DNA from: an uncultured SAR86 cluster bacterium
Lineage (GTDB): Bacteria > Pseudomonadota > Gammaproteobacteria > Magnimaribacterales > D2472
Direction of reading: 5' to 3'
Length of the DNA: 64,000 nucleotides
Assembly (NCBI GenBank): GCA_902593675.1
Contig: CACJJI010000002.1
Span: 186,001 to 250,000, forward strand
Positions 1 to 64,000 of this stretch are shown piece by piece. The notes beneath the pieces were generated by a model, which saw only the letters and a list, made by a program, of their open reading frames with translations, did not search any database and had not been told where the DNA came from. The stretch's first letter is position 1. Each line of letters opens with the position of its first letter. A program made the translations under genes and the position numbers.

Positions 1-692
1 GCCTGTTTGGTTAAAGTTAAACCCAGTCTTGGCATTGCAGATATTTTTTTGGCCATCTCCATAACGGTTGATTCAAGATTCTCAATAGGAACAACCTTAT
101 TAACCATGCCCATTTCATAAGCTCTTGATGAAGACATTCTCTCGCCAAGAAATAGAAATTCTTTTGCGATTCTTGGATTTAACTCATATGGATGAGCAAA
201 ATATTCAACTCCTGGAATTCCCATACGTACAACTGGATCAGCAAAAAAAGCATCCTCAGATGCAATAATAAGATCACATACCCACGCCAACATGCATCCA
301 CCTGCAACACAGGCACCATGTACCATAGCAATTGTTGGTTTAGGCATATCTCTCCAGCGCCTACACATGTTTAAATAAACTTCTTGTTCTCTAACGTACC
401 AAAACTCTCCACCAGGCTTATTGGTGTGGTCGTACCACATAGATTTTCGGTCGTACTCAACATCAACATCTCTTCCAGGTGTGCCGATATCATGGCCTGC
501 TGAAAAATGCTTGCCATTACCTTTAAGCACAATAACCTTTACCTCATCATCATCTATTGCTTTTTTAAAAGCTTTATCTAAGTCATATGTCATCTTTCCA
601 TTTTGTGCATTGTTGTACTCAGGTCTGTTCATAGAAATGACTGCTATTTCATCTTTCTTTTTATAGGTGATTGTTGGTTTGCTTCTAACCAT
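1..692 (-). CDS. Enoyl-CoA hydratase/isomerase (crotonase family), C-terminus cut by window edge
   Basis: About 230 codons read continuously from an ATG at 690-692 to the edge of the window, so the C-terminus is missing. Crotonase signatures are clear: an oxyanion-hole segment GKHFSAGHDIG (about residues 60-70) and a second one, VHGACVAGGCMLAW (about 124-137), followed by the typical DLIIASEDAFFADP strand. Crotonases hydrate, isomerise or hydrolyse CoA thioesters. A loop of about 35 residues between the two motifs (WYDHTNKPGGEFWYVREQ) is longer than in simple crotonases. The gene starts 4 bases after the ipdB-like stop, so it is very probably in the same operon. Mycobacterial ipdAB also lies beside a crotonase (echA20). 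I see no specific EchA20 resemblance, so the exact reaction is open. Confidence 0.85.
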   Translation of the reverse strand, partial: MVRSKPTITYKKKDEIAVISMNRPEYNNAQNGKMTYDLDKAFKKAIDDDEVKVIVLKGNGKHFSAGHDIGTPGRDVDVEYDRKSMWYDHTNKPGGEFWYVREQEVYLNMCRRWRDMPKPTIAMVHGACVAGGCMLAWVCDLIIASEDAFFADPVVRMGIPGVEYFAHPYELNPRIAKEFLFLGERMSSSRAYEMGMVNKVVPIENLESTVMEMAKKISAMPRLGLTLTKQ

Positions 693-696
693 ATCT

Positions 697-1452
697 TTAT
701 TCTCCAAAAATTGAGTTGCGAATACCTTGAGGATCAAGAACCTCTCTGATAAGGGCAAGTTCCTGATCAGAGGGCATTGTTGTAACCTCTTCTGATTTAA
801 TGATTACATCAAAACCAGTATTTGAAATAACATCATCAACACTTACACCGGGATGAAGGCTGATCAACTGCAGTTTATTATTTGCACCATTAAAATCAAA
901 TACGCCTAGATTTGTTACGACAAGTTTTATTTCAAAATTACCATTCGAAAGTTCTTGATTCTTGTAACCCATGCTTGAAACCATATCAACCTCGCCTTGA
1001 ACAAAAGTTTTCTGAGAATGATTCGGAATAAAAATAGAATTTTTATGATGAATCGAGTTTCCAGGGAAACCTCTTACGCCCAATAGTTGAACTTTAGGAG
1101 AATTATAGTCACCTATCGCACTAATATTGGTTTGTCCAAAAGAATCTACTTGTGTTGGGGTTACCATGGCGTGTCGCTTACCTCCCCAAAGATTTTCAAA
1201 GACGCGGCTGTAACTCATATATCCCTCAACTTGATCAGAAGAAGCGTCTCTCTTTCCCATAGGAGCTGGCTCTGCAATTAAATAGGTTTCGCCATCGGTC
1301 ATCATTAAGTCAGGATTGAGAGTTAGCTTTGCTAAGCCTGCGGCGATTCTCGGGATCAAACCAATACCTGTTGCAAGGATTTCACCGTCACCTTTCCATG
1401 CCTTGGAAGCGGCGCTTATGCATATCTCTGCTAATGAAATTGAGTTTGACAT
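697..1452 (-). CDS. ipdB: CoA-transferase family beta subunit, IpdB-like (steroid ring hydrolase)
   Basis: A 251-residue protein of the class I CoA-transferase beta fold. Segments DGEILATG, LLGVRGFPGNSIHHKNS, VVTNLGVFDFNG and LISLHPGVSVDDV match, from memory, the signature stretches of mycobacterial IpdB, which is also about 250 residues. IpdA and IpdB together form a hydrolase that opens the last steroid ring (COCHEA-CoA) in cholesterol breakdown, not a true CoA transferase. The gene follows the alpha subunit after one base, as expected for subunits of one complex. A generic glutaconate/3-oxoacid CoA-transferase is the alternative, but the IpdB-type motifs make that less likely. Assignment by recalled motifs, not by a search. 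Confidence 0.75.
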   Translation of the reverse strand: MSNSISLAEICISAASKAWKGDGEILATGIGLIPRIAAGLAKLTLNPDLMMTDGETYLIAEPAPMGKRDASSDQVEGYMSYSRVFENLWGGKRHAMVTPTQVDSFGQTNISAIGDYNSPKVQLLGVRGFPGNSIHHKNSIFIPNHSQKTFVQGEVDMVSSMGYKNQELSNGNFEIKLVVTNLGVFDFNGANNKLQLISLHPGVSVDDVISNTGFDVIIKSEEVTTMPSDQELALIREVLDPQGIRNSIFGE

Positions 1453-1453
1453 T

Positions 1454-2323
1454 TTAAAATTGTGGTAACGGTATATTTTCTATTGCTTCGGACCCCCCAA
1501 CAGAGTCTAGATATTCCTCATGAGTTTTATTCATATATTTTAAGATATAATCATCAAAGGATTTAGCTGAATCTGAGTATTCTTTTAAATGACTCATGTC
1601 AAATCCATAATTTGGTGCGCATGATGTTGGATGAGCTCCACAGGGAGAATGAACCACTCCAGTGACAAGACTTCTCTCAAATCTATTATAAATAGCTCCT
1701 TCCTTGCCCCCCAACTCTTGAGTAGATACAACTTCTTCAGAAGATACAAAAGTCTTAGTGGCTGCCCTAGCAAAGAGGTCATCAAAAAATGGGTCAGGGC
1801 CTATTATTTGAGTATTTCCTTTTTCATCAGATTTATTAACATGAAGTAATGCAACATCCAGATTCAGGGCAGGCATAGCAACAAGTCTTTCAGCATCTGA
1901 ATAAGGTGATGTAACTAACTTTAATTCTGGGCTATGTTTCAAAACATCTGTACCTAAACCTATTCTGGTTGGTAAAAAAGGTAAGTTCATTGCAGCTGCA
2001 CGTAAGCCCCACTGCAACATCCCCTCATCTAACTCCATTACTTCAATTTCTTGATTCTGACGAGCTTGACGGAAATGAACCTCCAAAGGAATTAAATCTA
2101 AAGAAACAAAACCAAAGATTAGTTTTTTTACCTTTTTATGTGCACAAAGCAAGCCTACGTCTGGGCCACCATAACTAACAACCGTTAGATCTTTAAGATC
2201 TGATTGGCATATTGCTCTAATCAAGGACATTGGCTTTCTTCTGGCACCCCATCCACCAACGCCAATGGTCATATTGCTTGTTAGCTGATCTAGCACATCT
2301 TGATGCCTAAGCACTTTATCCAT
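1454..2323 (-). CDS. ipdA: CoA-transferase family alpha subunit, IpdA-like (steroid ring hydrolase)
   Basis: A 289-residue alpha subunit. N-terminal MTIGVGGWGARRKPM (about 18-32), TVVSYGGPDVGLLC (47-60), GFVSLD (71-76) and LDEGMLQWGLRAAAMNLPFLPTRIGLG (98-124) closely follow the recalled IpdA pattern, including the Glu of DEGM (Glu100) in the region where IpdA carries its catalytic glutamate. In actinobacteria and Comamonas the equivalent proteins (IpdA, ScdL1) act on the CoA-linked remnant of steroid rings C and D. Partner of the downstream beta subunit. Three bases separate it from the upstream dioxygenase gene, indicating one transcript. Confidence 0.78.
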   Translation of the reverse strand: MDKVLRHQDVLDQLTSNMTIGVGGWGARRKPMSLIRAICQSDLKDLTVVSYGGPDVGLLCAHKKVKKLIFGFVSLDLIPLEVHFRQARQNQEIEVMELDEGMLQWGLRAAAMNLPFLPTRIGLGTDVLKHSPELKLVTSPYSDAERLVAMPALNLDVALLHVNKSDEKGNTQIIGPDPFFDDLFARAATKTFVSSEEVVSTQELGGKEGAIYNRFERSLVTGVVHSPCGAHPTSCAPNYGFDMSHLKEYSDSAKSFDDYILKYMNKTHEEYLDSVGGSEAIENIPLPQF

Positions 2324-2326
2324 AAA

Positions 2327-3229
2327 TTATGCCTCAGGCATATTAAATTCATGCCCCCAGTAGCTTGGAGCTGGAGAATTAGTGGTTTCAAAAGTATCCC
2401 AGTCGGGTTGAATGCCATCATACCCAAACTCAAGCATAAACCCAGCTGGAGTTTGCATATAAAAAGAGAACATTTTGTCATTCATGTGTCGCCCCAGAGT
2501 TGAAGAAATATGTACATTATTAGCAACAGCCCTATCTAAAGCATCAACAACCTGTTCTGCTGTTTCTACTTCGACCATAGCATGAACAAGCCCTGATGGT
2601 GGCGTTGGAGCTTGCATCATTGCAACAGTATGATGCCTTGGATTATCACAATGCATAAAGTATAAAACTGATTCTGGATCATTTGGATCAGGCGAAAATT
2701 TCATTCGCATAATATCTGAATCTCCAAAGCCTAAAACATCGGTATAAAATGTATGTGCAGCTTCTACCTCTAATGTCCCAAAAACAACATGACCCAAACC
2801 TAAACCATGAGTTACAAAAGCGGATATTTCTTGAGATGATTGAAATGCATTTTGATCAACCGACCTTCCATAGAAAAGCTCAAGGCGATTTCCAGCTGGA
2901 TCAGTAAAGCTAATTAATTCCTCTACACATCTTTGTTTAGCAAGCTCGTCATTCTCAGAATTAAATTCTATGCCAGCCTCAGCTAGTTCTTTTTGAGCGC
3001 TATCAAAGTCTTCTTTACTGCTGAGCTCAAAACCACCTAAATTATATCTATCTGCATCACCTTTTTGGACATGAAATCTAAAAGGACTCTCATCCATTCG
3101 AAGAAAAAGATTATTTTCATCACTTTTTTCTTCATTTTTCATTAACCCAACAACGTCCCGGGCATATGTTTCCCAAAGACTAATGTCTGTTGAATCAATG
3201 ACAATGTAACTCAAAGATTTAATCTTCAT
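2327..3229 (-). CDS. Type I extradiol ring-cleavage dioxygenase (VOC fold; HsaC/BphC type)
   Basis: I place the start at the ATG ending at 3229 (300 residues), preceded by a good AGGGGG ribosome site. An upstream ATG at 3313 in the same frame adds 28 residues unlike the family. Two VOC modules are visible: a degenerate N-terminal one (SYIVIDSTDISLWETYARDVVGL) and a catalytic C-terminal one with the three Fe ligands His (LGHVVFG), His (RHHTVAMM) and Glu (FMLEFGYDG). The length of 300 fits HsaC/BphC enzymes, which cleave catechols next to the hydroxyls. Beside ipdAB, a role in opening the catecholic ring A of a secosteroid (HsaC/TesB) is the natural guess. Another aromatic substrate cannot be excluded. 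Confidence 0.75.
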   Translation of the reverse strand: MKIKSLSYIVIDSTDISLWETYARDVVGLMKNEEKSDENNLFLRMDESPFRFHVQKGDADRYNLGGFELSSKEDFDSAQKELAEAGIEFNSENDELAKQRCVEELISFTDPAGNRLELFYGRSVDQNAFQSSQEISAFVTHGLGLGHVVFGTLEVEAAHTFYTDVLGFGDSDIMRMKFSPDPNDPESVLYFMHCDNPRHHTVAMMQAPTPPSGLVHAMVEVETAEQVVDALDRAVANNVHISSTLGRHMNDKMFSFYMQTPAGFMLEFGYDGIQPDWDTFETTNSPAPSYWGHEFNMPEA

Positions 3230-3408
3230 AATTAACCCCCTATTTTTATCATTAACAGTATGTAAAAAATATCCACTAATGCTTATGTTTTCATTAATAA
3301 TTCTATCATTCAATTTATTTATGCATAATTATTCATCTATTTATTACGAAGTATCACGAAAACTATAAAAGTATCCATTCTCAAGGAGAAATTATATAAA
3401 ATAACTAC

Positions 3409-4065
3409 ATGTCTCTAATCAAAGCATTAATTCATCCTGTTACACCATTTCAACAAAATGCGCCTATTTTATATTGTGATGAATCCAAAAAATGTGCCTT
3501 TATTGATCCGGGTGGTGACATAGATATTCTTTTAGGAGCAGCAAAAGAAAATTACCTAATCCCTGAAAAGATTCTCCTAACCCATGGTCATGCAGATCAT
3601 GCAGGTGCAGCCTCTGAGCTAGCAAAAATGCTCTCCTTGAAAATTGAGGGCCCACATCGTGAGGATTTATTTCTGCTTGAGTCGCTTGAATCTCAAGGAA
3701 AGATGTTTGGTATGCAAGCTCAAAACTGTACTCCGGACAGATGGCTTGAAGATGGTGATGAGGTGGAATTGGGCAATGAAACCTTGAAGGTTATTTTTTG
3801 TCCAGGACATACACCAGGACATATTATTTTTTATCATCCTGAATCAAAGTTAGCCGCAGTTGGAGATGTTTTATTTCGTGGATCTATTGGGAGAACCGAT
3901 TTGCCAAGAGGCAATCATCAAGACCTATTAGACTCCATCACTAAAAAGCTTTGGCCTCTTGGGGAGGAGATTTTATTTATTTCTGGCCACGGACCTGTAT
4001 CTACATTTGGACAAGAAAGAAAAGATAATGCATTTGTTGCTGACTCAATACTAAATCAAGCCTAA
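3409..4065 (+). CDS. Metallo-beta-lactamase-fold hydrolase, YcbL/GloC (glyoxalase II) type
   Basis: A 218-residue enzyme with the binuclear-metal motif THGHADHAG (His59, His61, Asp63, His64), GHTPGHIIFY, GDVLFRGSIGRTDLPRGN and a final GHGPVSTFGQERK. This is the compact type II glyoxalase (YcbL/GloC) layout, lacking the C-terminal helical domain of classical GloB. It probably hydrolyses S-D-lactoylglutathione or a similar thioester in the cytosol. It stands alone, divergent from the steroid-type cassette across 179 bases. An AGGAG lies about 20 bases upstream of the ATG, unusually far. Its stop overlaps the stop of the converging TM2 gene in the four bases CTAA (4062-4065). Confidence 0.85.
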   Translation: MSLIKALIHPVTPFQQNAPILYCDESKKCAFIDPGGDIDILLGAAKENYLIPEKILLTHGHADHAGAASELAKMLSLKIEGPHREDLFLLESLESQGKMFGMQAQNCTPDRWLEDGDEVELGNETLKVIFCPGHTPGHIIFYHPESKLAAVGDVLFRGSIGRTDLPRGNHQDLLDSITKKLWPLGEEILFISGHGPVSTFGQERKDNAFVADSILNQA

Positions 4066-4298
4066 TCTACCCAGAGTTTTACAAGATTCCCTTTGTCATC
4101 TTTCATGGAGCCAGTGACTATTAAAATAAAATCTATTATCCACCAAATACCACAACCACCTATTGTGATAATAAATAAAATAGCAGATGCATAACGTCTC
4201 AAAAAAAACCTATGCGCTCCAAAAGGCCAAGATAAGACAATAAATAATAAAAATGTTGGTAGAATCCTTTTTTCTGAAATATTTATAGGTTCATTCAT
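4062..4298 (-). CDS. TM2-domain small membrane protein
   Basis: A 78-residue protein with two hydrophobic segments (about 12-28 and 38-62). The TM2-domain signature is visible: a charged GAHRFFLRRY turn after the first segment, then a Gly-rich GGCGIWWIIDFILIVTG helix and a short polar tail. TM2 proteins are inner-membrane proteins without a settled role. The start overlaps the end of the upstream SDR gene by 8 bases, so the two are co-transcribed. Confidence 0.75.
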   Translation of the reverse strand: MNEPINISEKRILPTFLLFIVLSWPFGAHRFFLRRYASAILFIITIGGCGIWWIIDFILIVTGSMKDDKGNLVKLWVD

Positions 4299-5088
4299 AT
4301 CGACCTCCAGCCAAGCTTGAGCTCATTTTGATAACAATATTGGTGGGCAATATATTGCAAAGAAATGCCAATAGTTTATTGAGCATTCCAGGCACCCAAA
4401 CACTTCTTCCTTTCATCATTGCTTTAACTGCACCAATTGCAACGGTTTCTGAGTCTTTTTTCATAAAAGCCGGTACCTTATCCATAGCATCTTGCATACC
4501 GCTAGCTGTATGAAATTCTGTAACTGTGAATCCTGGACATACATTAGTAGCAGTAATTCCTTGAGAACGATAATTAATATTTATGGCATCTCCAAATCTA
4601 TTTACAAAAGTTTTAATCGGGCCATAAAGAGCACCCCAACCGGATGATGGTGGGGCAAATGAAGCAAGTGAAGAGACCATCATTATTTTTCCATGCTTTT
4701 GTTCTAACATACTTGGAATAAATTTTTTAGTAAGGGCAATTACCGCTATTCCTAAAACTCTTAAAAATTTCTCTTCCTCGTCTTCACCAGTTTCATGAAA
4801 TTTTTTATTGATGCTGTAGCCAGCATTATTTACCAGAATTTCAACAATATAGTTATTTTCACAGCAAAAGTTATAAATCATCTCTGGGGCTGAAGCATCA
4901 GCTAGGTCAGCAGCAATATAATTACAGTCAACATTGAATTCTTCTTTGATAGAGGTAGATATTTCTTTCAACCTATCTTCTCGTCTTGCAGTAAGAAGAA
5001 TGTTATGGCCTCGCTTAGCAAGCTCCTTGGCTATATCAAGGCCTATTCCAGCGGTTCCTCCAGTAATAAGTGAATATTTATTATTCAT
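4291..5088 (-). CDS. Short-chain dehydrogenase/reductase (SDR)
   Basis: A 265-residue classical SDR: cofactor loop TGGTAGIG (9-16), an Arg pair TARRED favouring NADP(H), NNAG (87-90), catalytic Ser139/140 (VSSLASF), and Tyr155-x3-Lys159 (YGPIK). The C-terminal extension with FMKKDSETVAIGAVKAMMKGRSVWVPG resembles the DltE/YqjQ-like SDR group acting on lipid-type substrates. The substrate is not predictable. It lies between a hot-dog thioesterase and a TM2 protein on the same strand. Confidence 0.82.
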   Translation of the reverse strand: MNNKYSLITGGTAGIGLDIAKELAKRGHNILLTARREDRLKEISTSIKEEFNVDCNYIAADLADASAPEMIYNFCCENNYIVEILVNNAGYSINKKFHETGEDEEEKFLRVLGIAVIALTKKFIPSMLEQKHGKIMMVSSLASFAPPSSGWGALYGPIKTFVNRFGDAININYRSQGITATNVCPGFTVTEFHTASGMQDAMDKVPAFMKKDSETVAIGAVKAMMKGRSVWVPGMLNKLLAFLCNILPTNIVIKMSSSLAGGRYE

Positions 5089-5108
5089 AAATTCTCCTGA
5101 TCTTTTGT

Positions 5109-5582
5109 TTATAAATCTCTAATTTTAAGCCGTATTTCATAGGGTATATCACCAGTTGAATCATGAGCTTTCTTAATTGCTACAACCCTTGCAAGCCTAT
5201 CTGAGTCCATTGGTGCAATTTTTCTTACCTTCATATCAATATGGCCTTCCACTGTTTCATACATGGCAGAGATAACCCCATCCTTATCAAATAAGGCTCC
5301 GATCATGTGGTACAGCTTTTCATTCACATTTAATAATCTAAACGCTGGGAAAATCTTATCTCCTAAAAGGAATTCTTTTTGAAATCTGTAATTATCTTCT
5401 AGAGTAAAACTAGAAAATCCACTTTTTAAATATTCTTCATTTAAGCCAAACTCCTCGCTGGCAAAATCCCAAGCTTGTTCAAAAACTTCTTTTATAAAAT
5501 TGACATTCATATGACCATTAAAATCACACATATCTTTAGTAACTGTTACGGTTTTGCCTACATATGGAAATAAATCTTTCAT
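5109..5582 (-). CDS. Hot-dog fold thioesterase family protein
   Basis: A 157-residue 4HBT-like protein. The family hallmark is the segment DFNGHMNVNFIKEVFEQAWDF (about 19-39), with Asn/His preceding the long hot-dog helix. It is expected to hydrolyse acyl-CoA thioesters in the cytosol. The gene is first in a short minus-strand set (thioesterase, SDR, TM2) and is divergent from the DUF1330 gene across 116 bases that must hold both promoters. I saw no strong -35/-10 pair there. Confidence 0.65.
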   Translation of the reverse strand: MKDLFPYVGKTVTVTKDMCDFNGHMNVNFIKEVFEQAWDFASEEFGLNEEYLKSGFSSFTLEDNYRFQKEFLLGDKIFPAFRLLNVNEKLYHMIGALFDKDGVISAMYETVEGHIDMKVRKIAPMDSDRLARVVAIKKAHDSTGDIPYEIRLKIRDL

Positions 5583-5698
5583 ATTTTATTTGATAATTAA
5601 AAGAACGGATTGTGTAGAAATAGAAACAAATTTGCAAATTAAAAGTTATGTTTTTGTATTGATATTTCGTACAATTAAATTTTTTAAATGGAGAATAA

Positions 5699-6007
5699 AT
5701 GACAGAACTTGAAATTATTGCAATAGCAAATCTCGAGATAACCGATGCTGATGAATACAGAAAGTATGAAAAAGGTTTTTTTCCTATTTTAAAGAAGCAT
5801 AACGGCTCATTCATTACTTTTGATGATGCCCCGAAGCATATAGAGGGAGACTCACCCTTAAAAGGTCGGGTAATATTATTTGGATTTACCACTGAAGAGG
5901 ATGCGTCTAATTGGTTCAATGACCCTGAATACCAAGAACTATCAGAATTTAGACGAGACGGAACCAGCACACACTCAATAACTTTTACAAAAGTACTTAA
6001 GCGATAA
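5699..6007 (+). CDS. DUF1330 domain protein
   Basis: A 102-residue protein matching the DUF1330 ferredoxin-like alpha+beta barrel pattern: IAIANLEITDADEYRKYEKGFFPILKKHNG at the start, a central GRVILFGFTTEEDASNWFNDPEYQEL and a strand-rich end. A GGAG ribosome site lies about 8 bases before the ATG. Function unknown; relatives are small cytosolic dimers. The hflX start follows 15 bases after its stop, so the two may be co-transcribed. Confidence 0.75.
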   Translation: MTELEIIAIANLEITDADEYRKYEKGFFPILKKHNGSFITFDDAPKHIEGDSPLKGRVILFGFTTEEDASNWFNDPEYQELSEFRRDGTSTHSITFTKVLKR

Positions 6008-6022
6008 CTCAACTAACTTAAT

Positions 6023-7321
6023 TTGGAAAAAACTTCTGCCCCAACTGATCTAAGAGCAATAATTATTTCAATTGATTTGCGAAGATCAAATCAAAATGAT
6101 CTTGAGCAATTCAATTCTAGTGAATTTATTGAACTCGCTAGATCCTCTGGGCTAAAAGTTGAGCATCACCTTTTCTCCAAGCAAAATTTTGTATCTGCAA
6201 GTCATTTTCTTACCAAAGGAAAAGCTGATGAACTGAAGGATATTGTTGAATCTGAGAACATTAAATTAGTTGTTCTGGATTGTGAGCTTTCTCCTTCACA
6301 AGAGAGAAATTTAGAAAAATTATTATGTGCAAGGGTGCTTGATAGAACCGGGTTGATCTTAGATATTTTTGCTGCAAGAGCTCAGAGTGATATTGGAAAA
6401 CTACAGGTTGAACTTGCTCAGCTGAGCTTCCTTTCAACTCGATTGGTAAGAGGTTGGAGTCATCTGGAAAGGCAAAAAGGCGGTATTGGATTAAGAGGCC
6501 CAGGAGAAACTCAGCTTGAAACTGACAGAAGATTAATTGGCAACAGAATTAAACAACTCAAAAAAAAATTAGATAAACAGCATAATCAAAAAAATTTAAA
6601 TAGGTACTCAAGAAGAAAAAGTAGTAATAAACTCGTGGCTTTGGTTGGTTATACAAATGCCGGTAAAACCTCGCTATTTAACATACTTACAAAAGGTAGC
6701 CTGCAAGCTGAGGATAAGTTATTTGCAACTTTGGACACAACCACAAGAAGAGCTGATGTCAAATTCAAAACTCTGGAAACAGTTCTGTTTTCTGATACTG
6801 TAGGATTTATATCTAATCTTCCAACTAAATTAGTTGAATCATTCAAAGCTACTCTAGATGATTTAGCCTCTGCCGATCTTTTAATTCATGTTATTGATGC
6901 AGCAGATCCAAATAGAGATATTAAAATTAAAGAAGTAGATTCAATTTTAGAGGAATTAGGCGTTGCTTCTATGCCTCAAATTAGAGCCTTAAATAAAATT
7001 GATTTGATTGAGAGTGAAGAAATATTGCCAGCAAATAATCTCCATCCTGAAGTCAAAATATCAAGTGAGAGTGGCGAAGGTCTTGAAGATTTAAAAAATA
7101 CAGTTTCTGAGAACCTATTCGGAAGTCTGTTATATGGATGGGTTCAATTCTCTCCTATTCAAGCAGCAGTTCGCTCAAAATTATTTGATTCTGGTTGCAT
7201 CATAGAAGAAAAATTAGATTCCAGCGGTCAGCATCAATCATTAATTTCAATTTCACAAAGCATGCTTGAACAATTTGAAGAAATTGATATTTTTAAAAAT
7301 TTAAAACCTATCTCACAATAA
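6023..7321 (+). CDS. hflX: GTPase HflX (ribosome-associated)
   Basis: A 432-residue GTPase, near the usual 420-440. The HflX-specific GGIGLRGPGETQLETDRR (about 153-170) precedes the G domain: G1 GYTNAGKTS (209-217), G3 DTVGF, G4 NKID. A predicted coiled region sits between them (KQLKKKLDKQHNQKNL). HflX splits stalled or heat-damaged 70S ribosomes. The only plausible start is a TTG at 6023 without an evident Shine-Dalgarno, because no ATG fits upstream of the conserved N-terminus. It is not next to hfq, its usual neighbour in enterobacteria. Confidence 0.93.
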   Translation: MEKTSAPTDLRAIIISIDLRRSNQNDLEQFNSSEFIELARSSGLKVEHHLFSKQNFVSASHFLTKGKADELKDIVESENIKLVVLDCELSPSQERNLEKLLCARVLDRTGLILDIFAARAQSDIGKLQVELAQLSFLSTRLVRGWSHLERQKGGIGLRGPGETQLETDRRLIGNRIKQLKKKLDKQHNQKNLNRYSRRKSSNKLVALVGYTNAGKTSLFNILTKGSLQAEDKLFATLDTTTRRADVKFKTLETVLFSDTVGFISNLPTKLVESFKATLDDLASADLLIHVIDAADPNRDIKIKEVDSILEELGVASMPQIRALNKIDLIESEEILPANNLHPEVKISSESGEGLEDLKNTVSENLFGSLLYGWVQFSPIQAAVRSKLFDSGCIIEEKLDSSGQHQSLISISQSMLEQFEEIDIFKNLKPISQ

Positions 7322-7358
7322 AAAAAACCGAAAATTCAGCTTTTTTTAAGTTATAAAA

Positions 7359-8192
7359 CTATGAAAAGTCTGGCTTTGCTGGGTCGAAAAATACCTGGCC
7401 ATTAGATATTTCAGGCTCTCCACATGTGCTAACAGATTCTAATTCAGCTTTTACCTCTCCACCTGTCGCTTCCCATAACTCATTGCCTTGATTCATACTT
7501 TCCAGGTTTTCATGAAAATTTCCGAACCAGAAATCTTCTTCCTGCGTTTCATCTGCTGGAATATATAGGCCATACGCATAAAAACCAGTTACTGAAGATT
7601 GATCAATTCCATCAAGCCAAGAATTATAGCTAATCAACGCATTATTAAGATCTTCTTGTCCCATGCCCTCATTCAATGTGCATGGGCTGAATGCTGCAGC
7701 GAAAGAACCATCTTCTGGAGATTCACCAAAAGCATAAGGATCATATGGAAAAATAAAATCATACCCATCCCTATTTTCACCATCGCATTCAAGGATTTTA
7801 GAATTCTGCTCACTCCATGCTATTGCATCTTCATTGATAACCCATTCCTCCCAGGCAGCATCAGCCTCTTCTTTTGAAGACCAACTTAATTCCCAGTAAT
7901 TATTGAAGGAACTTGCCTCTGGAGATACTGATACATAACCCCAACCTCCAAGCAAGGATTCTGACAATCCAAGACCTCTCCATGAATCAATCATGGCATC
8001 AAGAGCTTCTTGGTTGTATTCCTCTCCTGCAGTGCACTGCATAAACTCATTGTATAAAACATAATTAGTCGCATCCCAACTCACTGATTCTTTTTCAGAA
8101 TTTAAATCCTGTGAATCTTCAGAGTTTGAGCAAGAAATAAGCACCAAAAAAGGTACAGCTAAAAAAATTGTTTTTTTTATGTCAATTCTCAT
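7359..8192 (-). CDS. Unknown lipoprotein with a tandem-duplicated Cys-paired domain
   Basis: I do not recognise this 277-residue protein. It has a lipoprotein signal (MRIDIKKTIFLAVPFLVLISC, Cys21 in lipobox LISC) and a Ser/Glu-rich linker. Two similar modules follow, about 50-138 and 168-259. Each opens with a Cys-Thr (Cys53, Cys171), continues with a Gln-Glu-x-Leu helix, aromatic strands and a Trp/Glu-rich helix, and closes with a second Cys (Cys136, Cys257). The spacing within each pair is 83 and 86 residues, which suggests one disulfide per module. The protein is very acidic. It probably sits in the outer membrane facing the periplasm. It stands alone between hflX (converging, 37 bases) and a diverging oxidoreductase. 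Confidence 0.75.
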   Translation of the reverse strand: MRIDIKKTIFLAVPFLVLISCSNSEDSQDLNSEKESVSWDATNYVLYNEFMQCTAGEEYNQEALDAMIDSWRGLGLSESLLGGWGYVSVSPEASSFNNYWELSWSSKEEADAAWEEWVINEDAIAWSEQNSKILECDGENRDGYDFIFPYDPYAFGESPEDGSFAAAFSPCTLNEGMGQEDLNNALISYNSWLDGIDQSSVTGFYAYGLYIPADETQEEDFWFGNFHENLESMNQGNELWEATGGEVKAELESVSTCGEPEISNGQVFFDPAKPDFS

Positions 8193-8244
8193 TATTTAAA
8201 TTTTTAACTATTTAATTTAAACGTATAAAAACGTCTAATACACC

Positions 8245-8250
8245 TATAAT
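8245..8250 (+). promoter_or_regulatory. Possible -10 element for the PYROXD2-like gene
   Basis: A consensus TATAAT lies 31 bases before the TTG start in an 88-base divergent spacer. No good -35 hexamer is present 16-18 bases upstream. Two AACGT copies (AACGTATAAAAACGT, about 8220-8234) lie where the -35 should be. Confidence 0.3.
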
Positions 8251-8280
8251 ATACATCAAATAAATATAAATAACATAGAT

Positions 8281-9873
8281 TTGAAATCTAAAAAACTAAC
8301 TGATGCTTTAATCATTGGCGGTGGCCACAACGGTCTTGTTTGCGCTTTTTATCTTGCAAATGCTGGTTTAAATGTATCTATTTATGAAAAAAGATCTATT
8401 GTCGGAGGCGCAGCAGTAACTGAGGAGTTTCATCCTGGCTTCAGAAACTCAGTTGCAAGTTATACAGTTAGTCTATTAAATCCTAAAATTATCAAGGACA
8501 TGAATCTTCATGGGCATGGCTTAGAAATTGTTAAACGACCTATTTCAAATTTCCTACCAATAGACCAATCAACTTATCTAAAGCTAGGCGGCGGACTAGT
8601 TAGAACACAAAACGAATTCAAAAAATTTTCTGAAAAAGATGCGGCTCGATTACCTGAGTATTATGATCGAATAGAAGCAGTGGCAGATGTTCTCAGAGAC
8701 CTTTCGATTAAAACACCGCCAAATCCAAAGCAAGGTTTAAGAGCAGCTCTAAATACTGCATTGCAACTTTGGCCAATAGCTACTAAAGGTAATCAAGTGC
8801 ACAGGGATGTATATGATCTATTTACAAAAAGTGCTCGCTCATTTCTTGATTCATGGTTTGAAAATGAGCATATTAAAGCTGCATTTGGTTTTGATTCAAT
8901 AGTTGGAAATTTTGCCAGTCCTGACACGCCAGGTTCAGCCTATGTTTTATTGCATCATGTCTTTGGTGAAGTTGACGGAGAAAAAGGAGCATGGGGTCAT
9001 GCAATCGGTGGCATGGGCGCAATCACTCAAGCAATGCAAAAAGCATGCAATGATATGGGAGTTGAGATTTTTACAGATGCGTCTGTGGATCGAGTAATTG
9101 TTGACGATGGTGCTGCTGTAGGCATTCAACTTGATAGCGGAAATTTAATTAAAGCCAAGAAAATCATTTCTAATCTCAATCCAAAATTACTTTACAAAAA
9201 GTTAATATCGGAAAATGATCTCGACCCAGAGTTTAATCGCAGTATGGATGGCTATAAGTGTGGATCTGGAACTTTTAGGATGAATGTTGCTCTTTCTGAA
9301 TTGCCAGATTTTTCTTCTCTACCTGGTAAAGAATTGGCTGAACACCATCAAAGCGGCATTGTAATCGCCCCAACATTGGACTACATGGACAAAGCGTACA
9401 TTGATGCTAAATCTCATGGTTGGTCTTCAGCACCAATTGTAGAAATGCTAATACCATCTACGATGGACAATACCCTAGCTCCAGAAGGTAAGCACGTTGC
9501 TTCACTGTTTTGCCAACAATTCTCTCCAACCTTGCCAGATGGGAGTTCTTGGCAAGATCATCGTTTGGCTGCTGCAGATACTATTATTGAAACTGTTACA
9601 AAACATGCTCCTAATTTTAGAGAATCCATTTTAGGAATGATGATTTTGTCCCCATTGGATTTAGAAGAAAAATTTGGATTGATTGGCGGTGACATAATGC
9701 ACGGACAAATGTCTCTTGATCAAATGTGGGCAGCTAGGCCATTAATGAACTATGGAAACTATCGAGGACCCCTAAAATCATTGTATATGTGCGGTTCAGG
9801 AACTCATCCTGGGGGTGGAGTAACCGGCCTGCCAGGAAAAAATGCAGCTAGAGAAATTATTAAAGATTTATAA
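8281..9873 (+). CDS. FAD-dependent oxidoreductase, PYROXD2/phytoene-desaturase-like
   Basis: A 530-residue flavoprotein. The N-terminal Rossmann motif is IIGGGHNGLVCAFYLANAG (11-29), followed by YEKRSIVGGAA, which is typical of the PYROXD2 branch of the CrtI superfamily. The C-terminal FAD-binding stretch SLYMCGSGTHPGGGVTGLPGKNAA is intact. Relatives occur widely in marine bacteria with no proven substrate, and the gene should not be read as carotenoid synthesis because no crt genes are near. The start is a TTG at 8281. The stop is one base from the stop of the converging symporter gene. Confidence 0.85.
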   Translation: MKSKKLTDALIIGGGHNGLVCAFYLANAGLNVSIYEKRSIVGGAAVTEEFHPGFRNSVASYTVSLLNPKIIKDMNLHGHGLEIVKRPISNFLPIDQSTYLKLGGGLVRTQNEFKKFSEKDAARLPEYYDRIEAVADVLRDLSIKTPPNPKQGLRAALNTALQLWPIATKGNQVHRDVYDLFTKSARSFLDSWFENEHIKAAFGFDSIVGNFASPDTPGSAYVLLHHVFGEVDGEKGAWGHAIGGMGAITQAMQKACNDMGVEIFTDASVDRVIVDDGAAVGIQLDSGNLIKAKKIISNLNPKLLYKKLISENDLDPEFNRSMDGYKCGSGTFRMNVALSELPDFSSLPGKELAEHHQSGIVIAPTLDYMDKAYIDAKSHGWSSAPIVEMLIPSTMDNTLAPEGKHVASLFCQQFSPTLPDGSSWQDHRLAAADTIIETVTKHAPNFRESILGMMILSPLDLEEKFGLIGGDIMHGQMSLDQMWAARPLMNYGNYRGPLKSLYMCGSGTHPGGGVTGLPGKNAAREIIKDL

Positions 9874-9874
9874 A

Positions 9875-11218
9875 TCAAGAATTTGAAGGGATTTTCTCTA
9901 ATGCAGCAAAATAATCTCTAGCCTTCTCAATGACTTTTGGCGCCAACCAAACTGAGGAAATTAATGTAGGTATAGCCATTAAAGCAAACGATATATCGAT
10001 AACATTAATTGCTGCCTCAATTGGTATAACGGCAAAAACAATCACAAATAATATAATGACCCATTGATAAATTTTTACTCCCTTTTCACCAAACAGGAAC
10101 TGAGAGCAAGCTGAACCATAAAATGAGTATGTGAAGATTGTGCTGGCTCCAAAACTCACAACACATATAAATAATACTGCATAACCTAAGGGACCAAGAA
10201 GAGCGCTAAATGCTTCTGCAGTCAAAGTTACACCCGTTGAATCTGAGGCAAGCCAAACTCCTGAAATAATAATTAGCAAAGCGGTAGAGGTGCACATAAT
10301 TAAGGTATCAAAGATTGGTCCCAGCATTGCAACTAGACCCTGTTTGACCGGATCAGATGTCTTGGCAGAACCATGCACAAGTGTTTCAGTTCCTATTCCA
10401 GCCTCATTTGAATGTGCTCCTCTCCTAACTCCCATAATTATTACGGCAATAATACTACCTCCAGCAACTGCAGAACCTGTAAAAGCATCTTCAATAATAA
10501 TTTTGAATGCTGGGATGATAGAATCAAAATTCAATATCAATGCAATCAGCACGGAACCAAAATACAACAAACTCATTGAAGGAACCAACCACTCAGAAAC
10601 TTTAGCAATCCTAATCAATCCACCAAGAATAATTGCTCCAGTGACTCCAGCTAAAACTATTCCGGCTATCAAATTGAAATTATCAAATTGAAACATAGGA
10701 AGATCGCCCATAATTTGGACCAATTGATTGCTCTGAAAACCTGGAAGAGCTCCAATTAATCCGGCAGCCGCAAAAAAATATGCTAAGGGCATCATTGATT
10801 GAGGAAGTGCATTTTTAATAACATACATTGGGCCCCCTCGAACTGTCCCATCCTCTGCAACATCTCTATACATGACGGATAAGGTGCAAGTAAAAAATTT
10901 AGTTGCAATACCAACAATTGCAGTGAGCCACATCCAAAAGATTGCACCTGGTCCAGCTAACTGAATTGCGATGGCTACACCAGCAATGTTACCTAAACCA
11001 ATGGTTCCAGATAAAGCAGTTGTTAAAGCTTGAAAATGAGTAACATCACCAACATCATCTTGTTTAGAATGTCTGCCCAAAATTAATTCAAAAGCATGCT
11101 TTAAATATTTAAATGGGGTTAACTTTGAATAAAATAAGAAAAAAATCCCAGATCCAACCAAGATAGGAACATTCCAAGTCCACACGAATCCAGCAAGGTC
11201 ATTTATAAAGTTTTCCAT
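9875..11218 (-). CDS. Alanine/glycine:cation symporter (AGCS family)
   Basis: A 447-residue membrane protein with about ten hydrophobic helices. Family motifs are present: an early TALSGTIGLGNIAGVAIAI, then TVRGGPMYVIKNALP, and the AGCS signature around GVRRGAHSNEAGIGTETLVHGSAKTSDPVKQG. Members take up alanine or glycine with Na+ across the inner membrane. This suits a marine heterotroph living on dissolved amino acids. Confidence 0.9.
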   Translation of the reverse strand: MENFINDLAGFVWTWNVPILVGSGIFFLFYSKLTPFKYLKHAFELILGRHSKQDDVGDVTHFQALTTALSGTIGLGNIAGVAIAIQLAGPGAIFWMWLTAIVGIATKFFTCTLSVMYRDVAEDGTVRGGPMYVIKNALPQSMMPLAYFFAAAGLIGALPGFQSNQLVQIMGDLPMFQFDNFNLIAGIVLAGVTGAIILGGLIRIAKVSEWLVPSMSLLYFGSVLIALILNFDSIIPAFKIIIEDAFTGSAVAGGSIIAVIIMGVRRGAHSNEAGIGTETLVHGSAKTSDPVKQGLVAMLGPIFDTLIMCTSTALLIIISGVWLASDSTGVTLTAEAFSALLGPLGYAVLFICVVSFGASTIFTYSFYGSACSQFLFGEKGVKIYQWVIILFVIVFAVIPIEAAINVIDISFALMAIPTLISSVWLAPKVIEKARDYFAALEKIPSNS

Positions 11219-11254
11219 TAATTTAATTTTAAGATTTAAATTCTCATTGTAGAG

Positions 11255-12562
11255 CTATCCAAAATATTCTGCATGAAAATCTTGTATATCAGGATCAACA
11301 AGCGCATCCCTAACTTTTAACTCACGGTACAAATTTAAAGAATCTAAAGTTTTGCATCGACTTAATGCTACATATGCCTGCCCAGTCGCAAAAGCGCCAT
11401 CACCCAAATCTACCGAACAACTCTCCAAAGTAAGGCCTTGAGCCTTATGTATGGTCACTGCCCATCCCAATTTAAGAGGAAATTGCTTGAATGATGAGAC
11501 AATTTCTTCTTCCATTTCATCATTGAATTCATCATAAACATATCTCACTTTATTCCATTCTTCACGCTTAACCTTAAATACATCATTACCAACTTTTACT
11601 TTGATCACTTTTTTATTTTTATCAGAGCAATCAATAACAACACCTATGGTTCCATTAACCCATCTGCCATCTGGATCATTTTTAATAAACATGACTTTGG
11701 CATCCTCTTTAACACGAAGTTCTCTAGGAGCAGGCAGATCATTTTCATTTAACTCGCCTTGCTCTTTTGATTTAGCGGCAGTCGCGGGACCATCAATTAA
11801 ATTCAACATTTCTTCATTAATTTGTTCCGCGCGGTACTTTCTTGAAGTAATAATTAGTGAAGACTCAGTGTCAAACTCTGGATTATGACAAGTCTGATTA
11901 ATTATCTTAATAGACTCCTCGAGGTTTTGTCCAAGGCGAACATTGTTAAGCAAATCATAAAACTCTTTATCATCCTGCTGTCTAAAAGAGCTTACGAGCT
12001 CAAAAAATGAAGGTTTCTCAATTGCTTGAAAGTTATCTGCGCTAAAAAAATATACCGATTCATATCTTTCAAAAATTGCAGTTTCTTCATTTTCTTTCAC
12101 CACCGGTGGTAACTGGAACAAATCACCGCAAGCAAGCACATGTATACCTCCAAATGGCTTGGATGAATTACGATGAATTTGAAGGGTTTCAGAAATAGCA
12201 TCAAGCATGGGTGCTCGAACCATAGAAATTTCATCAATAATTAATAACTCTAGATTTTTTAATAATTTTTTAAAGCGTGGGTCTTTTGATTCTTGAATGA
12301 CTGGAAAAGTATCAAAACCAATCCTAAATGCTGAATTTATCGTGCTGCCACCAATATTCAATGCCGCAACTCCAGTTGGAGCTACAACCATTTTTTTTAA
12401 TAAGCACTCATCCTTTACATGCTCAATCAGAGTTGTCTTCCCAGTGCCTGCTGCGCCGGTTAGATAGATAAAATGCTGAGTATCCTCCTCAAGTAACTGC
12501 AAAATGTCTTCAAGGGTATCATCAAATGCAGACGCAGGATTCTTAGAATTTAATCGGCTCAT
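11255..12562 (-). CDS. PIF1-like DNA helicase / AAA ATPase
   Basis: A 435-residue SF1B helicase. Walker A is GAAGTGKT (36-43), motif Ia APTGVAALNIGGSTI, Walker B LLIIDEIS (106-113), motif III GDLFQLPPV. A C-terminal UvrD-like end contains GWAVTIHKAQGLTLE and YVALSRCKTLDSL. This is the PIF1/RecD2-like arrangement without the extra N-terminal domains of RecD2. PIF1 helicases unwind 5'-3' at forks, R-loops or G-quadruplexes; the bacterial role here is not known. It stands alone, 36 bases upstream of the symporter gene. Confidence 0.85.
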   Translation of the reverse strand: MSRLNSKNPASAFDDTLEDILQLLEEDTQHFIYLTGAAGTGKTTLIEHVKDECLLKKMVVAPTGVAALNIGGSTINSAFRIGFDTFPVIQESKDPRFKKLLKNLELLIIDEISMVRAPMLDAISETLQIHRNSSKPFGGIHVLACGDLFQLPPVVKENEETAIFERYESVYFFSADNFQAIEKPSFFELVSSFRQQDDKEFYDLLNNVRLGQNLEESIKIINQTCHNPEFDTESSLIITSRKYRAEQINEEMLNLIDGPATAAKSKEQGELNENDLPAPRELRVKEDAKVMFIKNDPDGRWVNGTIGVVIDCSDKNKKVIKVKVGNDVFKVKREEWNKVRYVYDEFNDEMEEEIVSSFKQFPLKLGWAVTIHKAQGLTLESCSVDLGDGAFATGQAYVALSRCKTLDSLNLYRELKVRDALVDPDIQDFHAEYFG

Positions 12563-12640
12563 ATAATTTTAAGATAGGAGAAATTTAATAAAAGATTCTA
12601 ACAGTTACTATAATAATCATGGGTATTAAAATACAAGAAT

Positions 12641-13174
12641 ATGAATGAGTTTACTCACAGAATCGCAACTTTTAATGATATTCCAGCCATTGAAAAATTA
12701 ATGAAACTTTCAATTGAGCAACTACTTAGTCCCCTGCTCACGACAGATCAATTGGAAGCCTCTTTTGACAGCATGGGTTTAGATGATCAGCTAATAAAAG
12801 ATGGAACATATTTCATGATCTTCAGCAAAGACATATTTGTTGGTTGTGGTGGATGGAGTAATAGAGAAACTTTATTTGGTGGTAATCATACGCCTAACAG
12901 AGATGATCAATTTTTAGATCCTAAAAAAGATTCTGCTCGCATAAGAGCTATGTATACTCATCCTGACTGGATAAGAAAAGGTGTTGGTTCATTGGTAATG
13001 AGTTTGGGTGAAGAGGCTGCAAAAAAGCTTGGATTTAAAAAATGTGAGCTTATGGCGACTCAATCTGGAATACTTCTCTATGAAACTCAGGGATATCAGC
13101 GAATCGAAAATGTTCTTTATAAGACCAATTCTGGTAAAACAGTGCCAATGGTTCGAATGGAAAAAGAGATTTAG
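12641..13174 (+). CDS. GNAT family N-acetyltransferase
   Basis: A 177-residue protein with the GNAT fold: N-terminal RIATFNDIPAIEKLM, strand 4 and acetyl-CoA loop RAMYTHPDWIRKGVGSLVMSLGEEAAKKLG (about 108-137; the loop R-K-G-V-G is a relaxed Q/R-x-x-G-x-G/A), and LYETQGYQRI near the end. Acceptor substrate unknown. A TATAAT at 12609-12614 lies 26 bases before the ATG, without a clear -35. The stop codon is three bases from the encoded CCA of tRNA-Ser on the other strand. Confidence 0.82.
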   Translation: MNEFTHRIATFNDIPAIEKLMKLSIEQLLSPLLTTDQLEASFDSMGLDDQLIKDGTYFMIFSKDIFVGCGGWSNRETLFGGNHTPNRDDQFLDPKKDSARIRAMYTHPDWIRKGVGSLVMSLGEEAAKKLGFKKCELMATQSGILLYETQGYQRIENVLYKTNSGKTVPMVRMEKEI

Positions 13175-13177
13175 CGC

Positions 13178-13268
13178 TGGCGGAGAGTGAGGGATTCGAA
13201 CCCTCGATACAGTAAACCCATATACCTCCTTAGCAGGGAGGCGCTTTCGACCACTCAGCCAACTCTCC
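13178..13268 (-). tRNA. tRNA-Ser (anticodon GCU)
   Basis: The minus strand reads a complete class II tRNA: acceptor GGAGAGT pairing with ACTCTCC, discriminator G and encoded CCA (13178-13180), a D arm with GGCTGAGTGGTCGAAAGC, anticodon loop CT-GCT-AA on a CCTCC/GGAGG stem, a long variable arm, and the T loop GGTTCGAATCC. It decodes AGC/AGU. A TATAAT on the minus strand (13283-13288) sits about 15 bases upstream as a probable -10 box. Confidence 0.97.
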
Positions 13269-13312
13269 GATTTTGGACAGGAATTATAACGCTTTAAAAC
13301 AAGAAAATAATA

Positions 13313-14647
13313 CTATCTATCGAATTCTATTTGCATGCCAAATGGCAGATCCTTGGTTACCATGCCATCTTGAAAAGCAATATTGCCATTAAGAATGGTC
13401 ATAAATATCGAAGATTTAAAGCTGTGTCCTTCAAATGGCGACCATCCACACTTATATAAAATATTCTCTTTGGATACTTCATAGGGCTTTTCATGATCTA
13501 AGATTGTTAAATCAGCATAATATCCCTCTCTGATATAGCCCCTGTCTTTTACTTGAAATCTTTTGGCTATGTTATGACTTGTCTTTTCAACAATGGTTTC
13601 AAGAGATAAAACATCCTGATGATAAAGATCCATTAAAATCTGAAGGCCATGTTGCACTAAGGGTAAGCCAGCTGGAGCTTCTGTATAAGCTCTGCTCTTT
13701 TCCTCCCATGTATGAGGAGCATGATCCGTGGCAATAATATCAATTTTGTTTTCTAGAAGTGCTTTGATTAGCGCCTGACGGTCTGATTCTTGTTTAATGG
13801 ATGGATTGCATTTAATTTGATTTCCAAGCTCAGCATAATATGAGTCATTGAAATACATGTGATGCACACAAACTTCTGCGGTAATCTTCTTTTGGTCAGC
13901 CTCACCAGGAGAGAATAATTCCATTTCTTTTTCAGTGGTTAAGTGAAACACATGAAGATCAGCATCATATTTTTTGGCTAAGCTGACTGCCAAAGAGCTA
14001 GAGATATAGCAGCTTTCAACGTCCCTAATTAAATGATGGTGCTCAGGAGAAACCCCTTCACCATACTTCTCATGGAATAATTGCTCGTTTCTTTCGACTG
14101 TTTTTTGATCCTCACAGTGAGTTACAACTATCAATGGGGAATAATGAAAAATATCGTCTAATGCATCTAAATCATCAACCAACATGTGGCCGGTTGAAGC
14201 ACCCATAAAGACTTTTAATCCTGCGGCCTGATGAATATCTGCTTTTTTAATTTCTTCAATATTGGTATTGCTTGCTCCAAGATGAAACGAATAATTGGAA
14301 ACAGATTTTGTACTGGCTAGCTGAAATTTTTTTGTTAAATTCTCATTTGTTGTTGTGGTTGGATTCACATTGGGCATCTCAAAGTAACTTGTAACCCCTC
14401 CCGCAAGACCAGCTTTTGATTCTGTAGCAATCTCACCTTTATGAGTTAAACCAGGTTCTCTAAAATGAACTTGATCATCAATGAGTCCTGGAATTACATA
14501 TTTGCCTTTGAGGTCAACAGTGCTTTTTGATTCTTTATCTATGGAAGATGCAATTTTCTCAATTCTATCTCCTTTAATTGCTATATCAGATTCAAAAATT
14601 TTCCCTTCATTGATAAGAGTCCCATTTTTTAATATTAAGTCGTACAT
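13313..14647 (-). CDS. pyrC: Dihydroorotase (class I type)
   Basis: A 444-residue amidohydrolase making dihydroorotate from carbamoyl-aspartate in pyrimidine synthesis. Visible are PGLIDDQVHFREPG (53-66), GGVTSYFEMPNVNPTTT, the metal-site VVTHCEDQ, IDIIATDHAPHT and the end EGYYADLTILD. The usual first metal motif His-x-His is Gln59-Val60-His61 here. I recall the DDQVHF form from Bacteroidetes-type dihydroorotases. Length and the other ligands argue for an active enzyme. The ATG overlaps the lysC stop (TAATG), so the two are translationally coupled. pyrD lies 48 kb away in the window. Confidence 0.85.
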   Translation of the reverse strand: MYDLILKNGTLINEGKIFESDIAIKGDRIEKIASSIDKESKSTVDLKGKYVIPGLIDDQVHFREPGLTHKGEIATESKAGLAGGVTSYFEMPNVNPTTTTNENLTKKFQLASTKSVSNYSFHLGASNTNIEEIKKADIHQAAGLKVFMGASTGHMLVDDLDALDDIFHYSPLIVVTHCEDQKTVERNEQLFHEKYGEGVSPEHHHLIRDVESCYISSSLAVSLAKKYDADLHVFHLTTEKEMELFSPGEADQKKITAEVCVHHMYFNDSYYAELGNQIKCNPSIKQESDRQALIKALLENKIDIIATDHAPHTWEEKSRAYTEAPAGLPLVQHGLQILMDLYHQDVLSLETIVEKTSHNIAKRFQVKDRGYIREGYYADLTILDHEKPYEVSKENILYKCGWSPFEGHSFKSSIFMTILNGNIAFQDGMVTKDLPFGMQIEFDR

Positions 14648-15861
14648 TAATCTCCTAAATTAAATGCTGAATGCAAAGTTTTAACTGCTACTTCAAGCTG
14701 ATCACCTGAGATAACAATTGTAATTTTAATTTCTGAAGTGCTGATCATTTGAATGTTTATCCCAGCATCTGCTAAAGCATTAAATGCAGTGCTAGCGATT
14801 CCCGCATGAGAGCGCATGCCAACGCCTACCAAAGAAACCTTACCGATGCCTTCGTCAATGATTAATTCATCGTATGAAATGCCCTGCATTTTTGTTCTTA
14901 AAACTGATTCAACCTCAGCTCTATCAGCGTTTCCAACTGTAAAAGTAAAATCTGTTTTTCCAGAAACACTCACATTTTGAACAATAACATCTACTTCAAT
15001 GCCTGCATCGCTTACTGGGCTTAAAATACCAGAGGCAATTCCAGGAGTATCACCGACTCCATGCAAAGTAAATTTTGTCTGATCTTTTTGTGAGGCAATA
15101 CCCGTAATCACAGCATCTTCCATTCCCTCTTCCTCCTGTAAAATAAGCGTTCCTGAGCCTGGTTCGAAACTTGATAAAACTCTTACTAGAACCTTATATT
15201 TGTTCGCGAACTCAACCGCACGTATTTGCATAACTTTAGCACCCTGACCTGCTAGTTCCAACATTTCTTCCATGCTGATTGAATCAAGTTTTTTTGCATT
15301 TGGAACAATTCTAGGATCTGTTGTATAGATACCATCAACATCGGTATAGATATCACAGCGCTTAGATTTAATTGAAGCAGCTATTGCTACTGCAGTAGTA
15401 TCACTTCCACCTCTTCCCATGGTGGTGGTATCACCGTCAGTGTTGACGCCCTGAAATCCAGTAATAATTGGGATATAGCCGTCTTCAATGGTTTTAAAAA
15501 TAACTGCCTTATCTAGATCAAGGATTTTTGCTCGCGAAAAATTAGAAGTGGTCTTCATACCAAATTGAGCAGCAGACAGCGATTTAGCTTTTAGGCCTAA
15601 TTGATTCAAGGCAATGGAAACCAAGGAGGCGCTAACCTGCTCGCCAGTAGAAACCAATGCGTCAAACTCTCTTTTATTGGGTTCAGCTCCGAAGGATTTA
15701 GCTAAATCAATTAGACGATTCGTTTCTCCGCTCATCGCAGAAACTACAACAACGGGTGAGGCTTCCTTGCTTGCAGTTTTAATTAAATTTGCAACAGCAG
15801 ATATTCTGTCAGTCGAGCCAACTGAGGTACCGCCAAACTTTAATACTATTGTTTCCATCAT
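14647..15861 (-). CDS. lysC: Aspartate kinase
   Basis: A 404-residue monofunctional aspartokinase: N-terminal KFGGTSVGS, the TMGRGGSDTTAVAIA nucleotide-site segment, then two ACT domains (VTGIASQKDQTKFTLHGVGDTPGIA and KVSLVGVGMRSHAGIASTAF), the latter typical of feedback control by Lys/Thr. It phosphorylates aspartate at the head of the Lys/Met/Thr/diaminopimelate pathway; asd for the next step is at 44281-45309. It follows alaS after 13 bases, an alaS-lysC order common in gammaproteobacteria. The first two codons are both ATG. Confidence 0.95.
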   Translation of the reverse strand: MMETIVLKFGGTSVGSTDRISAVANLIKTASKEASPVVVVSAMSGETNRLIDLAKSFGAEPNKREFDALVSTGEQVSASLVSIALNQLGLKAKSLSAAQFGMKTTSNFSRAKILDLDKAVIFKTIEDGYIPIITGFQGVNTDGDTTTMGRGGSDTTAVAIAASIKSKRCDIYTDVDGIYTTDPRIVPNAKKLDSISMEEMLELAGQGAKVMQIRAVEFANKYKVLVRVLSSFEPGSGTLILQEEEGMEDAVITGIASQKDQTKFTLHGVGDTPGIASGILSPVSDAGIEVDVIVQNVSVSGKTDFTFTVGNADRAEVESVLRTKMQGISYDELIIDEGIGKVSLVGVGMRSHAGIASTAFNALADAGINIQMISTSEIKITIVISGDQLEVAVKTLHSAFNLGD

Positions 15862-15874
15862 GTATGCTTAGAGA

Positions 15875-18445
15875 TTAAGCGATGGATTGTACGATATCAG
15901 GAATAGAATTAACAAATTCTTCAAAATTATCAGCTACGCCTGCTCCTTGAGCAAAATCCTTGCGACCACCGCCTTTTCCGTCAGAGGCCTTGGCGATTGC
16001 TTGAATAACATCATTGGCGCTCAATGATTCTTGGATATCTTCAGTCACTCCGCAGACCATCACAACTTTAGAATCTTGGTGGCTCAAGATTAAAACGCAT
16101 CTTTGCGATTGGTTTTTTTTAGAACTATCAACCAGCAGCCTTAAATCTTGGATATTTTGGGTATCTGCCTCTATCAAAACCAAATCAAGGTTCTTAATTT
16201 TATGTATCACTTCTTTAAGATCCACTGAAGATTTCGCTGTACTTGTATTACCTTTTTTTAAGGATTTATTTTCTTTAACCAAGTCTTCAACTTTGGAGCT
16301 AACCTTGGAAGCTCCAACATTTAATATTCCTTGAACATCTTGCAGTTGAGATCGTATCTCGAGTACTAGTTCTACTGCCTTAGCACCTGTGACAGCTTCA
16401 ATTCTTCGCACTCCTGATGAAACGCTGGATTCGCTTAGAATAACAAACATACCAATATCACCGGTCCTTGTTACGTGGGTTCCGCCGCAAAGCTCTACCG
16501 AGAAACCATCACTCATTGATAAAACTCTAACCTCATCATCGTATTTTTCGCCAAACATCGCCTCAGCACCAGATGCAATTGCATCATCCAGTTTCATTAA
16601 TTCAGTTTTTACTTCAGCATTGTTTAGGGTATGTTGATTAACCAATAATTCTATTTGTTTTATCTCATCTTTTGTTACTGCTTTAGGATGAGAAAAATCA
16701 AAACGTAGTTTAGAAGCATCTACCATTGATCCCTTTTGCTCAACATGACTACCAAGAACATGTTTCAAGGCAGCATGCATTAAGTGAGTTGCAGAATGAT
16801 TAGAAGCTGCTGAAGCCCTCTTACCAGATGCGACTGCAAGTTTTAATGTCTCACCTGATTTAACTGTGCCCTCATCAAGTTTAATTGTATGAAGAAAGAT
16901 TTTTCCCTGTTTAATACAATCTAATATCTGTCCACTTCCGCTAGAGCCAGAAAATTCTCCCTGGTCTCCAACCTGACCTCCTGATTCTGCATAAAAAGGA
17001 GTTTGATCTAATGCAAGAAAATATTCTTTATCAGAAGTTGCGGAATCTACTTGCAGATCATCATTCCATAAACCCAAGATCTTGCCTTCAGCATTTAACC
17101 TGTCATAGCCAAGAAATTTGGTTTCATCAATTGAGGACAAGTCTAATTGAGTGCCTTTGAACTTACTTGCTGATTTCGAATTTTTTACTTGCTCTTCCAT
17201 ACATTGATTAAAACCTGCTTCATCCAACTTTAAATCTTGTTCACGGGCAATATCCGCAGTTAGATCAAAAGGGAACCCAAACGTATCATGAAGTTTGAAC
17301 ACAACATCTCCAGGGATAACCTTTGAACCCATGTTAGCAATTTCTTTCTCTAAAATTTCAATTCCTTTATCTAAAGTTTCAAGAAACTTATTCTCTTCAT
17401 TGTGAATAATTTCCTCAATTTGTTTCTGGTTGGAAGCAAGCATTGGAAATGCAGACTCCATCTCTCTTGCTAATGACTTCACCAAGGAATACAAAAATGG
17501 TTTTTTGGCACCAAGCTTATAGCCATGACGAATAGCCCTGCGCATAATTCTTCTAAGAACATATCCCCTGCCTTCATTCGACGGAGTTATGCCATCAGCA
17601 ATTAAAAAGCTAACACTTCGAATATGGTCTGCAATTACTTTATGCGATGCTTCTCCAGGAGACTGAATAGCATCCTCAGAGGCCTTAATAAGATTAAGAA
17701 AAAGATCCGTTTCATAGTTTGAATTCACGCCCTGCATCACAGCAGCAACCCTCTCTAATCCCATGCCAGTATCGACAGAAGGCTTTGGCAGAGGAGTTAA
17801 TTTACCTTTAGCATCTCTATTAAACTGCATGAAAACTAGGTTCCAAATTTCTACAAATCTATCTCCATCATCACCTGGTGATCCAGGGGGGGTGCCTTCA
17901 TATTGCTCACCATGATCATAGTAAATTTCTGAGCAAGGTCCGCAGGGGCCCGTATCACCCATTGACCAAAAATTATCTTCCTCATCCAATCGAACGATTC
18001 GCCCCGGATCAACGCCAATTGTTGATGACCAAATTTCTGCAGCTTCATCATCTTCTCTGAAAACAGAAATCCATAATCTTTCTTTGTCCAAATTTAGCTC
18101 ATGAATTAAAAAATTCCAGGCCAGTTGAATTGCTTCTTCCTTAAAATAGTCTCCAAAACTAAAATTACCCAACATTTCAAAGAAAGTGTGATGTCTAAGG
18201 GTGTAACCTACATTTTCTAAATCATTGTGTTTTCCGCCGGCGCGGATGCATCTTTGAGTTGTAGTGGCTCTTTTGTAGGGACGTTTATCAGATCCTAAAA
18301 ATACATCTTTAAATTGAACCATCCCAGCATTAGTAAATAGAAGTGTATCGTCATTAGCTGGGATTAAAGGGCTAGAATCAACTACTTCATGATCATTTTT
18401 TTTGAAGTAGTCTAAAAACTTAGCTCTCAGTTCACTTGTTAACAT
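15875..18445 (-). CDS. alaS: Alanyl-tRNA synthetase
   Basis: An 856-residue class II synthetase close to the normal 860-880. The N-terminus (LRAKFLDYFKKNDHEVV, LLFTNAGMVQFKDVFLG, RCIRAGGKHNDLENVG) is standard. The editing domain has HSATHLMHAALKHVLG and the zinc-site CGGTHV. The C-terminal C-Ala domain with GGGRKDFAQGAG is intact. The start overlaps the end of the dienelactone hydrolase gene by 14 bases. recA/recX, frequent neighbours elsewhere, are absent here. Confidence 0.97.
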   Translation of the reverse strand: MLTSELRAKFLDYFKKNDHEVVDSSPLIPANDDTLLFTNAGMVQFKDVFLGSDKRPYKRATTTQRCIRAGGKHNDLENVGYTLRHHTFFEMLGNFSFGDYFKEEAIQLAWNFLIHELNLDKERLWISVFREDDEAAEIWSSTIGVDPGRIVRLDEEDNFWSMGDTGPCGPCSEIYYDHGEQYEGTPPGSPGDDGDRFVEIWNLVFMQFNRDAKGKLTPLPKPSVDTGMGLERVAAVMQGVNSNYETDLFLNLIKASEDAIQSPGEASHKVIADHIRSVSFLIADGITPSNEGRGYVLRRIMRRAIRHGYKLGAKKPFLYSLVKSLAREMESAFPMLASNQKQIEEIIHNEENKFLETLDKGIEILEKEIANMGSKVIPGDVVFKLHDTFGFPFDLTADIAREQDLKLDEAGFNQCMEEQVKNSKSASKFKGTQLDLSSIDETKFLGYDRLNAEGKILGLWNDDLQVDSATSDKEYFLALDQTPFYAESGGQVGDQGEFSGSSGSGQILDCIKQGKIFLHTIKLDEGTVKSGETLKLAVASGKRASAASNHSATHLMHAALKHVLGSHVEQKGSMVDASKLRFDFSHPKAVTKDEIKQIELLVNQHTLNNAEVKTELMKLDDAIASGAEAMFGEKYDDEVRVLSMSDGFSVELCGGTHVTRTGDIGMFVILSESSVSSGVRRIEAVTGAKAVELVLEIRSQLQDVQGILNVGASKVSSKVEDLVKENKSLKKGNTSTAKSSVDLKEVIHKIKNLDLVLIEADTQNIQDLRLLVDSSKKNQSQRCVLILSHQDSKVVMVCGVTEDIQESLSANDVIQAIAKASDGKGGGRKDFAQGAGVADNFEEFVNSIPDIVQSIA

Positions 18446-19151
18446 TACTAAAAACTTCCTCTAAAAAATTAGACATTGCAGTCCACGATCTCATATCACT
18501 ATCATGATTATAAACTGTTCCCATTTCAATATCGTTAGCTGCAGGATTGGTAAAAGCATGGTAAGTGTTGCCATAGCTAATGAATTGCCAATCAGCCTCT
18601 GATTCTGTCATTTCATCTTGCAAAGCCAAGATTTGATCTGAAGAAACCATGGGATCTTTGTCTCCATGCAAAACCAATAATTTAGCATTCACTTTTTGGA
18701 ACGGCTGATCAGATTGATTTAATAACCCATGAAAACTAATGCATCCTGAGAGCTCATAGCCTGAGCGAGCAAGCTCTATAGCTGCAAGGCCGCCAAAACA
18801 AAATCCAATCAATGCTATTTTTGATGCATCAACACCCTCAATAGTTTTACCAAACTCAACCGCACTAATAAGACGCTGCCGAAATAGCTGTCTATCTTTT
18901 ACAAAAGGCTCAATTAAAGCCTGATTCTCTTCAACGCTGCTGCCATTAATGCCCCCACCAAAAATATCGATCGAGAGAGCTGCATACCCTAAGTTATTTA
19001 GTGCTGCTACTTTTTGATCTTCAAACTCAGATCTACCTTTCCAAGTATGAGCAACCAAAACCAAAGGCACGGATTTTGAAGATTCAGGTAGCGAAAGATA
19101 GCCTTCACACTCTATTGAACCGTCATAATAATTTACTATTCTTCCTGACAT
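18432..19151 (-). CDS. Dienelactone hydrolase family protein
   Basis: A 239-residue alpha/beta hydrolase with the DLH triad: Cys118 in GFCFGG, Asp in HGDKDPMVS and His in YHAFTNP. Such proteins hydrolyse lactones or esters in the cytosol; true dienelactone hydrolase activity is not implied because no chlorocatechol genes are nearby. No signal peptide. It overlaps alaS by 14 bases and follows the carbonic-anhydrase-like gene after three. Confidence 0.87.
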   Translation of the reverse strand: MSGRIVNYYDGSIECEGYLSLPESSKSVPLVLVAHTWKGRSEFEDQKVAALNNLGYAALSIDIFGGGINGSSVEENQALIEPFVKDRQLFRQRLISAVEFGKTIEGVDASKIALIGFCFGGLAAIELARSGYELSGCISFHGLLNQSDQPFQKVNAKLLVLHGDKDPMVSSDQILALQDEMTESEADWQFISYGNTYHAFTNPAANDIEMGTVYNHDSDMRSWTAMSNFLEEVFSNVNK

Positions 19152-19154
19152 TGG

Positions 19155-19670
19155 CTAACCTAGCTCGGCCTTATACCTCTTGTAATTTTCAATATAATGA
19201 TGGGCATTTAGAGATGGTATTGCTTGCTCTTCAAGAGTGAGCTCTTTTTTAATTTTTGCAGGAATACCTAGCACCATTGATCCATCAGGCACCTCCATGC
19301 CCTCCGTAATCAATGCCTTTGCTCCAATAATGCAATTTTTTCCTATTTTAGCTCCGTTCAGAATAACTGAACCTATGCCAATAAGTGAGCCATCCCCTAT
19401 TTCACATCCATGCAGCATAGCCATATGACCCACGGTCACAAATTTCCCAATTTTGCATGGAAATCCCGGATCAGTATGAATGACTGAACCATCTTGTACA
19501 TTTGTTCCCTCTCCAAGAATTATGGGCTCAACATCTCCTCTAAGAGTGCAATGGAACCATATACTTGTATCTTTTGCCATTTGCACGTCTCCAATTACTG
19601 TTGCATCTGGAGCAATCCAAAAATCATCATTCTCTGTTTGTAAAGTTTTAGTATTTAAATCTATGATCAT
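19155..19670 (-). CDS. Gamma-carbonic-anhydrase-like hexapeptide-repeat protein (YrdA/PaaY type)
   Basis: A 171-residue left-handed beta-helix protein with successive hexapeptide turns from residue 20 to about 130 (IAPDATVIGDV, SIWFHCTLRGDVEPIILGEGTNVQDGSVIHTD, VTVGHMAMLHGCEIGDGSLIGIGSVI) and a C-terminal helix. His residues in GHMAMLHGC match the zinc positions of the gamma-CA class. Either carbonic anhydrase or an uncharacterised thioesterase-like activity (PaaY) is possible. It sits between the CoA pyrophosphatase and the dienelactone hydrolase, in one operon. Confidence 0.85.
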   Translation of the reverse strand: MIIDLNTKTLQTENDDFWIAPDATVIGDVQMAKDTSIWFHCTLRGDVEPIILGEGTNVQDGSVIHTDPGFPCKIGKFVTVGHMAMLHGCEIGDGSLIGIGSVILNGAKIGKNCIIGAKALITEGMEVPDGSMVLGIPAKIKKELTLEEQAIPSLNAHHYIENYKRYKAELG

Positions 19671-19676
19671 GAAAAA

Positions 19677-20255
19677 TTAACCCTCTAGTATCTCTATATT
19701 CGCATCAAAACATACATTTAAAAAGTTTACTGTAATCATGGCAGTTAAGCCCCAGATCTTTTGATCTTTTATGGTCCAAGTTGGTACTTGCCATACACCA
19801 CCATGTCTTTTAATGATTTCTCTTTTAATATTTTTTGGGTCAAGTAAAAAATCTATTGGGACAGTAAAAATCTCTTGAATTTCCTCATTAGGTTTTAACG
19901 TTTGAACTTGATCAACGGAAGCTACAAAAGGATTGACCTCTATTTTATGACGAGAGATAAGATAATTTAACTTACCTAATTCAGTAACATCTTCGCTGTT
20001 AAGATTGATTTCTTCATTGGATTCTCTCAAGGCTGTTCCAAAAAGACTGAGGTCCGTTTCATCTGCTTTTCCTCCAGGAAAACTTACCTCACCCGAGTGA
20101 GTTGAAAGGTGGCTGGAGCGCTGCGTATAAATTAATTCAGGAGATTCAATAAATTTTCCATAATTTAAAATAGCTATTAAAACTGAAGCCTGAGGTCGAC
20201 CACTTGGCTTTTCAGAATTAAGTAAATTTAGTTTATACTTGATCACTTCAATCAT
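19677..20255 (-). CDS. Nudix hydrolase, CoA pyrophosphatase type
   Basis: A 192-residue Nudix protein. The segment STHSGEVSFPGGKADETDLSLFGTALRESNEEI combines the NudL/CoA-diphosphatase extension with the Nudix box (GxxxxxExxxxxxxRExxEE). It probably splits CoA or oxidised CoA to phosphopantetheine and 3',5'-ADP. First gene of the minus-strand run towards pyrC, head-to-head with a second Nudix gene across 51 bases. Confidence 0.87.
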   Translation of the reverse strand: MIEVIKYKLNLLNSEKPSGRPQASVLIAILNYGKFIESPELIYTQRSSHLSTHSGEVSFPGGKADETDLSLFGTALRESNEEINLNSEDVTELGKLNYLISRHKIEVNPFVASVDQVQTLKPNEEIQEIFTVPIDFLLDPKNIKREIIKRHGGVWQVPTWTIKDQKIWGLTAMITVNFLNVCFDANIEILEG

Positions 20256-20306
20256 TGCGTAAGTTTAACTTCTTACGACATTTAATTCTCTAAGAAAGGA
20301 GCACTT

Positions 20307-20843
20307 TTGAGATATTGTTCAAAATGCGGAAGTGATCAAATTGATTTTAAGGTTCCGGCTGATGACAACCTAAAACGATATATATGTTCTGCTTGCGGTT
20401 TAATTTATTACACTAATCCAAATCTAATTGTTGGCACGATATGCATCAAAGATGAGCATGTCCTTTTGTGCAAAAGAAATATAGAACCCCGCTTTGGTCG
20501 ATGGACATTGCCTGCAGGATTTATGGAGAATGCAGAAACTCTTCAAGAAGGAGCATTAAGAGAAACTAAAGAAGAGACACAAGCTGTGCCAAAAATCATA
20601 GCTCCCTATACTGCATTTAGCTTAACTCATATAAGTCAAGTGCACTTTTTTTATTTGGCTAACTTGGGTGATGAAAAATTTGGTCCTACTTCTGAAAGCT
20701 CTGAAGTAAAGTTATTTACAAAAGATGAGATTCCTTGGGATGAAATTGCATTCCCCACTGTTACTAAGACATTAAAGTATTATTTTGATGATGTAGAATC
20801 TGGTGAATTCCCTTTCAGAGAAGAAGCTTTAAAACTTTGGTAG
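20307..20843 (+). CDS. Nudix hydrolase with N-terminal zinc ribbon
   Basis: A 178-residue protein: a four-Cys zinc ribbon (Cys4, Cys7, Cys27, Cys30) followed by a Nudix domain (WTLPAGFMENAETLQEGALRETKEET). This ribbon-Nudix layout resembles the NudC-like/ADP-ribose pyrophosphatase group. The start is a TTG at 20307 with a well-placed AGGAG five bases upstream, which decides the start. The stop is nine bases from the converging purL stop. Confidence 0.85.
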   Translation: MRYCSKCGSDQIDFKVPADDNLKRYICSACGLIYYTNPNLIVGTICIKDEHVLLCKRNIEPRFGRWTLPAGFMENAETLQEGALRETKEETQAVPKIIAPYTAFSLTHISQVHFFYLANLGDEKFGPTSESSEVKLFTKDEIPWDEIAFPTVTKTLKYYFDDVESGEFPFREEALKLW

Positions 20844-20852
20844 TTAGAAAAT

Positions 20853-23800
20853 TTAAGAGCCTTGACTGAATTTATAGGCATTGATAAATATTTGCATCCA
20901 GGGAGAATATTCTTCCCAGTTCGATGGCTTCCATGATAGTTGTTGTGATCTAAAAACTCTTTCAGGATGAGGCATCATAATAGTTGCTCTTCCGTCTCTA
21001 GAAGTAAGACCAGTAATGCCCTCAGGGGATCCATTTGGATTTAAAGGATATGAAGAAGCCACGGCTCCATGATGATCTGTAAACTGAACTGCTATCTGAT
21101 TTTGCTCTGAAAGGCTTTTCAGTGATTCTCCTTTAAATGAAGCTCTACCCTCACCATGAGCAACAGCGACAGGAATTTGCCAACCTGTCATACCAGCCAA
21201 CAAAACAGATGGCGATTCAGCAATGGTGACTTGAGATAAACGTGCTTCAAATTGATCAGATTCATTCCATAAAAACTCGGGCCAATTTTTGGCACCTGGA
21301 ATTAAGTCCTTTAAATTAGATAGCATTTGGCATCCGTTACAAACACCAAAAGTGAATGTTTCATCTCGATTAAAAAATTGTTCAAATGAATCTCTGACAG
21401 CATTATTGTAGCTAATACTTGATGACCATCCTCCTCCAGCTCCAAGCACATCACCATAAGAAAAGCCACCGCATGCTGCCAGACCCTGAAATTCTGAAAG
21501 CATGCTTGGATTATCAAGAAGATCTTGCATATGAACATCAAAAGCATCAAAACCAGCCAACATAAATGCTGCAGCCATTTCATTTTGACCATTAACTCCC
21601 TGCTCTCTAAAAATTGCTACCTTAGGCTTTAAATGTTTATTAAATGCAGGTAACTTAGCAGAAAATTTAAAATTATCTCTAGCAACCAAGCCTTGATCAT
21701 CAAATTTTTCAATTAGATCGTGCTCTTCTTTTGCGCTATCAGGATTATCTCTAGACGATTTGATTGAGTAAGAGGTTTCATTCCATACTTTTTCTAAATT
21801 TATTACTGAATCAGAAAATTCAATTTGATTGTTTGAAGAAATTGAAATCTTTGCATCAGATTTTTGTGTTGCACACTTTCGATATTCTATATTTTTTTGT
21901 TTCAAAAAATGTAATGCTTGCTCCTCAAATTCATTATGAAATTGAATGACAGCGCCTGTTTCTTCGGCAAATAGATAATGCATCTGGCGTTCATTTTGAA
22001 AATTCTCTGGAACAAAAATTTCTATACCAACCTTATTAGTAAATGATAATTCTGCAATAGTGGTGAACAATCCTCCATCAGAAACATCATGTAAAGCAAT
22101 GATCCAGCCTCGCTTTATTAACTCTTGAATTGAATTAAATAGGGATTTAAATGATTCAACATCATCAATATCTGGAACTATTTGAATGCTGGAAGCGGTA
22201 ACTTCTTCAAAAATAGAGCCGCCTAATCTTGATTGATCATTCAAAAATAATTGATATAGATCTTTTGAACCATGCTCATTAAATTCAGTTGTTACAGCCA
22301 ATGATACGTCTTCAACTGGAGCCATAGCAGTAATTACTCCTGACAAGGGACTCTTTACTTCTAGCTCATGATCTTCTTCATTCCACTTTGTTTTCATAGA
22401 CAAAGAATCTTTGCCTACTGGTATAGCGATTCCTAACTCAACGCATATGTTTGATAGGGCTTCAACTCCGCATCTTAAGGCATAGTTATCTTTCTCATCT
22501 CCACAGGCTGCCATCCAATTTGCTGAAAGCCTAATAAGATCAAGATTCTTAACAGGAGCAGAGATTAAGTTCATCAATGCCTCAGCTAAAGCCATCCTCA
22601 TGGATGCTGCTGGATTTTTAATTGCAAGAGTTGGCTTTTCTCCAATTGATAAAACATCCCCTTCATTACTAAGAAATGATTTGGTGGACATTGAATAGTT
22701 TGAAGTAGGCACTTGATATCTTCCTACTAGTTGATCACGAGCAACTAATCCGCCAACAGTTCTATCACCAATTGTAATTAAAAAAGATTTCGAGGCCACA
22801 GAGGGGTGCGAAAGAACTCGCTGAATTACCTCAGATAAATCTAAGCCATCATTAACAGAATCATTTACTTGCTCAGTTTTTGGATGATTAACTTCCATAT
22901 CGGTAATAGGCAAGTCTCCAAATAACATTGATAAGGGAACTTGAACTGGGAATTCATCTCTTTCTGGGTCATAAACCTCTACCGCATCTGATGATGTGGT
23001 GTGGCCCACAAATGCAACCGGGCATCTTTCTCTTCGACATATATTTTCAAAAATAACTTTATTTGATTTTTTGATTGCTAAGACATAACGTTCTTGAGAT
23101 TCATTTGACCAAACCTCCATAGGGGAAAGGCTTGGGTCAGCAACAGGTATCAAGCTCAAGTCAATAGCAACACCTAAATTACAGTCTTTAGCCAATTCAG
23201 GAATTGCATTTGAAAGCCCTCCCGCTCCAACATCATGAATAAATTCAATGAGGTTTGGTGATTCAAATGCACATTGGTTAATTACCTCTTGGCATCTTCT
23301 CTCCATTTCGGCGTTTTCTCTTTGAACGGAAGCAAAATCTAGATCTTCATCGCTTTCTCCAGACGACATAGATGAGGCTGCCCCACCTCCTAATCCTATG
23401 AGCATTGAAGGGCCGCCCAGAACGACAACTAAATCATCAACTTCTATGGGGTTTTTAATGCTATTTCTATCTTTTACCTCACCAATGCCTCCAGCCAGCA
23501 TAATTGGTTTGTGATATCCATAAGTTTTATTATGAACAAAGGGTTGCTCAAAAACTCTAAAGTAACCAACTGTGCTTGGTCGTCCAAATTCATTATTAAA
23601 TGCTGCTGCACCAATAGGCCCCTCAATCATAATTTGCAGAGGAGAGGCAATTCTTGAAGGTATATGCGGAGCTTGTTCCCATGCACGAGGAAAGTCCGCT
23701 AATCTAAGATTTGAAACATTAAAACCAACTAATCCCATTTTAGGTTTTGCACCAGAGCCTGTTGCACCCTCATCTCTTATTTCTCCACCAGAACCTGTTG

Positions 23801-24707
23801 CAGCTCCTGGAAAAGGAGAAATAGCCGTAGGATGATTGTGAGTTTCAACTTTTAAAGTTGAATTTATTTTTTCAAAAGAAAAGCTATAGCAATTTTTTAA
23901 ATTTCTATTCAGCGTCATTACATCAGCGCCTGAAATAACAGCAGCATTATCTTTATATGCTGAAATCAAATCTTGTTTATTTCCTTTGCTTGTTTTTTTA
24001 ATTAAATCAAATAAAGATTCTTCTTGAGTAATAGAATTTATTATCCAAGCAGCATTAAATATTTTGTGCCTACAATGCTCTGAATTGGCTTGGGCAAACA
24101 TCATTAACTCAGCATCTGTTGGATTGCGAGCTGCAGATGAATAAAATTGATCTAAATAATCAATTTCTTCTTCAGACAATGCTAATCCTAAATCTTGATT
24201 TGCTTTAATCAAGGAATCTTTGGCTGCTTTTGAAATATCAATATGTATCAAAGGCTTTCTTTTTAGAGCAGTGCCAACTAAAGCAATATCTTTTGCACTC
24301 ATGAAGACTTCTTGTGTCATGCGATCAAATAGACATGACAAGTTCAAATTAGCTACAGAAATATTGTTTTTAATAAAGCAACCCAGATACTTTTCAATTC
24401 TATTGACGCCTTGAATACCAACATTATTTATTATTTCGCTTGTTTTAGATGACCACGGACTAATAGTTCCAGATCTTGGACCAATAAAAAAATTAGGCAA
24501 AGTAATAGGTTCTTTAGAACTTAATAACTCAAATAATTTTCCATGATCAGAAAAATCTTTATTTATATCTACAGAATAAAATTCATAAATATTTAATTCT
24601 GCAATTTGAGAATCATTTGCTGAGTTGAGCTCAGAGCTAAGAGAGGAAATTTTGGACGGCGAAAGACTGGAGGGACCTTGAAGCAGCAAATTAAGATTTT
24701 TTGACAC
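20853..24707 (-). CDS. purL: Phosphoribosylformylglycinamidine synthase
   Basis: A 1284-residue single-chain PurL, as in other gammaproteobacteria (about 1290). It makes FGAM from FGAR, glutamine and ATP in purine synthesis. Visible are the N-terminal PurS-like part, the synthase domain (AQANSEHCRHKIFNA, ETHNHPTAISPFPGAATGSGGEIRDEGATG, IHDVGAGGLSNA), the duplicated half (ALHDVSDGGLFTT) and a C-terminal glutaminase with nucleophile Cys in FGVCNGCQMLSNL and MMPHPERV. It is divergent from the mltF-like gene across 39 bases. Confidence 0.98.
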   Translation of the reverse strand: MSKNLNLLLQGPSSLSPSKISSLSSELNSANDSQIAELNIYEFYSVDINKDFSDHGKLFELLSSKEPITLPNFFIGPRSGTISPWSSKTSEIINNVGIQGVNRIEKYLGCFIKNNISVANLNLSCLFDRMTQEVFMSAKDIALVGTALKRKPLIHIDISKAAKDSLIKANQDLGLALSEEEIDYLDQFYSSAARNPTDAELMMFAQANSEHCRHKIFNAAWIINSITQEESLFDLIKKTSKGNKQDLISAYKDNAAVISGADVMTLNRNLKNCYSFSFEKINSTLKVETHNHPTAISPFPGAATGSGGEIRDEGATGSGAKPKMGLVGFNVSNLRLADFPRAWEQAPHIPSRIASPLQIMIEGPIGAAAFNNEFGRPSTVGYFRVFEQPFVHNKTYGYHKPIMLAGGIGEVKDRNSIKNPIEVDDLVVVLGGPSMLIGLGGGAASSMSSGESDEDLDFASVQRENAEMERRCQEVINQCAFESPNLIEFIHDVGAGGLSNAIPELAKDCNLGVAIDLSLIPVADPSLSPMEVWSNESQERYVLAIKKSNKVIFENICRRERCPVAFVGHTTSSDAVEVYDPERDEFPVQVPLSMLFGDLPITDMEVNHPKTEQVNDSVNDGLDLSEVIQRVLSHPSVASKSFLITIGDRTVGGLVARDQLVGRYQVPTSNYSMSTKSFLSNEGDVLSIGEKPTLAIKNPAASMRMALAEALMNLISAPVKNLDLIRLSANWMAACGDEKDNYALRCGVEALSNICVELGIAIPVGKDSLSMKTKWNEEDHELEVKSPLSGVITAMAPVEDVSLAVTTEFNEHGSKDLYQLFLNDQSRLGGSIFEEVTASSIQIVPDIDDVESFKSLFNSIQELIKRGWIIALHDVSDGGLFTTIAELSFTNKVGIEIFVPENFQNERQMHYLFAEETGAVIQFHNEFEEQALHFLKQKNIEYRKCATQKSDAKISISSNNQIEFSDSVINLEKVWNETSYSIKSSRDNPDSAKEEHDLIEKFDDQGLVARDNFKFSAKLPAFNKHLKPKVAIFREQGVNGQNEMAAAFMLAGFDAFDVHMQDLLDNPSMLSEFQGLAACGGFSYGDVLGAGGGWSSSISYNNAVRDSFEQFFNRDETFTFGVCNGCQMLSNLKDLIPGAKNWPEFLWNESDQFEARLSQVTIAESPSVLLAGMTGWQIPVAVAHGEGRASFKGESLKSLSEQNQIAVQFTDHHGAVASSYPLNPNGSPEGITGLTSRDGRATIMMPHPERVFRSQQLSWKPSNWEEYSPWMQIFINAYKFSQGS

Positions 24708-24746
24708 TAGCTCTCTAGTAAAATATTGTAAAGATTAATTATAAGG

Positions 24747-25466
24747 ATGTTTAATATTAAAAAAATAAAAACAATGCAATTCCTTGCAAAAAACTCAATT
24801 ATTTTCATCTTTATTTTTGGTCTGTATGCTTGCACAAAAGAACCTGAAAACACTCCTGTTTCAGTTTACTGCAGCATTATTAACGAAAAATTATATTCAT
24901 TTTCAAGGCTCAGTGATTTTGAAAAAACGAAATTTGATGAATTAAAAAAATTAAGATTCTTAAAATACAAAAATGATTTTCTGGAAGCCGCCCAAACATT
25001 TGATATTGAATGGGAGCTTCTTGCTGCTGTTGCTTTTCAAGAATCGCAATGGAATCCAAATGCTCGATCAGCAACTCAAGTTAAAGGCATGATGATGTTA
25101 ACGCTCCCCACAGCAGCATCGGTCGGAGTTACAAACCGTTTGGATCCAATTCAAAGTATTTATGGCGGTGCGCAATACATTTCTGATCTCAAATCAAACA
25201 CCGACTATGGAACATCATCAGGTGACAAAATTGCATTTATGCTAGCTTCATACAATTTAGGGACTACAAACATAAAAAATGCAATTAATGCAATAGATAA
25301 AAAACCGAGCGAAGTGACCTGGTTAGATTTGGAAAGATATTTGCTCAATTTAAAGACATCTATGGATTCAGAAAACTATTCTAGAGGTCAGCAAACTGTA
25401 GATTTTGTAGAAAGAGTTAGAGATTATTATTATCTCTTGCTGGCTCAAAACTGCAGTGATAGCTAG
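24747..25466 (+). CDS. mltF: Short MltF-like lytic transglycosylase lipoprotein (catalytic domain only)
   Basis: A 239-residue lipoprotein (lipobox LYAC, Cys29) with an SLT-fold domain. The catalytic Glu99 lies in AAVAFQESQWNPNARS, followed by VKGMMMLTLPTAASVGV, RLDPIQSIYGGAQYI and MLASYNLG. These are the motifs of membrane-bound transglycosylase F, which cuts murein from the periplasmic face of the outer membrane. Location beside purL, as in E. coli, supports the name. Usual MltF is about 450-520 residues with an N-terminal solute-binding-like domain; here only about 50 residues separate the lipid anchor from the SLT domain. AAGGA abuts ATG 24747, so the in-frame ATG at 24774 may be the true start. 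Confidence 0.82.
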   Translation: MFNIKKIKTMQFLAKNSIIFIFIFGLYACTKEPENTPVSVYCSIINEKLYSFSRLSDFEKTKFDELKKLRFLKYKNDFLEAAQTFDIEWELLAAVAFQESQWNPNARSATQVKGMMMLTLPTAASVGVTNRLDPIQSIYGGAQYISDLKSNTDYGTSSGDKIAFMLASYNLGTTNIKNAINAIDKKPSEVTWLDLERYLLNLKTSMDSENYSRGQQTVDFVERVRDYYYLLLAQNCSDS

Positions 25467-25468
25467 AT

Positions 25469-27478
25469 TTAAGAATTAAGAAGCTGCCACTTTAAATTTT
25501 TGATTTGATCTCTACAAAACGCAGCTTTTTCATACTCAGTTTCTTTTGCATAAATGTACATCTGTTCTTCTAATTTACTAATTGAGGTTGAAATCTCATC
25601 AGGCGTTTCATTTTTAATTTTAAAAGGTAGTTCCTTTTCAAAATACTGAGGCTTGGTTTTCTTTGCTTGTTTAGTAACTCTTGCTCCCTCCATTACATCT
25701 TTAATGTCTTTTACAATTGATGTTGGAGTGATCTTGTTGTCTTTATTAAATTTGACTTGAATTTCTCTCCTTCTAGACATTTCATCCATGGCTCTTTGCA
25801 TGGAACCTGTGATCTTGTCGGCATACATGATTGCCTTGCCTCGAATATTTCTTGCCGCCCTTCCAACTGTCTGAATGAGGGTGACTTCTGACCTTAAGAA
25901 ACCCTCTTTATCAGCATCCAATATTGCAACTAAACTAACTTCAGGAATATCAAGACCCTCTCTTAATAAATTAATCCCCACCAAAACGTCGAAATGACCC
26001 AGTCTTAAGTCTCTAATAATTTCAGTTCTTTCTACTGTATCTACATCAGAATGCATATAGCGAGTTCTAATACCATTTTCTTCTAAATAGTCAGTAAGAT
26101 CCTCAGCCATGCGTTTTGTTAGAGTTGTTATCAGCACTCTTTCTTTTAAGGCAGCCCTTTCATTGCATTCACCAATCACATCATCGATTTGAGAAGTTGC
26201 AGGTCTAATTTCAATCTCAGGGTCAACCAACCCAGTTGGCCTCACCAATAACTCAGCCATATTATCGGAATGCTCTAGTTCATACTTGCCAGGAGTTGCA
26301 GATACATAAATTTTTTGGGGTGTAACATCCTCCCATTCTTCAAATCTAAGTGGACGATTGTCCAAAGCAGACGGCAGTCTGAACCCATACTCAACCAGAG
26401 TCTCTTTTCTTGATCGATCACCTTTATACATCCCCCCAATTTGAGGAACTGAGACATGAGATTCATCCATAAAAACTATTGCATTTTTAGGCAAATAGTC
26501 AAAAAGACATGGTGGTGGCTCTCCTGGATTACGCCCAGAGAGATAACGTGAATAATTTTCTATACCTTGGCAGTATCCCAGCTCTTGCATCATTTCTAAA
26601 TCGTAGGTTGTTCTCTCCTGCAGCCTTTGCGCCTCAACTAACTTGTCATTATCTTTTAAGAACTTAATTCTCTCTTTTAATTCCTCTCGAACCGTCTTTA
26701 GGCAATTTAAAACTGTCTCTTTGGGTGTTACATAGTGAGTTTTTGGATAGATTGTTGCTCGAGGTGTTTCATTAATAACTTCCCCAGTTAATGGGTCTAT
26801 CCAAAGTAAACGCTCTACCTCATCTCCAAATAATTCAATTCTTAGTGCATCTCGCTCTGAATCAGCTGGATATATATCAATCACATCTCCTCGCACCCTA
26901 AAAGTTGCGCGCCTAAAATCTATATCATTTCGAGTGTACTGCATTGAAGATAAACGACGCAGAATACTTCTCTGATCAATTGTCTCACCCCTGTCTAGAT
27001 GCAAAATCATATTCAGATAAGACTCAGGGGCACCCAGTCCATATATCGCTGATACAGTAGCTACAACGATAGTGTCATTTCTTTCCAGCAAAGCCTTGGT
27101 TGCTGAGAGACGCATTTGCTCAATGTGCTCGTTAACAGATGCATCTTTTGCAATGTAAGTATCTGAAGTGGGCACATAAGCTTCAGGCTGGTAATAATCG
27201 TAATAAGATACAAAATACTCAACAGAATTTTTTGGGAAGAAATCTTTAAGTTCTCCGTATAATTGAGCAGCTAATGTTTTATTTGGAGCCATGACAACAG
27301 CAGGCCTTTGGGTTGATTCAATGATTTTAGCCATGGTATAGGTCTTTCCAGACCCTGTGACACCAAGTAATACTTGATGCAACAATCCATCATTTAAGCC
27401 ATTAACAAGAGTTTTGATTGCTGTTGGCTGACTGCCTGCAGGCTCAAACGGAGATGTAACGGTTAAATTTTTTGTCAT
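25469..27478 (-). CDS. uvrB: Excinuclease ABC subunit B
   Basis: A 669-residue UvrB. Walker [13 protein letters not shown] (about 40-51), damage-wedge hairpin [17 protein letters not shown] box, helicase motifs [17 protein letters not shown] and QTVGRAARN, and a C-terminal UVR motif ([24 protein letters not shown]) that meets UvrC. It verifies lesions in nucleotide excision repair. No CTGT-N8-ACAG operator is seen in the 46 bases between it and tRNA-Asn, so LexA control is not evident. Confidence 0.98.
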
Positions 27479-27507
27479 TATCCTGTTTTACTTTATGAAT
27501 TTTAATT

Positions 27508-27513
27508 TATAAT
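27508..27513 (+). promoter_or_regulatory. Probable -10 element for tRNA-Asn
   Basis: A perfect TATAAT ends 11 bases before the mature 5' end of the tRNA, the right distance for a transcription start just upstream. The -35 region is poor. Confidence 0.45.
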
Positions 27514-27524
27514 TCTCAACTTGT

Positions 27525-27599
27525 TCCCTGATAGCTCAGCGGTAGAGCAGTTGACTGTTAATCAATTGGTCCGTGGTTCGATCCCACGTCAGGGAGCCA
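27525..27599 (+). tRNA. tRNA-Asn (anticodon GUU)
   Basis: A 75-base cloverleaf: acceptor TCCCTGA pairing with TCAGGGA, discriminator G and encoded CCA, D arm AGCTCAGCGGTAGAGC, anticodon loop CT-GTT-AA on a TTGA/TCAA stem, T loop GGTTCGATCCC. It decodes AAC/AAU. It lies alone in the spacer between uvrB (minus) and an SDR gene (plus). Confidence 0.97.
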
Positions 27600-27652
27600 T
27601 TCTTTTAGCCAATCATCAATTTTAATCTATTTGTTAAACTCATGCATGGCGT

Positions 27653-27680
27653 GTTTTTAGCAAAACTTTATTTTTATTTT
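27653..27680 (+). terminator. Weak hairpin with T-rich tail downstream of tRNA-Asn
   Basis: GTTTT and AAAAC form a five-pair stem around the loop TAGC (27653-27666), followed by TTTATTTTTATTTT. The stem has only one G-C pair, so it is a poor intrinsic terminator, but it is the best candidate I found in the window. Confidence 0.25.
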
Positions 27681-27706
27681 GATAGGCTTTCGGTAATAAT
27701 TATTAA

Positions 27707-28576
27707 ATGAAAAGATTACAAGATAAGGTCGCAGTAATAACAGGTGCTGGAAGCGGCATTGGCAAAGAAACTGCGTTATTGTTTTTAGAGCATGGCGCTA
27801 AGGTTGTTTTAGCAGATATAAATAAAGAATCCCTCGAAGAAACGTTTGAAATTATTAAACAAAAAAAAATGGATGCAGATGCATGCATAGCTGTTACTGA
27901 TGTTTCTTTAGAAAATGATATAGAAAAAATGATCAATATTGCAGTTGATCATTTTGGTGGTTTGAATATCCTTTTTAATAATGCTGGTATTGGTGGTGCA
28001 GTTGGTCCTATTACTCATATTGATGCTGATGAATGGGATAAATCATTCCAAATGCTTCTCAAATCAGTTTTTCTTGGCTGCAAATATGCTGCAAGAGTAA
28101 TGATAAAAAATAATGTTGGAGGCTCTATTATAAACACAGCTTCAATAGCTGGAATGGGGGGCGGCTCAGGTCCTTTGGCTTATTCTGCAGCGAAAGCAGG
28201 AATTATCAATTTTTGCATTAATGCGGCCATTGAATTAGGTCCAAATAACATTAGGGTAAATGCAATTTCTCCTGGTACCATCAATACTCCACTCCTTGCC
28301 ACAGCAATTGAAGATAGTAAGCTTGATCAACCTATAAAAGACTTTGGTATGCCAATTGATATAGCAAATACTGCACTTTTTTTAGCTAGCGACGAATCTA
28401 GATTTATAACAGGTATAAATATTTGCGTTGATGGAGGCATAGAATTAGACAGATCAGGTTTAATGAAAGATGCTGCTGAGCACTATGCCAAAATGGGCAT
28501 TGAAAGGGTTGTTGGGATGAACATGGGTTCAACAGGTATTGAGTCTGTTATTGCGGACCTGCAAGAAGACGACTAA
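27707..28576 (+). CDS. Short-chain dehydrogenase/reductase (SDR)
   Basis: A 289-residue classical SDR: TGAGSGIG (12-19), Asp at the end of strand 2 (VLAD) favouring NAD(H), NNAG (91-94), Ser146, Tyr159 and Lys163 (YSAAK). The family end FLASDESRFITGINICVDGG is followed by a C-terminal extension of about 40 residues ending in acidic ADLQEDD. The substrate is not predictable; an alcohol or 3-hydroxyacyl/steroid-type substrate would suit the family. It converges on cysS with stops overlapping in CTAA (28573-28576). Confidence 0.85.
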   Translation: MKRLQDKVAVITGAGSGIGKETALLFLEHGAKVVLADINKESLEETFEIIKQKKMDADACIAVTDVSLENDIEKMINIAVDHFGGLNILFNNAGIGGAVGPITHIDADEWDKSFQMLLKSVFLGCKYAARVMIKNNVGGSIINTASIAGMGGGSGPLAYSAAKAGIINFCINAAIELGPNNIRVNAISPGTINTPLLATAIEDSKLDQPIKDFGMPIDIANTALFLASDESRFITGINICVDGGIELDRSGLMKDAAEHYAKMGIERVVGMNMGSTGIESVIADLQEDD

Positions 28577-29943
28577 GACTTCTTCCAACTAGTTCCATCA
28601 CTGGAGTCATCAAGCAAAATACCTTGTGCCGCTAATTCATCTCTTATCTGATCAGCTTTTTGAAAATCCTTATTATCTCTTGCCTGATTCCTTTCCTCTA
28701 TCTTGTGGTTAATCTCTTCATCAGTTAAATTTGCACCATACTGAAAAAAAGCTTCAGAGCTATCATTAAGCAGCCCTAAGACTTTGCCCAATTCTCTCAT
28801 GGTTGATGCATACATGCTCTGATCTTGAGTATCCTGACTGCTATTGATTGATTTTGCTAATCCAAAGAGAGTACTTAGTGCCTCAGGAGTATTTAAATCA
28901 TCATTCATTGAATCTTTAAATTCCTTAACACTGTCATCATGCAAATCTGACCCTTCTGATGGTGCAAGCGATAAAGCCTGATAAAGTCTTGTTAAAGCTG
29001 ATCGCGCTTGATCAAGAGAGTCGTTATCAAAATTTAAAGAACTTCTGTAGTGACTAGAGATTAAGTAATATCGAATGACTTCTGGATGATAAGAAACAAA
29101 TAAATCTTTTAGCATTGCAAAATTACCCAAAGACTTTGACATCTTTTCACCATTAATTTTTAGCAATCCTGAATGCATCCAATAGTTTGCAAATTGATGA
29201 TCGGAGGCACATTCAGATTGAGCAATTTCATTTTCATGATGAGGGAAAAGTAAATCTGGGCCTCCCCCGTGGATGTCAAAATGCTCACCTAAATTTTCTA
29301 GTGACATTACTGAACATTCAATATGCCAGCCAGGTCTTCCAAGACCCCAAGGAGAGTCCCATGATGGTTCATTTGGTTTAGCACTTTTCCATAGCACAAA
29401 ATCCAATGGATCTTTTTTAGAGCCATCCTCTTCAATTCTAGAGCCTGGATTCAAATCATCGATATTTTTATTTGACAGTTTTCCATACTCAGGAAATGTC
29501 CGCACGGCAAAAAAAACATCTCCACCTTCAGAATGATAAGCATGTCCTTTATCAATAAGCGTGCTAATCATTTTAATCATGCCTTCAATATGGTCAGTTG
29601 CACGAGGCTCATTTGTGGGAAGCTCCAACCCAAGCATAGAAAAATCTTCTTGCATGCTCGCAATTGTTCTGTCCGTAAGAGCATCTATTGTCTCTTTATT
29701 TTCATTAGCTCTTTCAATAATTTTGTCGTCTATATCAGTAATGTTGCGAATAAAATTTACTTTATAATTTTGATATCTAAGATAGCGGGCAAGAATGTCA
29801 AAAGCCATCATCGCTCTTGCATGACCCAAATGGCAATTATCATAGACCGTCATTCCACAGACATACAACCCAACCTCACCCTCGCGTATGGGTACAAAAT
29901 CTTCCTTCTGATTAGTTAAGGAGTTATAAAACTTAATTGTCAT
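28573..29943 (-). CDS. cysS: Cysteinyl-tRNA synthetase
   Basis: A 456-residue class I synthetase of normal length. Zinc Cys29 lies in YVCGMTVYDNCHLGHARA, which includes the HIGH-type motif HLGH (38-41). The KMSKS loop is in INGEKMSKSLGN, and WHIECSVMS and HGGGPDLLFPHHENEIAQSE mark the active site. The cysS-ppiB-lpxH neighbourhood is kept as in E. coli, with cysS divergent from ppiB. Confidence 0.98.
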   Translation of the reverse strand: MTIKFYNSLTNQKEDFVPIREGEVGLYVCGMTVYDNCHLGHARAMMAFDILARYLRYQNYKVNFIRNITDIDDKIIERANENKETIDALTDRTIASMQEDFSMLGLELPTNEPRATDHIEGMIKMISTLIDKGHAYHSEGGDVFFAVRTFPEYGKLSNKNIDDLNPGSRIEEDGSKKDPLDFVLWKSAKPNEPSWDSPWGLGRPGWHIECSVMSLENLGEHFDIHGGGPDLLFPHHENEIAQSECASDHQFANYWMHSGLLKINGEKMSKSLGNFAMLKDLFVSYHPEVIRYYLISSHYRSSLNFDNDSLDQARSALTRLYQALSLAPSEGSDLHDDSVKEFKDSMNDDLNTPEALSTLFGLAKSINSSQDTQDQSMYASTMRELGKVLGLLNDSSEAFFQYGANLTDEEINHKIEERNQARDNKDFQKADQIRDELAAQGILLDDSSDGTSWKKS

Positions 29944-30004
29944 CTATTATTTGATATATGAATCACTTATTATAAAGAACTTAATTGGAATGTAGGTTTT
30001 ATTA

Positions 30005-30625
30005 ATGTCAAAAATACAAATTGCTGCCTTAATAATTATTGTAACCCTAGTTGCATCAATCTTCTTCCCATCACCCATTAGTCAAAAAGACCAGACTGAA
30101 TATTATCCAGAGGAGGATCAAATGTCGCTTGTTACTATTTCTACTTCAGCCGGAGACATCCACTTAGAGCTTGATGCTGATAACGCGCCCATAACCGTGG
30201 CGAACTTTTTAAAATTAGCTGAAGAAGGCTATTATTCAGGCACAATTTTTCACAGAATCATTGAAGGATTTATGGTTCAAGGCGGCGGTCTGGATGAAAA
30301 TATGACTCCCAAACCAACAAATACAGATCCAATCCAAAATGAGGCCAATAATGGATTGAAGAATACTCGTGGCTCTATTGCCATGGCCAGAACCATGGAT
30401 CCGCATTCTGCCACTGGTCAATTTTTTATAAATCATAAAGATAATGACTTTCTAAATCACACAGCCGAAACTTCTCAAGGCTGGGGTTATGCAGTTTTCG
30501 GTTCAGTGATTGATGGTATGGATGTTGTAGATAAAATTGCTATAAGCACAACCTCTACTGTTGGCGGCTATGCTGATGCCCCTCTTGAACCAACCATTAT
30601 TAATTCAGTTACAGTGAGTGAATGA
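30005..30625 (+). CDS. ppiB: Cyclophilin-type peptidyl-prolyl isomerase, possibly with alternative start
   Basis: A cyclophilin with TIFHRIIEGFMVQGGG, NEANNGLKNTRGSIAMARTMDPHSATGQFFIN and GWGYAVFGSVIDGMDVVDKI, matching PpiB nearly throughout. From the ATG at 30005 it has 206 residues with a hydrophobic N-terminal anchor (AALIIIVTLVASIFF) and an acidic linker. From an in-frame ATG at 30122 it has 167 residues, the size of cytosolic PpiB, and this second start has a strong AGGAGG five bases upstream, while the first has only a weak site. Either an anchored periplasmic form, a cytosolic form, or both are made. The stop overlaps lpxH by four bases. Confidence 0.88.
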   Translation: MSKIQIAALIIIVTLVASIFFPSPISQKDQTEYYPEEDQMSLVTISTSAGDIHLELDADNAPITVANFLKLAEEGYYSGTIFHRIIEGFMVQGGGLDENMTPKPTNTDPIQNEANNGLKNTRGSIAMARTMDPHSATGQFFINHKDNDFLNHTAETSQGWGYAVFGSVIDGMDVVDKIAISTTSTVGGYADAPLEPTIINSVTVSE

Positions 30626-31332
30626 AGTTAGGATTTATATCTGATCTTCACTTATCTGAAAGTATGCCCTCTGTAACAGAGGGCTTTTTTAAATTTTTAA
30701 AAACAGCTGCGCAAGAACTATCTCATCTATACATATTAGGTGATCTATTTGAGGCATGGATTGGAGATGATGATGATTCCGAGCTTGCTATTAACGTGAT
30801 GCAAAAAATAAATCAAGCCACTCGCAATGGATTGGAGATATCTTTTATTCATGGCAATAGAGATTTTTTATGCGGTCAAAAATTTGCAAAACAATCTAAT
30901 CTCACTCTTCTTCCAGATCCATTCTTTTTAAACTTCTTTGATCTAAAAATTGCTCTCTCACATGGAGATAGTTTTTGCACCGAAGATCTTGAATACATTA
31001 AATTTAAAAAAGAAGTTAGGTCACAAGAATGGCAACAGGAGTTTTTGCAAAAACCCTTAATTGATCGTCTCAATATTGCATCAAACATGCGTGATGCAAG
31101 TCAAAAAAATAATAGAAATAAAGATCTTGCCATTATGGATGTTACTCCTGCTGCCATTGAGGAATTTTTTGATGAACATCACATAGACTTACTAATTCAT
31201 GGTCATACCCATAGACCAAATACTCATCAAACCAATACCGGCACTCGAATTGTATTAGGTGACTGGCATAAAACTGGCTGGTGCCTAATGCTTGATGAGC
31301 AGCAACAAGAATTAAGAGAATTTACCCTTTAA
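30622..31332 (+). CDS. lpxH: UDP-2,3-diacylglucosamine diphosphatase
   Basis: A 236-residue calcineurin-like phosphoesterase: FISDLHLSE (Asp8, His10), LGDLFEAWIGDD, FIHGNRDFL, LSHGDSFCTED and LIHGHTHRP are the five metal and active-site motifs of LpxH. It makes lipid X on the inner membrane in lipid A synthesis. It shows that the host has a lipopolysaccharide outer membrane. Coupled to ppiB through an ATGA overlap. Confidence 0.95.
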   Translation: MKLGFISDLHLSESMPSVTEGFFKFLKTAAQELSHLYILGDLFEAWIGDDDDSELAINVMQKINQATRNGLEISFIHGNRDFLCGQKFAKQSNLTLLPDPFFLNFFDLKIALSHGDSFCTEDLEYIKFKKEVRSQEWQQEFLQKPLIDRLNIASNMRDASQKNNRNKDLAIMDVTPAAIEEFFDEHHIDLLIHGHTHRPNTHQTNTGTRIVLGDWHKTGWCLMLDEQQQELREFTL

Positions 31333-31355
31333 AACTATTGTTTGTTAGCAAATAA

Positions 31356-31375
31356 TACTGTATAAATATACAGTA
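31356..31375 (+). promoter_or_regulatory. LexA (SOS) box of umuDC
   Basis: CTGT-N8-ACAG (31358-31361 and 31370-31373) flanked by TA on both sides, with an all A/T centre, is a near-perfect gammaproteobacterial LexA operator. It ends 11 bases before the umuD ATG and matches the lexA box at 57989-58008 in all but one or two central bases. Confidence 0.92.
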
Positions 31376-31386
31376 TTTTAAATCCC

Positions 31387-31818
31387 ATGACTATTAATTA
31401 TCTCGGTTCAATATCGGCAAATGATCTGCCTGCTACTTTTACAAAATTTTTTGTAGAGCCGGTATCCGTTGGCTTTCCAAGCCCAGCCAATGATTACTTA
31501 GAGAGCCCTATTGATCTAAATCATTACCTTATTAAAAATGGTGCAGCTACTTTCTTAGTAAGAGTATCTGGAGATTCGATGCTAGATGCAAATATTGCAG
31601 ATCAAGCCATTTTAATAGTTGATCGAAGCCTTAAACCAAAGCATGGAAGTATTGTAGTTGCTTCTTTGGATGGTGATTTTGTATGTAAACGATTGCAGCT
31701 AAAACCGCGACTGTGCTTACTGCCAGAAAATCCCAAATATAAACCCATCTACATTCAGCATGGTCAAGATCTCGATATTATGGGAACAGTAACTGCAGCT
31801 ATTAATAAGTTTGAATGA
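31387..31818 (+). CDS. umuD: DNA polymerase V accessory subunit UmuD (S24 self-cleaving)
   Basis: A 143-residue UmuD-type peptidase: cleavage region SVGFPSPANDYLE, catalytic Ser in VSGDSMLDA, catalytic Lys in FVCKRLQ. Cleavage, stimulated by RecA filaments, would turn it into the active UmuD' that joins UmuC. The predicted scissile bond is Val28-Gly29 instead of the Cys-Gly of E. coli or the common Ala-Gly. No DNA-binding domain. It is headed by a LexA box and overlaps umuC by four bases. Confidence 0.93.
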   Translation: MTINYLGSISANDLPATFTKFFVEPVSVGFPSPANDYLESPIDLNHYLIKNGAATFLVRVSGDSMLDANIADQAILIVDRSLKPKHGSIVVASLDGDFVCKRLQLKPRLCLLPENPKYKPIYIQHGQDLDIMGTVTAAINKFE

Positions 31819-33083
31819 AGCTTTTGGCATTAGTTGATTGTGATAACTTCTATGCCTCATGCGAAAGAGTGTTTCGACCAGATTTAAAAAAAACGCCTAT
31901 TGTTGTGCTGTCCAATAATGACGGATGCGTGATTGCCAGAAGCAAAGAAGCCAAAGCCATGGGTATAAAAATGGGCGTTCCTTGGTTCCAAGTGAAAGAA
32001 GCATATTTAGCTCAAGGAGGTAAAGTATTTTCATCTAACTTTGCCCTATATGGGGATTTATCCAAAAGAGTCATGAATATTCTCGATGGAATGGTAAAAA
32101 GAATTGAGATTTATAGTATTGATGAAGCATTTTTAGACTTGCAACATATACAAAACAAAAATCAAGCATATGAGTTTGGCGTTTATTGTCGTAATACTAT
32201 ACGGCAATGGGTTGGCATACCGGTACGCATTGGGATTGCGCCAACTAAAACTCTCACCAAGGTTGCAAGTCATATTGCAAAAAATACAAATGATGGCACA
32301 GGGGTCTACTGTCTAAAAAAGCAAAAGGATATCTTTCATATTCTTCAAACATTACCTATTAGAGAAATTTGGGGAGTTGGTCACAACCTCTCCAGACAAC
32401 TTAATCAATTAGGCATATATTCAGCCTATGAATTAGCGCAAATGGATATTAGGTTTATCAGAAAAAAATTTAGTGTTGTGTTGGAGCGCACGGTTCGAGA
32501 GTTAAGAGGAGAACCATGCATCCAAATAGATGATCATTCTGAGCCAAAGAAACAAATTGTTGTAAGTCGAAGCTTTAGAGACAGAATTGAAAGCTTGAGC
32601 GAACTTAAATCACTCATTAGTAATTTTGCTGTTCGCGCAGGAGAAAAGCTTAGGCATGAAAAACAAAAATGCTCTCAAGTCTCAGTATTTATTTCTACCA
32701 GCAGGTTTAATAAACAACTACAATATCGTGGATTTGATAGCTTTCAACTCCCTTGTCCAATAGATGACACAAGAAGCATTCTAATGGGTGCAAACAAAGT
32801 ATTAAATACTATCTTTAAACACGGTTATCCGTACGCAAAAGCAGGGATATTGCTAAGTCAATTTTCACATCCAGCCTTTATTCAAAAATCTCTTTTCGAG
32901 ACAACAGATCAGCTACACTTAAAACAAGATGAAAATTTAATGCAAACTATAGATGATCTCAACAGCATTCACACGCAAATTTACTACGCATCGCAATGTT
33001 CTGGAGGGCTATCACCCATACAAAAAAAAATGGTATCGCCTAAATACACAACGAACTGGTGGGAATTACCAACAACTAAGTAG
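31815..33083 (+). CDS. umuC: DNA polymerase V catalytic subunit UmuC (Y-family)
   Basis: A 422-residue Y-family polymerase of normal length: LVDCDNFYASCERVFRPDL with metal Asp, YSIDEAFLDL with the Asp-Glu pair, VRIGIAPTKTLTKVASHIAK, and a little-finger domain ending in the UmuC-specific C-terminal DUF4113-like stretch (SQCSGGLSPIQKKMVSPKYTTNW). It carries out mutagenic lesion bypass under SOS control. The stop overlaps the converging DUF1289 gene by eight bases. Confidence 0.95.
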   Translation: MKLLALVDCDNFYASCERVFRPDLKKTPIVVLSNNDGCVIARSKEAKAMGIKMGVPWFQVKEAYLAQGGKVFSSNFALYGDLSKRVMNILDGMVKRIEIYSIDEAFLDLQHIQNKNQAYEFGVYCRNTIRQWVGIPVRIGIAPTKTLTKVASHIAKNTNDGTGVYCLKKQKDIFHILQTLPIREIWGVGHNLSRQLNQLGIYSAYELAQMDIRFIRKKFSVVLERTVRELRGEPCIQIDDHSEPKKQIVVSRSFRDRIESLSELKSLISNFAVRAGEKLRHEKQKCSQVSVFISTSRFNKQLQYRGFDSFQLPCPIDDTRSILMGANKVLNTIFKHGYPYAKAGILLSQFSHPAFIQKSLFETTDQLHLKQDENLMQTIDDLNSIHTQIYYASQCSGGLSPIQKKMVSPKYTTNWWELPTTK

Positions 33084-33510
33084 AAAAATATCTGTCATAG
33101 TGAGCTTCAGAAAGCTCTAAAAATTCTGAGTAAATCTGCTCTTTAAGCTCAGCAAGATTTATATTTACATGACAAATAATTCCAAATTGACGCAAGTCTA
33201 ATTCTTGTGAGCCAGCGGCTCGGAGAAGATCGAAGATCCAAGTCATTGGATCTAAGGAATCATTAAAGTTTATTCCTTGATCATTCAGTCGAGTTGCTAA
33301 AAGCTCAGCATCTGAAACAGAGAATCTATCCTTTAAAACAGTTAACTTAAAACTTTCAAGCCGAGAATTAACTAACTCCTTTTCTGGGACAGCATACTTG
33401 TTCCAATTAATAACCTCATGAACAAAGCGCTTGCAGCCCTTGCATACATTATCACCATAAGTTGTGGAGCATATTCCAAGACATGGTGTAGAGGCTTTGT
33501 TTTTCTTCAT
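33076..33510 (-). CDS. DUF1289 cysteine-rich protein
   Basis: A 144-residue protein. The N-terminus PCLGICSTTYGDNVCKGCKRFVHEVINW (about 9-36) carries the four-Cys pattern of DUF1289 (YdhL-like), a presumed Fe-S or zinc site. Standalone DUF1289 proteins are often under 90 residues; the remaining 100 or so residues here are helical and unassigned. Function unknown. Head-to-head with acnB. Confidence 0.75.
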   Translation of the reverse strand: MKKNKASTPCLGICSTTYGDNVCKGCKRFVHEVINWNKYAVPEKELVNSRLESFKLTVLKDRFSVSDAELLATRLNDQGINFNDSLDPMTWIFDLLRAAGSQELDLRQFGIICHVNINLAELKEQIYSEFLELSEAHYDRYFST

Positions 33511-33565
33511 AGACTGGATAATACATTATTTAATACTAGGAAATACAAAGAAATAAAGAATGGAC

Positions 33566-33594
33566 TTGGGGATTTGAAGATACCGCAGTAAAAT
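33566..33594 (+). promoter_or_regulatory. Candidate sigma-70 promoter of acnB
   Basis: TTGGGG (33566-33571), a 17-base spacer and TAAAAT (33589-33594) form a plausible -35/-10 pair. An AGGGAG ribosome site (33603-33608) lies six bases before the acnB ATG, which implies a short leader. Confidence 0.4.
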
Positions 33595-33614
33595 GACGAC
33601 CCAGGGAGAAAATT

Positions 33615-36194
33615 ATGCTTCAAGATTATAAAAAACATTGTGAAGAAAGAGAAAAACAATCAATACCACCTCTGCCCCTTTCTGCCCAACAAACATCTGA
33701 TCTAGTTGAACTACTAAAAGCAGAACATAAAGAATCAGAATTATTGTTGGAACTTTTAAAAGAAAGAGTGCCTGCAGGTGTAGATCAAGCAGCCTATGTA
33801 AAAGCTGGATTCTTAGCGGACATTACAACAGGCGAAACAAGCAGCCCTTACATCTCTAAAAAAGAAGCTGTAATGATTTTGGGAACAATGCTTGGCGGCT
33901 ATAACATTCAACCTTTAATAAGGTGTTTAGAAAGTGATGAATTAGGTGAAGAAGCAGCCACTGCTTTAAGTAAGACTTTATTAATATTTGATGCATTCAA
34001 TGAAGTGCTGGCCCTTTCAGAAACAAATAAAAATGCAAAAACTGTTATTGATGCATGGGCTGATGGTTTATGGTTTACGGAAAAACAAGAAATCGCAGAG
34101 CAGATCAAACTAACTGTTTATAAGGTACCAGGTGAAATTAATACAGACGACTTGTCTCCAGCAACAGATGCCTGGTCTAGACCAGATATTCCGTTGCACG
34201 CATTAGCAATGTTTAAAATGCCTAGAGAAGGTCTAGAGAGACCTCTTGAAACAATTACAGATTTAAAGAAAAAAGGAAATCCTTTGGTTTTTGTTGGAGA
34301 TGTAGTGGGAACTGGTTCATCACGAAAGTCAGCAACTAACTCTGTACTTTGGCACATGGGCGATGAAATCCCATGCATTCCTAATAAAAAAGAAGGCGGC
34401 TTTTGTTTTGGCGGGAAGATTGCGCCTATTTTTTTTAATACTCTAGAGGATTCTGGAGCATTTCCAGTTGAATGTGATGTCTCAAAATTAAAGATGGGGC
34501 AAGAAATCATATTTGAACCATTTAATGGAAAAATCTTAGATGCAGATAGCGGAGAAATTTTATCTACATTCGAACTAAAAACACCTGTAATTCTCGACGA
34601 GGTTCGAGCAAATGGTCGTATTCCATTAATTATTGGAAGGCAATTAACAGATAAAACCAGAGAAGCTCTAGGCTTAGAGCCAACTGATATATTCACAAGG
34701 CCGGATGCTGAAGATGCTTCAGATAAAGGTTTTACGCTGGCTCAAAAAATGGTTGGTAAAGCATGTGGAGTAAAAGGAGTGAGGCCAGGAACATATTGTG
34801 AACCAAGAATGACGACAGTAGGATCGCAAGATACAACTGGGCCAATGACCAGAGATGAGTTAAAAGAATTAGCTTGTTTAGGGTTTTCAGCAGACTTAGT
34901 AATGCAATCCTTTTGTCACACAGCTGCATATCCCAAACCAGTAGACATAGATACACAGCATACATTACCTGACTTTATTATGAATCGAGGTGGTGTATCT
35001 TTAAAACCAGGTGATGGCATTATTCATTCTTGGTTAAATAGAATGTTGCTCCCAGATGGGGTAGGAACTGGCGGAGATAGTCATACAAGATTTCCATTAG
35101 GCATAAGTTTTCCAGCTGGATCAGGATTGGTAGCTTTTGCTGCCGCCCTTGGTGTTATGCCGCTGGATATGCCTGAATCAGTTCTTGTAAGATTCAAAGG
35201 AGAAATGCAGCCTGGCATTACTCTAAGGGACTTGGTTAATGCCATTCCATATGCTGCAATCCAAAAAGGCCTCTTGACTGTTGCAAAAGAAGGTAAGAAG
35301 AATATATTTTCCGGCCGCTGTCTTGAAATAGAAGGTTTGCCAGACTTAAAAGTGGAACAAGCATTTGAATTATCCGATGCATCTGCTGAAAGATCTGCAT
35401 CAGGTTGCACAGTTCGATTAAACAAAGAGCCAATTATAGAATACTTAAAATCTAATATTGTGATGCTTAGGTGGATGATTGGCAGTGGTTATGGCGATGC
35501 TAAAACTTTGGAGAGAAGAGCTCAAGCAATGGAAGAATGGATTGCAAACCCCGAATTATTAGAACCAGATGAAAATGCCGAATATGCAGAAGTGATTGAA
35601 ATTGACCTTAACAAAATTACAGAGCCCCTTCTAGCATGCCCAAATGATCCAGATGACATTAAACCCTTATCAGAGGTCGCAGAGACAAGCATTGATGAAG
35701 TCTTTATTGGATCATGTATGACAAATATTGGTCACTTTAGAGCTGCAGGTCATCTGCTTAAAAAATATAATGGAACAAAAGCAAGATTATGGGTAGTTCC
35801 ACCTACCAAGATGGATGAGAAACAATTAATGGAAGAAGGTATTTACAATGTCTTCGGAACATCTGGTGCAAGAACAGAATTACCCGGTTGCTCTCTTTGT
35901 ATGGGTAATCAAGCTAGAGTTCTGGCAAATTCCACAGTTGTCTCAACTTCTACAAGAAATTTTCCTAATAGACTGGGTGATGGAGCTGATGTATTTCTAG
36001 CTTCAGCAGAACTTGCTGCAATTGCCTCTGTGCTTGGCAAGCTTCCTTCACCAGAAGAATATTTAAAATACATGGAAGAGATTAACCCGCTGGCTGATGA
36101 TATATATAGGTATTTAAATTTTAATGAAATAGATCAATATGTTGAAAGCGCAAATACAGCTGATATTCCTGCTGTAAATATCGTAAGTGCCTAA
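33615..36194 (+). CDS. acnB: Aconitate hydratase B
   Basis: An 859-residue AcnB, the usual length, with domains in the AcnB order: HEAT-like (1-160), swivel domain (about 170-380, including [19 protein letters not shown] and [16 protein letters not shown]), then the Fe-S domains. Cluster cysteines are in [14 protein letters not shown] and GCSLCMGNQ. It interconverts citrate and isocitrate, and can also hydrate 2-methylaconitate, which matters because prpBCD in this window lacks acnD. The stop overlaps that of purF in CTAA (36191-36194). Confidence 0.97.
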
Positions 36195-37672
36195 TTAGAC
36201 TTTTCTCTAGCAACTTTTTGGTCATCCCCTCGAGATAACTCAAGATCTTCAAGGTAATCCGAACTAATTGATGTTGGGTATTCACCATTGAAAATAGACA
36301 TTTCAAATTTTTTAATGGCAGGATTACCCTCTTGGGCAGACGCAATTAAGTCATCTAGATCTTGATAAATAAGCCAATCAGCACCGATTTCTTTTGCAAC
36401 CTCTTCATCAGTCCTTCCAGAAGCAACTAACTCATTTGTTGCTGCCATATCGATTCCATAAAGATTTTGAAACTTTACAGGCGGGGCTGCAGATGAGAAG
36501 TAAACTTTATTTGCACCAGCTTCTTTAGCCATTTCAATAATTCTTTTGCTAGTTGTTCCTCTAACAATGGAATCGTCAACTAAGAGTACATTTTTTCCTT
36601 TAAACTCAAGGTCTAAAATATTTAACTTGCGTCTAACTGATTTTTTTCTCTCTTCCTGATTTGGCATAATAAAAGTTCTGCCAACATACCTATTTTTAAC
36701 AAAACCTTGTCTATAAGGAAGCTTTAATGCTGCTGCAAGTTGTAACGCAGCTGTGGTGGAGCTATCAGGTATTGGAATTACAACATCTATATCATGCTCT
36801 GGGTTTAGTTTAAGAATTTTTTTTGCCAGCTTCTGCCCCATTCTCATTCTTGCTTTGTACACAGAAATTTCATCTAAAATAGAATCAGGTCTAGCTAAAT
36901 ATACATACTCAAAGATACAAGGAGTTGGTTCAGCATTTTCAGAACACTGATCGCTATGTAAATTTCCCTCAACATCTATAAACACAGCCTCTCCAGGATA
37001 TACGTCTCTTAATGTCTTAAAACCTAAGGCAGAGAATGAAGCATTTTCAGATGCAACAATATATTCTTTTTTAGATGGGCCATCTTTAACACCAATTACT
37101 AATGGGCGAATGCCACGCGGATCTCTAAAAGCAAGTAACCCAAAACCAGTAATCAAAGCAACTACTGCATAGGCTCCTTGACACCTGATGTGTGTTTTTC
37201 TGACTGCTTTAAAAAAATGCTTTTTAGAAGGAAGAATTGCTCTTTGTTTTCCGAGCTCATGGGCAAAGATATTAAGGAGAACTTCTGAATCTGAATCAGT
37301 ATTGAGGTGACGCATTTCAGCATGAAATAATTCGCGCGCAAGAACTTTAGAGTTTGTTAGGTTCCCGTTGTGAGCAAGACTAATACCGTATGGAGAATTA
37401 ACATACATTGGTTGAGCAAACTCTTTGCCCGCACCGCCTGCAGTTGGATATCGCACATGGCCAATTCCATAATTGCCAAGCAATTTGTTCATATGCCTCT
37501 GCTGAAATGCATCTCGAACGTAGCCCATTGACTTGCGACTATTTAATCTTCCAGCGTCATCGCAAACCACCATACCAGCAGCGTCTTGACCTCTGTGCTG
37601 AAGCATTAATAGGGAATCATAGATTGAACTGGCTACATGAGTTTCAGAATATATGCCAACTATTCCACACAT
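36191..37672 (-). CDS. purF: Amidophosphoribosyltransferase
   Basis: A 493-residue PurF. Met1 is followed by the nucleophile Cys2 (MCGIVGIY), exposed on removal of Met. The glutaminase domain has RYPTAG and NGNL, and the phosphoribosyltransferase domain has the PRPP loop [14 protein letters not shown] and [12 protein letters not shown]. First committed step of purine synthesis. Last gene of the long minus-strand block; its ATG shares one base with the cvpA stop. Confidence 0.98.
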
Positions 37673-38211
37673 TATGTTGTCTCGTAAATTGTGCTGATAT
37701 CAGGTTTAAGCATAACTGAATTTTTATCTGAGATCATACTTTTAAAAAATTTTTCAGCCATAGGTGCATATTTTTTTAAATATGTGGAACTGTTAGACTC
37801 TGTAATGAATTTAGATTGCTTAAATTCAGCTGGTAAAACTAGATAAATCACTAAAATTAGAAGCATGCCTCTAAAAAATCCAAACAATACTCCTAAAAGC
37901 CTATCTAAGCCTCCCATGCCTGACCAATGAACTAGGCCTCGTAGTAATTTAATTAATAAACCTCCTAAAAAGATGATGCCAACAAAGACAGAGATGATTG
38001 TAAGAATTCTTCTGATCTCAGCATTATCAATATAATCAATAAGATATGGGTCTAGGTACACATATAAAAACATTGATGCTGCAAAGGCAATAACCCACAA
38101 TAAGAGAGATAGGGTTTCTTGAATAAAGCCTCGAAAAAATGCAATCAGACCAGAGAGTGCAATTATCCCAATTACAAGATAGTCAAAATGAGCTAGGGCT
38201 ATGGATTCCAA
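37672..38211 (-). CDS. cvpA: CvpA family membrane protein
   Basis: A 179-residue inner-membrane protein with four hydrophobic segments (about 9-26, 32-50, 65-87, 101-122) and the CvpA signatures AHFDYLVIGIIALSGLIAFFRGFIQE and MGGLDRLLGVLFGFFRG. It is needed for colicin V export in E. coli; its general role is unclear. The cvpA-purF pairing is a classic gammaproteobacterial arrangement. It overlaps the SPOR gene by 13 bases. Confidence 0.92.
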   Translation of the reverse strand: MESIALAHFDYLVIGIIALSGLIAFFRGFIQETLSLLLWVIAFAASMFLYVYLDPYLIDYIDNAEIRRILTIISVFVGIIFLGGLLIKLLRGLVHWSGMGGLDRLLGVLFGFFRGMLLILVIYLVLPAEFKQSKFITESNSSTYLKKYAPMAEKFFKSMISDKNSVMLKPDISTIYETT

Positions 38212-38687
38212 GCCATAACCTCGCCATCTTCTATGCCAGCAATTTTATCAAGCATTTCTTGATTATCCTGTATATCTTTTTGGCTAACAAAAGGTCCCAC
38301 TAAAACATTGGTGAGATTTTGATTTGATTTATTCTGTTCAGTAAAAGCTGGAAAACCTGCATCATTATAAGATTTCACAACATTAGAAATAGTGGATGAA
38401 GATCCAAAAGCACCAATTTTATAAACATATAAATTGAAATCAATCTTATCTACTTTTTCCTTAGCAGATGGAAGCGTATCTTTTGTGTCAATCTCTAGAA
38501 AGTTATTCTTGACCTCGTTAAATTCTATTTTCTGTAACTGCTCTTGATCGATTAAAGGTTCTGGAAGTTTTGGGAGATTGATGCTGCTATTATTTTGATA
38601 CTTAGGTTGAGGCGAAAGAGCAAAAACTAAAATCCAAGCAAGCACAGTGACAGCAATAAAAATTCCAAGCAAACGATTACTATTCAT
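38199..38687 (-). CDS. SPOR-domain membrane protein (DedD-like)
   Basis: A 162-residue protein: a short cytoplasmic N-terminus, one transmembrane segment (about 7-24), a linker, and a C-terminal SPOR domain (about 85-160; YVYKIGAFGSSSTISNVVKSYNDAGFPAF and NVLVGPFVSQKDIQDNQEML). SPOR domains bind denuded peptidoglycan at the division septum. Position between accD and cvpA matches DedD. In most relatives folC precedes it; here accD joins it directly with a four-base overlap. Confidence 0.82.
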   Translation of the reverse strand: MNSNRLLGIFIAVTVLAWILVFALSPQPKYQNNSSINLPKLPEPLIDQEQLQKIEFNEVKNNFLEIDTKDTLPSAKEKVDKIDFNLYVYKIGAFGSSSTISNVVKSYNDAGFPAFTEQNKSNQNLTNVLVGPFVSQKDIQDNQEMLDKIAGIEDGEVMAWNP

Positions 38688-39544
38688 TGTGTGGGATATA
38701 ACTTTGACAAAATGCTAGATACTTTTGCTCTCAAATCTCTTCTATGCACTATCATATCAATTGCGCCATGCTCTAGTAAAAACTCTGATTTTTGGAAGTC
38801 CTCAGGAAGGTCTACTCTTACTGTTTGCTCAATAACCCTTCTTCCTGCAAACCCAACCAATGCTTTAGGTTCGGCTATATTTATATCTCCAAGCATAGCT
38901 ATGCTAGCTGAAACCCCTCCATAAATAGGGTCAATCATTACTGAAATATATGGTAATTTTGCCTCTTTCAGTTTCTCTAATGCTGCCGAAGTTTTTGCCA
39001 TTTGCATTAATGAAACCATGGATTCTTGCATCCTTGCTCCTCCACTGGTAGAGAAACAAATCAACGGAGCTTTATGCTTTATTGCAGCATCAACTCCCTG
39101 AACAAATTTGGTTCCAACAGCCCCACCCATAGATCCCCCCATGTAACGAAACTCAAAAGCTGCAACTACAATTTCAGCCCCTTCCAGCTTACCTTTACCA
39201 ATAACAATTGCTTCTTCTTCACCAGTACTAGATACAGCCTCTTTAATTCTCTGACTATATGACTTTGTATCTTTAAATTTAAGAATATCTTTAGTGGTAA
39301 TTTTAGTTGCAAGTTCTTGAAAACTACCTCCATCAAAGAAAATGGACATTCTTGTTCTGGCGCCAATGCGTAGATGATGATCACACTTTGGGCAAACAAA
39401 TAGGGATTTTTCTAACTCAGGTTGATAAAGGATAGCTTCACATGCAGGACAATTATTCCAAAGACCATCAGGCACTTTACTCTTAGATGATTCTGAATCG
39501 CGATTTGAACCTATAGATGGAATTAATCTTGTAAGCCAATTCAT
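38684..39544 (-). CDS. accD: Acetyl-CoA carboxylase carboxyltransferase subunit beta
   Basis: A 286-residue AccD with the N-terminal zinc ribbon (CPAC and CPKC pairs at about 33-55) and the carboxyltransferase core: YMGGSMGGAVGTKFVQGVD, ISFSTSGGARMQESMVSLMQMAKTS-type segment and PIYGGVSASIAMLGD, GFAGRRVIEQTVR. Partner of AccA in making malonyl-CoA for fatty acid synthesis. Overlaps trpA by four bases. Confidence 0.97.
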   Translation of the reverse strand: MNWLTRLIPSIGSNRDSESSKSKVPDGLWNNCPACEAILYQPELEKSLFVCPKCDHHLRIGARTRMSIFFDGGSFQELATKITTKDILKFKDTKSYSQRIKEAVSSTGEEEAIVIGKGKLEGAEIVVAAFEFRYMGGSMGGAVGTKFVQGVDAAIKHKAPLICFSTSGGARMQESMVSLMQMAKTSAALEKLKEAKLPYISVMIDPIYGGVSASIAMLGDINIAEPKALVGFAGRRVIEQTVRVDLPEDFQKSEFLLEHGAIDMIVHRRDLRAKVSSILSKLYPTQ

Positions 39545-40341
39545 CTATTTATTGCTTCAGATATTTCATGAAGATAATTATATATTTTTTTAAATTCTTT
39601 TTGGTTGGATTGATGATGTATCATTTCGACTAGGCTAGAACCAATAACAATCCCATCTGATATTTTGCTTAAATTAGAAGCATCATCAGGCGTTTTGATT
39701 CCAAATCCAGCAAAGACTGGTAGCAAAGTTTGCGATTTTATGTAATTTATATTTTCTTCTGTCTCGCTAATGTCTAGGTGAGATGATCCTGTGACACCAC
39801 GAAGAGTTACATAATATATGAATCCTGAGCTTTTATTACATATTTGAGAGATTCTGTCTTCACTTGTAGTTGGAGCTATTAATGATATGAAGGCAAGATT
39901 TTTATTTTTTATACCAAACTTCTCAAGATTGCTCTCGCCAGGAATATCTACAATTAAGACAGCATCCGTGCCAGAAGTATGAGCTTCTTGTAAAGCTTGC
40001 GAATTAGCTAAAAAAGTGTTCATGTAGCCCATAAGAATAATTGGAGTTTTAGAGTCTTTTTCTCTAAATTTTTCTACAAGCTTAAAAATATCAGATAGGG
40101 AAGTATTATTTTTTAACGCCCTATCATGAGCTGCCTGAATAATTGGACCCTCTGCAATAGGATCTGTGAATGGAACTCCTACCTCAAGAATATCTACTCC
40201 AGCATCAACAAATCCATGCATCAGCTCCAACGTTGAGTCCAAGCTTGGATCTCCTGCTACTAAATATGCAACTAGTGCTTTTTTTTTGGCTTTATTTAAT
40301 GAAAGGATTCTGTCATCTAATCTAGTCAAGAGATATTCCAT
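39541..40341 (-). CDS. trpA: Tryptophan synthase alpha subunit
   Basis: TrpA of about 266 residues; it cleaves indole-3-glycerol phosphate. Motifs: [39 protein letters not shown] (catalytic Glu and Asp) and [27 protein letters not shown]. The frame is open further upstream to 40389, but that extension lies inside trpB and does not fit the family, so I use the ATG at 40341; a TTG at 40329 is also possible. Either way the start lies within the last codons of trpB, so translation is coupled. Confidence 0.95.
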
Positions 40342-41527
40342 CCATAGTAGCAACGGTATTAATATCCTTATCGCCTCTTCCAGAGACATTAATTACAATG
40401 TGTTGATTAGATTTATAATTTTTAGCAATGTGCTCCAGAGCTGCAAATGCATGAGCTGTCTCTAAAGCCGGCATAATGCCCTCAAGTTTTGTTACCAGAT
40501 GAAATGAACTTAAGACTTCGTCATCGTCGACAGCAATATATTTTGCTCTTCCAGAGTCTTTTAAATTTGAGTGCTCTGGTCCAACCCCAGGATAATCCAA
40601 GCCAGCTGAAATAGAATGCGTATCTATCACCTGACCATTTTTGTCTTGCATAAGATAGCTCTTAGCTCCATGCAGAATACCCGGCTCACCATCATTAAGA
40701 GGAGCCGCATGCTTGCCGCTCATTAAACCGCTGCCAGCAGCTTCGACACCAATTAATGCGACATTAAATTCTTCTAAGAAAGGATAAAAAATTCCAATTG
40801 CATTTGATCCACCTCCAACACATGCAACAATTGCATGAGGATATTGCTCAAATTGCTCCATGGATTGCTTTCTTAACTCTCTTCCAACAATGGCATTAAA
40901 ATCTCTCACTATCATTGGATATGGATGAGGGCCTGTTACGCTGCCAATAATATAATAGGTATCCTCTATATTGGTTACCCAGTCTCTCATTGCTTCATTT
41001 AATGCATCTTTAAGCGTTGCCGTTCCAGAGTCCACTGCATGAACTTGCGCTCCAAGTAACTTAATCCTATAAACGTTAAGAGATTGGCGTTTTACATCTG
41101 CTGCACCCATGTAAATATGACACTCAAGACCAAGTCTTGCTGCCACTGTTGCAGTTGCTACTCCATGTTGTCCAGCACCTGTTTCAGCAATAATTCTTTT
41201 TTTGCCCATTGCCTTAGCAAGCAATATTTGCCCAACAGTATTATTAATTTTATGAGCACCTGTATGATTAAGATCCTCTCTTTTAAGCCATATTTGAGGA
41301 CCAGAATAGTGATCTGTTAACCTTTTTGCAAAATACAATGGAGACGGTCTTCCAACAAATTGGACCAAATCTTGATCAATCTCTTCAATAAATTTTGGGT
41401 TATTCTTTAGTTTTGCATATGTTTCATCTAACTCTTTTAAAGCATGCATAAGTGTTTCGGGAACAAACTTCCCTCCATACTCCCCAAAAAAACCATCTGA
41501 GTTTGGTAAATCAGTTAAATTATCCAT
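40322..41527 (-). CDS. trpB: Tryptophan synthase beta subunit
   Basis: A 401-residue PLP enzyme joining indole and serine. [13 protein letters not shown], the PLP lysine in [28 protein letters not shown], the phosphate loop [10 protein letters not shown], and SVSGRGDKD-type [13 protein letters not shown] at the end. No other trp genes except trpF and trpA are in the window; trpE/G/D/C must lie elsewhere. No leader peptide or attenuator is seen because the gene is buried in the operon. Confidence 0.97.
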
Positions 41528-42128
41528 CTTTAAAATTTTTTATTATCTGGTCCATCAAAGTTTTATCTTTCAGTGCGAGTGATGATTCTACCCCAGAGTT
41601 CACATCAATACACCAAGGATTCATTGAGACTGCCTCTTTTATATTCTCAGGATTAATTCCGCCTGCTAGAACAAATTTTCTTTCAAGTGAAATTTTTTCT
41701 AGCAAACTCCAATCAAACACTTTTCCAGTTCCACCATATGCATCCTTTGAAAATGTTTCTAACAGAATGGCATCTGCAGAAGGGAAATCATCAATTTTTA
41801 TAAGTGATTGAGAGTCTTGAATTCTAATGGTTTTCCAAAATGATTGGGTAAATTGCTTGCAAAAACTATCTTCCTCATCGCCATGAAATTGTAATATTGG
41901 ATTTTCAATACAAGTTGTAATCTTTGTAACCTCTTCAACTGATGGATTTACAAAAACAAAAACTGGCGAGGTGCTAAGAAAATTAAAATTTTTTAAAGAA
42001 GCCAAAAAATTATCAGGAATTTTTCTAGGGCTTTCATTGGCCATAATGAATCCAACAAAATCAACACCTGCCTCACAAGCATGTTGCAATATATCTATAT
42101 CACATATTCCACAAATCTTTAATTTCAT
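41520..42128 (-). CDS. trpF: Phosphoribosylanthranilate isomerase
   Basis: A 202-residue TIM barrel. [27 protein letters not shown] holds the catalytic Cys7-type residue, LQFHGDE the middle strand, and [24 protein letters not shown]-type [11 protein letters not shown] the phosphate site. It is a stand-alone TrpF, unlike the TrpC-TrpF fusion of enterobacteria. Overlaps trpB by eight bases and truA by four. Confidence 0.95.
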
Positions 42129-42919
42129 TTTCTAGGATTAATTAAAAAACTTAAAGGATTGGCAACACTTACTTTTGCATCTAAATTAATCTTTTTGTAG
42201 GCAGCACCAGTAAAAAAAAGTCCTTGGGCTTGAGCTGTCTTACCTGCAATAGTTCTATCTTGAGCACTTAAAATAGTTTTCATATTTTTTCCAGAACCTT
42301 TAGACATTTCTAATAATGTGCCAACAATAATCCTCACCATATTATACAAGTAAGCATTTGCACAAAGACTAATGATGATAAAGTCATCGTGCTGTTTGAT
42401 ATCAATACTTTGAACAGTGCGAACTGGATTTTTTGCAGTACATTTTGAACCTCTGAAGGAACTAAAATTATGCGTCCCAATTAAATCCGCAGCTTCAGCT
42501 CTCATAATTTCTATATTAATTTCATGCTTTTCCCAATATATATAATCTCTTAGAAAAATTGGTTGAGTCTTGCCAGTATAAATTACATAGGCATAAGATC
42601 TTTCTATTGCATCAAATCTTGAATGAAAGTCATCTGGTGCTTTTTGAATTGAAGATACTGCAATGTCATTGGGTAAATGAGAATTGAGACCCTTAAGCCA
42701 TTGGCTGGTTTCTCTGTGGTCCTGAGATGAAAAGTCAAAAATCTGACTTGTTGCATGTACCCCAGCATCAGTTCGACCAGCATAATTAATGCGCTCACAA
42801 AGAATCCCAACAGATGAAATGGCTGACTCAAGATGATCTTGAATAGAGGATGAATTCTTTTGAGATTGAAATCCAGAATAATTGGAACCATCATACTGAC
42901 AAATACCAACAAATCTCAC
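42125..42919 (-). CDS. truA: tRNA pseudouridine synthase A
   Basis: A 264-residue TruA: YDGSNYSGFQSQ near the start, catalytic Asp in NYAGRTDAGVHATSQ, RSYAYVIYT, and NAYLYNMVRIIVGTLLEMSKG. It modifies uridines 38-40 in tRNA anticodon arms. It sits between fimV and trpF as in Pseudomonas. Confidence 0.96.
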   Translation of the reverse strand: MRFVGICQYDGSNYSGFQSQKNSSSIQDHLESAISSVGILCERINYAGRTDAGVHATSQIFDFSSQDHRETSQWLKGLNSHLPNDIAVSSIQKAPDDFHSRFDAIERSYAYVIYTGKTQPIFLRDYIYWEKHEINIEIMRAEAADLIGTHNFSSFRGSKCTAKNPVRTVQSIDIKQHDDFIIISLCANAYLYNMVRIIVGTLLEMSKGSGKNMKTILSAQDRTIAGKTAQAQGLFFTGAAYKKINLDAKVSVANPLSFLINPRK

Positions 42920-42922
42920 AGT

Positions 42923-44284
42923 TTATTTCTTCTCTTTTAAAAGTGAACGAGCATTAGCAACAATTGAAGCATCTTTTGAATTAGCTATCAGCTTATCTAA
43001 AATTTTCTCTGCACTATCCCAATCATCCATTTCAATGTAGGTTCTAACCAAATCTAGTTCTTGAGTTTCAATGTCATTAGAGATGCTTAAATTGGTTTGA
43101 AAGGTATTATTTTCATCCTGCAAGTCTTCTGCCACAGCAGCTCTTGTGAATGCTGGCCGCTTGCTTGATCTGATAAGTATATATGCAACTGCAAAGCCTA
43201 GAAGCAAAGATAAAACACCGACCCAAAATAGATCTTTAATGTCAAAAGCTTGAGAATTTTTTAAGTCCCTTGGTTCCAAAGACAGATCAACCTCTGATTG
43301 AAATTTAATGATGGATGTATTTTTTGCAACTATTTCTGAAGCATTCAATTGAGAATTATCAATTTTTTTAATTGGATCAGGTTTTGGCTGAAGATCTGAA
43401 CTATTATCAGAATTTTGCTTGGTTTCTGGATTAGTAAAAATTTCCTGGGGTGCGGTTAATTTTAAAACCGGCCTGATTGTAACTTCTCTTGTTTTTTTAT
43501 TTCTTATATCCATGAAAGCAATGGATTCCTTTGCAGTAACCTCTGAGGTTGAAGCAACTAATTCTTGAGAGGGTAATGTAAGATCGATATCCCCTCTTAC
43601 TCTATTAATATCTTCATCAATAAATGCATTAGGATTCTCAAGATAAAAACCCCACATTATTTGATAGATTGAAGCATCATAATTTTGACTGACAGATTGT
43701 GAGACGCTCCATATAGTCTCAACCTTAGTGCTTGGGATACTCTGAGGCTCTTTAATCTTTTCGATTTCTTCGCTGCTAGGTTTTTCAAGAGAGAGGGAGT
43801 TTGAATCATCAATCTCAGAGTCCTGATAATCAATTTCTTCAGAAAGTATTTTTGCTAAGTCATATCTTTGTGGCTCGCCATAAATTTTTTTTGCTGGCAG
43901 TTTAAAAGAAACTTCAGATTTTGCTTTAGGGATGATGTCATTTTGCGGAAGAAATATAAATATATCTTTTTTTAATTCTTTTTTAATATTAAGTCGAAAA
44001 GAAATATAGTCTTCTGAGTAATTGCTAGGTACAGCCAAAGTAAGACGTTTATATTCCTGTAGATTCTCAAAAATTCTAAACTCAAAATTAAAATCAGATA
44101 GTTCATCATCTGATTTGAAATTAGTAATAGCAATATCATCTTCCCGGAGATTGCTCGTGGAACTAATCCTAATCTTTACTAAAAATAATCCCTCTGGGTT
44201 GATTTCTACATTAGGGCTTCCAATAATTGTGATTGCAAAAAGACTATGACTTAGCAGCGCAAATAAAAGAAGAAGTTTTTTCAT
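42923..44284 (-). CDS. fimV: FimV/HubP-like polar peptidoglycan-binding protein (short form)
   Basis: A 453-residue protein: signal peptide (1-17, ending LFA), a beta-rich N-terminal domain typical of FimV, and a LysM-like segment (ETIWSVSQSVSQNYDASIYQIMWGFYLENPNAFIDEDINRVRGD split over about 188-230). A Pro/Asp/Ser-rich linker, one transmembrane helix (about 352-371) and a C-terminal TPR-like FimV motif (ELDLVRTYIEMDDWDSAEKILDKLI) follow. FimV/HubP marks the cell pole and organises pili or flagella. It is about half the length of Pseudomonas FimV, with a shortened acidic cytoplasmic part. Placement between asd and truA confirms the family. Confidence 0.85.
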   Translation of the reverse strand: MKKLLLLFALLSHSLFAITIIGSPNVEINPEGLFLVKIRISSTSNLREDDIAITNFKSDDELSDFNFEFRIFENLQEYKRLTLAVPSNYSEDYISFRLNIKKELKKDIFIFLPQNDIIPKAKSEVSFKLPAKKIYGEPQRYDLAKILSEEIDYQDSEIDDSNSLSLEKPSSEEIEKIKEPQSIPSTKVETIWSVSQSVSQNYDASIYQIMWGFYLENPNAFIDEDINRVRGDIDLTLPSQELVASTSEVTAKESIAFMDIRNKKTREVTIRPVLKLTAPQEIFTNPETKQNSDNSSDLQPKPDPIKKIDNSQLNASEIVAKNTSIIKFQSEVDLSLEPRDLKNSQAFDIKDLFWVGVLSLLLGFAVAYILIRSSKRPAFTRAAVAEDLQDENNTFQTNLSISNDIETQELDLVRTYIEMDDWDSAEKILDKLIANSKDASIVANARSLLKEKK

Positions 44285-45309
44285 TTCGCTAAATTAAGAC
44301 TAAGAAGTTCTTCGCATATCTGAACCGCATTCAAAGCAGCTCCTTTTCCATAAACGTTGTCAGCCACTATCCACATTGAAATCCATGATTCATCATCTAA
44401 CTTTTGTGAACGAATTCGTCCAACATAAACATCCTCAGTATCAGATGCATTTTCAACAGGTGTTGGGTACACGCCTTTATCAGGGTCATCAAGCACTTTT
44501 ATTCCAGGTGAATTTTCTAAGATTTCAATAATTTCTTCTCGAGATATTTCTTTAGATACCTTAAAAAATACAGCTTCAGAATGCCCATTAAATACTGGCA
44601 CCCTTACACAGGTAGGCTGAACTTGAATATTTGGATCAAGAATTTTATGGGTTTCCCAAACTAACTTCATTTCTTCTTTAGTAAAATTATTTTCTAAAAA
44701 ATGATCACATTGAGGAATAACATTAAAAGCTATTTGTTTAGGATATACAGTTGATTTTTCTGCAGTATCACCAAAATACGTTTGATTATGAAGCTCCTCT
44801 ATAGCAGCTTTTCCAGTTCCTGAAACTGCCTGATAAGTAGCAACATTTAAAAACTTAATTTCTGCCCGATCATGAATAGGTTTTAAAGCCATGAGTAATT
44901 GGGCTGTAGAACAGTTTGGATTAGCTATGAGAGATGGCTTTGTGAGGTTCTTAAGAATAGCTCCATTAATTTCTGGGATAATTAAAGGAACATCATCTTC
45001 ATATCTAAAATTAGAGGATAGATCAATCACAAAACTTTCAGCAGCAACAAAGCTTCTAGCATATTTTTCTGCAACGCTGGATCCTGCAGAAAATATAATA
45101 AATTGTCCTTTGTCTGGAATGAAGTTGTCCAATGATTCAACTTGATATTGATTATTATTAAATTCAATCAATGATCCCACTGTTGAATTGCCAAGAGGCA
45201 AAAATTTATCAACAGGAAATGCTCTTGTTTCAAGCAATTGGATAATTTTTGTTCCAACAACACCAGATGCACCTACCAATGCAATAGACACGCCCTTATT
45301 CATGCTCAT
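44281..45309 (-). CDS. asd: Aspartate-semialdehyde dehydrogenase
   Basis: A 342-residue Asd: ALVGASGVVGTKIIQLLE cofactor loop, catalytic Cys in IANPNCSTAQLLMAL, YQAVSGTGKAAIEEL and PVFNGHSEAVFF. It supplies the branch point to Lys/DAP, Met and Thr after aspartokinase. Met1 or Met3 could be the start. It overlaps leuB by 14 bases and fimV by four. The second Asd-like gene (usg) present here in Pseudomonas is missing. Confidence 0.96.
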   Translation of the reverse strand: MSMNKGVSIALVGASGVVGTKIIQLLETRAFPVDKFLPLGNSTVGSLIEFNNNQYQVESLDNFIPDKGQFIIFSAGSSVAEKYARSFVAAESFVIDLSSNFRYEDDVPLIIPEINGAILKNLTKPSLIANPNCSTAQLLMALKPIHDRAEIKFLNVATYQAVSGTGKAAIEELHNQTYFGDTAEKSTVYPKQIAFNVIPQCDHFLENNFTKEEMKLVWETHKILDPNIQVQPTCVRVPVFNGHSEAVFFKVSKEISREEIIEILENSPGIKVLDDPDKGVYPTPVENASDTEDVYVGRIRSQKLDDESWISMWIVADNVYGKGAALNAVQICEELLSLNLAK

Positions 45310-46378
45310 CCTTTAAAATGTTGATTATAGATGGAGCAACTTCTTTGGTTTGAATAAATTCCTTGGAGTTAGAGATATCTTTTGTTCTCAAACCTTTGCT
45401 AATAAAAATTTTTATTGCTGACTCAATTCTTCTAGCTAGATCAACTCTTTCAAGAGAGTACTCAAAAGCCATTGCAAGAGACGTAATCATTGCAATTGGA
45501 TTAGCAATGCCTTGGCCAGCAATGTCTGGTGCGCTCCCATGACATGGTTCAAACATGCCCTGAGACGAACTATTAAGAGATGCAGAGGGAAGCATGCCAA
45601 TGGAACCGCTTAAAGTAGCTGCTATGTCTGAAAGCATATCTCCAAAAAGATTTCCAGAAACAATCACATCATATTGATTTGGATTGAGCACTAATTGCAT
45701 GGCAGTATTATCAGCAAGCTGATGAGAGAGCTCGACCTCTGGATAATCAGAGCTCATTTCAGAAACTATGCTTCTCCAAAATTTTGAAACTTCTAAAACA
45801 TTTGCTTTTTCAACAGAACAAAGCTTCTTATCTCGATTCATGGCAGCTTCAAAAGCGACCTTTGCAATTCTTCTAATCTCATCTTCGTTATAGATCATAG
45901 TATTAAAACCATATTTAGGAGTTTCATTTTCAACAATACCTCTTGGCTCTCCAAAATATACTCCGCCGGTTAGTTCTCGAACTATTAGAATGTCTAAATC
46001 TTCTATAATGTGATTTTTTAGCGGGGATGCAGATGCAAGCTCATTGAATAAGAACGCAGGCCTAAGATTAGCGAACAAACCAAGAGATTTACGTAATCCT
46101 AGCAAAGCTTGCTCTGGTCGAACATCCCACTCAAGATTATCCCACTGCGGACCCCCAACAGCTCCAAATAAAATTGCATCGGAGTTTTGCGCAATCTTAA
46201 GAGTTTCATCAGTTAAAGGTGTACCAAATTCTTCATAAGAGGATCCGCCAACTTTTCTCTCTGATATTTGAAAGTCTAGGCTTTGCTCATCGATTAGATA
46301 ATGCAAAACTTCACTCATTGAAGAGGTAACTTCTTGACCTATACCGTCTCCAGGAAGAATTAATATTTTTTTTGTCAT
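45296..46378 (-). CDS. leuB: 3-isopropylmalate dehydrogenase
   Basis: A 360-residue beta-decarboxylating dehydrogenase: LPGDGIGQEV, RPEQALLGLRKSLGLFANLRPA, RELTGGVYFG, the metal site VSGNLFGDMLSDIAATL and the cofactor region EPCHGSAPDIAGQGIANP. Third step of leucine synthesis. It is eight bases after leuD. Confidence 0.97.
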   Translation of the reverse strand: MTKKILILPGDGIGQEVTSSMSEVLHYLIDEQSLDFQISERKVGGSSYEEFGTPLTDETLKIAQNSDAILFGAVGGPQWDNLEWDVRPEQALLGLRKSLGLFANLRPAFLFNELASASPLKNHIIEDLDILIVRELTGGVYFGEPRGIVENETPKYGFNTMIYNEDEIRRIAKVAFEAAMNRDKKLCSVEKANVLEVSKFWRSIVSEMSSDYPEVELSHQLADNTAMQLVLNPNQYDVIVSGNLFGDMLSDIAATLSGSIGMLPSASLNSSSQGMFEPCHGSAPDIAGQGIANPIAMITSLAMAFEYSLERVDLARRIESAIKIFISKGLRTKDISNSKEFIQTKEVAPSIINILKDEHE

Positions 46379-46386
46379 TGTTTCGC

Positions 46387-47028
46387 TTAGTTACTGTAAT
46401 CAAAAAGCCAAGGTCTTTGGTTTCTTCTTTTTTGCTCGAAAGCTTGAATATGCTTTTCATGTTTTAAAGTCATATCAACATCATCTAAATTATTAATAAT
46501 TCGATCAAGTAGGCTATCCTTAACATCAAACATATATGAGGAGTCGTCTTTATACTTGAGCTCTTTTTTTAATAAATCAATTTCAAAGCTAACTGGTGAA
46601 AAGTTAGAAACCTCAAAAAGATGATTAATTTGTTCTTTCGAAAGTTTAATTGGAAGAACTGAATTCTTAAAACAATTATTGTAAAAAATATCTCCAAAAG
46701 AGCTAGCAATGACTGACTTAAAACCAAAATCTCTTAATGCCCAGACAGCATGTTCTCTACTTGAGCCGCAACCAAAATTATCCCTAGTTAATAAAATTTT
46801 AGCATTTGTATAAGGCTCTTTATTTAAAATAAAATCATTGTTCTTAGACCGATCATCTGCAGTCATATCTAATCGTCCTTCGTCTAAATATCTCCATCCA
46901 TCAAAAAGAAAATCTCCAAAGCCAAATTTTTTAATAGATTTAAGATACTCAGTTGGAATAATTTGATCAGTATCAATATTATCTCTATCAAAAGTTGCTA
47001 CGATACCCTTAATAATTGAATTACTCAT
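46387..47028 (-). CDS. leuD: 3-isopropylmalate dehydratase small subunit
   Basis: A 213-residue swivel-domain subunit with [34 protein letters not shown] and [17 protein letters not shown]. It pairs with LeuC to isomerise isopropylmalate. Overlaps leuC by four bases. Confidence 0.97.
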
Positions 47029-48425
47029 GATGGGTCAGTTATTTTACCGTTTATTGCTGTTAATGCTGCCATCAAAGGGCTCATTAAATGAGTTCTTCCA
47101 AGATTGCCTTGTCTACCTTCAAAATTTCTGTTGGAAGTTGATGCACAACGCTCATAAGGCTTTAATTGATCGGGGTTCATTCCTAAACACATAGAGCAAC
47201 CAGGATCGCGCCATAAAAAGCCCGCTTCAATAAAAATTTTATCAAGGCCTTCATCTTCTGCCTGCGCTTTGACCATACCTGAACCAGGTACCACTATAGC
47301 TTCAGTGATATCTTTTGAAATTTTCTTTCCCTCTATTGCAGATGCTGCATCACGCAAGTCCTCAATTCGTGAGTTAGTACAAGAACCAATAAAAATTTTA
47401 TCAAAACTTAAATCTTGCAGAGACTTTGATCCATCGAGACCCATGTAGGCTTTAGCAAGCAATAAATTCTCATGATTTGATTCATCTACATCCTCTTGAG
47501 ATGGAATCTCTGCATCAAAATCTATGGTCATTTCAGGAGAAGTGCCCCAAGTAACTTGTGGCTTTATCTTTGAGACATCGATATTAATTGTTTGATCAAA
47601 ATTTGCATCTGAATCTGATTTTAAAGTCTCCCAATATTCGCAAGCCTGACTAAAGATTAAGTCCGACAAATTAGAATGCTTTTTAACATAATCCAAGGTG
47701 ATTGCATCAACCTCAACAAGGCCAACCTTAGCTCCAGCTTCAATAGCCATATTGCAAATTGTCATCCTAGATTCCATTGAAGCGGATTTAATATATGAGC
47801 CTGAAAACTCAATAGCATGGCCTGTACCTCCAGCAGTTCCAATTAATTTGATTAAATGCAAAACAATATCTTTTGAGGTAACACCTTTTTGCAGACTACC
47901 ATTAAAATTAATTTGCATGTTTTTTAGCTTAGTGATTTTTAAACATTGAGTTGCTAAAACATGTTCGACTTCGGATGTTCCTATACCCATGGCTAAACAA
48001 CCAAATGCACCGTGTGTTGAAGTATGAGAGTCGCCACATACAATTGTCATGCCAGGCAGTGTGTACCCAAGCTCAGGACCCATAACATGAACTATTCCTT
48101 GTTTATTTGAAGTTATATCAAATTGATGTATGCCAAAATTGTTACAGTTTTTATCAAGCTCAACCACTTGAATTTTAGCCACTTGATCTTTAATTGATTC
48201 AGCATTAAATGCATCCCCTCGATCAGTAGGAACATTGTGATCTGGAGTGGCAACGTTTGCATCAAGTCGCCATGGTCTTAGATTCTTGTGCCTTAGCCCT
48301 TCAAAGGCTTGAGGCGAAGTAACCTCATGAAGATAATGCCTATCAATGTAAATTAATGACTCGTTGGTATCCTCCGTTTGGACTAGATGCTCATCCCAGA
48401 GCTTGTCATATAGAGTAGCAGGCAT
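47025..48425 (-). CDS. leuC: 3-isopropylmalate dehydratase large subunit
   Basis: A 466-residue aconitase-family subunit. Substrate and cluster motifs are present: [28 protein letters not shown] and [15 protein letters not shown], with three cluster cysteines. leuA lies outside the window. One base separates it from aroC. Confidence 0.98.
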
Positions 48426-48426
48426 C

Positions 48427-49512
48427 TTATTTTTTAAACGGCGTTGATTGATGAATTTTTCCGCACTGAGCTTGGTTTCTTAGAAAGTGATCCATAATAA
48501 CCAAATTTACCATAGCCTCTGCAATAGGAACTGCTCGAATCCCAACACATGGGTCATGTCGACCTGTTACTTCAACCTCTACTTCGTCACCAGCAGCATT
48601 AATGGTCTGGCCTTTTGATTTTATGCTGGATGTTGGTTTGATAATAAACTCTAACTCAATCAGATCTCCATTTGTTATCCCACCCAAGATCCCTCCAGCA
48701 TTGTTTGATTTAAAGCCATCTTTTGTCATCTCATCTCTTACTTCAGAGCCTTTAAGGTCTAAAATATTGTGAGTATTACCAATACTGACAGATTTGACGG
48801 CATTAATGCTCATAATAGCTTTTGCTAAATCTGCATCAAGCTTGTCAAAAACTGGTTCGCCAAGACCAATAGGACAATTTATAACTTTAACCCCAAGCTT
48901 TGCTCCAACTGAGTTGCCCTCTTCAATTAGTTCATCAAACATAGAATTGAGAGCGTCTAACTTAGAATCATCGGCAAAAAAATACTTGTTCGATTTAGCA
49001 TTTTTTAAATTGATGGTGTCTGCTGAAATAGCGCCTATTTGACTAACATAACCCTCAACATTAATACCATGCTGATTAAGATATTTTTTAGCAATTGCTC
49101 CTGCTGCTACTCTCATAGCAGTCTCTCTGGCACTTGATCGACCACCACCTCTGTAATCTCGATGACCATATTTTGCTTGATAGGTAATATCAGCATGATT
49201 GGGTCGGAAAACATCTTTAATATTAGAGTAATCTTTTGATTTTTGATCTTGGTTGTAAATAATTAGACTGATGGGGGTCCCCAAGGTTCTGCCCTCAAAA
49301 ACACCTGACAAAATTTCTACAGTATCATCCTCTTTCCTTTGAGTTGTAACATCAGACTGGCCAGGTTTTCTTCGATTTAGTTCAGATTGAATATCTTCAG
49401 GCGAGAGCTCCAATTGAGGCGGACAACCATCTACAATGCACCCAAGCGCCTTCCCATGGCTTTCCCCAAAAGTTGTAACTTGAAATAATTTTCCAAATGT
49501 ATTCCCTGACAT
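48427..49512 (-). CDS. aroC: Chorismate synthase
   Basis: A 361-residue Aro[65 protein letters not shown] and [11 protein letters not shown] are the FMN- and substrate-binding signatures. It finishes the shikimate pathway and so feeds the trp genes downstream. The gene is placed directly ahead of leuC. Confidence 0.98.
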
Positions 49513-49546
49513 ACGCGGAATTATAGACCAAAAAGCTTATTAGAGC

Positions 49547-50236
49547 CTATCTAAGGGTTGATAGGCCGCCATCAATGTTAATTGTTTGGCCAGTAATCCA
49601 ATTATCTTTGGCAGAAAAAAGGTTGTATATAACTGCAGCAATCCGAGTTGGGTCTCCAATTGTATTGAGCGGATGCTTCTCTTCAGAAGACTTTAATTTT
49701 TTTTCATTATCGATAAGGTGCTCAGCCATTGGAGTATCAGTTAGAGATGGAGCAATGCAATTTACCGCTACTCTTGGAGCAAGCTCAGCTGATAGACTCC
49801 TAGCAAAACCTTCTAGCGCAGACTTTGAAGCCGCAATGGATGAATGGAATGTCATTCCGGTACTGGCGGCTACAGATGAAATAAATACTACTGAGGCACC
49901 ATTGTCTTTTTTTAGATTAGGCAAAACTTTTTTAATGATATTAAAGGCTCCTTCGAAATTAATACTTAAATCTTCTCTGATATCTGAAATATCCATTCTT
50001 TGAATTGATTTTAGTGAAATTGAACCAGGACAATATAGCAACCCATCAATTGATTCTGGTAAAGAGTCTAAGTCAGACAAATCACCATTTGGATCTAATT
50101 GAATAAATTGATTTACTGATATATCAATTGGTGATCTCGAGGTAGCAATAATGTTATCCCCCTGTTGAGTAGATAACTGAATAACCTCTTTACCAATAGC
50201 GGAGTTGCAACCTATTATCAAGATATTTTTTTGCAT
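49547..50236 (-). CDS. SDR-family protein lacking the catalytic tyrosine
   Basis: I choose the ATG at 50236 (229 residues, MQKNILIIGC); an open frame to 50386 adds 50 residues that run into the divergent gene. The cofactor loop is GCNSAIG (9-15) and a TSRS turn follows strand 2. The usual Tyr-x3-Lys is Ile134-x3-Lys138 (HSSIAASKSALEGFARS), so the catalytic Tyr is absent, although Ser (ISSVAAS), Lys and the PSLTDTPMAEHL and TGQTINIDGGLS ends are kept. It may bind NAD(P) without being a normal reductase. First gene of the aroC-leu-trp-purF direction, 34 bases ahead of aroC. Confidence 0.8.
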   Translation of the reverse strand: MQKNILIIGCNSAIGKEVIQLSTQQGDNIIATSRSPIDISVNQFIQLDPNGDLSDLDSLPESIDGLLYCPGSISLKSIQRMDISDIREDLSINFEGAFNIIKKVLPNLKKDNGASVVFISSVAASTGMTFHSSIAASKSALEGFARSLSAELAPRVAVNCIAPSLTDTPMAEHLIDNEKKLKSSEEKHPLNTIGDPTRIAAVIYNLFSAKDNWITGQTINIDGGLSTLR

Positions 50237-50270
50237 GATTGTAAAATATTTTTTATGAGAAACTATTACA

Positions 50271-52283
50271 ATGATATTTGTGATGATAAAAAAAATTTCA
50301 AGTGCTGCCATACTCTTTGCTTTCATAATTCTGATGCAAGGCTCATGTGCAATAACTAATAAGAATTCAACATACAAAATTAGCAATCAATACAACGTTT
50401 CAATTGATAGAGATTTTTGGGGCATTCCATATATCAAGGGTAAGACTGATCAAGATGTTGCGTATGGAATAGGTTTAGTTCATGCAGAGGATGCATATGA
50501 GGACCTTGTTGAGTTAATGCCTTTGTACCGAGGTAAAAATGCAATTTACAATGGTCTTGATAGCATCGATACAGACTACCTAGTCAGATTATTAAAAATT
50601 CATTCCAAGGTAAAAGATATTGGGAAACAACAACTCTCTCAAAATATACTTTCGATGGCTCAGGCATATGCGGATGGTGTCAATATGTATGCGAATAAAC
50701 ATCCAGATAAAGTAGACCTATCTATTCATCCTGTCACCCAGGATGATGTGCTTGCGGGATCATATATTCAGCATCTATTTTTTGCTGGTTTAGAAAGAGA
50801 TTTAGCGCAAATGACTGCGCAAGATGAAACATCAATTCCAACGGGTTCAAATGCAATAGCAATCAATTCTACGAAAACAGATTCAAATGCCTCATACCTA
50901 CTTATTAACTCTCATCAACCCTTATCGGGACCAGTGGGTTGGTATGAATTAAATATTGAGAGCGAATCCGGATGGCATGGGCATGGTGGCAACTTTCCAG
51001 GATCTTTTTTAATAAATGTTGGTTTTAATAAAAACATTGGTTGGGGCGCAACTGTAAATCGTCCTGATGTTATGGATATTTTTGAACTAATAATAAATCC
51101 AAATAATGCCGATCAATATTTAATTGATGATAAATGGGAATCATTTGAAATCGAAGAGGATAAGTTAACATTTAAACTTTTTGGTTTTTTGAGATGGAGC
51201 ACAAAACAAAAATTTAGATATTCAAAATTTGGTCCTGTAATAGAGATTAATGGAAAATATTTTGCTCTTAGGCATATTAACCAGAGCTCTTTCAATGAAA
51301 TAGAGGGTTGGTATGAAATAAGCAAGACAAAAAATGTATATGAATTTGAGAAGCAACTTGCGAAAAGAAAAATACCCAGCTTTAATTTTGTGACAATGGA
51401 TTCCGATAGAAATATTGGATATTTTTATAATGGAAGAATCCCGAATCGGAATGATGCCTTGAAAGCAAGACAGATTATAAGCAGCTCTAGCTCGAAAGAT
51501 ATTTGGGATGAAAAGGACTTAGTGAATAATCTTCCCAAATTTATTAATCCTTCAAATGGTTGGATTCAAAGCACAAATCAGAATCCATTTTCGGTAATGG
51601 GGGAGCATTCTTTAAAAGAAAAATCAATGAAAAAGAATGTACATTTTGAACAAAGACTTACAAATAGATCTTATGTTGCTAATGAGCTTCTTTCCATTAA
51701 TGAGAGTATTGATCTTGATAAATTTATTGCAATTAAGTTTGATAACTCCTACTCAAAAAATTCACGGCAATATAAATACCTAGAATCGATTATAGAATAT
51801 GACACAAATCTTAAGCTGGCATTGCAAAAATGGAATGGAAAAACTGACTTTAACAATACTTATGCTGCCCTAGGTATGTGTTTTATGGCTCAAGAATGGA
51901 TTTCAGAAATGAATAGTAAGCCTACACCAACTTATCAAGCGGCAAAAAAAGAATGCGACAGCTTATTTAAAGAAATTCAAAGAAACTATACCGATCCATG
52001 GAGTAAAATTAATACCATTTCAAGAGGATCTAGAACCTATCCAATTCAAGGCTCGGTCGATACACTAAGAGCCGTTTATGGATCACCAAACTCTGATACT
52101 AAAAGTTTAAACATGTCAGGAGGTGATGGTTTATTTTTTATTATTGCCGAAGAAGACAGCGGCAAAGTAATTTATGGCATGCATAACTATGGATCATCAA
52201 GAAATGAATCTTCGGTTCATTACTCAGACCAGACATTTTTATTTAGCCAAGAAGCCCTAAGGTTTATTCCAACAAGTCTTTAA
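50271..52283 (+). CDS. Penicillin acylase family Ntn hydrolase, exported
   Basis: A 670-residue precursor. N-terminal signal (about 1-27, hydrophobic [11 protein letters not shown] ending at GSC; possibly a lipoprotein, although the lipobox is imperfect). The alpha chain carries [28 protein letters not shown]. Self-cleavage before Ser193 (TGSNAIAI) would free the catalytic N-terminal Ser of the beta chain; [27 protein letters not shown] is also typical. Family members deacylate penicillins, aculeacin or acyl-homoserine lactones in the periplasm. ATG 50283 is an alternative start. The stop overlaps that of prpD in TTAA. Confidence 0.85.
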
Positions 52284-53740
52284 AAAGAGTTTTCTTTTAC
52301 AGCAAACAATTGTTGAAAATCTAGGACGCTCATAGCCTCAAGCTGATCTTGATCAAGGCATTTTGATAAAATGGAATTTACTTTTTCATCTTCAAAAATC
52401 TTTCCTAGATTATTCTTAAATTTATTTTCTAGAACTGGGATTCCTTCCTCTCTTCTGCGCTTATGACCTATAGGATATTCGACCTCGATAGCATCTGTTG
52501 AAGAGCCATCACTGAAGAATATTTGAATTTTATTTGCTATAGATCTTTTATCAGCCTCTAGATATTCATCTGTATATCTTTTATCTTCTTTGATTGTCAT
52601 CTTTTCTCTGAGCGCATCCACCCTTGGATCACTGGCAACATCATCTTCATAATGTTCTGCTATAAGATCTCCGTGAATTAATCCTATTGCGATCATGTAT
52701 TGCAAACAATGATCTCTATCGGCTGGATTATTTAACTTACCAGATTTAGAAATTATTCTTATCGCAGACTCATGTGTAGTAACTTCAATATTGGAAATTT
52801 CATCCAGTCTATCTTTAATTTGAGGATGAAGTGTAACTGCAGCTTCAACAGCTGTTTGCGCATGAAATTCAGCAGGGAAACTAATCTTAAAGAGAACATT
52901 TTCCATAACATATGAACCAAAAGGTTGGCTTAAAGAAAGTTTTTCACCCTTAAATGAAACATCTTCAAAACCCCATGTTGGAGCAGACAAAACACTTGGA
53001 TATCCCATTTCTCCAGAAAGAGTAATGAGCGCCAGTCTAACCGCTCTGCTAGTGGCATCGCCAGCAGCCCAACTTTTCCTAGAACCAGCATTAGGAGCAT
53101 GACGATAGGTTCTTAGACTTTGCCCATCTACCCATGCTTGACTAACAGCATCCATAATTTGATCAGTATTCCCGCCAAGCAACTTTGTAACAACCGCCGT
53201 TGATGCAACTTTTACAAGCAGAACATGATCGAGGCCAACCCGATTAAAACTATTTGTAAGAGCTAATACTCCTTGTATTTCGTGCGCCATAATCATGCAC
53301 TCCAATACATCTCGCATTGTTAATGGGTCTTTACCAGCAGCAACATTTTCTTGAGAAACGTAATCAGCTATTGAGAGAATAGCTCCCAAATTATCTGAAG
53401 GATGTCCCCATTCTGCGGCCAGCCAAGTATCGTTATAATCAAGCCATCGAATAATGCATCCTATATCAAATGCACCTTTCACGGGATCAAGTAAAAAATT
53501 AGTTCCTGGAACTCTTACACCATTAGGCACATTGGTGCCAGGAACAATAGGACCAAGCATTTTTGTGCATGCTGGAAAAGTTAATGCCAATAGGCCACAT
53601 CCAATGGTATCAATTAAACAGTTTCGAGCAGTTGAAAGGGCAAGCTTGGAACTAATATCTTGCTTTGATACATATTCTGCAATTTCTAGAAGCAAAGAGT
53701 CAGGACCTGACCTTATATTCAGCTCAACATTATTTGACAT
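52280..53740 (-). CDS. prpD: 2-methylcitrate dehydratase
   Basis: A 486-residue MmgE/PrpD-family protein at PrpD's usual length (about 483): [87 protein letters not shown]. It dehydrates 2-methylcitrate to 2-methylaconitate, the cofactor-free route, and thus needs a separate hydratase, here possibly AcnB. Last gene of prpB-prpC-prpD. Confidence 0.95.
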
Positions 53741-53743
53741 GAT

Positions 53744-54865
53744 TTACTCCCTATCTTCGATGTCAATCCAAACAGAAGTCTCGGGACCTGTATATTCTGC
53801 GCTTGGTCTAATAATTCTATTATTGGCTCTTTGCTCCATACAGTGAGCAGTCCAACCCGTTACTCGTGACATTACAAAGATTGGAGTAAAGAGTTTTGTT
53901 GGAATTCCTAAATAGAAATAGGCAGAAGCATGAAAAAAATCTGCATTGGGAAATAATTTCTTCTCATCCCACATTACCTTCTCGACTTCTTCTGAGACCT
54001 GATACAAGGAATCATCTCCGTATTCTTGAGATAACTCTTTAGAAAATTCTTTTATTACAGCGTTTCTTGGGTCTCTTTCAGAGTAAATAGCATGACCAAA
54101 ACCCATGATTTTTCCCTTGTTAGCAAGCATATCCAAGATATTTGCTTTTGCTTCATCTCTTGTCTTCCAGTTTTCAATCATTTCCATTGCAGCTTCATTA
54201 GCTCCACCATGCAGAGGGCCTTTTAAGGAACCTATAGCGGCTACAACACAAGAAAAAATATCTGACATTGTGGATGCACAAACTCTAGCAGTAAAAGTAG
54301 ATGCATTAAATTCATGCTCAGCATATAGGACCAAAGAAGCATCCATGACTCGCCTATGAAGATCTGACGGAGACTTACCATGAAGTATGTGTAGAAAATG
54401 ACCGGCCATTGTATCTTCATCATTTACCAAACTAATATCTTCACCATCATGAGAAAACTTATACCAGTAAGTAACTATCGATGGCATGGTTGCAACCATT
54501 CGATTGATAGAATCCATTTGAGCATCCATAGATTCCTCAGGCTCGAGATTTCCCAGCATCGAACATCCGGTTGCCATTACCGCCATTGGGTGAGCTGAGG
54601 CAGGGATTTCTCTAAGAACTTTCTTCAATGCATCTGGAAGATCTCTTAAACTTTTTAATAAAGATTTATAATCTGATAATTCTGACGCATTTGGCAATTT
54701 GCCATAAAGAAGAAGATAAGCAACCTCCTCAAATGTTCCTTTTTCAGCTAATGTCTCAATTTTATGGCCTCTATAAGCCAACCCTTCTTCTTGCCCAACC
54801 GTACAAAGTGATGTCTCACCTGCAACTTGACCTCGGAGCCCAGCACCCTCTAACTTCTTAACCAT
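53744..54865 (-). CDS. prpC: 2-methylcitrate synthase
   Basis: A 373-residue citrate-synthase-fold enzyme: N-terminal GLRGQVAGETSLCTVGQEEGLAYRGH, HPMAVMATGCSML, the substrate His in GPLHGGANEAAMEM, and GFGHAIYSERDPRNAVIK. The short N-terminus and the prp context mark it as PrpC and not the TCA-cycle enzyme. It joins propionyl-CoA and oxaloacetate. It abuts prpB with no gap. Confidence 0.94.
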   Translation of the reverse strand: MVKKLEGAGLRGQVAGETSLCTVGQEEGLAYRGHKIETLAEKGTFEEVAYLLLYGKLPNASELSDYKSLLKSLRDLPDALKKVLREIPASAHPMAVMATGCSMLGNLEPEESMDAQMDSINRMVATMPSIVTYWYKFSHDGEDISLVNDEDTMAGHFLHILHGKSPSDLHRRVMDASLVLYAEHEFNASTFTARVCASTMSDIFSCVVAAIGSLKGPLHGGANEAAMEMIENWKTRDEAKANILDMLANKGKIMGFGHAIYSERDPRNAVIKEFSKELSQEYGDDSLYQVSEEVEKVMWDEKKLFPNADFFHASAYFYLGIPTKLFTPIFVMSRVTGWTAHCMEQRANNRIIRPSAEYTGPETSVWIDIEDRE

Positions 54866-55747
54866 TTACTTATTCTCCTTCCTTTTAAATAATTCATCTA
54901 ACTTTTGTTCAAATGAATGATAGTTTAAATACTCATACAGTTCATCTCTTGTCTGCATTTTATCAATTGAATTTGCTTGAGATCCGTTTGCAATAATGTC
55001 TAGATACACGCCCTCTGCAGCTTTATTCATTGCTCTAAAAGCAGATAAAGGAAATAGCATTATATCAACTCCAACTGATGCAAGCTCCTTTGCAGTAAAA
55101 AGAGGTGTTTTTCCAAATTCAGTAATATTTGCAAGAAGTGGAACTTGTAATGCATCCTTAAATTGCTTGTAATCCTCTAAACTAGATACAGCTTCTAAAA
55201 ACAATCCATCTGCTCCAGCTGCAATGTATTCTTTGCATCTATCAATAGCACCTTCTATTCCTTCAGATGCATAGGAATCAGTTCTCGCCATAATGAAAAA
55301 ACTTTCATCTGTTCGAGCATCAACTGCGGCTTTAATTCGATCACTCATTTCAATTTTGTCGACTAGATTTTTATTTGGCCTATGGCCACATCTTTTTTGA
55401 GTCACTTGATCTTCAATATGAACAGCTGCAACATCTGCAGAAATCATCTCTTTGATAGTTCTTCCAATGCTAAATGCACCACCAAAACCAGTGTCAATAT
55501 CAATCAAAAGAGGGAGGTTTGTTGCTTGAGTAATTCTTCTTGAATCTTCAGCAACATCATTTGAAGTTGTGATGGCTAAATCTGGCAGTCCAAAAGATGC
55601 AGTTGCAACCCCTGATCCAGAAAGATACAGGGCTTTATGGCCGGCACTTTCTGCCATTTTCGCACAATATGCATTGACGGCACCAACTACCATCAAAGGA
55701 TTGTTTTCTGCTATTGCTTCTCTAAATTTTTGCCCCGGAGTATTCAT
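54866..55747 (-). CDS. prpB: 2-methylisocitrate lyase
   Basis: A 293-residue isocitrate-lyase superfamily enzyme: LYLSGSGVATASFGLPD, IDIDTGFGG, and the active-site KRCGHRPNK loop with the catalytic Cys. It splits methylisocitrate into pyruvate and succinate. No PrpR-type regulator is adjacent. 39 bases separate it from queH upstream. Confidence 0.95.
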   Translation of the reverse strand: MNTPGQKFREAIAENNPLMVVGAVNAYCAKMAESAGHKALYLSGSGVATASFGLPDLAITTSNDVAEDSRRITQATNLPLLIDIDTGFGGAFSIGRTIKEMISADVAAVHIEDQVTQKRCGHRPNKNLVDKIEMSDRIKAAVDARTDESFFIMARTDSYASEGIEGAIDRCKEYIAAGADGLFLEAVSSLEDYKQFKDALQVPLLANITEFGKTPLFTAKELASVGVDIMLFPLSAFRAMNKAAEGVYLDIIANGSQANSIDKMQTRDELYEYLNYHSFEQKLDELFKRKENK

Positions 55748-55786
55748 TGATTCGTATTGTACTTTGCCAGGGGTATGTTTCCCAAA

Positions 55787-56449
55787 TTAATTATAAAATT
55801 TGATGCCTCTGATAATTCGATCTTTATTATTTTCCTGGCGCCACTTATTTGTATCCCTTAAACTGTAAACGCAGCCACAGTATTCTTGTTGATAAAACTT
55901 TTCTCTTTTTGAAATCTCAATCATTCGAGATGCACCGCCTTTTTTTCGCCAATTAAAATCCCAATAATGAACATCTTCATAGCGCTGTGCAGCCCTTAAA
56001 CCCGAATCATTGATTTGTTCCATATTTTTCCAACGAGAAATTCCAAGCGTAGTCCCATAAACCTTGAAATTATTTTCATGGGCGTATAGAGCAGATCTCT
56101 CAAATCTCATATCAAAACATTGAGTGCACCTTTTGCCTCTTTCAGGTTCATTTTCTAAACCTTTTATTCTCTCAAACCAATTTTCCTCATCATAATCCGC
56201 ATCAACAAAATCGAATCCTAGCTTGTCACAAAATCTCTTATTTTCATCCTTACGAATCTCATACTCTTCTTTCGGGTGAATGTTTGGGTTATAAAAATAA
56301 ACTGTTGTTTGGATATCTGATGCTGCTACAGCCTCCATAATCTCTCCGGCGCATGGAGCACAGCAACTATGAAGCAAAAGTTTTTTCTCATTACCAGGCA
56401 TCTCTAGCTTTGGTCTTGAAAAGTTATTAAGTGAAAATGGATTATCCAT
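55787..56449 (-). CDS. queH: Epoxyqueuosine reductase QueH
   Basis: A 220-residue QueH (former DUF208). Cys29-Cys30-x2-Cys33 (SCCAPC), CTQCFDMR and a C-terminal EYCGCVYS provide the cysteines for the Fe-S and metal cluster; [17 protein letters not shown] is a family signature. It performs the last step of queuosine synthesis in tRNAs for Asn, Asp, His and Tyr, replacing the cobalamin-dependent QueG. tRNA-Asn(GUU), a substrate class, is in this window. Confidence 0.9.
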
Positions 56450-56454
56450 AAGTG

Positions 56455-57054
56455 TTAATTATAGCTCCTTAAAGCACTTAAGAGATTTGAATATGCATTA
56501 AAAGATGGGATTTCAGGCATTGAACTTGATATAGCTTCAGGCGCATTGATAAAGAAGCCTTGATCAGCGACCTCGAACATTTGCAAATCATTGAAGGAAT
56601 CTCCTGCAGCTAAACATCTATAGCCCATAGACTGAAAGCCTAAGATTGCTTGTTTTTTCGCCTGGAGATCTCTTAATTTATAGCCAAGAATATTATCCTC
56701 AGTATCAACATCAAGAGTGTGACAAAGCAAAAGAGGATAACCAAGCTTTTCCATTAACGGATATGCAATTTCATGAAAAGTATCAGACAAAATTACAACT
56801 TGAAACTCTTGCCTTACCTGATTTAAAAAATCTAGAGCCCCATCAAGCAAGTCTAATTTCTCAGTTGCCTTTATTATGTCCGCTAACTTTAGATTATGCT
56901 CTTTCATTATTTCAATTCTGTAATCCATTAGATCAGAATATGAGGGAATATCTCTGGTGGTTTTATTTAACTCAGAGATTCCAGAATCAGCAGCAACTTG
57001 TTCCCATATTTCTGGAGTAAGGGTTCCCTCCATATCAAAACAAACTATATCCAT
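56455..57054 (-). CDS. thrH: HAD phosphatase ThrH (phosphoserine/homoserine phosphotransferase)
   Basis: A 199-residue HAD enzyme: motif [13 protein letters not shown] (nucleophile Asp7; Glu9 replaces the usual second Asp, as in ThrH), motif [11 protein letters not shown], motif III Lys in KKQAIL, motif [13 protein letters not shown]. ThrH acts as phosphoserine phosphatase and can move phosphate to homoserine. It lies two bases from the nucleotidase gene. Confidence 0.88.
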
Positions 57055-57056
57055 GA

Positions 57057-57950
57057 TTAATTCCTATTTTTAATCCCGAATGGTACATGAGCTGAAGTTA
57101 CTTTTGCAGATGCATCCTCAATATTTTGTTGCTGGTCATCAAAAAAAATATCGGCTTCAAATGATTTTAAAAATTCTGATTTATTCATGCCTCCTAAAAA
57201 AAGAGACTCATCAATTCTAACTCCCCATTTTCTAAGGGTTTTAATAACTCGCTTATGAGATGGAGCTGATCTGGCAGTAACAAGGGCTGTTCTAATAGGA
57301 TTTTCACCTCCGTCTAATTCGGATTGAAGTTTATTCAGCTCAACTAAAAATGATTTAAAAGGCCCAGCCTTCAACATAGATTTTTTCTTTCGTTCATTAT
57401 CTAAAAAAGCTTTAAGCCCCTCTTCCTGAAAAACTTTCTCAGATTCATCAGAAAAAATTACTGAATCACCATCAAAAGCAATCTTAAGCAAATCGCCATC
57501 TTTAATTTTTTTCTTGGTTTTTGATGGAATAATTCTTGCAGATGGGACATTATTTTCAATAGCCATTTTGACGTCGTCTTTACTACTAGATAAAAATAAA
57601 TCTACTCCAAATGCTTTCACATACTTATATGGGCTTTCCCCGCCGCAGAATACAGCTCTACTGATATCAAGTTTGTGAGCTTCAATTGAATTAAAAACCC
57701 TAAGACCAGTGTCTGCAGTATTTCTAGACAATAGAATGACTTCTATTCTATCAGCAGACTCATAACGCTCATTAATTTTTAATATCTTAGTTACGAGGTT
57801 AAATGCCTCTCCTGGGTAAAGTATTTCGTTTTCATTTTCAATTTGATGAGTGCGATAAGCCTCAACTCCATCACTCTCAAAGATTTGATGGCTTTGACTT
57901 AAATCAAAGAGTGCTCTTGATGAAATGCCGATTACTAATTTTGAATTCAT
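57057..57950 (-). CDS. Cytosolic 5'-nucleotidase (PF06189 type)
   Basis: A 297-residue protein fitting the bacterial 5'-nucleotidase family related to cytosolic cN-I: LVIGISSRALFDLSQSHQIFE with nucleophile-region Ser/Asp, EVILLSRNTADTGLRVFNSI, AFCGGESPYKY-type FCGGESP, FDGDSVIFSDESEKVF and LGGMNKSEFLKSFEADIFFDDQ. It probably dephosphorylates nucleoside monophosphates. First gene of the minus-strand run to prpD; divergent from lexA across 66 bases that contain the SOS box. Confidence 0.83.
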   Translation of the reverse strand: MNSKLVIGISSRALFDLSQSHQIFESDGVEAYRTHQIENENEILYPGEAFNLVTKILKINERYESADRIEVILLSRNTADTGLRVFNSIEAHKLDISRAVFCGGESPYKYVKAFGVDLFLSSSKDDVKMAIENNVPSARIIPSKTKKKIKDGDLLKIAFDGDSVIFSDESEKVFQEEGLKAFLDNERKKKSMLKAGPFKSFLVELNKLQSELDGGENPIRTALVTARSAPSHKRVIKTLRKWGVRIDESLFLGGMNKSEFLKSFEADIFFDDQQQNIEDASAKVTSAHVPFGIKNRN

Positions 57951-57988
57951 ATTTTAAAGAGAGTTGCAGTTATCTACCAAAATTTATA

Positions 57989-58008
57989 TACTGTAAAAAT
58001 ATACAGTA
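57989..58008 (+). promoter_or_regulatory. LexA (SOS) box of lexA
   Basis: CTGT-N8-ACAG (57991-57994 and 58003-58006) with flanking TA pairs and an all A/T centre. It ends only eight bases before the lexA ATG, so LexA would cover the promoter and start region for autoregulation. It could also affect the divergent nucleotidase gene 39 bases away. Confidence 0.92.
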
Positions 58009-58016
58009 TAAATAAT

Positions 58017-58634
58017 ATGAAAGAATTAACAAAACAACAAACAAAAGTTTTAGCTTGTGTAGAAGTTTATCTCAATAAAACTGGTTTTCCACCGACTAGA
58101 GCTGAAATATGCAAAGAGTTAGGCTTTAAATCTCCCAATGCGGCAGAAATGCATCTTAGAGCTCTTGAAAAGAAAGGCTATATTTCAATTCAAAGTGGCT
58201 CTTCAAGAGGAATATCTATTGTCAAAAGCCAGCAATCTTTCGAGCAAACTGGAGAGCAAATGCCAGTCATTGGACTTGTTGCAGCTGGATCTCCCACCCT
58301 TGCTGAAGAAAATATTGAAAAAAGAATCTCTTGCGACCCAAATATGTTTTCTGACAGTTTTGATTATTTTTTGAAAGTGAAAGGTCTCAGCATGATTGAG
58401 GCAGGAATTCATGAGGATGATTTGGTAGCAATTAAAAAAACTACAAATGTAAAAAATGGTGATTTAGTTGTTGTTAGGCTTGAAGATGAGGTAACTTTAA
58501 AATATTTCAAAAAAACCAATCATAGTCTTGAGTTAATTCCAGCTAATAAAGATTTCTCAACAATTGAAGTTGACCTAAGAGAACAAGAAGCATTTGTTGA
58601 AGGCAAGAGTGTTGGTTTAATTAGAACTCACTAA
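58017..58634 (+). CDS. lexA: SOS repressor LexA
   Basis: A 205-residue LexA: winged helix-turn-helix (PTRAEICKELGFKSPNAAEMHLRALEKKGYI, about 26-56), Ala-Gly cleavage site in GLVAAGSP, catalytic Ser in VKGLSMIEAGI (GLSM in place of GMSM/GDSM) and catalytic Lys in EVTLKYFKK. It represses itself and umuDC. No Shine-Dalgarno is visible between the SOS box and the ATG, so the message may have a very short leader. The stop overlaps that of the next gene in CTAA. Confidence 0.96.
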   Translation: MKELTKQQTKVLACVEVYLNKTGFPPTRAEICKELGFKSPNAAEMHLRALEKKGYISIQSGSSRGISIVKSQQSFEQTGEQMPVIGLVAAGSPTLAEENIEKRISCDPNMFSDSFDYFLKVKGLSMIEAGIHEDDLVAIKKTTNVKNGDLVVVRLEDEVTLKYFKKTNHSLELIPANKDFSTIEVDLREQEAFVEGKSVGLIRTH

Positions 58635-58888
58635 TGAAGAACTACTGGTTTTTTTCTTAAGCTATTTTTTTCACTATCAAAAAAATCATCGAAATCGATT
58701 GAATTACCGCTAACGCTCTCTATTCCAGCTCTAATCATTTCTTTGGCAACTGAAAGTTCTGCACCATTTAAAAATTCCTTTGATTCGCCTGAGAACTCAA
58801 TCTTTACTATTGGATTATCATGATCATCGGATCTCCTTAAAACAATTGTGCCGTCAGGAAGTTGGGTAAGCTCTAGGTAATTAGACAT
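58631..58888 (-). CDS. Small conserved-looking protein of unknown function
   Basis: An 85-residue acidic protein, not recognised. N-terminal YLELTQLPDGTIVLRRSDDHDNPIVKIEFS looks like a beta hairpin pair; a helix follows (LNGAELSVAKEMIRAGIESVSG) and then an acidic FDDFFDSE. No membrane segment or signal. It sits between lexA and topA, a spot where other gammaproteobacteria also carry a small unknown gene, which argues that it is real. 93 bases upstream contain an imperfect palindrome (58925-58946). Confidence 0.7.
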   Translation of the reverse strand: MSNYLELTQLPDGTIVLRRSDDHDNPIVKIEFSGESKEFLNGAELSVAKEMIRAGIESVSGNSIDFDDFFDSEKNSLRKKPVVLH

Positions 58889-58924
58889 AAATATTTATTA
58901 TTAAACTGTAACACCCTTCTCGTA

Positions 58925-58946
58925 AATATTGAAAGGTTTCGATATT
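58925..58946. repeat. 22-base interrupted palindrome upstream of the 85-residue gene
   Basis: Two ten-base arms around a central GG (AATATTGAAA and TTTCGATATT) pair at nine of ten positions. It lies 37 bases before the start of the small gene and 36 bases after the topA stop. It may be an operator, a weak transcript-end hairpin, or chance in A+T-rich sequence; there is no T-run. Confidence 0.4.
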
Positions 58947-58981
58947 GATATATGAACTAATTAAGTTTATTCAAGGAATAT

Positions 58982-61609
58982 TTATTTAGAAACTTCAACC
59001 CACTTATCGCCATTATGAGAGGCAGTATTCCCAGTTTTTTTGCCATCTTTCTCAGAAGCAAGATAATGAGTATCCTCAACCTTATTATATCTAATGATAT
59101 ATGGGTTCCCATCAATATCTTTTTTAGGTGCATCTAAAAGATGTATATGCTTACCTTGATCTTCTAGATACTTACATGCATCAAGTAAGGTCTCCTCAGT
59201 TACTGCTTGATTAAATTCCTCAACAGATGGCGCGCGAGTTTCTCTGTTTTTTGGATATTTACTGGCCGCTAAAAAAAGTCCTTTCATGCTATCTCTTAAT
59301 AAATAAATATCTTCAAATTTAATGCAAGGAATGTTGGTAGTAATTGGTTCCATGACAATGGGTTTTGGCTCTCCATTTCTTTGAAGTGCTCTGGTTGCAC
59401 CACAATCATCATTCATGCAGCCAAAATATTTTCCAAACCTACCAGTTTTTAGTTGCATTTCAGATCCGCACTTATGACAAGATAACGTTGGGCCATCATA
59501 TCCTCTAATTTTAAATGTGCCTTCTTCAACTGAAAATCCATCACAATCAGGATTGTTCGAACAGACATGCAGTTTATGATTTTCATCTAAAAGATAATTG
59601 TCCATACTCAGATCACATTTTGGACAACGGCGTTTTGTAACTAAATGCTCTGCTTCCTCTTGATCATCAACACTAACAGCCTCATCGCCTGAGATAAGAT
59701 TCAAAGTTTTTTTGCATTGCTCATCGCCTGGTAAACTATACCCAGCACATCCTAGAAAAACTCCATTACTAGCATTTCTAATAGTTAATTTATTTTTTTT
59801 GCATTCAGGACAATTGATATTTGTCATCGTGGGAAGATTGGGAATCATACCATTTTCTTCATCCATTGCTGATAAAAGGTCATCCTGAAAGGCAGAATAA
59901 TAAGAGTTTAAAACTTCTTTCCAATTCAACTCACCATTTGCAATTCTATCTAACTCATTTTCAAAATTAGCAGTAAAACTGTAATCCATGATGTCATCAA
60001 AGCTGCTTACAAGCCTATCAGTAACAATCATTCCAATTTTTTTAACAAAGAATCGTCTATTTTGGATCTCAACATATCCTCTATCCTGAATCGTAGAAAT
60101 AATATTTGCATAGGTAGAAGGTCTTCCAATTCCTCTTTTCTCTAATTCTTTTACTAACGCTGCTTCAGAAAACCTTGCTGGAGGCTTAGTGTACTTTTGC
60201 TTATTATCTAAATCCCTCAGGGTTAATTGCTGATTAACTTCAAGTGGGGGTAAAATATTCGCCTCTTGATCATCAGACTTTGACTTTACAATTCTTGTGA
60301 AGCCATCAAACACAACTTCTCTTCCAGTTGCGGAAAAAATATATTCTTCTAATTGTATTTTTGCGTTAGTAGCCAAATATTCTGCATCAGGTAATTGTGA
60401 TCCTATAAATTGTTGCCAAATTAACTCATATAATTTTTTTTCCTCATCTGACGAGGAGATTAAACCTTCTGATTTGGTTGATGCATTTGTGGGCCTTATT
60501 GCCTCATGAGCTTCTTGCGCATTTTCACTTGAAGAATATATTCTTGGAGCATTAGTAAGATATTCGTCTCCAAGATTAGTTTCGACATACATTCTTGCGT
60601 CAGCAATTGATTCAGGAGACAAAGCAGGAGCATCTGTTCTCATATAAGTAATAAGACCATTTTCATAGAGTTTTTGGGCGGTTCTCATGGTTCTCTTTAC
60701 ATTAAAACCTAGCTTTGTACTTGCCGCTTGCTGAAGTGTTGAAGTGATAAAAGGAGGTTTTGGTTTAACCTTAACTGGTTTTTGGGTTACCTCACTTATA
60801 AGCAAATCTGATGATCTAATCAATTCTTCAATTTTTTTTGACTCCTCAGCTTGCAACAGCGGATCTGATTTTTTTCTATTCAGATTAAATGCGATACCAT
60901 GATTTTTATCATTTTGTGCGTTAAATGAAATCTCCCAAAACTCATCAGGCTTAAACTTTTGAATGCTATGCTCTCGTTCTACCAAAAGTCTTAATGCTAC
61001 AGATTGGACTCTTCCAGCTGATAAATTACGGGCAATTTTTGCCCATAAAAGTGGAGATAATTCAAAACCAACGACTCTATCTAAAAACCTTCTTGCTTGT
61101 TGAGCTTCAACAAGATTTGCATCTATCTCTTTTGGATCTTCAAAAGATTCTAAGATTGCATCTTTTGTAATTTGATTAAATCTAACTCTCGAGTAATTAA
61201 ATTTGTCTGCTCCCAGCGCTTCTTGAAGATGCCAAGCTATGGCCTCACCCTCTCTATCAAGATCAGTTGCAAGATAAATTGAATCTACAGACTTTGCTGC
61301 AGTTTTTAATTCTTTAATAACTTTTGCTTTTTCAGGAATGATTTCATAATTTGCTGTCCAGCCATTATCAGGATCAATTCCCATCCTTCTAACGAGTCGT
61401 TTACGCTCATTAATTTTTTTTAGCCTTCTCTTCTCATCATCGGGAAGATCTTTAGGAATGGTATTTCTTTGTGCAGGTTTTTTAGACTTTCCCTTTGGAA
61501 GATCTCTAATATGACCAACGCTAGACTTTACAATATAGTCAGAACCTAAATACTTAGAAATAGTTTTAGCTTTAGCGGGTGACTCAACTATAACTAGGGT
61601 TTTTGACAT
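58982..61609 (-). CDS. topA: DNA topoisomerase I
   Basis: An 875-residue type IA enzyme: Toprim LVIVESPAKAKTISKYLG and YLATDLDREGEAIAWHL, catalytic Tyr322 in GLITYMRTDAPALS, and ARFSEAALVKELEKRGIGRPSTYA. The C-terminus has three Cys4 zinc modules (CPECKKNK, CPKCDLSMDN, CHKCGSEMQ) and a Lys-rich end. It removes negative supercoils behind RNA polymerase. 28 bases separate it from the next gene upstream. Confidence 0.98.
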   Translation of the reverse strand: MSKTLVIVESPAKAKTISKYLGSDYIVKSSVGHIRDLPKGKSKKPAQRNTIPKDLPDDEKRRLKKINERKRLVRRMGIDPDNGWTANYEIIPEKAKVIKELKTAAKSVDSIYLATDLDREGEAIAWHLQEALGADKFNYSRVRFNQITKDAILESFEDPKEIDANLVEAQQARRFLDRVVGFELSPLLWAKIARNLSAGRVQSVALRLLVEREHSIQKFKPDEFWEISFNAQNDKNHGIAFNLNRKKSDPLLQAEESKKIEELIRSSDLLISEVTQKPVKVKPKPPFITSTLQQAASTKLGFNVKRTMRTAQKLYENGLITYMRTDAPALSPESIADARMYVETNLGDEYLTNAPRIYSSSENAQEAHEAIRPTNASTKSEGLISSSDEEKKLYELIWQQFIGSQLPDAEYLATNAKIQLEEYIFSATGREVVFDGFTRIVKSKSDDQEANILPPLEVNQQLTLRDLDNKQKYTKPPARFSEAALVKELEKRGIGRPSTYANIISTIQDRGYVEIQNRRFFVKKIGMIVTDRLVSSFDDIMDYSFTANFENELDRIANGELNWKEVLNSYYSAFQDDLLSAMDEENGMIPNLPTMTNINCPECKKNKLTIRNASNGVFLGCAGYSLPGDEQCKKTLNLISGDEAVSVDDQEEAEHLVTKRRCPKCDLSMDNYLLDENHKLHVCSNNPDCDGFSVEEGTFKIRGYDGPTLSCHKCGSEMQLKTGRFGKYFGCMNDDCGATRALQRNGEPKPIVMEPITTNIPCIKFEDIYLLRDSMKGLFLAASKYPKNRETRAPSVEEFNQAVTEETLLDACKYLEDQGKHIHLLDAPKKDIDGNPYIIRYNKVEDTHYLASEKDGKKTGNTASHNGDKWVEVSK

Positions 61610-61637
61610 ATATTATTCAACTAAAATTTGTAAAAAT

Positions 61638-62072
61638 TCATATTTCTAATAAAGCTTCTTTTATTTTAAGAAGCTCTTCAATACCAATCAATTCATTCCA
61701 AACGATTGCTATATTGGACTGATAAAAAATAATTTCAAGTACAGAAGATGGTAATTTAGAAATTTTTTTCTCGATCATTTCAAAATTTTTTTCATATTTA
61801 AATGAAATTGGCTTGTAAAGTTCAAGCTTATTTTCTTTTCTCAGATAGTGTAAATTTTTTAATTCTGAAGAATTTTTAATTTGATATATTGCAACCTCAG
61901 GATTCCAATTTTTGAATTTTTTTCTTAGCTCATTGGTTGATCCAATCTTAAATCCTTCTTTTGCAGCTTGAGTTCTAACTCGGCTGAGAGACTTCATTTT
62001 TTTTGATGGCTTCAAAAAACCGATTGCACCAATTAAAAAAAGAATGACAAAAATAGCAATGAAAGGTTCCAT
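61638..62072 (-). CDS. Membrane-anchored protein of unknown function
   Basis: A 144-residue protein, not recognised. One N-terminal transmembrane segment (about 4-20, FIAIFVILFLIGAIGFL) is followed by a basic cytoplasmic-looking stretch (KPSKKMKSLSRVRTQAAKEGFKIGSTNELRKKFKNW). The alpha/beta C-terminal part ends in ELIGIEELLKIKEALLEI. Positive charge after the helix suggests an N-out, C-in anchor. Six bases after pyrD, so in the galU-pyrD-topA run. Confidence 0.72.
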   Translation of the reverse strand: MEPFIAIFVILFLIGAIGFLKPSKKMKSLSRVRTQAAKEGFKIGSTNELRKKFKNWNPEVAIYQIKNSSELKNLHYLRKENKLELYKPISFKYEKNFEMIEKKISKLPSSVLEIIFYQSNIAIVWNELIGIEELLKIKEALLEI

Positions 62073-62078
62073 AAAACT

Positions 62079-63065
62079 TTATCTAAGCAGCTTCCCTACA
62101 ATTTTAGGGCCGTGATAAATAAAACTTGTATAAATTTGAACCAAAGAAGCACCTTTATCCAATTTTGAATTAAAACTTTCTTTACAATCAACGCCGCCTA
62201 CTCCAATTTTAAGTAAATTTGGAGCGTATGAATGAGCTAATTTCAAAAGCTCATTTGATTTTTCTAGCAAGGGTTTGCCTGACAACCCTCCTTCGAGATT
62301 ACTTCGACCATAATATCTTAAATTATCTTTTTCAATTGTGGTATTAGAGGTAATTACCCCATCAAATTCAAATTTCTTAATTGCTTCTATGATTCCAGTA
62401 ATAATTTGCTCATCTTCATCTGGTGAAAGTTTAATAAATATAGGTTTATGATATTGCTTCTCTTTACGAGCTAAATTTAAAGCCTCAAATAAAGGCAAAA
62501 AATTTTCTTGTTTATGCAACGATCTTAAATTAGGTGTATTAGGTGAAGAAATATTAACTGTAATATAGTCAGCATATGGGAAAACTTTTTTAAAACACTC
62601 TATGTAATCATCAACTCTTTTCTGGCCCTCTGAAGTCTTGTTGGCACCAATGTTGACACCCAAAATTCCATTAAAATTCCTCAACTTTATCTTTTTAACT
62701 AAATAATCAACTCCTTTATTATTAAATCCAAGCTTATTAACAATTGCTCCCTGACCAGGAAAACGAAAGATCCTTGGCTTTGGGTTGCCTGATTGAGCCA
62801 GAGGTGTAACTGTACCTACCTCAATGAAGCCAAAGCCCAATGCGCCTAGACAGTCAATAAAATCACCATTTTTATCAAGCCCCGCTGCAATTCCGAGTCT
62901 ATTTTTAAAAATTAAACCTTTGAATTCGAATGACTCTGACGAATCTTCATAGGGAAAAAGAATGCTAATGAGATTATATTTATATAGAAAATTTAGAGCA
63001 TTTAGAGCTATGGAGTGAGATATTTCAGGAGGCAGTAATCTTAAAAGAAATAATGCAATCCTCAT
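62079..63065 (-). CDS. pyrD: Dihydroorotate dehydrogenase (quinone, class 2)
   Basis: A 328-residue class 2 enzyme: amphipathic N-terminus for membrane contact, LGIAAGLDKNGDFID, GFIEVGTVTPLAQSGNPKPRIFR, catalytic Ser in NISSPNTPNLR, SGKPL and a VQIYTSFIYHGP end. It oxidises dihydroorotate with the quinone pool at the inner membrane, directly after dihydroorotase in the pathway. Confidence 0.97.
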   Translation of the reverse strand: MRIALFLLRLLPPEISHSIALNALNFLYKYNLISILFPYEDSSESFEFKGLIFKNRLGIAAGLDKNGDFIDCLGALGFGFIEVGTVTPLAQSGNPKPRIFRFPGQGAIVNKLGFNNKGVDYLVKKIKLRNFNGILGVNIGANKTSEGQKRVDDYIECFKKVFPYADYITVNISSPNTPNLRSLHKQENFLPLFEALNLARKEKQYHKPIFIKLSPDEDEQIITGIIEAIKKFEFDGVITSNTTIEKDNLRYYGRSNLEGGLSGKPLLEKSNELLKLAHSYAPNLLKIGVGGVDCKESFNSKLDKGASLVQIYTSFIYHGPKIVGKLLR

Positions 63066-63086
63066 CTAAAAGTATCCATATTCACC

Positions 63087-63920
63087 TTAATCATCAAAAA
63101 GTTCTTTGGCGAGATGTTTAATGGCATTCACATAACCATGCCTAGAACCACAGTCAAATTTTTTACCTTCATATAAATGTCCCACTACTTTTTCATCATT
63201 GAGCATTAGCTTAATTGCATCTGTAAGTTGAACTTCGCCACCAACACTGGGCTTAAGATTTTTTAAATACTTAAAGATGTTGCTAGAAAGAACATATCTT
63301 CCAACCACTGCTAGATTTGAAGGTGGATTGGTTTTTGGTTTTTCGACAATATCGTTTAAAAAAAATGAGGTTTTTGTCGAGGAGGATTCATCAATAGAGA
63401 TGACGCCATATTTTTCTATTTCATTTTGTGGAACCTCGTTTACACCAACGATGGAACATTGGTGTTCATCATATGATGAGATCAATTGAGACATACATGA
63501 TGGATTATTAATTATTAAGTCATCTGCTAGAACTATCGCAAAAGCCTCTTCTTGAATTAAATGCTCTGAATGTAAAATAGCATCACCAAGTCCATTTTGT
63601 GTTTTTTGTCTTACATAAGTGAATTTAACATCCCTAAAAATATCTCGGTTAATTTTTTCTAAAAAACCATCTTTACCAGCATTTTGAAGCTTTTCTTCAA
63701 GTTCAAAGTTTTGATCAAAATGATCCTCTATCGCTCTTTTGGTATGGCTGGTAATAAATATAATCTCAGCAATGCCAGCATTCACAGCCTCTTCAACAGC
63801 ATATTCTATTAATGGCTTGTCAATAATTGGGAGCATTTCTTTTGGAATCGCTTTAGTAGCCGGTAAAAACCGGGTACCTAGGCCTGCTACAGGGAATACT
63901 GCTTTAGTTATTTTGTTCAT
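63087..63920 (-). CDS. galU: UTP--glucose-1-phosphate uridylyltransferase
   Basis: A 277-residue GalU: AVFPVAGLGTRFLPATKAIPKEMLPIIDKPLIEYAVEEA, FTYVRQKTQNGLGDAILHSEHLI, VLADDLI and a GGEVQLTDAI segment. It makes UDP-glucose for surface polysaccharides. The start is five bases after the stop of the rhomboid-like gene. Confidence 0.96.
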   Translation of the reverse strand: MNKITKAVFPVAGLGTRFLPATKAIPKEMLPIIDKPLIEYAVEEAVNAGIAEIIFITSHTKRAIEDHFDQNFELEEKLQNAGKDGFLEKINRDIFRDVKFTYVRQKTQNGLGDAILHSEHLIQEEAFAIVLADDLIINNPSCMSQLISSYDEHQCSIVGVNEVPQNEIEKYGVISIDESSSTKTSFFLNDIVEKPKTNPPSNLAVVGRYVLSSNIFKYLKNLKPSVGGEVQLTDAIKLMLNDEKVVGHLYEGKKFDCGSRHGYVNAIKHLAKELFDD

Positions 63921-63925
63921 GCTAA

Positions 63926-64000
63926 TTAAAACTTTAAAGTGTATCTAGCTATTATGCCAAGTATAAACCCAGCTATCATACCAACTAAATGAGCGATATT
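63926..64000 (-). CDS. C-terminal end of a rhomboid-like intramembrane protease (partial)
   Basis: Only the last 24 codons lie in the window: a hydrophobic helix with AHLVGMIAGFILG followed by a basic end and a TAA stop at 63926-63928. In rhomboid proteases the last active helix has a catalytic His in AH-x-x-G, then G-x-x-x-G, which this matches. Identification rests on that short segment alone. Confidence 0.55.
   Translation of the reverse strand, partial: NIAHLVGMIAGFILGIIARYTLKF

Follow-up and report, generated by a model that had tools for sequence, protein, structure and literature searches.

A predicted two-protein 3-ketosteroid 9-alpha-hydroxylase in the steroid-ring gene run of SAR86 bacteria

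Do four closely spaced genes at the start of a 64,000-nucleotide stretch of DNA (the window) belong to steroid-ring degradation, and if so, what is new about them or their surroundings? The initial annotation had described tightly packed IpdA-like, IpdB-like, crotonase and HsaC-like genes in a SAR86-like host. The packing was confirmed, with all four genes on the minus strand and gaps of 3, 1 and 4 bases in the order hsaC, ipdA, ipdB, crotonase, and the assignments agree with matches among solved chains that are much stronger than expected by chance, namely 6co6_A for IpdA (2e-77), 6con_B and 6co6_B for IpdB (1.2e-56 and 1.7e-54) and 2zi8, the closest solved relative of the dioxygenase (phmmer, 7.7e-61). 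The PDB titles of these chains name CoA-transferase subunits and a probable BphC; we take 6con and 6co6 to be IpdAB, the COCHEA-CoA hydrolase, of M. tuberculosis and R. jostii, and 2zi8 to be actinobacterial HsaC. By sequence relationship, the host is a SAR86 bacterium as proposed: in a pattern scan of an 84,980-species collection, 20 of the 26 named relative loci bear SAR86 titles, and the titles of the other six, all MAGs, go no further than proteobacterium, gammaproteobacterium or bacterium. SAR86 are among the most abundant bacteria of the ocean.

The two subunits stand clearly apart from CoA-transferases. The glutaconate CoA-transferase chain 1poi_A matches IpdA at only 4.7e-24, the A subunit scores 263 bits against IpdAB versus 88 against CoA-transferases (195 versus 69 for the B subunit), and among the best 30 of 307 plasmid records the scores drop from 320 bits at IpdA to 132 at the next CoA-transferases. 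A small tree also keeps the alpha subunit separate from the glutaconate-type enzymes, in agreement with the annotated identity, with a weak base of the IpdA group (56/42). Glu100 of IpdA aligns with a residue that differs (Ala) in PDB entry 6coj and is presumably the catalytic Glu105. In IpdB, Gly54 occupies the place of the catalytic Glu of CoA-transferases; the same replacement of Glu by Gly (Gly57 in RHA1) is described for the IpdAB beta subunit in PMC5380842. The SAR86 proteins thus share both subunits, the key residues and the ring-C/D gene neighbours with IpdAB of M. tuberculosis and R. jostii, but the SAR86 run opens with hsaC, as in the other proteobacteria compared. The dioxygenase contains the motifs GLGHV, RHHT and LEFGY, which we assume to hold the metal ligands. 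Because it scores below the curated NCBIfam cut-offs (270 of 450 bits for HsaC, 282 of 366 for BphC), we regard it as a divergent member and call it HsaC-like. The crotonase matches the PRK08290 profile with 379 bits (cut-off 280) and is probably not EchA20, since echA20 of the Sphingobium plasmid corresponds in place to the second crotonase of the run.

Table 1. Genes of the steroid-ring run. Positions are given in the window or in the adjoining stretch L002 (C2:166001-186000); every gene lies on the minus strand.
Feature	Position	Strand	Evidence
hsaC-like extradiol dioxygenase, 300 aa, first of run	window 2327..3229	-	phmmer, NCBIfam, motifs
ipdA, alpha subunit, COCHEA-CoA hydrolase type	window 1454..2323	-	6co6_A match, Glu100, tree
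ipdB, beta subunit	window 697..1452	-	6con_B and 6co6_B matches, Gly54
crotonase, PRK08290 type	window 1..692, on to C2:185781 before the window	-	profile score
NMO/ipdC type	L002 19714-18713	-	
second crotonase	L002 18716-17955	-	
fadE (first)	L002 17962-16814	-	
fadE (second)	L002 16808-15771	-	
thiolase	L002 15758-14604	-	
SDR (first)	L002 14613-13825	-	
EthD protein	L002 13824-13132	-	
SDR (second)	L002 13093-12320	-	
P450	L002 12308-10959	-	
hsaD	L002 10954-10145	-	
hsaE	L002 10141-9356	-	
hsaG	L002 9353-8430	-	
hsaF	L002 8433-7417	-	
LLM	L002 7420-6548	-	
stand-alone Rieske protein	L002 6455-6012	-	
cluster-less KshA catalytic protein	L002 6002-5157	-	
two Lrp-type regulators	L002 5132-4220	-	
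FadD3-type ligase	L002 4241-2679	-	

The steroid pathway proposed from the four genes gained support both next to the window and elsewhere in the genome. The run extends about 17 kb past base 1, where hsaDEFG adjoins the window among the ring-C/D genes, together with a thiolase, an ipdC-type reductase and a ligase of the FadD3 family (Table 1). Further steroid genes were found in a second cluster on contig C1, in which kstD, fused kshA and hsaA types lie together. The HsaC, HsaA and KstD proteins all score below the NCBI equivalog cut-offs.

Two claims of novelty did not survive comparison. An hsaC gene at the head of an ipdAB operon had been considered unusual. However, plasmids of Vibrio alfacsensis and Sphingobium sp. 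TomTYG43 carry hsaC-ipdA-ipdB-crotonase-NMO-crotonase in the same order and strand within the part compared, with a hypothetical protein at the ipdB position in V. alfacsensis, and in three of the four non-SAR86 gammaproteobacterial genomes with IpdA the gene immediately before ipdA is hsaC-like, which rules out the junction as a SAR86 peculiarity. The plasmid runs likewise contain fadE-fadE-thiolase-SDR, whereas the SAR86 run continues with the EthD protein, SDR, P450, hsaDEFG, LLM and the split oxygenase described below. Steroid use by SAR86, also put forward as new, was already published in 2016 and 2024 (PMC4810484, PMC11582366). These papers report tesI, hsaA, hsaC, hsaD, fadD3, kshA and kstD in several Suzuki-family genomes, and these genes are common to the steroid-ring set of SAR86 (Magnimaribacterales) in print and the one found here; neither "ipd" nor "Rieske" occurs in the main text of PMC11582366. 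The window genes are part of an ordinary steroid-ring-degrading gene run of SAR86, whose ring-C/D genes, for which candidates can now be named, extend the published pathway. What is new is not the run but the split oxygenase downstream.

Near the end of the run, a KshA-type oxygenase appears to have been divided between two genes, one for a Rieske protein of 147 aa and one for a catalytic protein of 281 aa. The latter has a KshA_C domain (193 bits) and lacks the CxH..CxxH motif; the Rieske [2Fe-2S] motif is found on the product of the neighbouring gene. Alignment with fused KshA revealed that about 47 residues are absent in one region, which holds all four cluster ligands, and that remnants of the protein's own Rieske beta strands persist. 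The iron triad His117, His122 and Asp231 and the bridging Asp114 are retained, and none of these residues varies across the 16 aligned rows, one of which has a masking X in place of Asp114. The roles of this 2-His-1-carboxylate triad and of the bridging Asp in KshA are described in PMC4064121, where KshA and the Rieske oxygenases discussed have the cluster and the iron site in one chain. The solved KshA structures (2zyl, 4qdc, 4qdf) share the KshA_C domain and the D-x2-H-x4-H spacing plus Asp with the SAR86 protein; in SAR86, however, the cluster motif is located on the separate 147-aa protein, and the binding stretch is gone from the oxygenase. In multi-component ring-hydroxylating oxygenases such as carbazole and cumene dioxygenase, a separate small Rieske ferredoxin also feeds the oxygenase, but their alpha subunit keeps its own Rieske cluster, unlike the SAR86 oxygenase. 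Among the matches listed from the open PMC literature (titles and beginnings of abstracts), no Rieske-less or split oxygenase was described. AlphaFold gave a poor model of the catalytic protein (mean pLDDT 53). Its best Foldseek matches are KshA structures, which, on a model of such low confidence, may be taken as only supportive.

The split is not a sequencing or assembly artefact: it occurs in 28 of 203 genomes of the SAR86 order, and both ORFs are whole in 23 of the 26 named loci, the other three being cut by contig ends; many of the named loci and surveyed genomes are probably identical, so these counts overlap. Synthesis as a single protein by stop read-through can also be dismissed, because in 14 of 23 loci the reading frame changes from one ORF to the other (it is shared in nine) and the catalytic protein has the Rieske beta-strand remnants. 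The Rieske and catalytic genes are neighbours in all 20 genomes of a first survey, including that of the window, and in every locus reaching far enough for both. Within the searches made, the layout was found only in SAR86-like genomes. An apparent second split form in one genome (G036) turned out to be a KshA of the fused type (L077), truncated where its stretch of sequence stops. In a tree of KshA proteins with 20 of 22 rows (the KshA proteins of the Vibrio and Sphingobium herbicidovorans plasmids were left out by a motif filter), the split forms constitute one clade (100/99), which groups with KshA and apart from the two other oxygenases of the window's genome.

From these sequence features, we predict that the run with the split pair probably includes a working two-protein 3-ketosteroid 9-alpha-hydroxylase. 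The genes of the run would be co-transcribed. HsaC would open the A ring after its aromatisation, HsaD and HsaEFG would handle the products of A-ring opening, and rings C and D would be dismantled by IpdC, a crotonase, IpdAB and the thiolase. The hydroxylase would be made as two pieces forming a complex, in which the small Rieske protein bears the [2Fe-2S] cluster and docks beside Asp114 of the KshA catalytic protein to pass electrons to the mononuclear iron held by the triad. The docked protein would thereby replace, from outside, the Rieske domain that a neighbouring subunit provides in normal KshA. No KshB-like reductase was found in the window's genome (81% complete); its sole NAD_binding_1 match looks like NqrF, a name that we assign presumptively.

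Could the pair instead be a real two-protein oxygenase that attacks a different position (such as side-chain, 4-methyl or ring-C/D) or a different intermediate, with fused KshA or another Rieske oxygenase opening ring B? We consider this unlikely, though it is the most credible alternative. The pair is located in the ring-C/D and HsaDEFG run away from kstD and hsaA, which the fused KshA of the window's genome adjoins; since a fused KshA is kept there, the split pair of that genome could have another substrate. The sole NCBIfam match of the Rieske protein at E 1e-10 is a weak one to 4beta-methylsterol monooxygenase (42 of 600 bits). On the other hand, the split form clusters with KshA in the tree, and fused KshA was detected in only six of the 28 split-bearing genomes and not in the other 22, many of which are incomplete. 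The closed genome G032 (CP097973.1) contains KstD, HsaA, HsaC, HsaD, HsaEFG, a FadD3-type ligase and ipdAB, most of the pathway, yet no fused KshA was found in it; its two further KshA_C-family oxygenases, whose open frames span 336 and 323 aa, could be the agents of the 9-alpha step. The candidate for HsaB scores a weak 50 bits against HsaB (cut-off 230) and matches RutF better. On balance, we lean slightly towards a naturally split Rieske oxygenase of single origin from a KshA-type ancestor that replaces the fused 9-alpha-hydroxylase in most steroid-degrading SAR86.

The missing cluster might also mean that the catalytic-looking protein is redox-dead and serves in steroid binding, scaffolding or sensing, while the Rieske protein works as the ferredoxin of the nearby P450 or of some other oxygenase; the same run does encode that P450, besides an LLM flavoprotein and a pair of Lrp-type regulators. 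This is improbable given that the triad and bridging Asp persist wherever the aligned rows are readable, that the catalytic gene is under strong purifying selection (dN 0.02-0.16 versus dS of at least 0.8 in five pairs), that the Rieske protein is 42-45% identical to the KshA Rieske domain, and that the two genes stay adjacent. Degradation of another polycyclic compound, such as resin-acid diterpenoids or hopanoids, appears more improbable still. The HsaC, HsaA and KstD scores below the equivalog cut-offs would fit such a substrate, as would the additional P450 and LLM proteins of the run. Against it are the hydrolase-type residues of IpdAB with IpdC-type and FadD3-family neighbours, the presence of KshA, KstD and HsaA types within one genome, and an arrangement of the genes like that of steroid clusters.

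Electron transfer across subunits is a hallmark of the Rieske non-heme iron oxygenase class. If our reading of the split pair as a two-protein 9-alpha-hydroxylase is true, SAR86 would offer a natural experiment on whether this transfer requires a covalently attached Rieske domain. With the cluster on a separate, conserved protein, the two redox centres could be handled independently in mixing, titration and mutation, and the existence of a split version raises the question of why fusion is otherwise the norm.

The four packed genes that the initial annotation described at the start of the window are real: an hsaC-like dioxygenase, ipdA, ipdB and a crotonase follow one another with spacers of 3, 1 and 4 bases. 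In a sequence search, the closest solved chains to the window's IpdA and IpdB were 6co6 and 6con, which we take to be IpdAB of Rhodococcus and Mycobacterium, with glutaconate CoA-transferase far behind. In alignments, Gly54 of IpdB lies where the transferases carry Glu, and Glu100 of IpdA is aligned with a position occupied by Ala in entry 6coj; these two residue tests agree in favouring a predicted hydrolase over a transferase. A 17-row tree grouped the window's IpdA with other SAR86 IpdA proteins, near the proteobacterial IpdA of the hsaC-ipdA gene order and outside a separate branch of four glutaconate-type rows (support 98/94), though the root of the IpdA group was poorly supported (56/42). 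The proposed family assignment stood for the two subunits and, as HsaC-like, for the dioxygenase, whose closest solved relative is 2zi8, presumably HsaC, yet which fell under the curated HsaC and BphC cut-offs.

Features of the steroid gene run and of other loci in the same genome (the window is C2:186001-250000 and L002 is C2:166001-186000; C1 and C2 are contigs of this genome unless stated)
Feature	Position	Strand	Remark
HsaC-like dioxygenase	window 3229-2327	minus	
IpdA	window 2323-1454	minus	
IpdB	window 1452-697	minus	
Crotonase	from window 692, off base 1	minus	
NMO/FabK-type protein (ipdC position), second crotonase, two acyl-CoA dehydrogenases, thiolase	past base 1	minus	in this order
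Two SDRs, EthD-domain protein, P450, hsaD, hsaE, hsaG, hsaF, LLM flavoprotein	continued	minus	P450 at L002:10959-12308
Stand-alone Rieske protein, 147 aa	L002:6012-6455	minus	just upstream of catalytic gene; Pfam: Rieske domain, nothing else
KshA_C catalytic protein, 281 aa	L002:5157-6002 (C2:171157-172002)	minus	KshA_C 193 bits
Two Lrp-type regulators	L002:4220-5132 (C2)	minus	overlapping genes
FadD3-family ligase	end of run	minus	
Fused KshA, HsaA-like oxygenase, two KstD-like proteins	C1:323.9-329.6 kb		adjoining
Additional KstD-like gene	C1:119.6-121.3 kb		
F420 biosynthesis genes	L045:1322-5944 (C1:111322-115944)		also in G032, C1:708164-712672
Small KstD-like/KshA_C clusters	L042:9076-10770, L043:17564-18565, L046:6472-7467, L045:9623-13014		
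CrtO/CrtI-family FAD oxidoreductase	window 8281-9873		

The claim that hsaC ahead of ipdAB is an unusual layout did not survive comparison. On plasmid plas1 of Vibrio alfacsensis, a VOC protein, a CoA-transferase, a hypothetical protein at the ipdB position, an enoyl-CoA hydratase, a nitronate monooxygenase, another enoyl-CoA hydratase, two acyl-CoA dehydrogenases, a thiolase and an SDR follow in the order of the SAR86 run from the hsaC position onward, and its crotonases are of types PRK08290 and PRK07938, the same as the pair in the window's genome. Sphingobium TomTYG43 resembles the run likewise (hsaC, two CoA-transferase subunits, enoyl-CoA hydratase, 2-nitropropane dioxygenase, echA20). 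Among 369 genomes sampled from the class, IpdA was found in four besides the window's own; an hsaC-like gene stood directly ahead of it in three, and in the fourth hsaC adjoins a kshA. Most proteobacterial genomes keep such genes in one cluster, according to PMC4810484.

The minus strand runs on for ~17 kb past base 1, and we infer that the whole run is one transcript. Against their cut-offs, the FadD3-family ligase scored above (680 bits vs 657) and the HsaD-like protein below (179 vs 400); one acyl-CoA dehydrogenase is IpdE2-like (115 of 450 bits), and the HsaA-like oxygenase on C1 reached 344 bits vs 450. Of the steroid genes proposed for a search past base 1, the ipdC-position gene and hsaD were encountered there, along with hsaEFG and the FadD3-family ligase, and the kstD, fused kshA and hsaA types on C1. 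With them the genome (1.51 Mb, 20 contigs, estimated completeness 81%) holds a predicted 9,10-seco set by family, HsaB and KshB being uncertain. The P450 between SDR and hsaD is 70-99% identical across the 21 named loci showing it. At least one Lrp/AsnC-type regulator, a possible candidate for a steroid-responsive regulator, occurs in 22 of the 26 named loci; two of the rest end short of the place, and L093 and L094 lack it. In the window's genome two directly follow the split oxygenase.

This oxygenase is encoded by two genes. The 281-aa protein, in which no Rieske motif was found, aligns with fused KshA over the opening strands of the Rieske fold but lacks ~47 residues (alignment gaps of 6 and 41) in one region holding all four cluster ligands, the alignment picking up again at the last strand; its counterpart in genome G036 shows a single gap of 49 residues there. 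The 147-aa protein spans the KshA Rieske domain and ends where the catalytic domain would start. Identity to fused KshA is 41-50% over the catalytic part and 42-45% over the Rieske part. Four residues in the Rieske protein (Cys67, His69, Cys86 and His89) and three in the catalytic protein (His117, His122 and Asp231) were unchanged in 16 of 16 aligned rows; Asp114 of the catalytic protein was present in 15 and masked in the remaining row. In M. tuberculosis KshA, Asp178, which precedes His181 and His186, forms the link between one subunit's Rieske centre and the iron in its neighbour (PMC4064121); the split catalytic protein has the same Asp-x2-His-x4-His spacing. The AlphaFold model was good for the Rieske protein (pLDDT 82) and poor for the catalytic protein (pLDDT 53). 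The six best PDB matches of the poor model were all KshA (best E 1.7e-17), which supports a predicted kinship with KshA, not detail.

The split pair occurred in 20 of 60 genomes of a first survey, the window's own counted, and in every one of the 20 the Rieske gene lay beside the catalytic gene. Order-wide, the split form was found in at least 28 of 203 genomes, spread over 5 of 22 genera and two families, these counts being lower bounds because genomes are incomplete; a 29th genome matched via fused KshA only. At nine further loci of this search the Rieske gene adjoins the catalytic gene in eight, and the ninth, L133, starts within the catalytic gene. For five pairs of the catalytic gene, dN was 0.02-0.16 vs dS of at least 0.8 (one pair saturated). 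Nine split rows formed one clade (100/99), whose neighbours were two intact KshAs of gammaproteobacterium G219 (88/91) and not fused SAR86 KshA; at E 1e-40 the split profile matched 1 of 368 other genomes of the class sample, G219, both matches being fused. The simplest history would be a single origin, either preceding the divergence of these SAR86 families or followed by transfer between them. In that origin, two KshA copies, perhaps gained separately from fused SAR86 KshA, would have undergone complementary loss.

A scan of 84,980 species with the split-oxygenase alignment as pattern returned 26 loci, of which 20 are titled SAR86 cluster bacterium, including SAR86E and the closed genome CP097973.1 (G032), and six are MAGs named only as Proteobacteria, Gammaproteobacteria or bacterium. 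Among 60 genomes (own counted), IpdA was present in 27: 23 of 25 congeners, 2 of 10 other family members and 1 of 24 other order members. This fits the account in PMC11582366, whose main text does not contain 'ipd', that in the SAR86 Suzuki family, putatively the family of the window's genome, ring-degradation genes are confined to certain genera; PMC4810484 had already counted SAR86 among predicted steroid degraders. The inferences of a SAR86-like host and a steroid-degradation pathway were therefore right, though in print in outline.

Is the split pair the KshA of this pathway? In the window's genome it possibly has a second substrate, as a fused KshA is retained there. Fused KshA (>200 bits) occurs in 6 of 28 split-bearing genomes, one cut at a contig end, and weaker KshA_C relatives (66-126 bits) in 25; three genomes (G010, G472 and G476, the last 91% complete) have the split form alone. 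In part of genome G009, the kstD-kshA-hsaA block is missing at the syntenic place. In the closed G032, a tblastn search that covered the genome except for 506 bases turned up no fused KshA; it did detect the split pair, KstD (80% to own) and an HsaA homologue (42%; best family HsaA, 375 of 450 bits). Also present are a flavin reductase (52%), HsaC, HsaD, HsaEFG, FadD3-type ligase, ipdAB, P450, both SDRs, EthD protein, thiolase, both acyl-CoA dehydrogenases, second crotonase, NMO and LLM, the queries leaving out the first crotonase; at 1e-10 nothing in G032 matched either Lrp-type regulator, the hydroxyacid dehydrogenase or the MFS transporter. This gene content is the best argument for the split pair as the predicted 9-alpha-hydroxylase; two other Rieske oxygenases in G032 and the fused copy in the window's genome count against it.

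Small clusters elsewhere carry more KstD-like flavoproteins, two further KshA_C Rieske oxygenases (331-333 aa) and small ORFs that we take for SnoaL-type isomerase look-alikes, as if several steroid-like substrates were handled. The FAD oxidoreductase in the window (beta-carotene ketolase CrtO, 270 of 1000 bits) is possibly a carotenoid enzyme. Coenzyme F420 genes were also seen, with CofE and CofD each above a TIGRFAM cut-off and a fused CofGH with both domain models above and the fused model just under. The LLM protein adjoining the split oxygenase is similar to LLM enzymes that depend on F420 (TIGR03619, under cut-off), and F420 may therefore have a part in breaking down steroids.

Among the literature matches listed (open PMC papers only), no description of a split Rieske oxygenase was found. 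The hsaC-ipdAB run itself is an ordinary pathway, already reported, and downstream of it lies a conserved split Rieske oxygenase, an apparently undescribed variant.
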